NCBI GenBank assembly: GCA_021234155.1
Contig: JAJEKV010000017.1
Coordinates: forward strand, 10,977,525 to 11,041,524
Source: Isoetes taiwanensis
Lineage: Eukaryota > Streptophyta > Lycopodiopsida > Isoetales > Isoetaceae
Direction: 5' to 3'
Length of the DNA stretch: 64,000 bases
Under the pieces are notes generated by a model that was not told where the DNA came from, did not search any database, and saw only the letters and a program-made list of their open reading frames with translations. A program made the translations under genes and the position numbers. Positions 1-64,000 of this stretch are shown piece by piece (the stretch's first letter is position 1; every line of letters starts with the position of its first letter).

Positions 1-550
1 TATATGTGTAAGATTTTTTCCGGTTAAAACAAGAAGTTATAAGATTTTTTTTATAAGGGTAGTTTGTATATATTTTATTTCCTTATGGTTTATTTTATCT
101 TATACCACCTATTCTTTATGGCAAATTAACCTAACCTACCTCTAATAATTATTATTGCTACCTAACCTTTAATAATTATTAATCACGAAAAAAAGGTGAA
201 CGAAAAAGTCGGAAAGGCCAAGTTTTAAAAAAAAAAAATAAACACGATCAGAGATTCATTGGCGGACGCCAGACGGTTCGTTTATGCCGACCGTGAGACC
301 TGGATTCGGCCGCCAAAATCGGATGCGGAGCGGAACTGTGAGAATTTTGGCGGCAAAATTCAGCATCGATCGATGGCCTTCGATTCAGTTCAGATTAGTT
401 TTGATTCCAGTCATTACAGGCACATTTTCACAGGATTATGACTTGTTTATGTTAATTTTGTTGCAATTTAATATGAAAATCAATTGTTCTTTGTAGGCTA
501 TAAATTTGTTTTAATATCCTTTTATTTTTGAGATTCGAAAGAAATTTTCC
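1..550. other. AT-rich intergenic DNA
   Basis: No gene was recognised. The first 240 bases are very AT-rich with several TAATAATTATT stretches. A GC-richer island at about 250-400 carries a perfect inverted repeat listed separately. Short open frames across the island lack convincing starts and resemble no family I know. Confidence 0.5.
309..354. repeat. perfect 11-bp inverted repeat with E2F-like arms
   Basis: GCCGCCAAAAT at 309-319 is followed 24 bases later by its exact reverse complement ATTTTGGCGGC at 344-354. Each arm contains TTTTGGCGG, which resembles an E2F/DP binding core. No gene start was recognised just downstream, so a regulatory role is only a guess. Confidence 0.5.
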
Positions 551-554
551 AAAC

Positions 555-2600
555 CAAAATTTTATTACTAGGATAATAAAATGAGCCATCTTAGAGAAGC
601 AATCAACAACGACCATGATGGCATCATGCCCCCGAGAGAGTGGAAGCTCCAGAATAAACTCTACGAAAATACTCTTTCAAGGTCCATCTAGAACAGGTAG
701 TGGCTGAAGAAGACCATGAAGAAGATGTCTCGAAACCTTCGCTCGACAACAAATCACAGGATTGAAAAAAAGCTTTGACAGAGCGACGAAACCCAAGCCA
801 CCAATCCAATACTCTGACTAAAAAGTTCAAGAAAGCTACTTCAAAATGTCCAGCCATAGGCGAGTCATGACAAGCCTGGAGAACCCGAAGTCGAGGAACA
901 CCATCTGGAAGATACTGAAGTCCATCGCAGAACAGAAGTCCATCTCAAATCTCAAAATGATTATAGTCTGACCGCATTATGATGCTGAGCCAAGATGTGA
1001 AATTACATCTTGAGGCAGTAGATCGGATGGCAGAGATGTCTGAACATATTCCAACAAGGCTGTATCATGAGGCCTCTCGAATAAAGTGATGGCCATAAGC
1101 TGGAATTGATCAGGCCTTAAGATAACCTATGATTGCTGATCAAATGCAGGGATCACCTGGCTTGGGATCAAAGTAGGAGCATCGAGACAAGGCATCAGAC
1201 TTCGCTTGGAGAGGTCCAGGACAGTACTTAATCATGAAATCAATGCGGAAAATACTTGAGTATGCCACCGGGCCTTGCAACGATTGAGCACTCGAGCATA
1301 CGGAAAATATTCCAGATCTCGATGATCCGTATAGACCGTGACCTTATGAGGAGATCCTTCCGGAAAACGCCTTCACTCCTCGAAAGAATCAATTATAATT
1401 AACAACTCCTTGCCAGCAATTGGATAGTTAATTTCAGTAGCCTGGAACTTTTGCAAGTGATAGGTGATCGGATGTAGCTCATGGTCATCCCTCTCCAGTG
1501 ACAAGATACCGCCAAGAGCAAAATGAAAAGCATCTACTTCGACAATATATGGGCGTGAAGAATCTGCAGAGCAAGAACTGGTGCCGTGATAAAAGCATAT
1601 TTCATGGTAACGAAAGAAATTGCTGCTTCCACCCTCCATTTAGATGGCATATCTTTTGCCATGAGGCGTGTCAAAGGAAGGGCGATCTCCAAATTATCCC
1701 GAGTAAAACAACGATAGAACTTGACAAATTCAAGAAAATATTTAACATCTCAGATGAAAGAAGGTGTTTGCCACTCCAAAACAGTGCTGACCTTATGAGG
1801 ATCCATAGAGACTCCATGAGGAGTGATAAGAAAGCCAAGAAACCCCACAGTATCCTGATTGACCTGACACTTTTTGAGGCATATAACCCAATGTTCACAA
1901 AGCTTTTGGAGGACCTGTCGAGCATGCCTCTCATGCTCTTCAAGAGTCTTAGAATAAATAAGAATATCATCCAAATAGATGATAATAAAAATATCCAAGA
2001 ACTCCTGAAAGACATCGTTGGCCATATGCTAGAATTTTGTTGAAGTATTGGTAAGCCCAAAGGGCATAACTTTGTGCTCAAAATGACCATACCAAGTACA
2101 AATATTATCTTCCACTTATCACCCTCTCTGATCTGGATGAGAATGTAGGCACCCTGAAGATCAATCTTCGTAAAATAGCGCGCACTTTGGAGCCGTTCCA
2201 ATTACTCTGAAATTAGCGAAAGTGGATAGCGATTCGACACTATGATCTTATTGAGGCCACGATAATCAATGACGAGGCGCAGAGAATCACCCTCTTTTGA
2301 ACAAAGAATATGGGTGCTCTAGCAGGAGGCTGAGAATGTCGAATAAAGCCAATAGCTAGATTCTCCTCAATATAATCTCGCAAAACCATCAACTCAGTAG
2401 AAGGTAGACCATATATCGGACTATAAGGTGGCATTGTCTCAAGCTGCAAATCAATAGGACAATCATATGGACGATGCTCTGGGAGCTTCTGGCCTTGGCT
2501 TTGTCAGAAAGATCAAAGAAATTGCCATATTTATCTAGAAGCATTTGAGCAGATTTTCCCACTTTGAAAATGATATTCCAAAAAGATTTTCTCATCTAAA
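555..2600 (-). mobile_element. Ty3/gypsy retrotransposon pol remnant (RT, RNase H, integrase start)
   Basis: Reading the reverse strand from about 2,600 down gives pol modules in normal Ty3/gypsy order, split over several frames. The N-terminal RT region is at about 2,240-2,560 (YGLPSTELMVLRDYIEENLA). The RT palm at about 1,750-2,200 includes [10 protein letters not shown] and the catalytic YLDD at 1,966-1,977. An RNase H stretch at about 1,373-1,640 has VDAFHFALGGIL and INYPIAGKELL. Tether-like sequence (TDHRDLEYF) continues to about 1,140. The integrase core begins near 690 with FVEFILELPLSRGHDAIMVV and DCFSKMAHF and stops near 560. Frameshifts and stops are frequent. The rest of the integrase, gag, protease and both LTRs were not found, so this is a dead 3'-truncated fragment. 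The order RT-RNase H-integrase excludes Ty1/copia. Confidence 0.9.
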
Positions 2601-4680
2601 ATTCGGAATATCTAACTCCCATGATGCACCTTAGATACGTGTCCACTTTATGAAAGCTACAAATGTGTAGCCACAATTTTGAACTCTAGCATTAACATTG
2701 TTATTTAGCATTCATGATTCTTTTCGGGTGCTTTTCTTTAAGAAATAAGCTTGAAGCAAATGGCATCAGAAATATCTATTCTATTTGTTGTCATGACAAT
2801 CATAGTGCACTATCAAACATAGCATTAGCTACTCTATTATTGTATCTATGATTGGAGGAGATTACATGATAAGATGATGCTAATCTTAGTCTGATGTATT
2901 AGAGGAGCCAAAGCCATGCATTGGATGGTCAGATGGCACCCTAATGTCGTATCATGCCAACCAAATCACCTACTAACTCATATAACGCAGAGAAAACTTG
3001 ACCTCAACCGTTGGATGTGGAGAAATTCCTAATCTCATCCGTTCAATTAGCATATCTCAATAATATTCAATCAACCCACCTCTCCAAGGGTTTGCCCTTC
3101 CAGCAACCAAAAAAGTGGAGAAGGGGAAAGGGAAAAGTAAGATGGTATGAACATATTGATCTGATTAAGCTGCACTGATATAACCTGCGCTTGAAGCCAA
3201 ATGGTATAAAAAGATTTGTTAACATTAACAGATTAATTTTCAATTTTACAATGTGAAACAGCTAATAACTAACATAACAAACTGTTATGCGAAAAGCTGT
3301 TTAACAATTCTGTTATGTTAATATTTAACCTAAAAAATCACATGTGAAACCAATTTTAACAGATTTTGTAATGTTAGTAGTTGACATAACACGTGGTGTG
3401 AAAGCTCCATAAAAATAACCTTAATTTAGCATAACAAGAACTGGTTCTTAAATTTTAGTTTAATTTAACCTCGTAGTGTGTAGGTACTCTAAGTTGATAA
3501 AATATAAAAACAGAAAATGCTCCACCAATTTTTTCTTCGTTAAAGACTATTGAACTGACTTTCTAACTATGCTATAAGAAAATGCTTTAAGAAATTTAAA
3601 AGGTTAGCAGGAAAATTTATTCATTATCCTAATCCATAACTGAAAAGGCTCTGATAAAGGCAAAATTTAAGCAATGAACTTTGTTTCCATTATAAATGAA
3701 GAATTGAAGCAAATTTTCACTAATTAGACACAATGAATGCAAACTTGAATGCTTGATCTACAGTTCAAATAGAAAGCTGATCCATTCAAACAACTACTAC
3801 TTTTATATGAAATTTGATGTTTATTTTGTAGTTCAGAACTTAAACTATCTGATTTTTGTGACGAGGAAAATCCTTGCCATGGCCAACACCATGGATGATA
3901 CCTGATAGCATCTGCTATGTTCAAAGGTAGAATGTCGACCAAAGAAGTGGACGAATAGATGCTAAATGTGCAGGAACAAAAACTCTTCCTATTTCGTGGA
4001 ATAGATCCCTAATAGTATAAAATCCAGCATTTGCCTAAGGGCTTGAGGATGTCCTCGACATTTATTGAAAACTCGATCTCCATTCGAGTAATATTTAAGT
4101 GAGTGAGCAATACAACAAAGGTTGCCTTCCTTGGCATCACATCCAACCATTGAATGCTTGAATTGGAGGGCCAGATTTGATGCCACGTCAATAGGGGGGC
4201 CGAATAAGGAAGGTGTCCAGGATGGTCAAAGGATAACATTTTTTTGCTCTTCTGCTTGCCAGTCCTGTTTCTCTCTATGCGCTGCCCCAGATAACTATGG
4301 GAAAACTACCTGCTAATATCCAGGTATATATTAGCGATACTTGAAATAATTCAGTCACCGGCCCATGTGAGGAGGGCTTGCTCATTTAAGGACAACCCAA
4401 AAACTAAAAGGTCAAAGGCATAAGCCAAGTGAAGACGGACGGAATATGGACATCCACTTGTTTGTAACACAAACAATAAAGATGGAACAACGCGTTCAAT
4501 GTTATAAACTTCCCCGTTTTTTGTTTTGTATTTGGAATGCAATGGTGTGGAGTAAGATTTCGGTTGTGTATAGTATGGAAACCGTATATTTTAGGGGCTT
4601 TGAGCAGCTTGTTGCCATTTAGATGTTCTGTGCTGAACGGCCATTTAATGCTTGGAAAGAAACATAGAAGCAAATTAAGA
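2601..4680. other. intergenic DNA without recognised genes
   Basis: No domain was recognised in any frame. Between about 3,200 and 3,420, TAACATTAACAG and GTTATGTTAAT motifs recur in both orientations, which could be an old MITE, but clear termini and a target duplication were not found. The open frames at 3,724-4,670 are short and lack conserved motifs. Confidence 0.5.
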
Positions 4681-5170
4681 AGACTATATGCTCCAATGGT
4701 CGCCTCAGCGGCAGCGGATCTGCCTCAGCGCCCTTGCCTCGGCGGCAGCGGATCTGTCTCAGCGCCTGGAGCGTGAAAAGAAATCTTGGGCCTGGAGCGG
4801 CATCGTGGAAACCTGCCTCAGCGGATTTAGGGCTTCTTATGCGGATTTGGGGTTTCTTATGCGGATTTGGGAGTTCTTAGCCAGGAGCAGCGCAGAGCAG
4901 AGCGGCGGAGAGCAGAGCAGAAGCAGGGGTAGGGAGCAAAAGCAGAAGCAGGGGCGACCTTAAGGTGCCAGGCGATGATAAAAATCAGAGCAGGAACAGG
5001 GGCGACCGTGAGGCTTCTTACAAAGCGTTGCAGAGCTTGTTGCAAAGCTTGTTGCGAAGCGTTGATGGATGCCATGTGATTGCTCTGCCGGTCTGCATGG
5101 TCTGCATGGTCTGAACGGCAAGCCATTTTTTTATGGAGACCTTAGGAAATGGCAAGCCATTTTTTCTCCA
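4681..5170. repeat. GC-rich patch of short tandem duplications
   Basis: Several unrelated short motifs are each duplicated in place. A CCTCAGCGGCAGCGGATCTG motif occurs near 4,703 and again, slightly changed, near 4,737. GCGGATTTGGG occurs at about 4,839 and 4,861. AGCAGAAGCAGGGG-like motifs lie at about 4,915-4,955. CTTGTTGCAAAGC/CTTGTTGCGAAGC lies at about 5,036-5,060. CTGCATGGT is doubled near 5,095, and GGCAAGCCATTTTTT is at 5,118 and 5,151. Repeated slippage best explains this block; open frames across it are by-products. Confidence 0.6.
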
Positions 5171-5453
5171 AAAAGATGCTGGCCGCTGATCTGGCATCGT
5201 ACCCAGGATATGCTCCAGATCCACGGCTGGGATTTAACCTCACAAATGAAACCGATAATACTTGTAATGTATTTACCCTCAATGAATTGTCATAAATTAT
5301 CGTCTTATGCCATGTAGTGAGTGACTAGAGAAATTTGGAGTTGATCGAGATTTACAAAGAGATGATTCAAAAACAGTTTTACAAATGAATGAAAAGAATA
5401 TATGGAAGAATAATCCGAGCAGCACCTCAGAGAATGTAGAGGCAGCTTTCCAA

Positions 5454-5471
5454 CCCTAACCCTAACCCTAA
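5454..5471. repeat. three telomere-type CCCTAA units
   Basis: Three perfect CCCTAA hexamers lie 23 bases beyond the stop codon of the receptor-kinase gene, so they are probably in its 3' untranslated region. The hexamer form differs from the usual plant heptamer CCCTAAA. The tract is too short to be a former chromosome end. Confidence 0.7.
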
Positions 5472-5493
5472 GAAACAGCAAGCAAGCAGGAGA

Positions 5494-8005
5494 TCAAAGC
5501 AGCTTGGGCGAAAGTGGATCTCTGGAGTCAGAAGCAACCTCGTCGAGCTGATTGAGAACCTCTGCCATGTCTGGTCTGGAAGCGGGAGTGGCTGACACGC
5601 ATGTCATGGCGAGTTGCAATGTGTTGAGCATGTCGTCTTCTGACGGCGCCACCCCCTTCAAAAGCTCCACATCAAATACCTCTGATGTCCATTCCTCCTT
5701 CACCACTGAAGACACCCAATCTGGAAGATCGATGGCACCGCTGTCCGTTGTGATTGCCTCGCCAGGTGCCTTCCCCGTCAGCAACTCCAGCAACACGATC
5801 CCAAAACTATACACGTCGGATTTACTGGTGGCATTCTTTAGCTTCGTCAGCTCCGGCGCCCTGTATCCCTGTGCGCTTGCTGTTGCAATCACATTAGAGC
5901 TTGCTGCTGTGGTCATCAATCTTGCTAGCCCATAATCAGCAATTACGGCATTCAATGTTGAATCCAGTAAAATATTGCTGGATGTGAGGTTTCCGTGGAG
6001 AATTTTCTCGTGCTCGTGCAAGTAATGGAGGCCGCGAGCAGCACCTGCAGCAATTCTCATCCTGGTTTTCCATCCCAACGGGGTCTCCGGTCCTCTCGCT
6101 ACATTTTCAAAGCAGAGTGTCAAAAAATATAAAAGCGCAAGCCTGCAACACAACAGAGCATTGAATTTTAAAAGCGTGCTTACCGTGAAGGAATGCAGCC
6201 AAGCTACCGCCGGGCATGAAGTCAAACACCAATAGCTTCTCGTCTTTGGGTCCCCAATAATAAGCTCGCAGTGCCACCAGATTGGGATGCCTAATTTTAC
6301 CCAATGTATTCACTTCCACCTCAAACTCTCTCTGATTCTTCACTATGCCTTCCCGCAGCCTCTTCACAATCACGTTATTTCCATTCTCAAGTGTGGCTTT
6401 ATACACGGTTCCATACGCACTCTTGCCCATTACTTCTGCTGTGGCACAAAGCAAATCGTCTGCAGTGAAAGCAAATGGACCATCAAAATGCACCAGCTTT
6501 CCTCCCACATCCCCTCCTTGAGATGGGTCCGCCTTAGCCTTTGCAGCCCTCTCTTTCTGCCCTTTGTTCTCCTTTGATTTCCACAATAGCAACAATAACA
6601 TGCATATTGCAGCGCAGAAAGCCAAGGCACTGCCTAAAACTATACATATTAAGCTCACTGTGCTTAGGCCCCTGTTCCTCCCTGACTTCTGTGGAGATGC
6701 TTTGCTTGTTGTTACAGCAGGAGGAGGGGGAGGAGGAGGAGACATCACCGTTTGTGCACATGGAGAAGATGCATTGAATCCGCACAGTGCGGCATTCCCT
6801 TCATAGGAACTCATGTTGAATGCATGCACAAACGTAGGGACCTGCCCACTCAGCCGATTGTTTGATACATTGAACACAGTGAGATTAGCAAGCTTACCCA
6901 GAGATGAGGGAATGGTGCCATTGAGATGGTTATCTGATAAATCCAGCATCGCAAGTCCGGTTATGTTTCCCACTTCCGGTGGGATTTGTCCTGTCAGATT
7001 GTTATCTGAAGCATCCAGCATTCTGAGGCTCTTAAGTAGGCCTAATGTGCTTGGGAGCTCCCCTGTCAAGCTATTACGTTCAAGATTGAGCATATTCAAG
7101 GCACTTAGATTGCCAAGCTCTATAGGAATGCTTCCATTGAGCTGATTGTGAGATATATCAAAATATTGGAGGGAATTGAGATGCCCTAGCTCTGTAGGAA
7201 TGCTTCCAACAAAGCGATTATTTTCCAAATGGAACTCGTTGAGACTAGTGAGATTACCAATAGACAAAGGCAGCTTGCCGCTTAGCAGATTATTACTGGC
7301 ATCCAGAGAACGAAGCCTGGAAGGGCCTTTGCTCCCCCAGTCATCCGGCAATGGGCCTGTTAACAAGTTGCTTGCGACATTCAAAATGAGCAAGGATGAA
7401 CTACTAGCCCACTCGCGCTGAAATGCACCGCTCAGATTATTGAAACTCAAATTTAAAAGAAAAAGCTTGGAACTTGAAGTTATACTCGCCGGAACTTGAC
7501 CTTCTAACATATTTCTGCTCAAATCCACAGCTTGAAGTGCAGGGGAACCGCCTAAACCAGCGGGTATGTTTCCAGTGAGGCGGTTCTGGAACAAATAGAG
7601 GCCTCTCAAGTTCTGAAGGCTGGTGAGAGATTCAGGAATAGGGCCAGCGATGCCATTTGTATGGAGGTTAAGCTTGCGAAGAGCCGTGAGCTGCCCTATC
7701 TGCTCCGATATTATTCCCCCAAGCCCTTTGCCAGGGAGCTGCAGCACTATTACTTCACCTTTTGCGCACTTCACACCCACCCACAATCCGGTGCAAGCGC
7801 CCAATCCACTTTCGTTCCAAGAAGCTAAAGCTCTCTGAGGATCCTGAAATGAGCGCTTAATCGCTATGAGTGCTTGCAAGTTTGCTTGTGTCACCACAAC
7901 TCCATCGCTGTCAGTGCCCATATCTGCAGCTCCCCCATTCCATACCCATAAACCTAAAATAGCCACTACGGCACCCCAAAATCGGAGCTGAAGCTCTTCT
8001 TGCAT
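5494..8005 (-). CDS. IMK3-like: LRR receptor-like protein kinase, IMK2/IMK3-like (probable pseudokinase)
   Basis: Two exons, 8,005-6,184 and 6,098-5,494, joined across an 85-base GT..AG phase-1 intron, give 808 aa. The start is the ATG at 8,003-8,005, directly before a hydrophobic signal peptide (about residues 1-27). Next come an LRR N-terminal cap (40-82), about a dozen plant-type LRRs (85-392), a Pro-rich linker with PPPPPPP (423-429), one membrane span (about 450-474) and a kinase domain (about 522-800) introduced by [20 protein letters not shown], a signature of the IMK2/IMK3 group. The glycine loop (G527-KSAYG), the ATP-anchoring K548 and the APE-like APEL are present. The catalytic loop reads HGNLTSSN (642-649) instead of HRDLKxxN and the DFG motif reads DYG (662-664), as in known IMK proteins, so weak or no phosphotransfer is expected. 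By family it is a plasma-membrane receptor; its ligand is unknown. The frame is intact. Confidence 0.95.
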
Positions 8006-8589
8006 CTTGAAGCCGAAACAAAATACAAACTCGCATTAACATGCACAGCATAGAATACAACCAACAGCGTTTGCTTGGAAGTGCGAGCACTTGTCAGAAT
8101 AAAATGCACGATTAATCAGCCCAAAGTAAGGGAGAATGATCCTGTAGAACTCTCAGCTCTAGCGCTCTAGTATTTCATTCCCATTTTCCGATCTGGTGGT
8201 ACCAATGGACGTTAAAGAAGGAGAACGATGTGTTGCCTCTGTCAAAAGCATACAAAGACAAAGCAACGATCTAGTGAGCAGGAGAGGGGAGGGTAGAGAC
8301 AAAGTAAAAGGGTCCCCCATTCCCGCTTCTAATCTTGGTAACAGTCATAATTAAAAAATAGTCGAAACCTATGGGGCATTAAATCCAGCTATAAGTAAAA
8401 AAAATGGCTTGATCATGACTGTGTTATGTTGTTGGCAACGGCTACTCCAACGGCTCTCGCAACTGCCCATTCTTCAGCTGAACAAAGCTGCGCATCCCTC
8501 TTTCTGCACTTGTTTGTCGACCGTTATTCCTCACATGTATATTTTCCCCAGTCAAGAAATATCAAATTTTAATCCTGGGTTCACATGCA
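8006..8589. other. upstream region of the receptor-kinase gene
   Basis: This 580-base stretch contains the 5' flank, and presumably the promoter and leader, of the reverse-strand kinase gene. I saw no decisive TATA element close to the start codon and no second gene. It ends where the GATCCC-rich repeats of the neighbouring element begin. Confidence 0.5.
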
Positions 8590-8630
8590 AAGCCGCAGGA
8601 TGGCTGGGTCCTTGCTGAACTTGGGCTGAG

Positions 8631-8830
8631 CCCCCGAGATGACTCTTGTTATCTCCTCCTCCGGGATCCCCAGGCGACTACCCCCGTTATCTGCAACACC
8701 CCTCCTCGGGGATCGCACGTCCATAGCCACGTCAGCAGCCACGTCTGTGATCCCCTTCTTCGGGATCCCACGGAAGTCGTGTTATCCCGCCCTCCGGAAT
8801 TCCCTCCTCTAAAATCGTCACCATCCATGT
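8631..8830 (-). repeat. left inverted GATCCC-rich array
   Basis: In reverse complement it carries GGTGACGATTTTAGAGGAGG, then a GGATCCCG-like motif about every 60 bases, in the same order as the right array at 12,178-12,376. Confidence 0.7.
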
Positions 8831-8866
8831 GCAAGTGAGCGTACTCTTGGCCTAGGCCCATGCTTC

Positions 8867-9367
8867 GTGAATGGGGCATACAAAAATTGGGCATGCTGCT
8901 GTGATTGCCCTTGGGGGGCCAAGGACAATCTATGTAAGCACCAAATGAAAGTTATGCAAATGCTTGGCAACTATAGGGATCAAGATATTTTACAGGTGTT
9001 AGGTTCTCAATATGGCACAATTGATGGTGGACTAGACCACTTGAGGCCACATGAGGAGGTGGTGGTTGGGCAGGAGAATTGTGGCTTTGAACAAAAAGTT
9101 GAGGTTGTAAGTCTAGGAGAGGAGATTCCTATGTCCACTAGCACTATGATTAATTTGGAGAAGACTAGAGCCTCCTTGGAAGTAGCCATTAAGAGAATGG
9201 TGTCTAGGGCTGAAAAAGACCCTAACATTCTAGTTGCAAGTGATTCTTTGATGAGGCAACTCGACATGAGGCTTGGGAAGATGGATGATGTTGGTGGCAC
9301 TAACATGAACATAGCATGCCTGCCTCGGCTAACCATTAAGTTGGGACCATTGAAGATTTGCATGTAG
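8867..9367 (+). pseudogene. MULE-type transposase C-terminal fragment with SWIM zinc finger
   Basis: The 166-codon open frame starts at a GTG inside a longer former gene, so it is a fragment. Near its N-terminus it reads CDCPWGAKDNLCKH, the CxCxnCxH signature of SWIM zinc fingers found at the C-terminus of Mutator-like and FAR1-type transposases. The remaining 140 residues are a polar tail with no domain I recognise. The DDE catalytic core that should lie upstream is absent, because the left GATCCC array ends just before the ORF. It is therefore non-functional as a transposase. Its place inside the inverted arrays supports assigning it to that element. Confidence 0.75.
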
Positions 9368-9486
9368 TTTTCTTGAGGGATGTTGAGACCATAAAAATTT
9401 AACTTTGCAAAGACCATTCAAAATTAAAGCTATACCAACTCATTAAAAAAAAACCAGACTTTGAAATTAAATCGAGACATTTTATG

Positions 9487-9920
9487 AGCGGGCGTGGGAT
9501 TTCAGAGGAGGGGATCACCAATAACCATGGCGTGATCCCGGAGGATAGGATCTCCCATAAACACGTGGTGATTTCGGGGGAGGGGAACGCTAAAGCACAA
9601 GATGCCAAAGCACGTGTTGTGATCCCATAGGAGGGGATCCCCAAAAAAAAGGTGTTGTGATCCCGGAGGAGGGGATCACCAATAACACGTGGTGATTCTG
9701 GGGGAGGGGAACCTCGAAGCACATGTTGTGATCCCGGAGGAGGGGATCTCCGAAGAGGGGAATCCCTGGGATTCGGGTGGAATATGCCGTAAATAAAAAA
9801 GGACCATTGAAAATTAATAAAACAGGCGTGGTGATCCCAGAGTAGGGGATCCCATGGGATCCCCTACGAATATTCTGGACATGGTGATCCCAGGGGGGAT
9901 CCCTTCCAGAAAAAGAAAGA
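9487..9920 (+). repeat. internal tandem array of the GATCCC-rich motif
   Basis: At least seven variants of TGATCCCGGAGGAGGGGATC occur, separated by short linkers such as ACCAATAACACGTGGTGAT. They share the motif with the arrays at 8,631-8,830 and 12,060-12,440. Open frames on the reverse strand here (9,399-9,952) are products of the repeat, not genes. Confidence 0.75.
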
Positions 9921-11172
9921 CCATTGGAAAATATAAGCAAATATAAAACCATTGGATATTAGGGATTATCATTGCAAAAATAGACCATTGGAATAATATA
10001 AGATCACAAAACTTTAATCATTTCTTGAATTATCACAAAATTTGTGATCACAACAAGTGTGATCACAACAAGTATTATTACAGCAAGTATTTTCATGTCA
10101 AAGGTTCTATTTGCACACATAGAAGTCAGTTTTAAAAAGTTTGTGGTTATTTACATATTCACAAGGTTTAGAGGCAAATCATGGGCCATTCAGCATCAAG
10201 CGAGTCAATGGATGGCTAAATTGGTCTGGACTTTCAGGCAAGTAGAATGTAGAGTTTTCTGCAGCTAGGCACTCATTCAATTTTTGCAGCAGGATAAGGA
10301 AGCACTCCCTTGTTTTGTCTATGTCCTACTTCTGAAATCATTCCCCATTTATGACGATCTAAAAGAGAACACGAGGGTGATGGGTAATTCTAAAGTAGTC
10401 TATAAATTTTAGAATTAGAGTTTTTACCTGATCTTCCTTGTTGCACACCTCTTGAACAATTTTGCTTACATAATTTATGACATGTATAGCACAATCTTAG
10501 TTGTTGTGTTGCTGGGGAGCATCCATACTTATACAAGGTGCATTATGCAGTGCTGCTGCCTCGTGTTTCCACCTCAGGAAGAGGTCACTCAAAAACCTAA
10601 AAGAATAACTTTTAAGCCTAAAATAATCCCCTTAGAAAATGACTTCGAAGAAAGAAAAAGAATCATGAAATAACTCGCAAGGTTATGAAAGCCTCGAACA
10701 TCTGCATGCGAGGGATTATAGGAATCGAAGTGCAAAATGCACGGGCAAGGCTTCGCTAGCTTCTGGCATGCCAATTCATCAACAACTAATATGAACAGGA
10801 TCCAACGGCCATTGCAGCAATCAAAGTGCAGTATATTAACTTAAGATTCAAATCACAAGTAATCTACAACAGTAAAGATTTCTTACCTTGCATTAACAGG
10901 AATGTCGTAGTACTGGACATGTTGAATTTTTCAATGAGCCTTTCCAAATAGGGATGTCGGAATCAGGTTTGCAAATTGATCATATGCCCTACCTAACCTT
11001 GCCTTGCTACTATTTAGGAATAAGTCGAATGCGGCAAGGTGAACTATTACGTAATGGCATCTCTTATGAAGGGAAATCTTATGAAGGGGAATCAAGTGCG
11101 CAACTACCCTAATTGGATGGATAGACCATTGAAAGGCAGAACTAAAATTGAATTGAAAAAACTGAATTAGAC
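9921..11172. other. non-coding interior of the MULE-like region
   Basis: Nothing was recognised with confidence. A short (AAGTGTGATCACAAC)-type repeat lies near 10,030-10,090. On the reverse strand a possible splice donor (CAAG/GTAAGAAA) lies at about 10,889. It could end a small exon belonging with the ORF at 11,173-11,712, but I could not join the two in one frame. Confidence 0.4.
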
Positions 11173-11712
11173 TTACAGTAGACAGGCTCCAATGCAGTCA
11201 ACATCTACTTCGCAGGCCAAATCTCCCAAGGCACTCGGAATTGTCTTGAATTTTTGAGCCTTTGCCTCAGAGATAATGAACTCCATAGATTGCGATTTGC
11301 TGCCGACCTTGAGCAAGGAACTGTCGACGACAATTGGATAGGTCAATGAGAAATTAAAGGTCCATCTTTCCAATTTGTTACCAGCCTGATAAGACTGAAC
11401 AGAAGCAAAGAAGGAGGGATCTATGGTATATAGATGGTGGAGCCTAATCCTGCTAGGTTTAGGAGTCGATTCATCTGGCTCCTCTTCTTCGTCTTTATCC
11501 CCATCGAATATTTCAGTCAAAATTTGATTGGGAGCCATCATCTTGTCTGAATTGTGCTGGGCCTTAGTCTGTCTGGCCTTCACAAAGGTTTTGGGTCTAG
11601 GTGGTGTCTTTTTCTTGCCTTGGAGAGATTTCAAATTACAGTTCTTACCAGCAGCAGCAGCTAGCTCTGCACTCCAGGCATCTTCGTCCACTTGATCCTG
11701 CTCTGCATTCAA
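11173..11712 (-). CDS. unrecognised exon-like ORF, possibly a captured gene fragment
   Basis: A 179-codon open frame starting from a TTG, so its true start is elsewhere or upstream of a frameshift. A good acceptor-like sequence (CTGTTTTGCAG) followed by ATGGAAGAATCG lies just upstream at about 11,735, but that ATG is in another frame. The protein has a basic Lys/Pro segment, an acidic run (DGDKDEEEEPDE), then a mixed region without known motifs. The frame ends at a GTAAGT-like splice donor (CTACT/GTAAGTC, about 11,178), which suggests an exon with its last codons read into an intron. I do not recognise a family. Its position between the inverted arrays suggests a host gene fragment carried by a MULE; an independent gene is also possible. 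Confidence 0.35.
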   Translation of the reverse strand: MNAEQDQVDEDAWSAELAAAAGKNCNLKSLQGKKKTPPRPKTFVKARQTKAQHNSDKMMAPNQILTEIFDGDKDEEEEPDESTPKPSRIRLHHLYTIDPSFFASVQSYQAGNKLERWTFNFSLTYPIVVDSSLLKVGSKSQSMEFIISEAKAQKFKTIPSALGDLACEVDVDCIGACLL

Positions 11713-12059
11713 AGGCGGCCACAGTTAATCGATTCTTCCATCTGCAAAACAGAACAAAGGTTAAAAAAAAACAGATAAAAAAGATTAAACCGAGGTCCAT
11801 TCCGGCATTTTTTTTTTTTTACCTTAAACTGAAGAAAGGTATCCTTCCAGTCCAAGGTCGACTCGCAGCGCCTACAGTGCCGTCGGAATCGGGCACCTTT
11901 TGCTCAGAAAATCAAAGGAGAAGGGTAGAAATGACTTGCAGAATGTGAAAGCTTATTCCCGTGAGGCGGGAATTCCCTCCACTGAAATCCCTAACCCTAT
12001 CATAATGGCTGACGTACGGAGTACGACCCCTCATTATGATATCCGGCAGCCTTAATTCG

Positions 12060-12440
12060 AATGGACGGCAACGATTTTGGACAAGGGGATTTCGGACGGT
12101 GGGATAACACCAAAGTCAGTCGTGCTGACCAGGGGCCGGGAACACCATGGCTGCTGGTGTGGGATCCCCGACACGTGGACGATGACGATTTTAGAGGAGG
12201 GGATTCCGGAGGGTGGGATAACACCACCTACGTGGGATCCCGGAGGAAGGGATCATAGACGTGGTTGCTGATGTGTCTAGGAACGTGCGATCCCGGAGGA
12301 GGGGATCCCAGTGGCATATAATGAGGGCGTCGCCTAGGGATCCCGGAGGAGGGGATAATGAGAGCCAATCTCGGGAGAGGTTATCATCCAGGGACGGGAG
12401 ATCTCGGGGGAGGGAATCTTCATCGTTGATCCCGAAGGAC
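12060..12440 (+). repeat. right GATCCC-rich array (inverted relative to 8,631-8,830)
   Basis: Two larger subunits begin at about 12,061 and 12,178 with related GACGATTTTAGAGGA and AACGATTTTGGACAA motifs followed by a GGGTGGGATAACACC-type block. Then come repeated GATCCCGGAGGAGGGGAT motifs to about 12,440. The second subunit onward matches the left array in opposite orientation. Confidence 0.7.
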
Positions 12441-12540
12441 AGGATCACAGCCGCCACGCCATGTGTCATACATCCTGCGGGAAATCCCCCATCTAGCAAC
12501 ATCTGTCGCATGGGCCCTCCGTCGAACCCGCGTCCGGTAT

Positions 12541-15500
12541 GATTGGACAATGAGCAAAGGACACGGAGGTGTCTTGCCTGCCTCCTATAACAGTGAAAGT
12601 AAATACAACTACTTCAGCACTGGCAATAACAATAATAATAACAACCTACCACAAAGGGTAAGGCAATCCATACATCCCACTAGATACATCAATATAACAA
12701 TACATCAACAGAGCTCCTACCCAAGCTTAGACTCGTGGAGAAGTCAATTGACGGTTAGGGCCTCAAGATAGAACACATCGAGTTATGACAATGACTTGGG
12801 CTAGCAATAGACAATGGCTAGGGTTGACTACTCCAACTGCCCTCTCGTGCATACTATGCAGATGGACTAAATTAGGCTCTGCCATGACTGTAACCTACCG
12901 GAGACACAATCCTTTGCATCACCTAATGAGACTACTCCGAGTTGCATCTCCCCGGTCCGATGAGGTAGGAAGGGTTGCATCTCCCATTCCCGGAGTGCAA
13001 TGGCTCCATAGGTAGCCAGAAGATCGTGACGGCACACATCCTTCACTGACTAACATTCCCAAAATAAGAGCCAGACCAATACCTGCAACTCCGGCAGTAT
13101 TAGTAAAGCTTGCTAAGCCTTTAAGCAATTTTACCTTGCAATTTGGCTTGCGGGATTACCTGCAATGTTAGGCTATTGCATGTAAAATAGACAAGAAAGT
13201 GGGCTAAGACAGGAATCGGGATAGATGCTACATCATTTTTGTGAGGATATTGTGTCATTTTTGTGAGGATATCGGTGCAGTATGAACTGTGCGCAGACTC
13301 GGTGCCCGTGTTTGTCCGGGAACCCGAGTGTGGTGTAGCAGTTTTCAAAATGTTCCTGCTTTAATTGAATTGGATGTTTTGTGATTGGGATTTTGGCCAA
13401 CACGACCTCTTAGTGTTAAGCTGTTAAAATTCTGGTACTTGAAGGAAACACCCATCTGCAGGAATGATTAAAAAAATGAGCCCCCTAACTATAAGCTCTT
13501 GCTCTTGCAAATGCATCTTTATCCTCCGAAGCCATTGCCCACATGCTTGGGATTCTAAAACTTGAGTATGATCTCCAGATTCAAGGCCGCATCAGTTTAG
13601 GGTTTCATCCCCATTTTGGCATATACCCAAATCTTTGCTAACTAGATTCAATCCATGGAGCCAAATAGAGCTAGATTCTTCAGAATTTTAGATTTTCCAA
13701 CCTGTACCAATTTGTGAGCATAGAATCATGATTGCGACCCTGTAGATGAATAGAGGCTTTTGAAAATTCATAGATAACAGGCTCTATTTTCGGAATCACA
13801 GAGTCTTTATCATAGAAATGTTAAGTTTGAAGCGATTCCAATCTGCATAAATCGGGCTCTGTAACAACAGAGATTCTCCATTTTTCAGGAAACAAAGCAC
13901 ATCAGAAGGGGGCTCTGCAAAGATTGTCATAGAGAGCGCTGTTGGCTGAAGAATAGACGAAACTGCCTTTGAATGTAATAGGTATTTTTTCTGAGGAATC
14001 CCTTAGAACTGGCAGCAAGATTCGAGCCCGATTTTGAAAGCGTTTGCAGAGTATTCAGAGTCTTAAATAGATGTATACAGTGGTCAATTTGTCTTTCTAA
14101 ATTACTTTGCCGAAATTAAGATAACACAGCTTCAGACGAAGAAGGATGGGCCTTAATGGTCTGATACGACAAAAAAAAGGAAGCAGAATCAGAATGAAAA
14201 CTGCCAGAAATTAGTTGGTCTCGTGCTTGCTGCATTGCATTTGCAACTACAACAGAGCAGTCAAATACAGCAAGGCAACCATAGCATGCTACCTGTAATT
14301 CCGGCTATTTGAAATAGATGCTATGCAGAAAGAGTTTGCATCCAATGCTATGGCCCACAGAAATTTGGGAATTTGAAAGCAAACAGATTCTATGCAAATG
14401 AATTTGCATTCAATTAAATGGCTCACAAAAGCCCAGTGATTGCCTCTCGACAGCTCAAAGAATGGGGCCGTTCAAATTTGTGTATGCCATGTGTAGACTC
14501 AATAGCTTGGATAAATTCCAAACCCTTCGGGTGTGGGCTGTGTAATTCAATGGAGCTCTCCTATTGTCTTTTTGTTCGTGGAAAAGGATTGGCCGACAGA
14601 TATCAAAGGGATGGATGCCAAAATTTATTTGTGTCTCTGTTACCCTGATGCCTCATACAATCATCTTTTGGACGAATGCACTGCCCTTGCTTTACTGACA
14701 TCGAATCCCCGTTTTAAATGATCTATTTAAACAAATTTTGCTCCTTTCTGTCAAATCTACAGTGAGAGGGCCCGTTAAATTAAGGAAAGGATATAGAGCC
14801 CACTCAATTTCAGTCCATTAGTTTCTTCAGTTATTTGAATGTAGGGTCGATTCAATTTCAATGTATTAGTTTCTTCTTTTATTTGAATGCAATCTATACT
14901 GGAATTTGTAATATGTTTGGACACGGACTTGCAGACGCGAACTTCCTCTATGGGAGCGCGCACACAACAGGCAAAATAAAAGAAGGAAAGACAGGCAAAA
15001 AAACAAGAGGTATATTGGCAACGTAGGATACTTAGCCAGTGTTTTTCGTGCAAATTTGTGGACTTTACTAAGCAAATAGATAGGCTTCTCTCCAAAACCC
15101 AGTTGGTGGATTTGCCAGCCCAATCTGTGGATTCCTCAATAAATTCATGAGCCCAAATGAATGTCAGCAGTTCTTGGCAGCTTCTTGAGTTGCGGCTAAA
15201 TCCGATTGCTCCTAACAAGTATTGAAAATCTTAGCACAATCAAGGCTCTGCTTTAGCAAGCAGGCCATGGAACCAAATGAGACATATAGTACACAGTTAG
15301 GGTCTTGAAGATCTAGCCATTCTAAACACTTAGCTTCTTGAGGAGATAAATGTCTTTGTTTACAATGAACATTCTCTTTGAGTTCTGATATGGAGTTCAG
15401 CAGAACAAAATGTAACTAGCCTCTGCATATTTCTAAGCTACAGTGAAATTATTTGACGAAATAGTTTACCAAAATTGCCGAATTTGCATTAATCCTTTCT

Positions 15501-16480
15501 GAGCACTGCCCATGAGATGGGCCAGCATAGCTTCTCTTTTCAAAAATTCGGCTAGGAAATCTTTTTAGTTTAGAGCTCCAATTTAGAGTTTAATTTCATT
15601 AGCGTAGCAAAATGTGAAGTTTGATTCCAGCTCCAAGGTCCTACGGGCATAGTATAGCTTTAATCCTTCTGAAATCTCTTTACGCAAGAATGACTATGAT
15701 GTTGTATATAACGTCATTGAAGGCGACATGCCCATTTCCATTATATGAAGTGCGATTTATGTGGAAATTGGATGGTGCAGGTTCTTATTATATCAGCTGC
15801 AACTATAATATCTTGAATAGCTTGCAAAGGATCTGGCAATTCTAATTGGGAGACCACCAAATCAAAAAGCAATCTAGGTATGTGTCTATCCAAAACTTGT
15901 CTACATGAGTTATCTCTGATTTTAAGAATTCAGAACAGAAAGTACCCGTTTTTAGACACATGCTTAAAGTCTGTCCAATTCAATTCCTCTCACAAAATGA
16001 GAGAAGATATGGACAGCCATACCCTAAGAAATGGCTACAACCATCCTCTCAGATATGCACCGACTGGACATGCTTGAAGCATGCCAAATTTGAAATTCAC
16101 ATTCAATAGTACTTGCATCCAGAAAGATTGATCACCTCCGGGTTAAAGGCCAGATTTAGCTTGCTAGGATCCAATTCTTAAAGCCAAAAAAATGCCCCAA
16201 TTCGAATAGATTATTTATTTTAAGACTACCTATGGTTTTTTTTAATTTTCTGCTATACATCTGATTCAAATCGCTCCTATCATTCGACTATGGCATGATA
16301 TCAGGCTTTCTATTTTCTGCTCATAACTTTGATAATATCCGTGTAACAATGCCAGGCAGAGAACCCATGGGGTTCACCTCTACCTGATTCAAGCAAGGAT
16401 CATGTGGAAGATCTAGTCTTCGGTGTCTATGCAAGACACATTCGAGCTTCTAGCATGTAACTACTATTTGTACTATTCAA
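12541..16480. other. long gene-free stretch
   Basis: No domain, RNA gene or element terminus was recognised. Local features are a doubled TTTTTGTGAGGATAT at about 13,237-13,272, a doubled GTATTAGTTTCTTC..TTATTTGAATG motif at about 14,816-14,893, and a doubled GTTGCATCTCCC at about 12,941 and 12,973. Open frames are all short and lack conserved motifs. Confidence 0.45.
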
Positions 16481-19400
16481 ATCCATCATCTTGAGCATTA
16501 TTCTATTGCCTATTGACATTTATTTCAAGTGCCAATTGCAACATCCTACCTTAACATGCAACGGATTGACTGTTGTCTGCACATTCCCGACATACTCCAA
16601 ACGCTCCATTGGTAAGTTTGGGTACACTCGTTTTTCTCTCCCTGTGTCACTGCATAGATTTATTGTATGTACATGGTACATACGTAGTAAACATATGTCC
16701 GCATCCCACAATACTAGAGCTCTGCTCTAACTTAGCTAAAATGTGACCTTGGTAGTTCCTTGAAACAAAACCCATTGCCTATGTGTCTTTATGATGTGGC
16801 TGAGCCACCGACTTCCCACATGAACAATGGCCAACTCTATGTTGGAATTGTATATGATGCCTACATTTTGATAGGGTCCCCAGATACTTCAACCATTATA
16901 GTACTTCAGCCCCGTGCATAAACTATGATCCTCTCCATGGGATTATCCCATAATTCCAAAGCTTTTCTAAAGGCTCCTTCACCTAAATATAATATCAACC
17001 ATGTTTTGTCACAATTAACTTATTTTCTTAAGTTATCATGTCAACTTCTACTTTTGATTCCTTTTCAAATGTTGTCGTCTTTGGCCCCCTCATAATGAGA
17101 CAGAGGCATTAAACCCTCTCAATCTCATAATAGAAAACCTATATGTTCGAGCCTTCATTAGTAACCGCCATATGGTTATCCAATTCTTTATCATCTTAAG
17201 GGTCTTAAAGTCATAATCCGTAGGTGGTGTACACCTCAAGGCAAAGGATCCTCGAGCCTCTACTTTGGGGTCTAGCATTGCTCCCCCTGCATAGGGTAAC
17301 TCGTAGGATATATGGACTGTTGGTCTATATAATCTCACCCCTTCTACTTTATACACCTCGTCCTGATACTCTCAGCTTATAACGCTGCTTTAATTCATCG
17401 ATATCTAGAATCCTTGAATAGTTAACTTCCTATTATCTGTTATTTATTTCCATTCTGTTCCAACCATCGTCAGGATATTTTTGAATGTAACGTCGCCATA
17501 TATGCTAGACTTACTCTGGCTATTTTCCTGACTTGAACTCTTTTCATGACCGTTAGTAAGTTGTATCTATCAAAGATAGTCAACTCCAAACAATTGGGCT
17601 AACTTAAATGCTTATCTCTGGTAGATCGTACCTCATCCAATATTTTCAGATTTAAGCATATTTATGCTTATTCTTAGACCTCCTCCTGTAACATTCTGTT
17701 CGTCTTCAACACATATCCTACTATTTTCCTGTATGGCATAAATCTGAATATCACAGTTGACATCCTTGATATCATCACTAATGTAGTATTTGAAGCTGCT
17801 TTTCAACATTCATGACCACAAACTTGTTATTATGTGATATAGTAACATGTGTCATCCATTCCTAAGTCTAAAGTCATATCTGATTCTTGGACACCGCCAC
17901 AACGTTAAATTCACAATTACCGGCCATATTGTCCAATCCTCAGTACCTATATGACTAGTACATGTGTTTCTCCATGCATATTCTTGTCTCGGTCTTTAAT
18001 TAATCCGCTCCCGTATAACAATCTCGTGGATGATATTATCCACTAGGAATTCAACTTCTGGTTGCCCCGATATTTTCTCAGCTCGTTATCTTCTATCATA
18101 TTCATGTCGTGGTTTTAGCACCATACTTTTCACAGTCTCTGACTCATATTCCTAGGCCAACCCTAGCTCGATGTGACCACCAAGCGTTGGTCACATATTC
18201 AACAATGAGAAGCTCTACCCTAAGTTCCTAATGAGCGTGTTCACCGTCTAGTATAAGAACTGTTAGCATAATTATTTCCGTACATTATACAGATTGTGAA
18301 CTAAACGTTCTATTATACACCCTTTCTCTTTTTATTAAGCTTCGGGACTATATGGTCCTAGTTGACCTTTACCAACGAGGAGCTACTCCTCGACATACAA
18401 ACCACATCATCAACTCCATCCCACATTCTCCGAGAGATGTTCTTGGGCATCTACCTTGTTTATACTCCACACTAGTCAAAGTGTCCCTTCAACTTCCCTA
18501 TATTTGAAATGTTGTTTACAACAACTTTCAAGCTCCCCTTGTCTCACACTTGCCATGTGGGACATTACTTGCCTCCCTAATGCATCACTAGTTGGAGGTC
18601 GACTTCCCTTAATAGTATAGCTTCACCAAAGCTCCAGCATACTTTCCTTGCAGCTTTCAGACGATTGCCGCCTTCTGCTAGCAATTGTCGTCGTCCATTC
18701 CAACGGTCTTATAGAATACTTATTCTCGCCTTCGCTCAGTTCGACCTCGATTCTCTCGACCTTGTGTAGAAACTACATTCCACATTGTCCAGTCTTCTGT
18801 TCGGCGCCCCTTTGCTCCCAGCGGAGACATGATATCCTTAACTTCTACCACGCATGATGGCCATACATTTGACCAACATCATTAAGCGTATCCACGTGGC
18901 TACATTCTCATCTTACTCATGCATACCCTTGCATCTATATTGCACGCCTTAGGAACGCCAGCCTCCTTATGAAATGCAACTTATGCGTAATTTTATAATA
19001 TGTAGTTTATGGATCTGCGTCGTTCTATGCCATTAATCTGTGCTTCTATAGCGTAAACATTCTATACCTTGACCACCATTGTCGAGGAAGTGATCTCCCT
19101 TTCATAAGCTGGATATTTATAATCCAGTTTCCATTTTAATATAGTACCTCTCTGACGTGTTCTATGACAGATAATCATACATCACTTCTTTCTCAACTAC
19201 ATGGTGCTATATCCAGTATCCTTCTACGTTGAATGACAATATATATGCCACATGACAAATCAATCCTCGTCATTATTAGGTATACCTTTCTGGGTTGCTT
19301 AACTTTCACTGATTCAATGGGATCACAACATCATGCTAGCAATTCTACTTCCAACGTTTAGAACTTCTACCCGAGCTTTCCTTCTGGTAACAATGTCATC

Positions 19401-19760
19401 TTGACATTACCTATCTACTAATGGGATATTTAATATCCTGCGCAGTCATCACCCTCTAGCCAAACTTTATCTAAATCAGCTTGCTATTCGAATCTCGTGC
19501 TATAATATCTATATGTAATATGTTTGTGCTTGTCTCTATGCCTTCCTATATGACTACCCCCACCGTTCTCTATGGAGTTCCATCGGCTTCCATCTCACCA
19601 AATCGATTGTTTTTCCATCTGTCACGCTTAATTCACAACTAAACTAAAACCTTAGGAATACGCACATATTTTTAAGAGTCTTTCGATATTATTAACATTA
19701 ATAGCTCACAAATTCTTATATCTTTGTATGACTTGCCACCATTAGCTTCATGGAGTCACC
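16481..19760. other. pyrimidine-rich spacer, probably decayed retrotransposon sequence
   Basis: The forward strand is rich in T and C and poor in G for over 3 kb, with no frame longer than 90 codons. This composition matches the sequence just upstream of the polypurine tract of the LTR element in the 10.8-kb units (about 25,640-26,120). An untranslated spacer of a related Ty3/gypsy element is a reasonable inference, but no diagnostic domain remains. Confidence 0.35.
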
Positions 19761-19896
19761 TCAGGGCACTCCCTTTTCAGTCCAGGATGACCTCTCCCTA
19801 GTTCAATTAACTCGGCGGCGTGATGAGTTATGAAAGGTTCGAGAGGCGAGGCTCCAAAGAAAATGGGCAGTCTATCGGGGAGGTGGCACACTTATT

Positions 19897-20054
19897 TGTA
19901 ACGTTCCTAACCGACATGCCCTTAGCCAACTGGGCAAAACGGTCTAGACGTTTATGAGTAGTCGCTTCTACCCATTTATGCCGGTGTCTCGGGAACGCCC
20001 CACAGGCACATTCAAGGTTCGAATACTCGAGCGGTCTACCATGGGCCCGTTACA
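19897..20054 (-). repeat. TRIM 3' LTR (reverse-strand orientation)
   Basis: 158 bp, TGTAAC...GTTACA. Opposite-strand tRNA-promoter-like boxes are present: TAGCCAACTGGGC at 19,923-19,935 (A-box-like) and GGTTCGAATAC at 20,016-20,026 (B-box-like). Confidence 0.9.
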
Positions 20055-20191
20055 GTCTCTCCCACTAGAACTATGCTCGTCCTCGAGCATCCAAGGCTCC
20101 ATGTCTATGTCATACTATGTGACGATGATTACCAAGTCTTTGCAAATTACCCATGCATATAGGGACCCATGGAGACTCGAACTCGAGACCT

Positions 20192-20203
20192 GCTCTGATA
20201 CCA
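20192..20203 (-). promoter_or_regulatory. TRIM primer binding site (initiator Met-tRNA type)
   Basis: Reverse strand TGGTATCAGAGC, the classic plant LTR-element primer binding site complementary to methionine tRNA, two bases inside the LTR boundary at 20,206. Confidence 0.9.
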
Positions 20204-20205
20204 AC

Positions 20206-20363
20206 TGTAACGTTCCTAACCGACATGCCCTTAGCCAACTGGGCAAAACGGTCTCGACGTTTATGAGTAGTCGCTTCTACCCATTTATGCTGGTGTCTCG
20301 GGAACGCCCCACAGGCACATTCAAGGTTCGAATACTCGAGCGGTCTACCATGGGCCCGTTACA
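20206..20363 (-). repeat. TRIM 5' LTR (reverse-strand orientation)
   Basis: 158 bp, same termini as its partner. It is followed on the forward strand by the target duplication TTATT at 20,364-20,368. Confidence 0.9.
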
Positions 20364-21279
20364 TTATTCTTGATCTTAATGGCCTCAGAACCCCTGGTTA
20401 GGTTACGTCTAATCGCACCAGGGATTACGTCTAGTCGCTTTTGCCCGGCTTGGGTCTGCTTTTGCTCTGTTCTTATGTACTTTGGTATTGTTTTTGTATT
20501 GCTTATGTTCCATTGTTTATAATGTTTCCGTGATAGGCCTTTGCCCCCCGTTTTGGTTCGGGCTTATGCCCCTTTTTCTGTATTGGATCCCATAATCCGA
20601 TTGGGTTTCCGCGGACGATAAAATCTCTATCTATCTATCTCTCATGTTTCACTCTTTATAACTCTCACTGTGAGATAGCACTTGCGTATTAAACTATTTT
20701 CACGAACACATACTAACGCTCATGAATCCTCTCAGATACATGAATTGCACATTACACATCATTTTCAACTTTGATCACCTTGAAGATGATAATCTCTGTG
20801 CAAATTAAAATCTCACCACTGACTTCTTCTGATGATCTGGCAATTATTTCATTTTCCTAATTCTACGGACTCATAATTGCGATCCATTAGATTTATTCTA
20901 ATATCTTTTGAGCTTCCCATGCATCACAATGTCCGATTCCATATGAACTCTGCATTGGATTTTCCACCACCTTTTAGCAATTTGTTAAGCATTTTGCTAA
21001 TTCCTTCCAAGTTGTTTGAATTTCCAAATTATCCCTTACCCTTCGATCTTGTGTTGCCTTCCTTAAGGATGATTTTGTTCGCTAATGGTATGATTAGGAT
21101 CCTTTACCTATGGATGATATGTGTGAATGTCCAATCATTCTTGATTTGATTCATACACACTTCTCATCTATAAGTAACTGCCTTTTGCTATAGATGGAAT
21201 ACGACAACCCCCATGGGCTGCCACAGTGGAACGTCCGCGCTTGACTTGCAAGCAAGAGATCATTCTTATCAAGCACTAG

Positions 21280-22209
21280 ATGGCGGAACTGCAGGCGTAT
21301 ATTTTGCAATGTGCACTACTGCATATGGCTTGTCGTGTGCCTGCGCACCATAGACGCGTTAAACGCCCACGTCCTGCAACAACATCCAGCTCCAATTTAG
21401 ACTCCATTGACTTTTCCGAGTCTGATACTGAATAGGAGAAGTCTATTGACAAGGATCAAAAAGTGATTGCCTCTGCAAGCACCAGTATTTGGAGAACCCG
21501 CAAACTCGTCCAATTCTCTGGCATAAATGTCAAGTCTTGGTTAAAGGAGATCCACCAGGTTGGCAATGGGTATGGGATGATTGATAAAGTCACCAGGAGA
21601 CTTGCTATCAGTAACCTCACGGGTCCTGCCCGTAATTGGTGGGAAGGATATGCATCAGCTAATGGCTTAACAGGCAATAAGTGCAGGTTCAACACATCTG
21701 CTCAAGCTTTCAGAGCTTGCTATGTTCCACGTACTCATAAGTGTCAGCAACTCCAGACTTTTTATAGGCTGGCACAAAAACATTTATCAGCACAGGCTTA
21801 CACTAATCAATTCTTGCGCCTCCGCTCATATCAGGCGGCTATTTCAGAACGGACAGCTATGGAGTGATACGTTGCCAGATTGTTTGGCAATTTCTCGAAT
21901 ATGGTACGTGCATTTGCCACCAAGTCAGTAGCTAAAGCCGCAGCAAGAGCCCTTGCATTAGAGGGAAAAGCACCTTCAACCTCAGATCCGAACCTCTCCA
22001 CTTCTACTCTACGCAAGAGCCCAGGACCTGCACAACTATCATTATATGACAGGCTCAAGAAGGACCATGCATGCTTTCGATGTTTCCATCGTGGACACTG
22101 TATTCACAACTGCCCTTGTGTGATACAGGAAGATCGCATGGCCATAGCAGAGGCGGACAATGGACCATCAACCCTTTTACTCGACTCATCTCCGACGACA
22201 TCAACTTAA
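21280..22209 (+). pseudogene. Ty3/gypsy retrotransposon gag pseudogene with CCHC zinc knuckle
   Basis: One reading frame runs from the ATG at 21,280 to 22,209, interrupted by a TAG at 21,433 and a TGA at 21,865; a TAG also sits just before the ATG. The capsid part reads NVKSWLKEIHQVG, then LTGPARNWWEGYA, FYRLAQKHLSAQAYTNQFLR and ISERTAME, the usual Ty3/gypsy Gag pattern. The zinc knuckle CFRCFHRGHCIHNC (CX2CX4HX4C) is at 22,072-22,113. No protease or pol follows; the sequence turns into C-poor AT-rich DNA. This is the 5' coding part of a decayed element. An earlier ATG at 21,194 is in another frame and stops after 16 codons. Confidence 0.85.
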
Positions 22210-23100
22210 CGGTGCCACATGGAATATATTTGTGAGATGTATCTGTGCGATGTAAATATAAGAGTATCCGTATGTGTGATAAATGTATGTAAATGAGAAT
22301 AGATATAGATAATGAATTAATATGTGTACAGATGTGAATGTACTGAAAAGAAGAAAAGTATTTAAAAATATAGTGGAAAGAAAAATGTTGATATAATAAA
22401 ATGTAGCATGAATGCGGTGTTAAATTTAATAGAATGGAGAATATAACTATGTATGTGTTATACACTATAGAATGAATAATGAGACTTAGGTTATGATTAT
22501 AAAAAGGTTATGAATGATAAATGATGAAGAACGTGTGTGTGTAATTAATGTTAAAGTAGACATATAACAATGGGAGATATAATCCAATATATATGTGTAT
22601 TACATGATATAAGGGATACAGGGTGCGTGTATAGTATATAATAGTATAAGTATAAATATGATGGGTATCTATAAGAATGACGGTAGCAATCTATAAGTTG
22701 TTAAAAATGTAAGAAAATAAGAAAACTTTTTGATACAAAATAAAATTAGAGCATAGTGTATTAAAACACATTGTAAATAGAAGGGAGAGTATAATAGAGA
22801 TACAAAAAGAAGTTAATATGATTAGAATGAGTTTGTAGTATATAGTGTGAGAATTATAAGTGTGTATTATATTAAAAGAAGAAATAGAAATTGTCTATGT
22901 CTATGGCCGTGTATAATATATAGTCAGCTACATATGTGTGAATAAAGAATGATTTCTAAATTAGGTATATTGTGAGATAGTGTCAATGTAATGTATATCT
23001 ATAAGAGTATAACATTGAATAGTCTAATAATGAAAGGTATATATCGATCAATATAGTGAAATGGAGAAGTATACATTTGATCCTAAGATACTATATGGAT
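22210..23100. other. C-depleted, AT-rich block
   Basis: For about 890 bases the forward strand consists almost wholly of A, T and G with very few C. It has many short ATATAGTATA- and GTATGTGT-like words and no coding frame. It begins directly after the gag pseudogene. Its strand bias is the opposite of the G-poor block at 16,481-19,760. Confidence 0.55.
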
Positions 23101-23798
23101 CCCAAACATTTTTTATATGACGGACAAGCAAGTGGAACTAGTTCTACATGCTCTTCTCGGTAGTGCGTACAAGCAGACAAGGAATACTTATCACCTGTCC
23201 TACTTGGTTAAGTAAACCCACTTACCAAAGTAGGATACAACATCAATCCTCGAGAGAAATTTTAATGAGGCTTGCATCCTATGGAAACGTCCTGCATGCA
23301 CCAACAATGACACCATCACCTCTGACTTTAAAGGAACGCGATGCGCTACAACCATTAGCCGATATCTCGACGAGTGTTAGATCTGGTAGGGATCATGCAG
23401 GCCAGTCTTCATGCAGCGGGGATAGGGATGCATCCTAGAAATGGGGATGGGCATATAGACATGATAGCATGCCTTCGTCTACAGCTATAATGGTAACATT
23501 GCCATTTCTTACGCCGAGACGGATGGCAAGCCTTAGGCATGATAGGTTTCCCTTTTTTCCTTTTCTTCTTCAAAGGGGTTGGTCATTTCAACCATTCTAT
23601 ATTATAAAATCGTGGCATCTCTCTGTTCGCCCGATCGACGACCGAGATTGTCTCAATGTCCCTCCGCCCCAATCAACGACTCAAATCATCCCGATGGCCC
23701 TCTACCTCATGGACGGCCCAGATCCTGCCATGTGGCAGAACCCCATGGCAAATTATATTGGGCCCGTTAATAAAAAATAAATTGACGGGGCACTTAAA
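23101..23798. other. left flank of the tandem array
   Basis: No recognised gene. CTATATTATAAAA at about 23,595-23,610 is a plausible TATA box about 190 bases upstream of the ATG at 23,799, which opens the frame running into unit 1. Short frames at 23,148-23,780 have no known motifs. Confidence 0.35.
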
Positions 23799-24251
23799 AT
23801 GTACCCTTTCATTTCCAATGTGGCATATGCGCTTCAATTACAAAAGCGGTGTCGTCCTTCACTTTGCAAAATATACCAGGGTCTTGCGGTGCGCTGTTAA
23901 TTCCTCGGGTATGGCCACATCGCGGAGATTATTCGATCCTTGCCATTTGGGTATTGCCAGATTGCGAAGCTACTGGGCGGAAGAAGGTGGGAGAGGGCAT
24001 GCCTCCCCGGAACTAAATTTGAAATGATCAAGGAGAATTTGAAATTTGATGAAGCCAGAGAGCAAATTGATGAAAGCGAGAAGAATTTGACGATGTGTGA
24101 TGGTTATAAGAAGCACCGAATTGACCCCTTACTGGAGTGCAGACGCAACAGACTTTCTAAATTTGATGGGTCTATTACAACCGAAAGCAATGAAGACAAC
24201 TACTCAAAGATTGATTTTCCTTTTAATTTCTATTTTGATGGAGGTTCGTGA
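23799..24251 (+). pseudogene. 5' ORF of an unrecognised gene upstream of C2H2 modules, copy 1
   Basis: The ATG at 23,799 opens a frame (YPFISNVAYALQ..) that crosses into unit 1. It stops in this copy at about 23,900 because GCGGTGCGCTGTTAATTCC replaces the open version seen in copy 2. The same frame then reopens (GHIAEIIRSLPFGYCQIAKL) and runs through a charged helical stretch (FDEAREQIDESEKNL) to the stop at 24,251. I recognise no domain. A second conserved open segment at about 24,509-24,680, after an acceptor-like TTTTGTAG/GAC, reads DLRYPPPKSID..MRLSDIVACLGATDAES and leads towards the finger modules, so the two may be exons of one gene. The break may be a sequencing error. Confidence 0.4.
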
Positions 24252-24678
24252 AATCCAGGAAATCCATTATGTAGTCGCTTAAAAAAGATCTGTGTCGTTC
24301 TTCTGAATTTGGTTTCTTACTGAGGTGAAAGCTGCACATTCCTGTAATATTGTGAGTATTAATTTCGAAGCCATTTCACCGATGACAAGTCGCCTTCTTT
24401 GATGTGGGTATTCAACAACCCTTTGAAAACAACCATCCCGTTTCTGCTTCTGTTTTTTAGGGTACCCAGAAAGGTTCTAGTTTTGTAGGACCTTAGATAT
24501 CCGCCTCCTAAATCAATTGATCCCTTTCTTGTGTCTATGAGACTTAGTGACATAGTTGCATGCCTTGGGGCAACAGATGCAGAGTCTATTGCATATGGAA
24601 ATAGACCAGAGCTTGAATATAGTCCAGAAGGGAATGTGTTAAATGTTAGAAAACAAGGCAGAGTACTTCAAATGCTAG

Positions 24679-25190
24679 AAAAATTTATGAGTGTAGCTAT
24701 TGTGGTAATAACTTTAGGACTGCTTTTGGATTGAAAAACCATTTTAAAACAGTCCATGCTTTAAAGGCCATAGTTGTGGCCTTGAGGCCCAAGAGTGATC
24801 AAGTTTGAGAAAATTTATGAGTGTAGCTATTATGGTAATAACTTCAGGACTGCTTTTGGATTGAAAACCCATTTTTAAAACAGTCCATGCTTCGAAGGCC
24901 ATAGCTGTGGCGTTGAGGCCCAAGCGCTGATCAAGCTTGGAAAATTTATGAGTGTAGCTATTATAGTTATAACTTTAGGACTGCTTTTGGATTGAAAAAC
25001 CATTTTAAAACATTCCATGCTTTGAAGGCCATAGATGTGGCCTTGAGAGGCCCAAGCGCTGATCAAGCTTGGTAAAATTTATGAGTATAGCTATTGTGGT
25101 AGTAACTTCAGGACTTCTTTTATTCAAAACCCATTTTAAAACAGTCCATGCTTCGAAGGCCATAGCTGTGGCCTTCGAAGCGAGGATCGG
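24679..25190 (+). pseudogene. four tandem C2H2 zinc-finger modules (about 131-bp repeat), copy 1
   Basis: Four direct repeats start at about 24,681, 24,811, 24,942 and 25,075 (spacing 130, 131, 133). In one frame, module 1 encodes a perfect C2H2 finger, YECSYCGNNFRTAFGLKNHF followed by KTVH (CX2CX12HX4H). Modules 2 and 3 keep the fold residues but the second Cys codon TGT has become TAT (Tyr). Module 4 lost its first Cys and has a 2-bp deletion. Because spacing is not a multiple of three, the modules are not in one frame. After module 4 a clean donor (GAAAG/GTAAGT, 25,211) and acceptor (TTTTCAG, about 25,310) would join to an exon reading DYDHNALWSKILRQTVY. This looks like a decayed zinc-finger gene whose finger segment was duplicated in place. 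Confidence 0.6.
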
Positions 25191-26126
25191 ATAAGGCCTT
25201 TGTTTGAAAGGTAAGTTAATCTAATTGGTTGAGTGCTTAGTTTCTTAAATTTGACATAGGAGCAGTGACTTCAGTTACTGCACTACTGATATCTTTTCAA
25301 TGTTTTCAGGGATTATGATCATAATGCACTCTGGTCCAAGATACTCCGGCAAACAGTCTATGTTGTGGTTGCAGATGTCCTCCACGCTATGTACATGTTG
25401 CACTGTCTTATTTGGTTATTCTATCTTTGTTTGGATTGAATGCCTTTCATGAATTGCAGAACATACCTAATTTGGGAGAAAGTAAATCTAATTGGTCCAA
25501 CATTGATCAAGGCTCTACTGGCAGAATCACCAGGAGAGTAAATCTAATGGGTCCAATGTAGATACTGATGTCTTTTAAGTCTGCAAACCAGAAGCGGTTA
25601 CTTTGGCACCTCAGCTCATTTTAAGTGTCAATACAGGCCCATGTTATTGTTGTGATATGTGCTTTCTCTTTGCACTGCTAGGCCCTATAGGCTACGGTTC
25701 ACCGAGGACCAATGTTGTGCTTCCTTATGTCTTATGTCCTCCGTGTCGACTTTTCACGGACCACGGTCCTAAACAATGATCCTGTCCAATCTATCTATGT
25801 ATCTTTTATATCACCTGCCTAAATTTGTTCGATCTCCCTTACTTTAATTCTCCTTGTAGCCAACCACCTAACGACAATGCTCAGGACATCATAACTCGTT
25901 ATGCCCCCTTCCACATAACGTTGTTCGATTAATTACCATTCAACTCTTGCAGAGTTATAAATTGCACATTACGTGTCATTTCAAACTTGATCACTTTGAG
26001 AACATACAACTTCTGCGTCACTTATAATCTTGCATTACCTCTTTAAGGTGGGGACACTTACTTCCAACATATCATATGTTAGCCCGGAGCAAGCGTAGTC
26101 TTGATGCTAAGGACATCATCATTTTT

Positions 26127-26400
26127 AAGGTGGGAAGAATGTGACGTTCCTCGTATTTATATGCCTTTTGGGTATAAATACATGACACATCACTATGAAT
26201 AATCAATGGTGCATTAATTATTCATAAGCTAAGGTTAGCTATGTAAATCGTTAATTATTAAGGTAGAAACTTAACTCTAAACCCTAATTCGAATTTAGGG
26301 CTTAACCTAATATTAAAAAAGCTAATATAGTAAATTAGTCAATGATAACTAATCTATAATTGCCACTTGGCCCAAATCGATTGGGCAAGGCAGAAGTGCT
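26127..26400 (+). mobile_element. LTR retrotransposon 3' end: polypurine tract and LTR start, copy 1
   Basis: AAGGTGGGAAGAA (26,127-26,139) is a polypurine tract, directly followed by TGTGACGTTCC, a typical Ty3/gypsy LTR start. The LTR-like sequence runs at least to about 26,400; its far end could not be fixed. The T/C-rich spacer upstream (25,640-26,120) resembles 20,735-20,820 near the gag pseudogene, sharing ATTGCACATTAC and CAACTTTGATCAC-like words, so both may belong to one family. Confidence 0.55.
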
Positions 26401-29320
26401 AACATGGGACACCCAGATTGGGGCTTTCATCCCAGTTCGTAACATACGCCGATGTTGAAATCATTATCTTACCTGCATGGGCGGGCTTTGACCTGGTTAC
26501 TTGCTATCGCTTTTATTTAGTGGGAAAAGATTGGGAATGTATGTATTCATTTTTCAAGTGCGAAGAAGAGAATGAGAGGATCTGGGGAGCTCACATTCTA
26601 AAACCATGTACATATCTCCAAGGAATGCTGAACATTGATTAGTTTAAAACGAAGATTGTTCTTCTGAAAGGCTATTAATGGAGAGAAGTTTTTTAAGCAA
26701 GCTATACCATTGTACAAATTTGGAAGTAACAAACATGGCTTCAAGAAAAATGCAAAAAAGGGCAGCTGCATGTTTGAAGAGAATAAAGTGCGCAAAATGC
26801 TCTAATATGACGAGCCAAAATATTAACAGTTCGGATGAGTACAGATAAACAGCATCATTCAACTGATTTATTACCATATCTGATAAGGTAGATGTTGCGT
26901 TATGGTTAAAATGTAAACCTTTATTATGTATGAAACGTTTCTTCAGGATCTTCATGTTGTGCAAGCATCAGTAATATTTTTCCAAGGTTAAGCATAAGCC
27001 TTGGGTCTCAAGGTCTTAAGCTCAATGTCGTAGCTTTTCATCTTCTGATCTATTCATCTGCAAAATAGAAGAAAGTAGGCAAACACTTCGTGGCCCAAGG
27101 TCTTAATGCAACAACTTCTCATCTTATGCAATCCATTCATTGCAGATGTTATGGTTTATGATTGATGGTTCTCCATCAATCAAGATAAATGTGATGACAA
27201 TGTACTAAAGATAATATATTTTGAAGGTTCTGCTAACTCTTTAGAATTAGTACCAGTTCAATCTATTTTGTTTGTAGACGCACATTTTTAGTGTTAGATC
27301 ATATAGTGTCAAAGTTCTTTTGCAAAATGGCTGGTGCTGGTATTTACTGTTGTCTCGAACTGGTGGATTTTAAAACGAAGTAATTTCAAATTCTACCTCA
27401 GCTTTAGCCAGGAAGGGAACACGAAAAAGCAAGGAGTCCATTCCATCCTATCATTGAAGTCAAGTATTCACATAATTGTTGCAGAAGTCAAGTAAATTAC
27501 TGTTCTGATCTCTGGGATTATATTCTTGCATTTAACTAAGTCGCAATTTGAGGGATTATATTCTTGCATTTAACTAAGTCAAAACTCAGTTCTAGCTGTC
27601 ATTTATGGACATTCTATATGACGGAATCTAGGCTTGAATTTTATTATAGTATAATCAATTGCCTATGACAAAATAAACAATGGTTATGGTTCAACCTCAA
27701 ATGTTCGAACCTAACACAAAATCCTGGACTGTCGTCATAAAAAGTGGTGTTTTGATTACTTTGTTCAACTATATGCTCATCATACTAGAAAATATATATG
27801 GTCATTTTTACATCCAATAACTTTGGCACCAAGCATCTTATACACAGGGTGGCCTTTGTGCTGAGTTGAACAAAAAGAACGAGGGGCTGCCACGATAAAT
27901 TTCTTGTACATTGTAATTGTTAGAGATGTGCAAGTGATCTATAAATTATGCAATATCATTTGCAAACGTTGGACATTTGACCATGCCATTTAATAGTATT
28001 GTTGTCAATGAAGTCATTGTTAGAAGGAGAATGCAACTTGCCTTATATGCATATGAATTATAATCTCTCTCTATGTCGGTGCTTGCCCATAATTGTTTCT
28101 ATTTATAAGTGTGAAGGTTGATTTAAAATGGGACTCGCTTGACCATAACTATTCCTATTTAAAACTTTAAAGGCTGGTTTTGGATGAGATCCCTTACAAC
28201 GGGGCATCACAAATTTAAATAAGTTTGGCCCTTTCAAACATGATACACTATCTTTTGGTTACTATATAATACTTCTTAGATGCTTGCAAGGAACAACCTT
28301 TGAGGGAAGGTATACCTCAAGGTGGCTAAATAATTGAGTTAAATATCACATCACTTCCCCCAAAGGTTTAGCAACGGTTGACCGACTTATATAAGACAAA
28401 AAACTTTAAATACATCAAGCATTATTTAAATTCATCAAGCATAAATACGAGAGAAAAAACATTTAAATACATCAAGCATAAGTAAGCATTTCCTCCAATT
28501 ACAAGATGTGTTGAACGTGGTGTGAACGATTAAAATATACATACACTCATGAAGCAAACATGATGTTCCCATCCGTAAATATCAGACTGTGATGCCGTGT
28601 TAAAACCATGGTATATTCTTGGAATATTGTGTTGTGTCATGTTAAAAAAAAAAAAGTTGAGTGTTGAGTGATATTGTTGGAAAAAAAATCCAGGGAACTC
28701 TAGCATCTAGAATTTCCTAAAAGACGAAGTTTACATGTTTGACTCATCATCACGATGGGCCTGTTTTGCCTATTAGAAGTTTGTGATGGCTCTTGATGGT
28801 CGCAAAAATGGCAAACCATCTTGCACGACGGTGCTGGCCATAACTGCCATATGTAAATCGTCCCTATAGAGAAAGAAATTACTGAGGATTTGTGGGTCAA
28901 AATTTTGATATTCTTTATAAATTTCGAATAAATTATAGGTTTTTGTGCACCCCTTCTGACTATCAACAAAGTGAAAAATTTTAAAATTTAAGTTGGCTAT
29001 AAGAAGACGACACTGGAAAATTTACACAGCATTCGCCATTTGCATTCCAACTAGAAATAGATGGTGTTGATTTTTGGGAAATACCCCACGTTTGCAAATA
29101 TTCTAAAAATACCCTCCAAATGAAGAGCATTTTTGTAAATATCTTGATATAGTTTTTGTGGCTCCTCAAATTCAAAAGGTATCTCCACAAATATTATAGA
29201 CTAGAATAAAATCTTTCCAACAAGACCAAATTATGAATTTCACAAGTTATGTTCATTTGAGTTGGTTTTTATAACACTTTTTAAAACGCTGTAACTTGAC
29301 GGTTCCAACTTCGTTTTAGA
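26401..29320. other. AT-rich spacer of the tandem unit (also 37,206-40,105 and 47,991-50,900)
   Basis: No confident gene. A possible short exon at about 26,672-26,802 reads NGEKFFKQAIPLYKFGSNKH and ends KVRKML-stop, but nothing supports it beyond an open frame. Local repeats: GGGATTATATTCTTGCATTT is doubled at about 27,508 and 27,551, and AAATACATCAAGCAT-like words recur three times at 28,408-28,490. Confidence 0.4.
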
Positions 29321-29325
29321 CGATT

Positions 29326-29661
29326 CTATGATACTGAATAGATTTCACTAACGATCACACGAACGTTATTGCCATTTGATCCAAATACCCTATTTCCGAT
29401 GGTATGTTTTGGGTATTTCATTCGGTGGCCACTATACAAATTGGATAATGATTTAAAGTCCGCCTGATACTCTGCAGATGAGAGCAAGTATATGTGAAAC
29501 TTAGAAACTTCTTTCTTCCATGTAGGCAGCGAAAGGTCAAAGTTGAGCATGTGAGACGTGCATGGCAAACGCCGAAGCCGACGCCTCCACTTTTCCATAA
29601 GAATACAAAAATGCTCGTTCGAAGAAGCCTGGCCGTTTTCTTGTCTGGACTGGAGTAGCAT
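29326..29661 (-). CDS. unrecognised 111-aa ORF, divergent from the methyltransferase gene
   Basis: An ATG-initiated frame (MLLQSRQENGQASSNEHFCI..) with a basic KWRRRLRRLP segment. The equivalents at 40,446-40,111 and 51,244-50,909 are also open, although the neighbouring methyltransferase frame is broken in each copy. No motif or family was recognised. It lies 94 bases upstream of the methyltransferase start on the opposite strand, so it may only be promoter or leader DNA that happens to be open. Confidence 0.2.
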   Translation of the reverse strand: MLLQSRQENGQASSNEHFCILMEKWRRRLRRLPCTSHMLNFDLSLPTWKKEVSKFHIYLLSSAEYQADFKSLSNLYSGHRMKYPKHTIGNRVFGSNGNNVRVIVSEIYSVS

Positions 29662-29754
29662 CAACGCAAAAAAGCTCTAATTATCACATTATCTTAGCAC
29701 AGTGGCATCGATCAAAATTCATATGGCCACTTACTTAGTTTAGCTTCTCGCAGA

Positions 29755-31231
29755 ATGAAGAACAGAAGCAGTTCCGGCCCCGACTTCAAAGGTCTCATTG
29801 CTGACAAACCTTGTGTCATGGATTCCTCCTCCCTTCGCCCTGTTTCTTGTAAAATCTGGCTTATCTTGATCCTACTTCTCACAAATTTGTTAGCATTTGT
29901 TGCATTTTCGTCTAGATCTAGCGAGATCACCAGTAAGCTTTGCAGGACGGGTTATAATAGTGATCGGCACATTACAAGGTTCGGAGTTCTGACATCGGAT
30001 ATGCTTGTGAGAAAGCTGAACGATACCATGATGATGTTGAATCAGAAAAATGACGAAATAGAGGGCAAGGATAGACAAATCGAGAAATTGAAAAGAGAAG
30101 TGAAAGAAGGATCATCTGCAGAGTTGGAAAGGCTAAGAAAGGAGCTACAGCGTCTTCAATCGCCGGCCTCATCCGCTGTGAGTTGCAGGTGCACTCGCGA
30201 CGAATGCGATTGTTCTGCTTTGGATGAAAAGGAATTTCCTACTTCCAACGAGATTTGGCAGCTTATAGGCTCTAGAAAGCTTCCTTTCGGCTGGAATCCT
30301 GCATTAAAATCCGATTCCATATTATCCCCCATTGGCCATGCCTGTTTTCTGCTAAAGGACGACCTAGATCGTTATATGGATTACAAGATAGGAGAAATGT
30401 GTCCTGATGATTTGGATCTGGCGCAGAAACTACTGCTCCATGGCTGCGAGCCCCTGCCTCGCCGGAGATGTTTCGCAAGGTCACCGCCGAATTTTCCCGA
30501 ACCATATCCGGTGCCGGAAGCCAATTGGAAACTTCCTTCGGATGAGAGCATACTATGGAGTCCATACACATGCAAAAGCTTCGATTGCCTCAACGGCAGA
30601 GCAAAGGCGAAGGTATTTGCAGATTGTCTAGACTGCTTTGATCTTCAAGGCAGGGAATCGCGCAGATGGTTACCAGGAGCTGCTTCTCTGGATTTTAGCG
30701 TGGAAGAGGTTTTGCTTCTAAAACAGGGCAGCATCAGAATAGGGTTAGATCTGGGGGGCGGAACCGGATCCTTTGCAGTAAGAATGCAGGCCCTTAACGT
30801 CACCATTATCACTACTACTTTAGATCTGGATGGACCTTTCAATAGCTTTGTTGCACTTAGAGGTGTGATTCCCCTGTATCTAACCATTTCTCAGCGCCTC
30901 CCCTTCTTCGATAATACCCTCGATTTGGTTCATTCTATGCATGTTCTCAGCAGCTGGATCCCTTTGGAGATGTTCCAGTTCATCCTTTATGACATCTACA
31001 GAGTCCTGCGGCCTGGTGGCTTGTTTTGGCTCGATCATTTTTTTTCTGTCTCAAGCCCCAATTCAACAGCAGTTATCAGCCCTTGATTGACAAGATGGGT
31101 TTCCTCAAGCTTAAATGGGTTATTGGTAATAAGCTTGATCGGGGTCCTCAAGTCCAGGAAATGTATCTGTCTGCTCTTCTAGAAAACCCAGGATCGGCAG
31201 TTTTAAATCTGGCACCAGAGATTCTGGGTAA
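29755..31231 (+). CDS. membrane-anchored SAM-dependent methyltransferase family protein, copy 1 (frameshifted)
   Basis: The ATG at 29,755 gives a type II membrane protein: a short N-terminal tail, one membrane span (residues 34-52), a charged coiled coil (about 85-136), a Cys-rich linker (144-153, 276-294) and a C-terminal Rossmann methyltransferase domain. SAM motif I is IGLDLGGGTGSFAVRM (329-344); later motifs are DLVHSMHVLSSWIP (390-403) and RVLRPGGLFWLDHFF (416-430). It matches the plant family of Arabidopsis At5g40830/At3g27230/At1g29790-like proteins, predicted endomembrane methyltransferases of unknown substrate. Here the frame breaks at about 31,038, where eight T stand against six in copies 2 and 3, and one A is missing near 31,184. 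Without those differences the frame is 491 codons plus stop at 31,229-31,231. The breaks are in homopolymers, so the gene may be intact in reality. Confidence 0.85.
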
Positions 31232-31802
31232 TCATTGCCATTGTTAGAAATACTTCTTTTCATTCATGGCCAGATCCAAGTGGTGGCTCCAACATCCAAG
31301 TGGTGGATGAAAACAGTGCTGGCCAAATGCTCGTCTGTCATTCCTTGCTTATCTGCAAATCTATATCATCTTTTTCTTTCCTTTTAAAAACTCTCACTTA
31401 GTAGAAGTTTGACCATGACTTTGACAAATATGGCGTATTGTAATGTGGTGGTATGCAATACAAAACGGATGTGTTTTGATACAAACATGTGATCTAAGTT
31501 GATTGTATATAACATTCCTCTATACCAGTGTTGAGCAAATTCTGGGGAACACTATAAACCAACCGGTCGGAATTGAAAATTTTCCGGTCAAGTTAGTGTA
31601 TTGCAGGAATTTTTCTGGCAAGTCTTCTTGTGGTTTTCTATTAGGACAATAGAAAGTTCCGGTTCTAAACACAAGATATCTAAGTGGCCAAAGTAACCAT
31701 AAGAAATTTTTCGATAGGACCTAAAAAGTTTGCCCAACACTGTACAATATGTAGAAGTGGTAGTAATTGACACGTGGTAATAAAGGCTATAGTACATAAC
31801 TG

Positions 31803-32630
31803 TATTTTACACCTATTGTGTAGGCACTTACGCTTAGGCCCAAATTCCACTATGACACTATTACTTTTGCATCCAAACTATGGGGCTATCTTCCGGATCT
31901 GTGATTCCATGTTGTTCCGATAGTTTTCTTCAATAAGAGACGATCTGTCGTTGTGGCAATTTTAGAACCAGGTAGAAGAAACTCTCGGGAATCTTGCCCA
32001 GGAGTAACATTTGAAATTAGAACACCACGTCACAAATTTTTTGCCGATAATGGAATGCAAAACTCGGAGATTCTTGTTGTCATGGGTCTTGCAGGTTCAT
32101 CCACCCTTCCATCGTAGTGGAATCTAACATCTCTTTTAGTAGAACTTTGCAATAATTAATACTCTTGAAATGGCAAGATTCGTTTAGCCTTCAATCAAAA
32201 CCTAATTGTCTCTATGGTCAACTTTAATCCATGAGTACGGACTCCCTTGTAAGGAGCTAATTTGTTAGCCGAGAGTGGGTTTTAGCATCTTATTCCAAAC
32301 TTTGAGCACATCTGAAGAAGAGAGTGGGTTAGCATCTTATTGTAGATTTTGAGGATATCTAAATATCTGATGATCATGATTTGTCTTTTGGTAAATTTGC
32401 ATACTTTATTTCTATGCCCAAAAAGGGAAAACACTCAAATCTTGAGACATTTGTAAGAAAATGACAATTGCTATAGTAATGGGCTTATTGACACATTGCA
32501 ACAAAAGTTGCAGTATGCGACACTATTTTATGCTTATTGTGTAGGCACTAACACTTAGGCCTAGATTCAAAAGGACGTTATTACTTCTTCTTTTGCATCC
32601 AAACTCTCGGGCTATCTTCTAGGATATCTC
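31803..32630 (+). repeat. spacer with a diverged 100-bp direct repeat (copy 1; also at about 42,583 and 53,384)
   Basis: About 100 bases at 31,803-31,905 (ACACCTATTGTGTAGGCACTTACGCTTAGGCC.., TTTTGCATCCAAACT..GGGCTATCTTC) recur in diverged form at 32,521-32,625. The interval holds no recognised gene. The second copy abuts the LINE fragment. Confidence 0.6.
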
Positions 32631-32639
32631 ATTGGTATA

Positions 32640-33537
32640 ATAACCAAATGCGGTTGCTGACCCGGGAAGACTTTAGAGCTAAGTTCCTCCTTTCAAGGTG
32701 GGATCGGGCTATTGGACAGAAGGTGTCTCCAGTTCTGCCTCCAATAGCACAAGTGGATGCCCCTCAACTTTAGGTGGTAGATGAGCTTGTCAAAGTAGAT
32801 AAGTTGATGAACTACATTTATTAGATTTTGCTTGCTGTTGAAGTCATACCTCCTTCAGCAAAGCGACCTTTGGTCATCCCTAGGGACCAGCAGAAAGCAG
32901 TATAGAAATGGGTATGGGATAAACTGTTCCATCCCAAAGTATCTGTTTTTTGGTGGCAAATCATTCATTGTTGTGTGCGTATTAATGTTGTGGTGCACAG
33001 ATTTCGTCCAGACGTGTTTGCACTTTGTCCCCTATGTGCGGAGAGGGACGAGACAATTGAGTATTGCTTCTTTCTATGTCAACATGTCAGGCATGCTTGG
33101 ATGTGGCTTCAAGGTCTTTTTCACTGCAGTTTGAATAGCCAACAGATGTTATTAACAGTCTACCCAGGCATAAAGGGCTTTTCATTTGGCTTCTGCATGG
33201 ATCATTTGGTCCATTTGGAAGAGAAAGAATCTTCTCATATTCAAAAGTCAAGTTTGTTCTGATGCACAGGTTCTTATCGAGGCCCAATAATGAATTGTCA
33301 AAGCATTTGAGTGCTCATCAATAGCTAATGAAGTTAAGAACCATATTTGGAAGCATTATCTTCACATTAATACTTACTCGTGAGCTTTTGATCCCTCCTT
33401 ACACTACTTAGATGTTGCATTCGTGTGGGATGGATTTGCTCTAATAGATACTTTCTCCATTGAGTTTTTAGTCCCCATTGTACTTTGTTTGTAACTTTCT
33501 CTGAATAATAAAGGCTCGCATCCTTCCAAAAAAAAAA
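32640..33537 (+). mobile_element. 5'-truncated L1-type LINE with zf-RVT domain and poly-A tail, copy 1
   Basis: The frame around 32,905-33,120 reads KWVWDKLFHPKVSVFWWQII, then ALCPLCAERDETIEYCFFLC and QHVRHAWMWL: the zinc-binding region found after reverse transcriptase in plant LINEs (zf-RVT). After one frameshift WSIWKRKNLLIFKS, the usual following motif, appears. A 3' untranslated region with AATAATAAA leads to a 10-A tail at 33,528-33,537. The reverse transcriptase and endonuclease are missing. In-frame stops are frequent, so it is dead. Confidence 0.85.
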
Positions 33538-33711
33538 GTTCTTCCAGAAAAATCAAATCTTGAGATATTTGTCTACCCCCCCCAAACTTCCCCACACCCC
33601 AATCCATTTCCCCATCCCTCCCTGCCATGTGGTAAGTCCAAACGTGTGGCCTGGCAACGGTCCATGTGGACCTCCACGCATGTGCGATATTACCTAAAAA
33701 ATGTGGAACTC

Positions 33712-33972
33712 TATTTATAACTTGAGCTTTCTTTCTCATTTCTACCTGTGGGATATATATCTCACGATTTGTAAAGAACCCTAAAAATAGAGAATGCCAA
33801 GAACCAAACTTTTTGACGGATTTGAAAGCCTAATCATAGCCTAAAGATGCCAGATTTGTCTGATTCATGCCAAGAAATTTCGTCTTATCTCGTCTATGAA
33901 AAACAGGAATTGCGTAAAAGGCTGCATCTGGGATGAGGGCATTCAATCAGCTTGGTATCTTTGCTGGGCAAG
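33712..33972 (+). promoter_or_regulatory. TATA-type core promoter and possible first exon at the unit 3' end, copy 1
   Basis: A C-rich run (33,574-33,600) is followed by a TATA-like TATTTATAA at 33,712-33,720. Two ATGs follow, at 33,794 and 33,847. The sequence then reaches a splice-donor-like GGGCAAG/GTATGC at 33,972/33,973. Candidate coding frames are short and broken by one base near 33,932. Because units are head to tail, this promoter points at the ORF starting at the next unit junction (34,602). Confidence 0.35.
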
Positions 33973-34235
33973 GTATGCATTACTCTAATTTTAGACTTAG
34001 ATTGCTCTGAATTAATATTTGTTACTGTAATCTACAGAGTTCTACATGTATGTCTTTTAGTGTCACTTTTCTTTACAAATTTGGAGCACATAAAATAGTT
34101 ACTGGCATATACCCATCTTTGCATAAGGCTACAATCCAACCTTCAAATCATACTCCGAAATTTCCACAAAAAAAAAAAAAAAAAAAATCAAAGTTCTTAT
34201 TTGCATTAGCTTTGCCATTGTTTATCATCAAAAAA

Positions 34236-34570
34236 TATTTTTCTAAGCACATTTGCATCTTTCTATCAAAAGCACCTAATGCACACACTTGAAGGATTGT
34301 CAGATTTTGCAAGAGGTGTCAAAACTAAAAAATGATTCATTTTGCTGATTTACAAAAAATTGCTTGCTGGTTTCTAGCATTGTGACCGCCTGCTTGACAA
34401 AATTTGACTTTCTGAGCATATTTGCATGATCTTATGTGAAAAAACTTAATGCACTAGATCTACAAGTATGTCAGAACTGGTACAAGGTGTCAAAAGTGAA
34501 AAACTTGGTCAAATATTTCATTTCCAAAAATTAGCTTGTTGCCAGGAGTATTGACCAAGTTTTGACTTGG
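34236..34570 (+). repeat. diverged 180-bp direct repeat at the unit end (also about 45,022 and 55,832)
   Basis: Two tandem copies start at about 34,236 (AAGCACATTTGCATC) and 34,416 (GAGCATATTTGCATG). They share TCTACAAGTATGTCAG/ACTTGAAGGATTGTCAG, AAGGTGTCAAAA and TTGACAAAATTTGAC-like words. Each unit of the big array ends just after this pair. An A-run (about 34,167-34,187) precedes it and varies in length between units. Confidence 0.6.
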
Positions 34571-34601
34571 TCTTAGGGTTGCAAATTTGAGAGTATTCTG
34601 C

Positions 34602-35060
34602 ATGTTGTTCCCTTTCATTTCCAATGTGGCATATGCGCTTCAATTACAAAAGCGGTGTCGTCCTTCACTTTGCAAAATATACCAGGGTCTTGCGGTCTTG
34701 TTGTTAATTCCTCTGTATGGCCACATCGCGGAGATTATTCGATCCTTGCCATTTGGGTATTGCCAGATTGCGAAGCTACTGGGCGGAAGAAGGTGGGAGA
34801 GGGCATGCCTCCCCGGAACTAAATTTGAAATGATCAAGGAGAATTTGAAATTTGATGAAGCCAGAGAGCAAATTGATGAAAGCGAGAAGAATTTGACGAT
34901 GTGTGATGGTTATAAGAAGCACCGAATTGACCCCTTACTGGAGTGCAGACGCAACAGACTTTCTAAATTTGATGGGTCTATTACAACCGAAAGCAATCTG
35001 AAGACAACTACTCAAAGATTGATTTTCCTTTTTAATTTCTATTTTGATGGAGGTTCGTGA
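34602..35060 (+). CDS. 5' ORF of unrecognised gene, copy 2 (152 aa, open)
   Basis: Open from the ATG at 34,602, which lies in the end of unit 1 eight bases before the junction, to 35,060. Residues read MLFPFISNVAYALQLQ, then AVLLLIPLYGHIAEIIRSL, then the same charged region as copy 1 and ending FYFDGGS. This is the only copy with this frame uninterrupted. An indel (CAATCTGAAGAC versus CAATGAAGAC in copy 1) changes a few residues before the end. No domain recognised. Downstream at about 35,314 the exon-like DLRYPPPKSID segment is repeated. A TATA promoter lies about 890 bases upstream in unit 1. Confidence 0.35.
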   Translation: MLFPFISNVAYALQLQKRCRPSLCKIYQGLAVLLLIPLYGHIAEIIRSLPFGYCQIAKLLGGRRWERACLPGTKFEMIKENLKFDEAREQIDESEKNLTMCDGYKKHRIDPLLECRRNRLSKFDGSITTESNLKTTTQRLIFLFNFYFDGGS

Positions 35061-35483
35061 AATCCAGGAAATCCATTATGTAGTCGCTTAAAAAAGATCT
35101 GTGTCGTTCTTCTGAATTTGGTTTCTTACTGAGGTGAAAGCTGCACATTCCTGTAATATTGTGAGTATTAATTTCGAAGCCATTTCACCGATGACAAGTC
35201 GCCTTCTTTGATGTGGGTATTCAACAACCCTTTGAAAACAACCATCCCGCTTACATACGTTTTTTTAGGGTACCCGAAAAGGTTCTAGTGTAGGACCTTA
35301 GATATCCGCCTCCTAAATCAATTGATCCCTTTCTTGTGTCTATGAGACTTAGTGACATAGTTGCATGCCTTGGGGCAACAGATGCAGAGTCTATTGCATA
35401 TGGAAATAGACCAGAGCTTGAATATAGTCCGAAGGGGAATGTGTTAAATGTTAGAAAACAAGGCAGAGTACTTCAAATGCTAG

Positions 35484-35990
35484 AAAAATTTATGAGTGTA
35501 GCTATTGTGGTAATAACTTTAGGACTGCTTTTGGATTGAAAAACCATTTTAAAACAGTCCATGCTTTAAAGGCCATAGATGTGGCCTTGAGGCCCAAGAG
35601 AGATCAAGTTTGAGAAAATTTATGAGTGTAGCTATTATTGTAATAACTTCAGGACTGCTTTTGGATTGAAAACCCATTTTTAAAACAGTCCATGCTTCAA
35701 GGCCATAGTCATGGCGTTGAGGCCCAAGCTACCGATCAAGCTTGTAAAATTTATGAGTGTAGCTATTTTTGTTATAACTTTAGGACTGCTTTTGGATTGA
35801 AAAACCATTTTAAAACATTCCATGCTTTGAAGGCCATAGATGTGGCCTTGAGAGGCCCAAGCGCTGATCAAGCTTGGTAAAATTTATGAGTATAGCTATT
35901 GTGGTAGTAACTTCAGGACTTCTTTTATTCAAAACCCATTTTAAAACAGTCCATGCTTCGAAGGCCATAGCTGTGGCCTTCGAAGCGAGG
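35484..35990 (+). pseudogene. four tandem C2H2 modules, copy 2
   Basis: Same four-module array as copy 1. Module 1 keeps the intact CX2CX12HX4H finger. Module 3 here reads YECSYFCYNFRTAFGLKNHF, differing from copy 1 at the second Cys. The splice-like donor follows at about 36,016. Confidence 0.55.
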
Positions 35991-36930
35991 ATCGGATAAG
36001 GCCTTTGTTTGAAAGGTAAGTTAATCTAATTGGTTGAGTGCTTAGTTTCTTAAATTTGACATAGGAGCAGTGACTTCAGTTACTGCACTACTGATATCTT
36101 TTCAATGTTTTCAGGGATTATGATCATAATGCACTCTGGTCCAAGATACTCCGGCAAACAGTCTATGTTGTGGTTGCAGATGTCCTCCACGCTATGTACA
36201 TGTTGCACTGTCTTATTTGGTTATTCTATCTTTGTTTGGATTGAATGCCTTTCATGAATTGCAGAACATACCTAATTTGGGAGAAAGTAAATCTAATTGG
36301 TCCAACATTGATCAAGGCTCTCTGGCAGAATCACCAGGAGAGTAAATCTAATGGGTCCAATGTAGATACTGATGTCTTTTAAGTCTGCAAACCAGAAGCG
36401 GTTACTTTGGCACCTCAGCTCATTTTAAGTGTCAATACAGGCCCATGTTATTGTTGTGATATGTGCTTTCTCTTTGCACTGCTAGGCCCTATAGGCTACG
36501 GTTCACCGAGGACCAATGTTGTGCTTCCTTATGTCTTATGTCCTCCGTGTCGACTTTTCACGGACCACGGTCCTAAACAATGATCCTGTCCAATCTATCT
36601 ATGTATCTTTTATATCACCTGCCTAAATTTGTTCGATCTCCCTTACTTTAATTCTCCTTGTAGCCAACCACCTAACGACAATGCTCAGGACATCATAACT
36701 CGTTATGCCCCCTTCCACATAACGTTGTTCGATTAATTACCATTCAACTCTTGCAGAGTTATAAATTGCACATTACGTGTCATTTCAAACTTGATCACTT
36801 TGAGAACATACAACTTCTGCGTCACTTATAATCTTGCATTACCTCTTTAAGGTGGGGACACTTACTTCCAACATATCATATGTTAGCCCGGAGCAAGCGT
36901 AGTCTTGATGCTAAGGACATCATCATTTTT

Positions 36931-37205
36931 AAGGTGGGAAGAATGTGACGTTCCTCGTATTTATATGCCTTTTGGGTATAAATACATGACACATCACTAT
37001 GAATAATCAATGGTGCATTAATTATTCATAAGCTAAGGTTAGCTATGTAAATCGTTAATTATTAAGGTAGAAACTTAACTCTAAACCCTAATTCGAATTT
37101 AGGGCTTAACCTAATATTAAAAAAGCTAATATAGTAAATTAGTCAATGATAACTAATCTATAATTGCCACTTGGCCCAAATCGATTGGGCAAGGCAGAAG
37201 TGCTA
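36931..37205 (+). mobile_element. LTR retrotransposon 3' end, copy 2
   Basis: Polypurine tract 36,931-36,943 and LTR start TGTGACG at 36,944, identical to copy 1. Confidence 0.55.
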
Positions 37206-40200
37206 ACATGGGACACCCAGATTGGGGCTTTCATCCCAGTTCGTAACATACGCCGATGTTGAAATCATTATCTTACCTGCATGGGCGGGCTTTGACCTGG
37301 TTACTTGCTATCGCTTTTATTTAGTGGGAAAAGATTGGGAATGTATGTATTCATTTTTCAGGTGCGAAGGAGAGGATCTGGGGAGCTCACATTCTAAAAC
37401 CATGTACATATCTCCAAGGAATGCTGAACATTGATTAGTTTAAAACGAAGATTGTTCTTCTGAAAGGCTATTAATGGAGAGAAGTTTTTTAAGCAAGCTA
37501 TACCATTGTACAAATTTGGAAGTAACAAACATGGCTTCAAGAAAAATGCAAAAAAGGGCAGCTGCATGTTTGAAGAGAATAAAGTGCGCAAAATGCTCTA
37601 ATATGACGAGCCAAAATATTAACAGTTCGGATGAGTACAGATAAACAGCATCATTCAACTGATTTATTACCATATCTGATAAGGTAGATGTTGCGTTATG
37701 GTTAAAATGTAAACCTTTATTATGTATGAAACGTTTCTTCAGGATCTTCATGTTGTGCAAGCATCAGTAATATTTTTCCAAGGTTAAGCATAAGCCTTGG
37801 GTCTCAAGGTCTTAAGCTCAATGTCGTAGCTTTTCATCTTCTGATCTATTCATCTGCAAAATAGAAGAAAGTAGGCAAACACTTCGTGGCCCAAGGTCTT
37901 AATGCAACAACTTCTCATCTTATGCAATCCATTCATTGCGATAATGTTATGGTTTATGATTGATGGTTCTCCATCAATCAAGATAAATGTGATGACAATG
38001 TACTAAAGATAATATATTTTGAAGGTTCTGCTAACTCTTTAGAATTAGTACCAGTTCAATCTATTTTGTTTGTAGACGCACATTTTTTAGTGTTAGATCA
38101 TATAGTGTCAAAGTTCTTTTGCAAAATGGTCGGTGCCGGTATTTACCGTTGTCTCGAATCGGTGGATTTTAAAACGAAGTAATTTCAAATTCTACCTCGC
38201 CTTTAGCCGAAGGGAACACGAAAAAGCAAGGAGTCCATTCCATCCTATCATTGAAGTCAAGTATTCACATAATTGTTGCAGAAGTCAAGTAAATTACTGT
38301 TCTGATCTCTGGGATTATATTCTTGCATTTAACTAAGTCGCAATTTGAGGGATTATATTCTTGCATTTAACTAAGTCAAAACTTCGGTTCTAGCCATTTA
38401 TGGACATTCTATATGACTAATCTAGGCTTGAATTTTATTATAGTATAATCAATTGCCTATGACAAAATAAACAATGGTTATGGTTCAACCTCAAATGTTC
38501 GAACCTAACACAAAAATCTGGACTGTCGTCATAAAAGTGGTGTTTTGATTACTTTGTTCAACTATATGCTCATCATACTAGAAAATATATATGGTCATTT
38601 TTACATCCAATAACTTTGGCACCAAGCATCTTATACACAGGGTGGCCTTTGTGCTGAGTTGAACAAAAGAACAGGGCTGCCACGATAAATTTCTTGTACA
38701 TTGTAATTGTTAGAGATGTGCAAGTGATCTATAAATTATGCAATATCATTTGCAAACGTTGGACATTTGACCATGCCATTTAATAGTATTGTTGTCAATG
38801 AAGTCATTGTTAGAAGGAGAATGCAACTTGCCTTATATGCATATGAATTATAATCTCTCTGTCGGTGCTTGCCCATAATTGTTTCTATTTATAAGTGTGA
38901 AGGTTGATTTAAAATGGGACTCGCTTGACCATAACTATTCCTATTTAAAACTTTAAAGGCTGGTTTTGGATGAGATCCCTTACAACGGGGCATCACAAAT
39001 TTAAATAAGTTTGGCCCTTTCAAACATGATACACTATCTTTTGGTTACTATATAATACTTCTTAGATGCTTGCAAGGAACAACCTTTGAGGGAAGGTATA
39101 CCTCAAGGTGGCTAAATAATTGAGTTAAATATCACATCACTTCCCCCAAAGGTTTAGCAACGGTTGACCGACTTATATAAGACAAAAAACTTTAAATACA
39201 TCAAGCATTATTTAAATTCATCAAGCATAAATACGAGAGAAAAAACATTTAAATACATCAAGCATAAGTAAGCATTTCCTCCAATTACAAGATGTGTTGA
39301 ACGTGGTGTGAACGATTAAAATATACATACACTCATGAAGCAAACATGATGTTCCCATCCGTAAATATCAGACTGTGATGCCGTGTTAAAACCATGGTAT
39401 ATTCTTGGAATATTGTGTTGTGTCATGTTAAAAAAAAAAAGTTGAGTGTTGAGTGATATTGTTGGAAAAAAAATTCCAGGAACTCTAGCATCTAGAATTT
39501 CCTAAAAGACGAAGTTTACATGTTTGACTCATCATCACGATGGGCCTGTTTTGCCTATTAGAAGTTTGTGATGGCTCTTGATGGTCGCAAAAATGGCAAA
39601 CCATCTTGCACGACGGTGCTGGCCATAACTGCCATATGTAAATCGTCCCTATAGAGAAAGAAATTACTGAGGATTTGTGGGTCAAAATTTTGATATTCTT
39701 TATAAATTTCGAATAAATTATAGGTTTTTGTGCACCCCTTCTGACTATCAACAAAGTGAAAAATTTTAAAATTTAAGTTGGCTATAAGAAGACGACACTG
39801 GAAAATTTACACAGCATTCGCCATTTGCATTCCAACTAGAAATAGATGGTGTTGATTTTTGGGAAATACCCCACGTTTGCAAATATTCTAAAAATACCCT
39901 CCAAATGAAGAGCATTTTTGTAAATATCTTGATATAGTTTTTGTGGCTCCTCAAATTCAAAAGGTATCTCCACAAATATTATAGACTAGAATAAAATCTT
40001 TCCAACAAGACCAAATTATGAATTTCACAAGTTATGTTCATTTGAGTTGGTTTTTATAACACTTTTTAAAACGCTGTAACTTGACGGTTCCAACTTCGTT
40101 TTAGACGATTCTATGATACTGAATAGATTTCACTAACGATCACACGAACGTTATTGCCATTTGATCCAAATACCCTATTTCCGATGGTATGTTTTGGGTA

Positions 40201-40537
40201 TTTCATTCGGTGGCCACTATACAAATTGGATAATGATTTAAAGTCCGCCTGATACTCTGCAGATGAGAGCAAGTATATGTGAAACTTAGAAACTTCTTTC
40301 TTCCATGTAGGCAGCGAAAGGTCAAAGTTGAGCATGTGAGACGTGCATGGCAAACGCCGAAGCCGACGCCTCCACTTTTCCATAAGAATACAAAAATGCT
40401 CGTTCGAAGAAGCCTGGCCGTTTTCTTGTCTGGACTGGAGTAGCATCAACGCAAAAGCTCTAATTATCACATTATCTTAGCACAGTGGCATCGATCAAAA
40501 TTCATATGGCCACTTACTTAGTTTAGCTTCTCGCAGA

Positions 40538-42011
40538 ATGAAGAACAGAAGCAGTTCCGGCCCCGACTTCAAAGGTCTCATTGCTGACAAACCTTGTGTC
40601 ATGGATTCCTCCTCCCTTCGCCCTGTTTCTTGTAAAATCTGGCTTATCTTGATCCTACTTCTCACAAATTTGTTAGCATTTGTTGCATTTTCGTCTAGAT
40701 CTAGCGAGATCACCAGTAAGCTTTGCAGGACGGGTTATAATAGTGATCGGCACATTACAAGGTTCGGAGTTCTGACATCGGATATGCTTGTGAGAAAGCT
40801 GAACGATACCATGATGATGTTGAATCAGAAAAATGACGAAATAGAGGGCAAGGATAGACAAATCGAGAAATTGAAAAGAGAAGTGAAAGAAGGATCATCT
40901 GCAGAGTTGGAAAGGCTAAGAAAGGAGCTACAGCGTCTTCAATCGCCGGCCTCATCCGCTGTGAGTTGCAGGTGCACTCGCGACGAATGCGATTGTTCTG
41001 CTTTGGATGAAAAGGAATTTCCTACTTCCAACGAGATTTGGCAGCTTATAGGCTCTAGAAAGCTTCCTTTCGGCTGGAATCCTGCATTAAAATCCGATTC
41101 CATATTATCCCCATTGGCCATGCCTGTTTTCTGCTAAAGGACGACCTAGATCGTTATATGGATTACAAGATAGGAGAAATGTGTCCTGATGATTTGGATC
41201 TGGCGCAGAAACTACTGCTCCATGGCTGCGAGCCCCTGCCTCGCCGGAGATGTTTCGCAAGGTCACCGCCGAATTTTCCCGAACCATATCCGGTGCCGGA
41301 AGCCAATTGGAAACTTCCTTCGGATGAGAGCATACTATGGAGTCCATACACATGCAAAAGCTTCGATTGCCTCAACGGCAGAGCAAAGGCGAAGGTATTT
41401 GCAGATTGTCTAGACTGCTTTGATCTTCAAGGCAGGGAATCGCGCAGATGGTTACCAGGAGCTGCTTCTCTGGATTTTAGCGTGGAAGAGGTTTTGCTTC
41501 TAAAACAGGGCAGCATCAGAATAGGGTTAGATCTGGGGGCGGAACCGGATCCTTTGCAGTAAGAATGCAGGCCCTTAACGTCACCATTATCACTACTACT
41601 TTAGATCTGGATGGACCTTTCAATAGCTTTGTTGCACTTAGAGGTGTGATTCCCCTGTATCTAACCATTTCTCAGCGCCTCCCCTTCTTCGATAATACCC
41701 TCGATTTGGTTCATTCTATGCATGTTCTCAGCAGCTGGATCCCTTTGGAGATGTTCCAGTTCATCCTTTATGACATCTACAGAGTCCTGCGGCCTGGTGG
41801 CTTGTTTTGGCTCGATCATTTTTTCTGTCTCAAGCCCCAATTCAACAGCAGTTATCAGCCCTTGATTGACAAGATGGGTTTCCTCAAGCTTAAATGGGTT
41901 ATTGGTAATAAGCTTGATCGGGGTCCTCAAGTCCAGGAAATGTATCTGTCTGCTCTTCTAGAAAAACCCAGGATCGGCAGTTTTAAATCTGGCACCAGAG
42001 ATTCTGGGTAA
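40538..42011 (+). CDS. membrane-anchored SAM-dependent methyltransferase family protein, copy 2 (frameshifted)
   Basis: Same gene. The start is 40,538 and the family stop TAA is at 42,009-42,011. The frame breaks twice. Four C near 41,110 replace the five of copy 1. Five G near 41,536 replace the six that encode the glycine-rich SAM motif LGGGTG. The open pieces are 40,538-41,137, 41,158-41,562 and 41,565-42,011. Total length is two bases short of 1,476, exactly the two missing bases. The C-terminal end (KPRIGSFKSGTRDSG) is intact, unlike in copy 1. Confidence 0.8.
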
Positions 42012-43420
42012 TCATTGCCATTGTTAGAAATACTTCTTTTCATTCATGGCCAGATCCAAGTGGTGGCTCCAACATCCAAGTGGTGGATGAAAACAGTGCT
42101 GGCCAAATGCTCGTCTGTCATTCCTTGCTTATCTGCAAATCTATATCATCTTTTCTTTCCTTTTTAAAACTCTCACTTAGTAGAAGTTTGACCATGACTT
42201 TGACAAATATGGCGTATTGTAATGTGGTGGTATGCAATACAAAACGGATGTGTTTTGATACAAACATGTGATCTAAGTTGATTGTATATAACATTCCTCT
42301 ATACCAGTGTTGAGCAAATTCTGGGGAACACTATAAACCAACCGGTCGGAATTGAAAATTTTCCGGTCAAGTTAGTGTATTGCAGGAATTTTTCTGGCAA
42401 GTCTTCTTGTGGTTTTCTATTAGGACAATAGAAAGTTCCGGTTCTAAACACAAGATATCTAAGTGGCCAAAGTAACCATAAGAAATTTTTCGATAGGACC
42501 TAAAAAGTTTGCCCAACACTGTACAATATGTAGAAGTGGTAGTAATTGACACGTGGTAATAAAGGCTATAGTACATAACTGTATTTTACACCTATTGTGT
42601 AGGCACTTACGCTTAGGCCCAAATTCCACTATGACACTATTACTTTTGCATCCAAACTATGGGGCTATCTTCCGGATCTGTGATTCCATGTTGTTCCGAT
42701 AGTTTTCTTCAATAAGAGACGATCTGTCGTTGTGGCAATTTTAGAACCAGGTAGAAGAAACTCTCGGGAATCTTGCCCAGGAGTAACATTTGAAATTAGA
42801 ACACCACGTCACAAATTTTTTGCCGATAATGGAATGCAAAACTCGGAGATTCTTGTTGTCATGGGTCTTGCAGGTTCATCCACCCTTCCATCGTAGTGGA
42901 ATCTAACATCTCTTTTAGTAGAACTTTGCAATAATTAATACTCTTGAAATGGCAAGATTCGTTTAGCCTTCAATCAAAACCTAATTGTCTCTATGGTCAA
43001 CTTTAATCCATGAGTACGGACTCCCCTTGTAAGGAGCTAATTTGTTAGCCAGAGAGTGGGTTTTAGCATCTTATTCCAAACTTTGAGCACATCTGAAGAA
43101 GAGAGTGGGTTAGCATCTTATTGTAGATTTTGAGGATATCTAAATATCTGATGATCATGATTTGTCTTTTGGTAAATTTGCATACTTTATTTCTATGCCC
43201 AAAAAGGGAAAACACTCAAATCTTGAGACATTTGTAAGAAAATGACAATTGCTATAGTAATGGGCTTATTGACACATTGCAACAAAAGTTGCAGTATGCG
43301 ACACTATTTTATGCTTATTGTGTAGGCACTAACACTTAGGCCTAGATTCAAAAGGACGTTATTACTTCTTCTTTTGCATCCAAACTCTCGGGCTATCTTC
43401 TAGGATATCTCATTGGTATA

Positions 43421-44315
43421 ATAACCAAATGCGGTTGCTGACCCGGGAAGACTTTAGAGCTAAGTTCCTCCTTTCAAGGTGGGATCGGGCTATTGGACAG
43501 AAGGTGTCTCCAGTTCTGCCTCCAATAGCACAAGTGGATGCCCCTCAACTTTAGGTGGTAGATGAGCTTGTCAAAGTAGATAAGTTGATGAACTACATTT
43601 ATTAGATTTTGCTTGCTGTTGAAGTCATACCTCCTTCAGCAAAGCGACCTTTGGTCATCCCTAGGGACCAAAGACGAAGATAGAAATGGGTATGGGATAA
43701 ACTGTTCCATCCCAAAGTATCTGTTTTTTGGTGGCAAATCATTCATTGTTGTGTGCGTATTAATGTTGTGGTGCACAGCCGGTCCGTCGACGCGTGTTTG
43801 CACTTTGTCCCCTATGTCGGGAGAGGGGCGACAATTGAGTATTGCTTCTTTCTATGTCAACATGTCAGGCATGCTTGGATGTGGCTTCAAGGTCTTTTTC
43901 ACTGCAGTTTGAATAGCCAACAGATGTTATTAACAGTCTACCCAGGCATAAAGGGCTTTTCATTTGGCTTCTGCATGGATCATTTGGTCCATTTGGAAGA
44001 GAAAGAATCTTCTCATATTCAAAAGTCAAGTTTGTTCTGATGCACAGGTTCTTATCGAGGCCCAATAATGAATTGTCAAAGCATTTGAGTGCTCATCAAT
44101 AGCTAATGAAGTTAAGAACCATATTTGGAAGCATTATCTTCACATTAATACTTACTCGTGAGCTTTTGATCCCTCCTTACACTACTTAGATGTTGCATTC
44201 GTGTGGGATGGATTTGCTCTAATAGATACTTTCTCCATTGAGTTTTTAGTCCCCATTGTACTTTGTTTGTAACTTTCTCTGAATAATAAAGGCTCGCATC
44301 CTTCCAAAAAAAAAA
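43421..44315 (+). mobile_element. L1-type LINE fragment, copy 2
   Basis: Same fragment with poly-A at 44,306-44,315. The zf-RVT region around 43,665-43,840 is heavily altered relative to copies 1 and 3 (for example CAGCCGGTCCGTCGACGCG at 43,778-43,796), which disrupts the frame. Confidence 0.85.
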
Positions 44316-44493
44316 GTTCTTCGAGAAAAATCAAATCTTGAGATATTTGTCTACCCCCTCCCCCAAACTTCCCTCACCCCAATCCATTTCCCCATCCCTC
44401 CCTCGCCATGTGGTAAGTCCAAGCGTGTGGCACGGCAGCGGTCCATGTGGACCTCCACGCATGTCTTGATATTACCTAAAAAATGTGGAACTC

Positions 44494-44758
44494 TATTTAT
44501 AACTTGAGCTTTCTTTCTCATTTCTACACGTGGGATATATATCTCACGATTTGTAAAGAACCCTAAAATAGAGAATGCCAAGAACCAAACTTTTTGGCGG
44601 TTTGAAAGCCTAATCATAGCCTAAAGATGCCGGTTTGTCCGATTCATGCCAAGAAATTTCGTCTTATCTCGTCTATGAAAAAGCGAATTAATTGCGTAAA
44701 GGTCAGATCCGGGGATGAGGGCATTCAATCGACTTGGTATCTTTCTTTGGGCAAGGTA
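44494..44758 (+). promoter_or_regulatory. TATA-type core promoter and possible exon, copy 2
   Basis: TATTTATAA at 44,494-44,502 and donor-like GGGCAAG/GTATGC near 44,756. Many CAG/CTG positions differ from copies 1 and 3 (44,395-44,760). It points at the ORF starting at 45,379. Confidence 0.35.
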
Positions 44759-45378
44759 TGCATTACTCTAATTTTAGACTTAGATTGCTCACAATTAATA
44801 TTTATTCTTGTAATCTCTGAGTTCTACATGTATGTCTTTTTAGTGTCACTTTTCTTTACAAATTTGGAGCACATAAAATAGTTCTTGGCATATACCCATC
44901 TTTGCATAAGGCTACAATCCAACCTTCAAATCATACTCGAAATTTCCACAAAAAAAAAAAAAAATCAAAGTTCTTATTTGCATTAGCTTTGCCATTGTTT
45001 ATCATCAAAAAATATTTTTCTAAGCACATTTGCATCTTTCTATCAAAAGCACCTAATGCACACACTTGAAGGATTGTCAGATTTTGCAAGAGGTGTCAAA
45101 ACTAAAAAATGATTCATTTTGCTGATTTACAAAAAATTGCTTGCTGGTTTCTAGCATTGTGACCGCCTGCTTGACAAAATTTGACTTTCTGAGCATATTT
45201 GCATGATCTTATGTGAAAAAACTTAATGCACTAGATCTACAAGTATGTCAGAACTGGTACAAGGTGTCAAAAGTGAAAAACTTGGTCAAATATTTCATTT
45301 CCAAAAATTAGCTTGTTGCCAGGAGTATTGACCAAGTTTTGACTTGGTCTTAGGGTTGCAAATTTGAGAGTATTCTGC

Positions 45379-45834
45379 ATGTTGTTCCCTTTCATTTCCA
45401 ATGTGGCATATGCGCTTCAATTACAAAAGCGGTGTCGTCCTTCACTTTGCAAAATATACCAGGGTCTTGCGGTGCGCTGTTAATTCCTCGGGTATGGCCA
45501 CATCGCGGAGATTATTCGATCCTTGCCATTTGGGTATTGCCAGATTGCGAAGCTACTGGGCGGAAGAAGGTGGGAGAGGGCATGCCTCCCCGGAACTAAA
45601 TTTGAAATGATCAAGGAGAATTTGAAATTTGATGAAGCCAGAGAGCAAATTGATGAAAGCGAGAAGAATTTGACGATGTGTGATGGTTATAAGAAGCACC
45701 GAATTGACCCCTTACTGGAGTGCAGACGCAACAGACTTTCTAAATTTGATGGGTCTATTACAACTGAGCAATCTGGAAGACAACTACTCAGCATTGATTT
45801 TCCTTTTAATTTCTATTTTGATGGAGGTTCGTGA
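45379..45834 (+). pseudogene. 5' ORF of unrecognised gene, copy 3
   Basis: ATG at 45,379 across the second internal junction. The frame is interrupted by the same GCGGTGCGCTGTTAATTCC variant as copy 1 and reopens to 45,834. Near 45,765 the sequence reads ACTGAGCAATCTGGAAGAC, a third version of the region that differs between copies 1 and 2. Confidence 0.35.
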
Positions 45835-46261
45835 AATCCAGGAAATCCATTATGTAGTCGCTTAAAAAAGATCTGTGTCGTTCTTCTGAATTTGGTTTCT
45901 TACTGAGGTGAAAGCTGCACATTCCTGTAATATTGTGAGTATTAATTTCGAAGCCATTTCACCGATGACAAGTCGCCTTCTTTGATGTGGGTATTCAACA
46001 ACCCTTTGAAAACAACCATCCCGTTTCTGCTTCTGTTTTTTAGGGTACCCAGAAAGGTTCTAGTTTTGTAGGACCTTAGATATCCGCCTCCTAAATCAAT
46101 TGATCCCTTTCTTGTGTCTATGAGACTTAGTGACATAGTTGCATGCCTTGGGGCAACAGATGCAGAGTCTATTGCATATGGAAATAGACCAGAGCTTGAA
46201 TATAGTCCAGAAGGGAATGTGTTAAATGTTAGAAAACAAGGCAGAGTACTTCAAATGCTAG

Positions 46262-46772
46262 AAAAATTTATGAGTGTAGCTATTGTGGTAATAACTTTTA
46301 GGACCGCTTTTTGGATTGAAAAACCATTTTAAAACAGTCCATGCTTTAAAGGCCATAGTTGTGGCCTTGAGGCCCAAGAGTGATCAAGTTTGAGAAAATT
46401 TATGAGTGTAGCTATTATGGTAATAACTTCAGGACTGCTTTTGGATTGAAAACCCATTTTAAAACAAGTCCATGCTTCGAAGGCCATAGCTGTGGCGTTG
46501 AGGCCCAAGCGCTGATCAAGCTTGGAAAATTTATGAGTGTAGCTATTATAGTTATAACTTTAGGACTGCTTTTGGATTGAAAAACCATTTTAAAACATTC
46601 CATGCTTTGAAGGCCATAGATGTGGCCTTGAGAGGCCCAAGCGCTGATCAAGCTTGGTAAAATTTATGAGTATAGCTATTGTGGTAGTAACTTCAGGACT
46701 TCTTTTATTCAAAACCCATTTTAAAAGTCCATGCTTCAAGGCCATAGTCGCGGGCCTTCCGGCGAGGATCGG
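46262..46772 (+). pseudogene. four tandem C2H2 modules, copy 3
   Basis: Same array. Extra single-base changes at about 46,300-46,315 (additional T residues) break the frame inside module 1, and the region after module 4 is heavily altered (GTCGCGGGCCTTCCGGCG at 46,747-46,764 in place of GCTGTGGCCTTCGAAGCG). Confidence 0.5.
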
Positions 46773-47712
46773 ATAAGGCCTTTGTTTGAAAGGTAAGTTA
46801 ATCTAATTGGTTGAGTGCTTAGTTTCTTAAATTTGACATAGGAGCAGTGACTTGATTCTTCGCACTCACCGATATCTTTTCAATGTTTTCGTGGGATTAT
46901 GATCATAATGCACTCGTCCAAGATACTCCCAAGAAAGCGGTCTATGTTGTGGTTGCGATGTCCTCCACGCTATGTACATGTTGCAATTGTCTTATTTGGT
47001 TATTCTATCTTTGTTTGGATTGAATGCCTTTCATGAATGCAAGAACATACCTAATTTGGGGAGAAAGTAAATCTAATTGGTCCAACATTGATCAAGGCTC
47101 TCTCCGGGCGAATCACCGGAGAGTAAATCTAATGGGTCCAATGTAGATACCGATGTCTTTTAAGTCTCAAGAAACCGTGGCGTTTACTTTGGCACCTCGG
47201 CTCATTTTAAGTGTCAATACAGCCCATGTTATTGTTGTGATATGTGCTTTCTCTTTAATCGCTAGGCCCTATAGGCTACGGCTCACCGAGGACCAATGTT
47301 GTGCTTCCTTATGTCTTATGTCCTCCCGTGTCGACTTTTCACGGACCACGGTCCTAAACAATGATCCCCGGCCCATCTATCTATGTATCTTTTATATCAC
47401 CCCGCCTAAATTTGTTCGATCTCCCTTACTTTAATTCTCCTTGTAGCCAACCACCTAACGACAATGCTCAGGACATCATAACTCGTTATGCCCCCTTCCA
47501 CATAACGTTGTTCGATTAATTACCATTCAACTCTTGCAGAGTTATAAATTGCACATTACGTGTCATTTCAAACTTGATCACTTTGAGAACATACAACTTC
47601 TGCGTCACTTATAATCTTGCATTACCTCTTTAAGGTGGGGACACTTACTTCCAACATATCATATGTTAGCCCTGAGTAAGCGTAGTCTTGATGCTAAGGA
47701 CATCATCATTTT

Positions 47713-47990
47713 AAGGTGGGAAGAATGTGACGCTTCTCGTATTTATATGCCTTTTGGGTATAAATACATGACACATCACTATGAATAATCAATGGTGCAT
47801 TAATTATTCATAAGCTAAGGTTAGCTATGTAAATCGTTAATTATTAAGGTAGAAACTTAACTCTAAACCCTAATTCAATTTAGGGCTTAACCTAATATTA
47901 AAAAAGCTAATATAGTAAATTAGTCAATGATAACTAATCTATAATTGCCACTTGGCCCAAATCGATTGGGCAAGGCAGAAGTGCTAACAT
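47713..47990 (+). mobile_element. LTR retrotransposon 3' end, copy 3
   Basis: Polypurine tract 47,713-47,725 and LTR start at 47,726. The LTR start reads TGTGACGCTTCTC instead of TGTGACGTTCCTC. Confidence 0.55.
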
Positions 47991-50900
47991 GGGACACCCA
48001 GATTGGGGCTTTCATCCCAGGTTAAGTAAACATAATACCGATGTTGAAATCATTATCTTACCCGCATGGGGGCTTTGACCTGGTTACTTGCTATCGCTTT
48101 TATTTAGTGGGAAAAGATTGGGAATGTATGTATTCATTTTTCAGGTGCGAAGGAGAGGATCTGGGGAGCTCACATTCTAAAACCATGTACATATCTCCAA
48201 GGAATGCTGAACATTGATTAGTTTAAAAACGAAGATTGTTCTTCCGAAGGCTATTAATGGAGAGAAGTTTTTAAGCAAGCTATACCATTGTACAAATTTG
48301 AAGTAACAAACATGGCTTCAAGAAAAATGCAAAAAGGGCAAACCGCATGTTTGAAGAGAATAAAGTGCGCAAAATGCTCTAATATGACGAAATAAAAATA
48401 TTAACAGCCGGATGAGTACAGATAAACAAAGATCATTCAACCCGATTTATTACCATATATCCTATAAGGTAGATGTTGCGTTATGGTTAAAATGTAAACC
48501 TTTATTATGTATGAAACGTTTCTTCAGATCTTCATGTTGTGCAAGCATCAAAAGAATATTTTTCCAAGGTTAAGCATAAGCCTTGGGTCTCAAGGTCTTA
48601 AGCTCAATGTCGAAGCTTTTCATCTTCTGATCTATTCATCTGCAAAATAGAAGAAAGTAGGCAAACACTTCGTGGCCCAAGGTCTTAATGCAACAACTTC
48701 TCATCTTATGCAATCCATTCATTGCAGATGTTATGGTTTATGATTGATGGTTCTCCATCAATCAAGATAAATGTGATGACAATGTACTAAAGATAATATA
48801 TTTTGAAGGTTCTGCTAACTCTTTAGAATTAGTACCAGTTCAATCTATTTTGTTTGTAGACGCATTTTTTTAGTGTTAGATCATATAGTGTCAAAGTTCT
48901 TTTTGCAAAATGGTCGGGCCGGTATTTACTGCTGTTGTCTCGAACTGGTGGATTTTAAAACAAGTAATTTCAAATTCTACCTCGCCTTTTAGCCGAAGGG
49001 AACACGGTAAAAAGCAAGGAGTCCATTCCATCCTATCATTGAAGTCAAGTATTCACATAATTGCTTGCGTAAGTCAAGTAAATTATCGTTTCCGATCTCG
49101 GGATTATATTCTTGCATTTAACTAAGTCGCAATTTGAGGGATTATATTCTTGCATTTAACTAAGTCAAAACTCGCCTCTAGTCGCCATTTATGGACATTC
49201 TATATGACGGAATCTAGGCTTGAATTTTATTATAGTATAATCAATTGCCTATGACAAAATAAACAATGGTTATGGTTCAACCTCAAATGTTCGAACCTAA
49301 CACAAAATCCTGGACTGTCGTCATAAAAAGTGGTGTTTTGATTACTTTGTTCAACTATATGCTCATCATACTAGAAAATATATATGGTCATTTTTACATC
49401 CAATAACTTTGGCACCAAGCATCTTATACACAGGGTGGCCTTTGTGCTGAGTTGAACAAAAGAACAGGGCTGCCACGATAAATTTCTTGTACATTGTAAT
49501 TGTTAGAGATGTGCAAGTGATCTATAAATTATGCAATATCATTTGCAAACGTTGGACATTTGACCATGCCATTTAATAGTATTGTTGTCAATGAAGTCAT
49601 TGTTAGAAGGAGAATGCAACTTGCCTTATATGCATATGAATTATAATCTCTCTCTATGTCGGTGCTTGCCCATAATTGTTTCTATTTATAAGTGTGAAGG
49701 TTGATTTAAAATGGGACTCGCTTGACCATAACTATTCCTATTTAAAACTTTAAAGGCTGGTTTTGGATGAGATCCCTTACAACGGGGCATCACAAATTTA
49801 AATAAGTTTGGCCCTTTCAAACATGATACACTATCTTTTGGTTACTATATAATACTTCTTAGATGCTTGCAAGGAACAACCTTTGAGGGAAGGTATACCT
49901 CAAGGTGGCTAAATAATTGAGTTAAATATCACATCACTTCCCCCAAAGGTTTAGCAACGGTTGACCGACTTATATAAGACAAAAAACTTTAAATACATCA
50001 AGCATTATTTAAATTCATCAAGCATAAATACGAGAGAAAAAACATTTAAATACATCAAGCATAAGTAAGCATTTCCTCCAATTACAAGATGTGTTGAACG
50101 TGGTGTGAACGATTAAAATATACATACACTCATGAAGCAAACATGATGTTCCCATCCGTAAATATCAGACTGTGATGCCGTGTTAAAACCATGGTATATT
50201 CTTGGAATATTGTGTTGTGTCATGTTAAAAAAAAAAAGTTGAGTGTTGAGTGATATTGTTGGAAAAAAAATCCAGGGAACTCTAGCATCTAGAATTTCCT
50301 AAAAGACGAAGTTTACATGTTTGACTCATCATCACGATGGGCCTGTTTTGCCTATTAGAAGTTTGTGATGGCTCTTGATGGTCGCAAAAATGGCAAACCA
50401 TCTTGCACGACGGTGCTGGCCATAACTGCCATATGTAAATCGTCCCTATAGAGAAAAAGAAATTATCGAGGATTTGTGGGTCAAAATTTTGATATTCTTT
50501 ATAAATTTCGAATAAATTATAGGTTTTTGTGCACCCCTTTCCCACTATCAACAAAGTGAAAAATTTTAAAATTTAAGTTGGCTATAAGAAGACGACACTG
50601 AAAATTTACACAGCATTCGCCATTTGCATTCCAACTAGAAATAGATGGTGTTGATTTTTGGGAAATACCCCACGTTTGCAAATATTCTAAAAATACCCTC
50701 CAAATGAAGAGCATTTTTGTAAATATCTTGATATAGTTTTGTGGCTCCTCAAATTCAAAAGGTATCTCCACAAATATTATAGACTAGAATAAAATCTTTC
50801 CAACAAGACCAAATTATGAATTTCACAAGTTATGTTCATTTGAGTTGGTTTTTATAACACTTTTTAAAACGCTGTAACTTGACGGTTCCAACTTCGTTTT

Positions 50901-51335
50901 AGACGATTCTATGATACTGAATAGATTTCACTAACGATCACACGAACGTTATTGCCATTTGATCCAAATACCCTATTTCCGATGGTATGTTTTGGGTATT
51001 TCATTCGGTGGCCACTATACAAATTGGATAATGATTTAAAGTCCGCCTGATACTCTGCAGATGAGAGCAAGTATATGTGAAACTTAGAAACTTCTTTCTT
51101 CCATGTAGGCAGCGAAAGGTCAAAGTTGAGCATGTGAGACGTGCATGGCAAACGCCGAAGCCGACGCCTCCACTTTTCCATAAGAATACAAAAATGCTCG
51201 TTCGAAGAAGCCTGGCCGTTTTCTTGTCTGGACTGGAGTAGCATCAACGCAAAAGCTCTAATTATCACATTATCTTAGCACAGTGGCATCGATCAAAATT
51301 CATATGGCCACTTACTTAGTTTAGCTTCTCGCAGA

Positions 51336-52813
51336 ATGAAGAACAGAAGCAGTTCCGGCCCCGACTTCAAAGGTCTCATTGCTGACAAACCTTGTGTCAT
51401 GGATTCCTCCTCCCTTCGCCCTGTTTCTTGTAAAATCTGGCTTATCTTGATCCTACTTCTCACAAATTTGTTAGCATTTGTTGCATTTTCGTCTAGATCT
51501 AGCGAGATCACCAGTAAGCTTTGCAGGACGGGTTATAATAGTGATCGGCACATTACAAGGTTCGGAGTTCTGACATCGGATATGCTTGTGAGAAAGCTGA
51601 ACGATACCATGATGATGTTGAATCAGAAAAAAATGACGAAATAGAGGGCAAGGATAGACAAATCGAGAAATTGAAAAGAGAAGTGAAAGAAGGATCATCT
51701 GCAGAGTTGGAAAGGCTAAGAAAGGAGCTACAGCGTCTTCAATCGCCGGCCTCATCCGCTGTGAGTTGCAGGTGCACTCGCGACGAATGCGATTGTTCTG
51801 CTTTGGATGAAAAGGAATTTCCTACTTCCAACGAGATTTGGCAGCTTATAGGCTCTAGAAAGCTTCCTTTCGGCTGGAATCCTGCATTAAAAATCCGATT
51901 CCATATTATCCCCATTGGCCATGCCTGTTTTCTGCTAAAGGACGACCTAGATCGTTATATGGATTACAAGATAGGAGAAATGTGTCCTGATGATTTGGAT
52001 CTGGCGCAGAAACTACTGCTCCATGGCTGCGAGCCCCTGCCTCGCCGGAGATGTTTCGCAAGGTCACCGCCGAATTTTCCCGAACCATATCCGGTGCCGG
52101 AAGCCAATTGGAAACTTCCTTCGGATGAGAGCATACTATGGAGTCCATACACATGCAAAAGCTTCGATTGCCTCAACGGCAGAGCAAAGGCGAAGGTATT
52201 TGCAGATTGTCTAGACTGCTTTGATCTTCAAGGCAGGGAATCGCGCAGATGGTTACCAGGAGCTGCTTCTCTGGATTTTAGCGTGGAAGAGGTTTTGCTT
52301 CTAAAACAGGGCAGCATCAGAATAGGGTTAGATCTGGGGGGCGGAACCGGATCCTTTGCAGTAAGAATGCAGGCCCTTAACGTCACCATTATCACTACTA
52401 CTTTAGATCTGGATGGACCTTTCAATAGCTTTGTTGCACTTAGAGGTGTGATTCCCCTGTATCTAACCATTTCTCAGCGCCTCCCCTTCTTCGATAATAC
52501 CCTCGATTTGGTTCATTCTATGCATGTTCTCAGCAGCTGGATCCCTTTGGAGATGTTCCAGTTCATCCTTTATGACATCTACAGAGTCCTGCGGCCTGGT
52601 GGCTTGTTTTGGCTCGATCATTTTTTCTGTCTCAAGCCCCAATTCAACAGCAGTTATCAGCCCTTGATTGACAAGATGGGTTTCCTCAAGCTTAAATGGG
52701 TTATTGGTAATAAGCTTGATCGGGGTCCTCAAGTCCAGGAAATGTATCTGTCTGCTCTTCTAGAAAAACCCAGGATCGGCAGTTTTAAATCTGGCACCAG
52801 AGATTCTGGGTAA
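51336..52813 (+). CDS. membrane-anchored SAM-dependent methyltransferase family protein, copy 3 (frameshifted)
   Basis: Same gene. The frame breaks at about 51,628, where seven A replace five inside the coiled-coil region, ending the first piece at codon 102. A second piece (51,671-52,813, 380 codons) covers the rest of the coiled coil and the whole methyltransferase domain through the natural stop. Near 51,890-51,913 it has one A more and one C fewer than copy 1; these cancel and change only about seven residues. Length is 1,476 plus the two extra A. Confidence 0.8.
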
Positions 52814-54221
52814 TCATTGCCATTGTTAGAAATACTTCTTTTCATTCATGGCCAGATCCAAGTGGTGGCTCCAACATCCAAGTGGTGGATGAAAACAGTG
52901 CTGGCCAAATGCTCGTCTGTCATTCCTTGCTTATCTGCAAATCTATATCATCTTTTCTTTCCTTTTTAAAACTCTCACTTAGTAGAAGTTTGACCATGAC
53001 TTTGACAAATATGGCGTATTGTAATGTGGTGGTATGCAATACAAAACGGATGTGTTTTGATACAAACATGTGATCTAAGTTGATTGTATATAACATTCCT
53101 CTATACCAGTGTTGAGCAAATTCTGGGGAACACTATAAACCAACCTGGTCGGAATTGAAAATTTTCCTATCAAGTTAGTGTATTGCAGAATTTTTCTGGC
53201 AAGTCTTCTTGTGGTTTTCTATTAGGACAATAGAAAGTTCCGGTTCTAAACACAAGATATCTAAGTGGCCAAAGTAACCATAAGAAATTTTTCGATAGGA
53301 CCTAAAAAGTTTGCCCAACACTGTACAATATGTAGAAGTGGTAGTAATTGACACGTGGTAATAAAGGCTATAGTACATAACTGTATTTTACACCTATTGT
53401 GTAGGCACTTACGCTTAGGCCCAAATTCCACTATGACACTATTACTTTTGCATCCAAACTATGGGGCTATCTTCCGGATCTGTGATTCCATGTTGTTCCG
53501 ATAGTTTTCTTCAATAAGAGACGATCTGTCGTTGTGGCAATTTTAGAACCAGGTAGAAGAAACTCTCGGGAATCTTGCCCAGGTAACATTTGAAATTAGA
53601 ACACCACGCCACAAATTTTTTTTGCCGATAATGGAATGCAAAACTTCGAGATTCTTGTTGTCATGGGTCTTGCGGTGTTCATCCACCCTTCCATCGTAGT
53701 GGAATCTAACATCTCTTTTAGTAGAACTTTGCAATAATTAATACTCTTGAAATGGCAAGATTCGTTTAGCCTTCAATCAAAACCTAATTGTCTCTATGGT
53801 CAACTTTAATCCATGAGTACGGACTCCCCTTGTAAGGAGCTAATTTGTTAGCCGAGAGTGGGTTTTAGCATCTTATTCCAAACTTTGAGCACATCCAAGA
53901 AGAGAGTGGGTTAGCATCTTATTGTAGATTTTGAGGATATCTAAATATCTGATGATCATGATTTGTCTTTTGGTAAATTTGCATACTTTATTTCTATGCC
54001 CAAAAAGGGAAAACACTCAAATCTTGAGACATTTGTAAGAAAATGACAATTGCTATAGTAATGGGCTTATTGACACATTGCAACAAAAGTTGCAGTATGC
54101 GACACTATTTTATGCTTATTGTGTAGGCACTAACACTTAGGCCTAGATTCAAAAGGACGTTATTACTTCTTCTTTTGCATCCAAACTCTCGGGCTATCTT
54201 CTAGGATATCTCATTGGTATA

Positions 54222-55118
54222 ATAACCAAATGCGGTTCTTGATCTCGAAGACTTTAGAGCTAAGTTCCTCCTTTCAAGGTGGGATCCCGGGCTATTGGAC
54301 GTAAGGTGTCTCCGTTACGCCTCCAATAGCACAAGTGGATGCCCCTCAACTTTAGGTGGTAGATGAGCTTGTCAAAGTAGATAAGTTGATGAACTACATT
54401 TATTAGATTTTGCTTGCTGTTGAAGTCATACCTCCTTCAGCAAAGCGACCTTTGGTCATCCCTAGGGACCAGCAGAAAGCAGTATAGAAATGGGTATGGG
54501 ATAAACTGTTCCATCCCAAAGTATCTGTTTTTTGGTGGCAAATCATTCATTGTTGTGTGCGTATTAATGTTGTGGTGCACAGATTTCGTCCAGACGTGTT
54601 TGCACTTTGTCCCCTATGTGCGGAGAGGGACGAGACAATTGAGTATTGCTTCTTTCTATGTCAACATGTCAGGCATGCTTGGATGTGGCTTCAAGGTCTT
54701 TTTCACTGCAGTTTGAATAGCCAACAGATGTTATTAACAGTCTACCCAGGCATAAAGGGCTTTTCATTTGGCTTCTGCATGGATCATTTGGTCCATTTGG
54801 AAGAGAAAGAATCTTCTCATATTCAAAAGTCAAGTTTGTTCTGATGCACAGGTTCTTATCGAGGCCCAATAATGAATTGTCAAAGCATTTGAGTGCTCAT
54901 CAATAGCTAATGAAGTTAAGAACCATATTTGGAAGCATTATCTTCACATTAATACTTACTGTGAGCTTTTGATCCCTCCTTACACTACTTAGATGTTGCA
55001 TTCGTGTGGGATGGATTTGCTCTAATAGATACTTTCTCCATTGAGTTTTTAGTCCCCATTGTACTTTGTTTGTAACTTTCTCTGAATAATAAAGGCTCGC
55101 ATCCTTCCAAAAAAAAAA
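54222..55118 (+). mobile_element. L1-type LINE fragment, copy 3
   Basis: Nearly identical to copy 1 across the zf-RVT region; poly-A at 55,109-55,118. The start (54,236-54,320) has small differences. Confidence 0.85.
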
Positions 55119-55296
55119 GTTCTTCCAGAAAAATCAAATCTTGAGATATTTGTCTACCCCTCCCCCCCCAACTTCCCTCACCCCCAATCCATTTCCCCAT
55201 CCCTCCCTGCCATGTGGTAAGTCCAAACGTGTGGCCTGGCAACGGTCCATGTGGACCTCCACGCATGTGCGATATTACCTAAAAAATGTGGAACTC

Positions 55297-55559
55297 TATT
55301 TATAACTTGAGCTTTCTTTCTCATTTCTACCTGTGGGATATATATCTCACGATTTGTAAAGAACCCTAAAAATAGAGAATGCCAAGAACCAAACTTTTTG
55401 ACGGATTTGAAAGCCTAATCATAGCCTAAAGATGCCAGATTTGTCTGATTCATGCCAAGAAATTTCGTCTTATCTCGTCTATGAAAAACAGGAATTGCGT
55501 AAAAGGCTGCATCTGGGATGAGGGCATTCAATCAGCTTTGGTATTTTGTCCGGGCAAGG
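55297..55559 (+). promoter_or_regulatory. TATA-type core promoter and possible exon, copy 3
   Basis: TATTTATAA at 55,297-55,305 and a donor-like site near 55,558. Being the last unit, it reads into unique DNA after 56,196 rather than into another 5' ORF. Confidence 0.35.
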
Positions 55560-56196
55560 TATGCATTACTCTAATTTTAGACTTAGATTGCTCTGAATTA
55601 ATATTTGTTACTGTAATCTACAGAGTTCTACATGTATGTCTTTTAGTGTCACTTTTCTTTACAAATTTGGAGCACATAAAATAGTTACTGGCATATACCC
55701 ATCTTTGCATAAGGCTACAATCCAACCTTCAAATCATACTCCGAAATTTCCACAAAAAAAAAAAAAAAAAAAATCAAAGTTCTTATTTGCATTAGCTTTG
55801 CCATTGTTTATCATCAAAAAATATTTTTCTAAGCACATTTGCATCTTTCTATCAAAAGCACCTAATGCACACACTTGAAGGATTGTCAGATTTTGCAAGA
55901 GGTGTCAAAACTAAAAAATGATTCATTTTGCTGATTTACAAAAAATTGCTTGCTGGTTTCTAGCATTGTGACCGCCTGCTTGACAAAATTTGACTTTCTG
56001 AGCATATTTGCATGATCTTATGTGAAAAAACTTAATGCACTAGATCTACAAGTATGTCAGAACTGGTACAAGGTGTCAAAAGTGAAAAACTTGGTCAAAT
56101 ATTTCATTTCCAAAAATTAGCTTGTTGCCAGGAGTATTGACCAAGTTTTGACTTGGTCTTAGGGTTGCAAATTTGAGAGTATTCTGCATGTTGTTC

Positions 56197-56507
56197 TGCA
56201 TCAGACTTTTGGGCATAGATTCTTTACATTGTTATATAGAATACTTTTGAATTTGAATCACATTAAAAAGCATGATTTCATTATTTGAAGAAAATAACGC
56301 AATTTTGAGAATTTTAAGCACACCTAATTTGCTCAAGCACAAATACTTTCACCTAGTTCTCGAGCCCAAGAAACTTGAGGTAAGTAACATACACATGTAC
56401 ATACAAATTATGTGTTATACTTGTACGTGTACATGATGATACTTGTAGAAGCCCAATAATGGCCCTACATTCTACACCAATAATTCACATCAATAATTTT
56501 ACTTCAC
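56197..56507. other. right flank of the tandem array and upstream region of the first 80-aa gene
   Basis: Unique AT-rich DNA. From about 56,318 to 56,550 it is similar to 56,998-57,235, the upstream region of the second 80-aa gene (shared words include CTCAAGCACAAA, TTATACTTGT and CCAATAATTCAC). Confidence 0.7.
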
Positions 56508-56514
56508 TATAAAA
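56508..56514 (+). promoter_or_regulatory. TATA box of the first 80-aa gene
   Basis: TATAAAA within TACTTCACTATAAAA, 43 bases from A of the TATA to the ATG. The same context and the same 43-base spacing occur before the second gene, so transcription should start only about 10-15 bases before the ATG. Confidence 0.75.
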
Positions 56515-56550
56515 ATAGCTCGACTCGGGGGTAGAGGTCATTCATCTTCC

Positions 56551-56793
56551 ATGGCTTCCTCGATGCCTCGTCCAGAGCACATCCGATCTTTCAAGTGCTA
56601 CTTGAGCTACAACGATCTGAACGAATGCGCTAGAAATGGTATTAATCTTGATCCGTGGCTCCAATCTAAAGCTGATGGTCCTGCTAGTGCTTGCAAGAAG
56701 CTCACTCATGTTGTGGTCCACATTTACTGGCTTCCTGATCAGGAAATCTATGAGCTGAATAGCATCGCGAGCTTTGGTGTTGATGATGAGTGA
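56551..56793 (+). CDS. unrecognised 80-aa protein, paralogue 1
   Basis: The ATG at 56,551 opens an 80-codon frame. Aligned without gaps to paralogue 2 it shares about 30 of 80 residues, including all three Cys (16, 26, 48), H10, H57, LDP (33-35), WLP (60-62), YE (67-68) and the acidic end DDE. Equal length, gapless alignment and conserved promoter strongly support real coding. The sequence is soluble-looking, with no signal peptide or membrane span. The core VVVHIYWLPDQEIYEL looks like a beta hairpin; this is inference. I know no family with this pattern. Just downstream, a GATATAATAATG..GAGTACCTATGAA segment is itself doubled at about 56,808-56,930. Confidence 0.75.
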   Translation: MASSMPRPEHIRSFKCYLSYNDLNECARNGINLDPWLQSKADGPASACKKLTHVVVHIYWLPDQEIYELNSIASFGVDDE

Positions 56794-57192
56794 ATCTGTA
56801 TCTGCTAAGGATATAATAATGACATGAGTACCTATGAAGTATGTATTACAATCAATGTTATCAGTGATGACTACTGTATGTGTTTATGATATAATAATGG
56901 TTTGAGCACCTATAAACTATGTAAGGATGTAATAGCACATTGAATATTGTTTGATGTATCATACCTGAGTGTAGTGTAAGGGTGTCCTCTTCGACTTCCA
57001 GTATATCTGCACACCTGAATTACTCAAGCACAAAAACTTCTACCATATTTAAATCCACAAAACATGTTTTAAAAGCATACACATATCCATACGAAAGATG
57101 TATTATACTTGTCTGTATACAACAGTCTTATACACGAGCAATAATGGCGGTAAAGTCTACCCCAATAATTCACCTCAATAATTCTACTTCAC

Positions 57193-57199
57193 TATAAAA
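57193..57199 (+). promoter_or_regulatory. TATA box of the second 80-aa gene
   Basis: TATAAAA within TACTTCACTATAAAA, 43 bases before the ATG at 57,236. The leader (GGGGCTAAAGTTCATTCATC) closely matches that of the first gene. Confidence 0.75.
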
Positions 57200-57235
57200 G
57201 CTTCTCACTTCGGGGCTAAAGTTCATTCATCTCCC

Positions 57236-57478
57236 ATGGATTTTTCACCTTCATCAGTTCACCACATCGAGGCGATCAAGTGCTCAATGAGCCACTCTGA
57301 TCTTGTCGGTTGCCTAGACAGGGGTCTTCTTCTTGATCCCTACCTGCGAAGAAAAGCTTTGGGCGCTGAGATTCGTTGCCCTCAGCCAATTCGTGTTATA
57401 ATCCATCCGATTTGGCTTCCTGAGCGCAATAGCTATGAGATATCAGGGATCACCACTACAGCTAGTGATGATGAATGA
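57236..57478 (+). CDS. unrecognised 80-aa protein, paralogue 2
   Basis: ATG at 57,236, stop at 57,476-57,478. Exactly the same length as paralogue 1, 685 bases downstream and in the same direction, so the gene and at least 240 bases of promoter were duplicated together and then diverged to about 38% protein identity. Conserved: HI at 10-11, KC at 15-16, C26, G30, LDP 33-35, KA 40-41, G43, C48, V54, H57, WLP 60-62, YE 67-68, I72, DDE 78-80. Three Cys plus two His could bind a metal, but the spacing matches no finger I know. Its 3' end faces the 3' end of the transposase gene (57,617) 138 bases away. Confidence 0.75.
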   Translation: MDFSPSSVHHIEAIKCSMSHSDLVGCLDRGLLLDPYLRRKALGAEIRCPQPIRVIIHPIWLPERNSYEISGITTTASDDE

Positions 57479-57616
57479 ATCACCTGTTTAGCATTGTATA
57501 GTGTAAGTGCTCTTGTGTTGAGATGATAAATGCAGAGCGTAATGAATAATAACTAGTCTATTGTAACTTGCATGTACTATATGATATAGTAATTATGTAA
57601 AAGAGCATTGCATACC

Positions 57617-60297
57617 TCAAGAGTTCTCATCATCGTCGTTAGCTTCTTTAGCCACTAATTCTTGCAACTGAGCCCCCACACTACTGGGGATCACCATTGA
57701 CAACGGCCTGGTCTCTACGGCCCAACCATAGTCTATTGTTTTCAAATGTTGGTAGCGTGGCGGGTCATTAGGATTGGGTCTCCAATTCTTGCTCCAGCAA
57801 TCCCTATACTGCATTGCATATAAGGTTCCCTTTCTGGCAACAGGCTCAAACCAAGAGACAAACACCTCTTCATAATGTGGGAGATTAGGGTCCTGTATTG
57901 GGTCCTCTTCGGCAAAAGCCATCCACGTCGGGCAGTTATCATGTGGCCTGATTAGCAAGAGCATTCCTTTCTTGACATCTTGGTAGGGGTCGAATATTTC
58001 AACTGGGTTCTTGGGTCTACCCGAGAAAGGCCCTACGTAATGAGATGCTTCAATGTGCTCATCCACAAACACGTTTTCGGGTTCTTCCAATGCACTTTGC
58101 CTGGTGCTGGGCTAGAAATCCTGAATGACAGCTCTACCGGGCTGCACGTCCCCAAGCACTCGCAGCAAGGTGGACCAGTAGTCAAGAACTTCATTCATAT
58201 ATGTGTTGGACCATGAGTTATCGCCAGCTCTAGAAATAGCTGCCCAGTGCATCATGTACTTGGCAAGAGAAGCTCTCAATGCACCTATATCTTTCAAGCT
58301 CCCATATGGCTGCACGACCTTAGGTGACCCTCTGATCAAAGACACCTAACCAAACCAAGTATGACAAGTAAGAGAAAAGATATCTATTCTTATTTTGACC
58401 TGAGCAATTATCTAGCTGCAAGTAAAGCCTCCTAGGCAACTTGTTCGGTACCATAGGGCCTTTGTTAGGAGGCATAAAATCATTTCTACTGCCATTTACC
58501 ATTTTTGTCCTAAGGGCATCTGTGTTTAAAATTGCTCCACCCCAGCTGCTTTCAGGACGATCTGTATCTCTCAAATGGCCCCAGTTATCCTCAGATTTAT
58601 TCTCCAGTGTCTTCAAGGTATGATTCAAGGATCCCACATGAAAGTTAGAATCATCAGGCCAGAGGTCCAGTGAGAAGTGGCCCAAGGCACCTATACCATG
58701 GCCGTGCATGAGAGCACCTGTAACACTCACCTTCAGTCGTTCACCCCTCCATACAGACTTTGCTAGCTTGACAAGGGACCATGGTCTTATTCTGATCCAT
58801 CTTATCATGTATAATGGTTAAAGCGTGCTCAGGAGATCTATGAGACAAAGCTCTCCAGGACCAGTAAAGGCTCCTACATGAAATCTGGGCCGTCATATGT
58901 GATTTTCTCTCCATTGCAAGTACCCTTCTTTCATTTGGATCTCTGGTCTTAGCAAGCTTTTCCTTTATGACAATACAGGTGTTACACTTAGAAAATGCTA
59001 TCCTTTTAGCTATTGCCACCTCTGAATGATTCTCTTTCCAAGCAGACAGAAATGACGAAGGAGAAATATGCTTGCCTGTCATCTCTGTAACGGTAATATC
59101 TACTTCTTGATGTATATCCTTCTTAGTCAAGACTGAAGGTAGCCTCTTAACATTTTGTCTGCTACCCTCGCTCGTAATTTTCGAGCGGTGTGGCATCGTC
59201 TCTGCGTTCTCATCTATGAACATAGATAGCACAGCATTGCCAGCCAAAGTATGAGACCTTGGCTTCTTAGAACCACTATTTCCATGCTCAGCAATTCTGT
59301 GGCCATCATTGAAGAGCTTCTTCCACTTGTAAAAAGTGGAAATGGGTATGCCATAGGCTTCATGCCATGCTTTCACGCACACCTGTTTGTTATTCAACAT
59401 CAGGTTGCGAACTACACCATTTTCAGAGAAAAGATCTAGCATGTTATATGCAAATGTTGTGCGCTCCGAGGACTTCATGTTCCAGTAAAAGGTTCTCATG
59501 CAAGCTATCTCCTTGGATGTAAAATTTGCACAGCATCTTTTCATGCAGCACAGTGATGACCTGAAGTCTAAAATAGCCTCAGCACTAGTTTTTCTTTCAC
59601 ATTTGGTTTGTGCTGGACGTGTCCCTGGGTCTCCGATGACCATGCAGTAAGGTCTCTTTTCGGTGATGCCAATTTCGGGTCTAATGGAGTAAGGTTCATT
59701 CTCCACATCCTTCTCCTTCACTGCAACCACGAGAGTAGAAACTGGAATGTTATCAACGAGCACGAAGGCTATGGGCCATCTTACAAGGTCATGCAGTTGG
59801 GGCATTTCTGCACAGGCTTGGCAGCGCATAGAGATTTTTTCAGGCATTGGAAATAGGCTCATGATAGTAGCAGCTATCGAGCCTTCCCCTAACTTCACGT
59901 CAGCGACAGCATGGTTTGGATCGGCAAAAACGATAACACCATAACCGTAAGCCATGTGGCAGCATTCATGCATGAGTGTGCATGCCTTCTCAATTAACTC
60001 ATCTCTAGAAAGCCCTTGCACATGATTCGTCTCATTATTGGCTAATCTCTCATTGCCTCCGACCTGCTAGTTTATGCGTTTAATCTGTCCTGGTGGCGTG
60101 CAAACTTCTTCCTCTCTCACAAGCTGACCATCAATGTCCTTCTTGTACCACAACACAAAACTCCCCACAGCTTCACCAATTTTTTCTATTTCCAGCTCGG
60201 GAATTGGTAGTGGCAACTGTCCATCCAAAACATTCACAATCGAAACAACCACCATACCCTCCGGGTCCAACATACCAAGGTGGCTCAAACATGCCAC
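57617..60297 (-). pseudogene. DUF7869-like transposase gene, broken by two stops and two frameshifts
   Basis: Reverse-strand pieces follow in colinear order. 60,297-60,067 reads GQLPLPIPELEIEKIGEAVG with SFVLWYKK, as in plant En/Spm-like N-terminal regions. After an in-frame TAG (60,067-60,069), 60,021-58,741 has a helix-turn-helix-like stretch (AYGIPISTFYKWKKLFNDG), a basic region, a CxxC (SKCNTC) and IIHDKMDQNKTMVP. The frame shifts in 58,741-58,808 to a piece ending at 58,320 with RLYLQLDNCSGQNKNRYLFS, the signature I associate with DUF7869 transposase-like proteins. It shifts again near 58,320-58,345; 58,345-57,617 then has a TAG at 58,112-58,114 and the C-terminal module FDPYQDVKKGMLLLIRP..VSWFEPVARKGTLY. 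The GHTHEDID-like segment expected after the LDN motif was not seen, so the core seems deleted. The family assignment is from memory. Confidence 0.7.
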
Positions 60298-61328
60298 CTA
60301 GACTCCAACATGCCACCTAGGCTCAAACATGCCAAGGTGGCTCAAACATGCCAAGGTGGCTCAAACACGCCACGTGGGCTCCAACATGCCACCTAGGCTC
60401 CAACATGCCAACGTGGGTCAAGCATGCCACCTAGGCTCCAACATGCCATGTGGGCTCCAACATGCCACCTAGGCTCCAACATGGCAAGGTGGCTCAAACA
60501 TGCCAAGGTGGCTCAAACATGCCGCCTAGCTCCAACATGCCACCTAGACTCAAACAAGCCAAGGTGGCTCAAACATGCCTCGTGGGTTCCAACATGTCAT
60601 CTAGACTCCAACATGCTAAGGTGGCTCAAACATGCCACCTAGACTCAAACATGCCAAGTTGGCTCAAACATGCCATGCAGTCTCCAACATGCCACCTAGG
60701 CTCCAATATGCCAAGGTGGCTCAAACATGCCGTGGGCTCAAACATGCCAAGGTGGCTCAAAAATGCCACGCGGGCTCCAACATGCCACCTAGGCTCCAAC
60801 ATGCCACCTAGGCTTCGAAATGCCACGCAGGCTCCAACGTGCCACCAAGGGTCCAAAATGGCAAGGTGGCTCAAACATGCCACCTAGGCTCCGAAATGCC
60901 ACCTAGGCTCCAACATGCCAAGGTGGCTCAAACATGCCACCTAGTCTCCAACATGCCAAGGTGGCTCAAACGTGCCACGTGTGGTCCAACATGCCATCTA
61001 GGCTCCAACATGCCAAGGTGGCTCAAACATGCCATGCGGGCTCCAACATGCCACCTAGGCTCCAACATGCCAAGGTGGCTCAAACATGCCTCGTGGGCTC
61101 CAACATGTCATCTAGACTCCAACATGCTAAGGTGGCTCAAACATGCCACCTAGGCTCCAACATGCCACCTAGACTCAAACATGCCAAGTTGGCTCAAACA
61201 TGCCGCGCAGTCTCCAACATGCCACCTAGGCTCAAACATGCCAAGGTGGCTCAAACATGCCAAGGTGGAGCTCAAACATGCCAAGGTGGCTCAAAAATGC
61301 CACCTAGGCTCCGAAATGCCACCAGGCT
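60266..61328. repeat. 19-bp minisatellite, about 56 units, two alternating variants
   Basis: The unit is ATGCCACCTAGGCTCCAAC or ATGCCAAGGTGGCTCAAAC, both 19 bases, mixed along the array with point changes. The variant cores CCACCTAGG and CCAAGGTGG are near reverse complements of each other. A higher-order block around 60,560-60,660 recurs at about 61,068-61,190. The array starts right at the upstream end of the transposase reading frame. Because 19 is not a multiple of three, long open frames appear in several phases on both strands; these are by-products. Confidence 0.95.
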
Positions 61329-61859
61329 TTAGATAGGTTGCCGAGGCAGCCTTTCGTGGCAATGCTCCTCCGGGAGGCTATATGCTAATGCCTCCCCTCC
61401 CAGAGCTCGGTTTTCTTATCCATCTATTGAATCCTCCTTTCAAGGACCAAGCTTTGAGCAGGTTCAAAAAAATCCAAGATCGGTCCTGGAGAACTTATCA
61501 AACCGCGAAGCATCCTGCGGGCGACCCGTGTAGAAACCCAAGTGTTTTGTCGTTTAGGCAGTACAAAGGCACCGGAATGGAGATTCGACTTTGCCATGTC
61601 ATCCGGAATAGCGAAATTACCCTAGGGACCAAGTTACATGATCATGTTTTGCAACGAAAGAGACACAAATGCGCGACATGGCATTATTCTGCAACCACCT
61701 CCTAGGCCAATTGACTACGAACATGTTGGACGGTTCTTGGAGAAGGGGTGGTCTTCTGCCAATGAAACTTGGTCCATAGGGTAATGTCGACGTTCTGAGT
61801 CCATTGGGAGACTTGCCCGTCCGTGATGACATTATGCAAGATCCTAGTCGAATCTGACT
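61329..61859. other. unrecognised segment between repeats
   Basis: A GC-balanced segment with a 107-codon open frame (61,382-61,705) but no known motif. Nothing else was recognised. Confidence 0.35.
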
Positions 61860-62705
61860 AGGATATGGCCTCCAAAATGTAAACCATGTATGTTGCTACG
61901 TTATTGAAGGGTTTACATTATGGAGGTTGTGTTTGGCTCGGTTGCACTTGGGACATGGTCGAGAAGCTGCAGTTGAAAATGCGAAGCAATAAGAACTGAC
62001 AGAATGGGGTTTGGATTTATCCTCCTCCCAGTGTGGCAATTAGAATTCAAGAGCGCCTTTTACAGTAGAAATATTGTTTGGGATCGTTCGGGGTGGCCGA
62101 TATATTCAAACTATGTTATTTCAACTGCCATAGCTCTATATATATGTTTCGAAATAGTGCACCTAGTTATCTATAAAAACAACCACGTTTCGGCCTCCAA
62201 AACATAAACCCTATGTGTTGCTAGGATATTGTAGGGTTTATGTTATCGAGGTTGAGTTTTGGTCGTTTGCACTTGGGTCATGGTCGAGAAGTTGTAGTTG
62301 AAGATGCAAAGCAATAGGAACTGACAGAATGGGGTTTAGATTTATCCTCCTCCCAGTGTTGCAATTAGAATTCAAGAGCGCCTTTTGTAGTAGCAAGATT
62401 GTTTAGGATCGTTCGGGATGGCCGGTAGATCCAAACTCTGTTATTTCAGTTGCCATAGCTCTGCATGCATGTTCAAAAATGGTGCACCTAGTTATCTATA
62501 AAAACAACCACGTTGCGACCTCTGAAACATAAACCCTATGTGGTGCTAGGTTATTGTAGGGTTTACGTTATGGAGATCGAGTTTTGGTCGTTTGCACTTG
62601 GGACATGGTCGAGAAGTTGCAGTTGAAGAGCAAAGCAATAGGAACTGACGGACATGGATTTGGATCTATTTTCCTCCCATTGTGGCAATTAGAAATCAAG
62701 AGCTA
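61860..62705 (+). repeat. 325-bp tandem repeat, about 2.6 copies
   Basis: GGGACATGGTCGAGAAG-type anchors at 61,951, 62,276 and 62,601 give a period of exactly 325. Copies start near 61,860, 62,185 and 62,510; the third breaks off at about 62,705. Copy 2 includes an exact inverted repeat CATAAACCCTA/TAGGGTTTATG around 62,203-62,242. No coding capacity was recognised. Confidence 0.9.
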
Positions 62706-62933
62706 ATTGTATACAGATTATCTTGAATAGAAGCGCTCAAAAGAGTTGGAATTATTGACCTTGTCATAATTTCTAATGCATCCTAAAAAATCTAATCATA
62801 TGGCTTGTCTTCCTCTCCCATGCCCACTGAATCATTTTGGGATATGCGTATATAAGGTGACACTTCTTAGGTGTGTTAGTTCATATGCATGCTTTGATAT
62901 GGATATGGTGTGTTAGAACCTCCAGGTTGTTTA

Positions 62934-63015
62934 AGAATAGAATAGAATAGAATAGAATAGAATAGAATAGAATAGAATAGAATAGAATAGAATAGAATAG
63001 AATAGAATAGAATAG
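62934..63015. repeat. (AATAG)n microsatellite
   Basis: About 16 uninterrupted AATAG pentamers. The open frame on the reverse strand across them is an artefact. Confidence 0.97.
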
Positions 63016-63159
63016 ATTTTTTATCGTCCACAGAGACAAATTGGCCTATGGGACTCAAACAAAAAGAGAGCAGCAAGCGTATTACTGTCAGGATTTAGGC
63101 AACCAATCTTTATCCAAATTTATGCAAAAAGGCATCAATTACATGAGGATCCCTAAAGC

Positions 63160-64000
63160 AAAATGAGGCAGTTGCACTCAGATCTGAATATCTCAAGTTG
63201 TATTGATCTTGTTCAAATTATTTTTGGAGGAGCAACCAGTGAAAAGTTGTAGTGAAATGTGTGAAAAAATTTGGCTCAATTTGGATCTGAAATGTCTGAG
63301 AAAATCGAGTTCAAAGTTGGAGGAAATTTTGGCCAGTGCACTATCCTAGAACAAAACAATGTCTGCACACTCAAATGATGATATCTCGAGTTTAACTGAA
63401 CAATTTTGCATGATTTTTGAAATGACTATCAGAGAAAAGTTGGTGGGAAAAAACTTTGCCTAATTTGGAACTGGGATGACGGAGAAAAACGAGTTTAAAG
63501 TGGATCCAACATTTTGTCAATGAACTGTCACAGAAAATCAGCAAGTAGTTTTTTGGATCTTGAGCTTGATAAGGGTTCTTTTGCATAACTTCAACTGACA
63601 CAGGTCTGAATATGTCCTAACATGATGTTGACCCTCAACCTGGCTTAACAGTCAAACACAAGAACCCAACTTGAAACTATGATCAAGTTGGGGTTAGAAC
63701 CTCCAGATCACTTAAGGCGATCAATCTGTCAATAGACTAGCTCAAAAAGCTCAAAAGTTCATATGTTCCCATTTCTAGAAAATGGTAGCAGTACTCAAAT
63801 CGAGGTGGCATGCAGAGATAAATTGATTCTTGATTATTGATTACTCATACTGATAGAGAAAAGTTGTTGGAAAGCAATGGTGAAAACCTTGGCCAATTCT
63901 GAGCTCAGATCTGTGAGATATTCGAGTTCAAAGTCGGTGCAAAATTTGGTCAATGAAAGTCAAACTAAATGGATTTTGAGTTGCCAATGGAGTTTTTGTG
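63160..64000. repeat. diverged repeat of about 180 bp, at least three copies
   Basis: The ordered words GAATATCTCAAGTT / GATATCTCGAGTTT, GAGAAAAGTTG, TTGGCTCAATTTGG-like and CGAGTTCAAAGTTGG recur. The last anchor falls at about 63,305, 63,490 and 63,923. The third copy is separated from the second by about 240 bases of other sequence and the array runs off the window. No gene recognised. Confidence 0.6.

Follow-up and report, generated by a model that had tools for sequence, protein, structure and literature searches.

Accessory genes of plant transposons include mudrB of MuDR and tnpA of En/Spm, and, to our knowledge, few transposon accessory proteins have been studied outside flowering plants. 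Such proteins control the activity of their element and form a meeting point of transposons and host silencing. The vanC gene of VANDAL elements is also an accessory gene, and the targets of VANC often form tandem repeats (excerpts of PMC5735166). Sola transposons, which are present in the moss Physcomitrella, are described in excerpts of two sources as having 4-bp target duplications, terminal inverted repeats of 11-1124 bp, a DDD transposase, and a usual size of 2-9 kb, with some elements over 15 kb (PMC10741241, PMC3627910).

The element reported here occupies part of a 64,000-nucleotide stretch of the genome of the lycophyte Isoetes taiwanensis (hereafter, the window). It resembles MuDR, En/Spm, and VANDAL in holding a probable transposase gene together with at least one non-transposase gene. 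It differs from them in that the putative accessory gene encodes 80 aa and is tandemly duplicated, with one TATA box per copy; Pfam revealed no sequence relationship of the two copies to mudrB, tnpA, or vanC. The copies (ORF A and ORF B) and the regions upstream of them are as follows:

56318 to 56550, forward strand: upstream region of ORF A, of which ORF B has a second copy; TATAAAA at 56508-56514
56551 to 56793, forward strand: ORF A, an open frame of 80 codons plus stop
57009 to 57235, forward strand: region upstream of ORF B, with TATAAAA at 57193-57199
57236 to 57478, forward strand: ORF B, an open frame of 80 codons plus stop

The starts of the two 80-codon frames are 685 bases apart, as a preliminary description of the window had reported, and its account of their likeness was borne out. 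A global alignment of the two proteins contains 0 gaps and 30/80 identical residues, and its score of 154 lies far above those of 500 shuffled versions of B (mean -33.6, s.d. 11.7, maximum 8), so the likeness is not due to chance. The residues kept in both are C16, C26, C48, H10, H57, W60-L61-P62, and D78-D79-E80, and the coding bases are 56% alike. The upstream likeness, previously put at ~240 bases, extends over 176 identical bases among 233 aligned (75.5%), with 14 gap columns, and the TATAAAA does stand 43 bases before the ATG of both frames; its position predicts leaders of 10-15 bases. Taken together, the frame and upstream alignments support the earlier proposal that a coding unit was duplicated with its promoter and then held in frame.

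The ordinary tandem gene pair that this description implied is a different matter. ORF A and ORF B belong to a high-copy DNA transposon and lie near its left end. The span 56320-57478 does contain the pair but is just part of the object, which starts at 56268:

56268 to 60265, no strand assigned: left-hand transposon fragment, defined by the shared left boundary and by BLAST against long copy E
56268 to 56293, forward strand: imperfect terminal inverted repeat of the left end (26 bp, AAGCATGATTTCATTATTTGAAGAAA), which matches the right end, read as its reverse complement, in two-ended copies

These boundaries come from searches of a 1.658-Gb assembly (1110 contigs). When 201 bases spanning the left end were used as a DNA query, 18 of 39 other copies started exactly at 56268; 20 begin between query positions 31 and 42, and one at 22. 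When up to 3 mismatches were allowed, a 30-base word of ORF A occurred at 668 genome sites and one of ORF B at 869, compared with 0 for either reversed-word control. Protein searches yielded 4337 first-look candidates for ORF A and 4556 for ORF B, and the best 150 of the 4337 by protein score display 86-100% identity to ORF A over at least 76 of the 80 residues, with 10 of them carrying a stop (hand count). A lack of other open homologues anywhere had been named among the grounds for dismissing the pair; in fact, open homologues are plentiful within the same genome, because the pair rides on a high-copy transposon.

For inspection of target duplications, left ends were matched by hand to right ends located on the same contig, and ten pairs were fetched. 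Identical 4-bp flanks were found in 10/10 (ttac, gaat, tttt, agtt, gact, tttt, gaaa, cata, tatg, and gcta). The longest copy read with both ends present, C907 (C907:29168541-29178971; 10,431 bases), and a second long copy, C930 (~10.08 kb), have ends that pair through imperfect 26-bp terminal inverted repeats (AAGCATGA...), which are 84.6% alike in C907. The target duplication agrees in C930 (TTTC) and is mismatched at 1 of 4 bases in C907. By its inverted repeats and fixed 4-bp duplications, the element is a cut-and-paste DNA transposon (TIR order). Open frames, TATA boxes, and conserved proteins would also be expected if A and B were ordinary tandem host genes with matched promoters, a reading that the common element boundary, the target duplications, and the hundreds of dispersed copies rule out for practical purposes. 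For annotation, the case is a warning that two neatly arranged tandem genes with matched promoters may be part of a transposon.

At 4 bp, the target duplications agree with those of Sola-type transposons, which makes Sola a candidate superfamily. Compared by description, the 26-bp inverted repeat falls inside the Sola range, and the element size (10.4 kb) lies between the usual 2-9 kb and the cases over 15 kb. Sola2, whose duplications are given as AWWT or AT-rich in the excerpted source (PMC3627910), differs in that those of this element are more varied, and the excerpted Sola descriptions (PMC10741241, PMC3627910) contain no twin 80-aa genes such as this element has.

From the left end, the gene order is ORF A and ORF B (forward), a DUF7869 gene on the opposite strand, and forward ORFs in the right half. 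The opposite-strand gene is represented in the window by these parts:

57617 to 58111, reverse strand: 3' coding portion (164 aa open) of the transposase-like gene that converges on A and B
58320 to 58817, reverse strand: catalytic-like transposase part with LDNCSGQNKNR, matching Pfam DUF7869 (PF25273) at E=5.1e-19
58741 to 60066, reverse strand: N-terminal transposase part, 441 aa open, in a different frame from the next part

In the BLAST comparison, window offsets 51-2116 match positions 1-2061 of long copy E, and offsets 2116-4048 match positions 2441-4374. The window copy thus misses ~380 bp at 58333, and it breaks off within the N-terminal coding part of the transposase gene, at 60265. 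Since the deletion at 58333 cuts that gene, the part with GHTHDDIDALFG is absent from it, and, because of this loss and the truncation at 60265, the window copy is not autonomous, though ORF A and ORF B are intact. The long copies have defects as well: C930 misses the same ~380 bp within the transposase, and C907 has a frame shift in A and a transposase split over two frames.

In the long copy, the convergent gene matches Pfam DUF7869 (PF25273) with an E of 8.8e-44 and contains the strings DKMDQNK, LDNCSGQNKNR, GHTHDDIDALFG, and GHTHDDID. By analogy with DDE transposases, we infer that the three catalytic acids lie in these strings, and the DUF7869 gene is probably the DDE transposase of the element. 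Its N-terminal part has a weak match to HTH_23 (E=0.021, under the HTH_23 cut-off). A search of the own genome for DUF7869 gave 9907 first-look candidates, and the 150 of these that were scored are listed as above the Pfam cut-off; among 14 control genomes, none had a match. Literature searches for DUF7869 by name, or for GQNKN transposases, returned nothing. No Pfam family was found for the forward ORFs in the right half of the long copy. One of these ORFs (348 aa, in C907:29168541-29178971) includes DFFSAGTASRVAL, a methyltransferase-like motif by eye, and a methyltransferase identity received no support from Pfam or the PDB.

The question of whether A and B were brought along as a captured host gene, as cargo without use to the element, bears on these DUF7869 loci, given that transposons do capture genes. 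In its favor, the six best-scoring other DUF7869 loci have no A/B-like frame in the ~1.5 kb that flank them to the left and right (best E 0.055). Against it, a second element family (see below) keeps both frames and their tandem arrangement, and searches of the own genome gave only close relatives among the best 150 of over 4000 candidates, a distant host gene being possibly hidden below the candidates that were scored. On balance, we consider cargo unlikely.

The second family is represented by a locus (L113) with ~72% DNA identity to the long copy over the aligning part. It holds A' and B' at the same places as A and B, both open. Between the window and L113, the coding sequences of A and B have 61 and 45 mismatches, respectively, and 0 gap columns each, whereas the spacers have 75 gap columns between A and B and 47 after B. 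In the comparison with another locus (L115), there are 10 gap columns in A, which is broken there, and 0 in B, versus 66 and 86 in the spacers. Gaps are also absent from the 110 bases before each ATG in L113 and L115, so a lack of gaps sets the frames apart from the spacers only. Both loci were picked through B, which makes B the biased case; A in L113 is free of this bias.

For the A-B pair, the dN/dS check suggested in the preliminary description gave 0.70, which is below 1 though not low. Between families, dN/dS was 0.53 for A-A', 0.44 for B-B115 (the B of L115), and 0.80 for B-B'. One-sided Fisher tests for a synonymous excess gave 0.031 for A-A', 0.016 for B-B115, 0.37 for B-B', and 0.13 for A-B; joint tests, which use rounded counts and comparisons that are not independent of one another, gave 0.043 for A-A' with B-B' and 0.003 when B-B115 was added. 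Given gapless frames beside gapped spacers and a dN/dS of 0.44-0.80 between families, selection on ORF A and ORF B is probably real but loose. Omega-like values at shared sites were 0.21-0.37 for A and 0.57-0.87 for B, from copies mostly picked by protein score, which lowers dN/dS. Both frames are under constraint, which by these values is stronger on A than on B, and which is loose compared with the transposase. Between families, the synonymous sites of the transposase are saturated (pS 0.77-0.83, pN 0.16-0.21; three clean comparisons that exclude rows with overlapping hits or near-identical copies). More specifically, the 57617-58111 part and L115 are 68% identical, with a pS of 0.825, a pN of 0.209, and 0 stops in 164 codons.

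Intactness was also assessed in 20 copies chosen by non-coding DNA (drawn from the 39 left-end matches, among those not previously taken). A was seen in 19 of them and intact in 8, and B was seen in 15 and intact at full length in 2, where the 1.45-kb stretches used may overlook a displaced B. The changes between copies of the same family look largely like decay after insertion.

It is conceivable that transposase binding is what conserves the left-end DNA and that the frames are incidental by-products. Conservation is higher upstream of A than in the coding sequence of A (the same is untrue of B), with the region upstream of ORF A reaching 88-92% identity to two related loci, and the synonymous divergence of the left module is far below that of the transposase. 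However, the absence of gap columns from the frames as against the many in the spacers, the synonymous excess between families, and the fairly confident fold predictions described below all speak for encoded proteins, and we regard incidental frames as quite improbable.

The same comparisons bear on the age of the pair. A' is identical to A at 50/80 residues and to B at 42/80, and B' to B at 57/80 and to A at 40/80. With A' nearer A and B' nearer B, the A/B duplication is older than the split between the families. A' and B' are themselves identical at 53/80 residues and at 93.6% of upstream positions, i.e., they are nearer each other than A and B are, which suggests that the A and B units exchanged sequence after the family split. 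Synonymous divergence in the left module (pS 0.37 for A-A' and 0.22 for B-B') is low next to the 0.77-0.83 of the transposase, and this could reflect cassette exchange between families, constrained DNA, or both. The arrangement itself varies: a related copy (L114) has a single gene in place of the pair, and the listed word sites indicate an A-B-B order at three loci, two of which were read, with the third copy broken in both.

The statement that the proteins match no described family held up: Pfam gave 0 matches for A or B at E<=1. Searches of PDB sequences gave nothing convincing (best E 1.8 and 0.48), and Foldseek found no match in the PDB or BFVD at E<=0.001. When Pfam was searched with 10 aligned members at E<=10, the best weak match was DUF6510 (best E 0.011, 6/10 rows), which was taken as chance. 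Searches for relatives elsewhere gave 24 pattern matches in viral_contigs and 4 in genome_contigs, sets without plant or algal proteomes, and 0 were confirmed.

AlphaFold predicts both proteins fairly confidently, with a pLDDT of 80.4 and a pTM of 0.61 for ORF A, and 81.9 and 0.64 for ORF B. The predicted topology common to both is strand-helix-helix-strand-strand; the two models share their two input sequences and do not count as independent. Across ten aligned rows (nine distinct), C16, C26, C48, H57, and WLP do not vary, and H10 is nearly invariant. The VIA fold lists are topped by ribosomal large-subunit chains, which we take to be eL31 (Z 4.7 over 64 residues at 3.6 A, and Z 4.5 over 64 residues at 3.5 A); this likeness may reflect a common arrangement only.

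We favor the reading, with a probability of roughly 0.6, that the cut-and-paste transposon carries A and B as a duplicated accessory gene, the proteins of which act in trans for the element. An accessory role is suggested by their conservation, their position beside the end, their own TATA boxes, and the duplication. In such a scheme, A and B would be expressed next to the left end, each from its own TATA box with a short predicted leader, and the DUF7869 gene, probably the DDE transposase, would run against them. Each protein would form a compact 80-residue domain that contains the three conserved cysteines and ends in an acidic tail, and would work in trans as a small regulator that binds nucleic acid or the transposase and controls either transposition or the left-end promoters of the element; A and B would be specialized or act as a pair. 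Their most likely job would be to bind left-end DNA or the transposase and thereby regulate transposition.

The main rival to a regulator is that A and B act in the manner of VANC, i.e., as anti-silencing proteins that bind the non-coding DNA of the element and strip host silencing from it. The accessory genes do adjoin unusually conserved, duplicated non-coding DNA (the left 283 bases are 88-94% alike at two related loci), and the A and B proteins evolve loosely and fast. Yet this conserved DNA is a two-copy repeat rather than a tandem array of motifs, and no sub-terminal motif common to both ends rose above shuffles (9 eight-base words versus 6.7 expected). In addition, Pfam found 0 families for A and B, VANC being compared by description. 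We consider anti-silencing unlikely, though it ranks slightly ahead of the cargo reading.

A bolder reading, which we advance tentatively, makes A and B the founding members of a new protein family. The two diverged proteins, each from its own promoter inside the left end, would form a two-part regulator, acting jointly on the element end or on host silencing, and the left-end module (the inverted repeat, the promoters, and both genes) would move from one element family to another as a cassette, at a higher rate than the transposase diverges. In any case, a conserved, duplicated, and unnamed accessory protein in a lycophyte transposon with hundreds of copies provides a short and defined target.

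Elsewhere in the window, a 10.8-kb unit is present at 23800-56196 in three tandem copies of ~97.8% identity, and this array stops 71 bases short of the left end of the transposon. The first copy, the sole one scanned, has a 462-aa coiled-coil ORF with Methyltransf_11, and this ORF is split by frame changes in the other two. At the broken end of the transposon, 60266-61322 holds a tandem array of a 19-base unit with a 57-base higher order (~18 copies); scans of three other transposon copies (L021, L022, and L024) reported no such array. It is followed by a 325-base tandem repeat at 61867-62703 (2.6 copies) and an AGAAT microsatellite at 62934-63016. At the other side of the window (5494-8035, reverse strand) lies a leucine-rich-repeat receptor-kinase-like gene, recognized by eye from two exon-sized frames.
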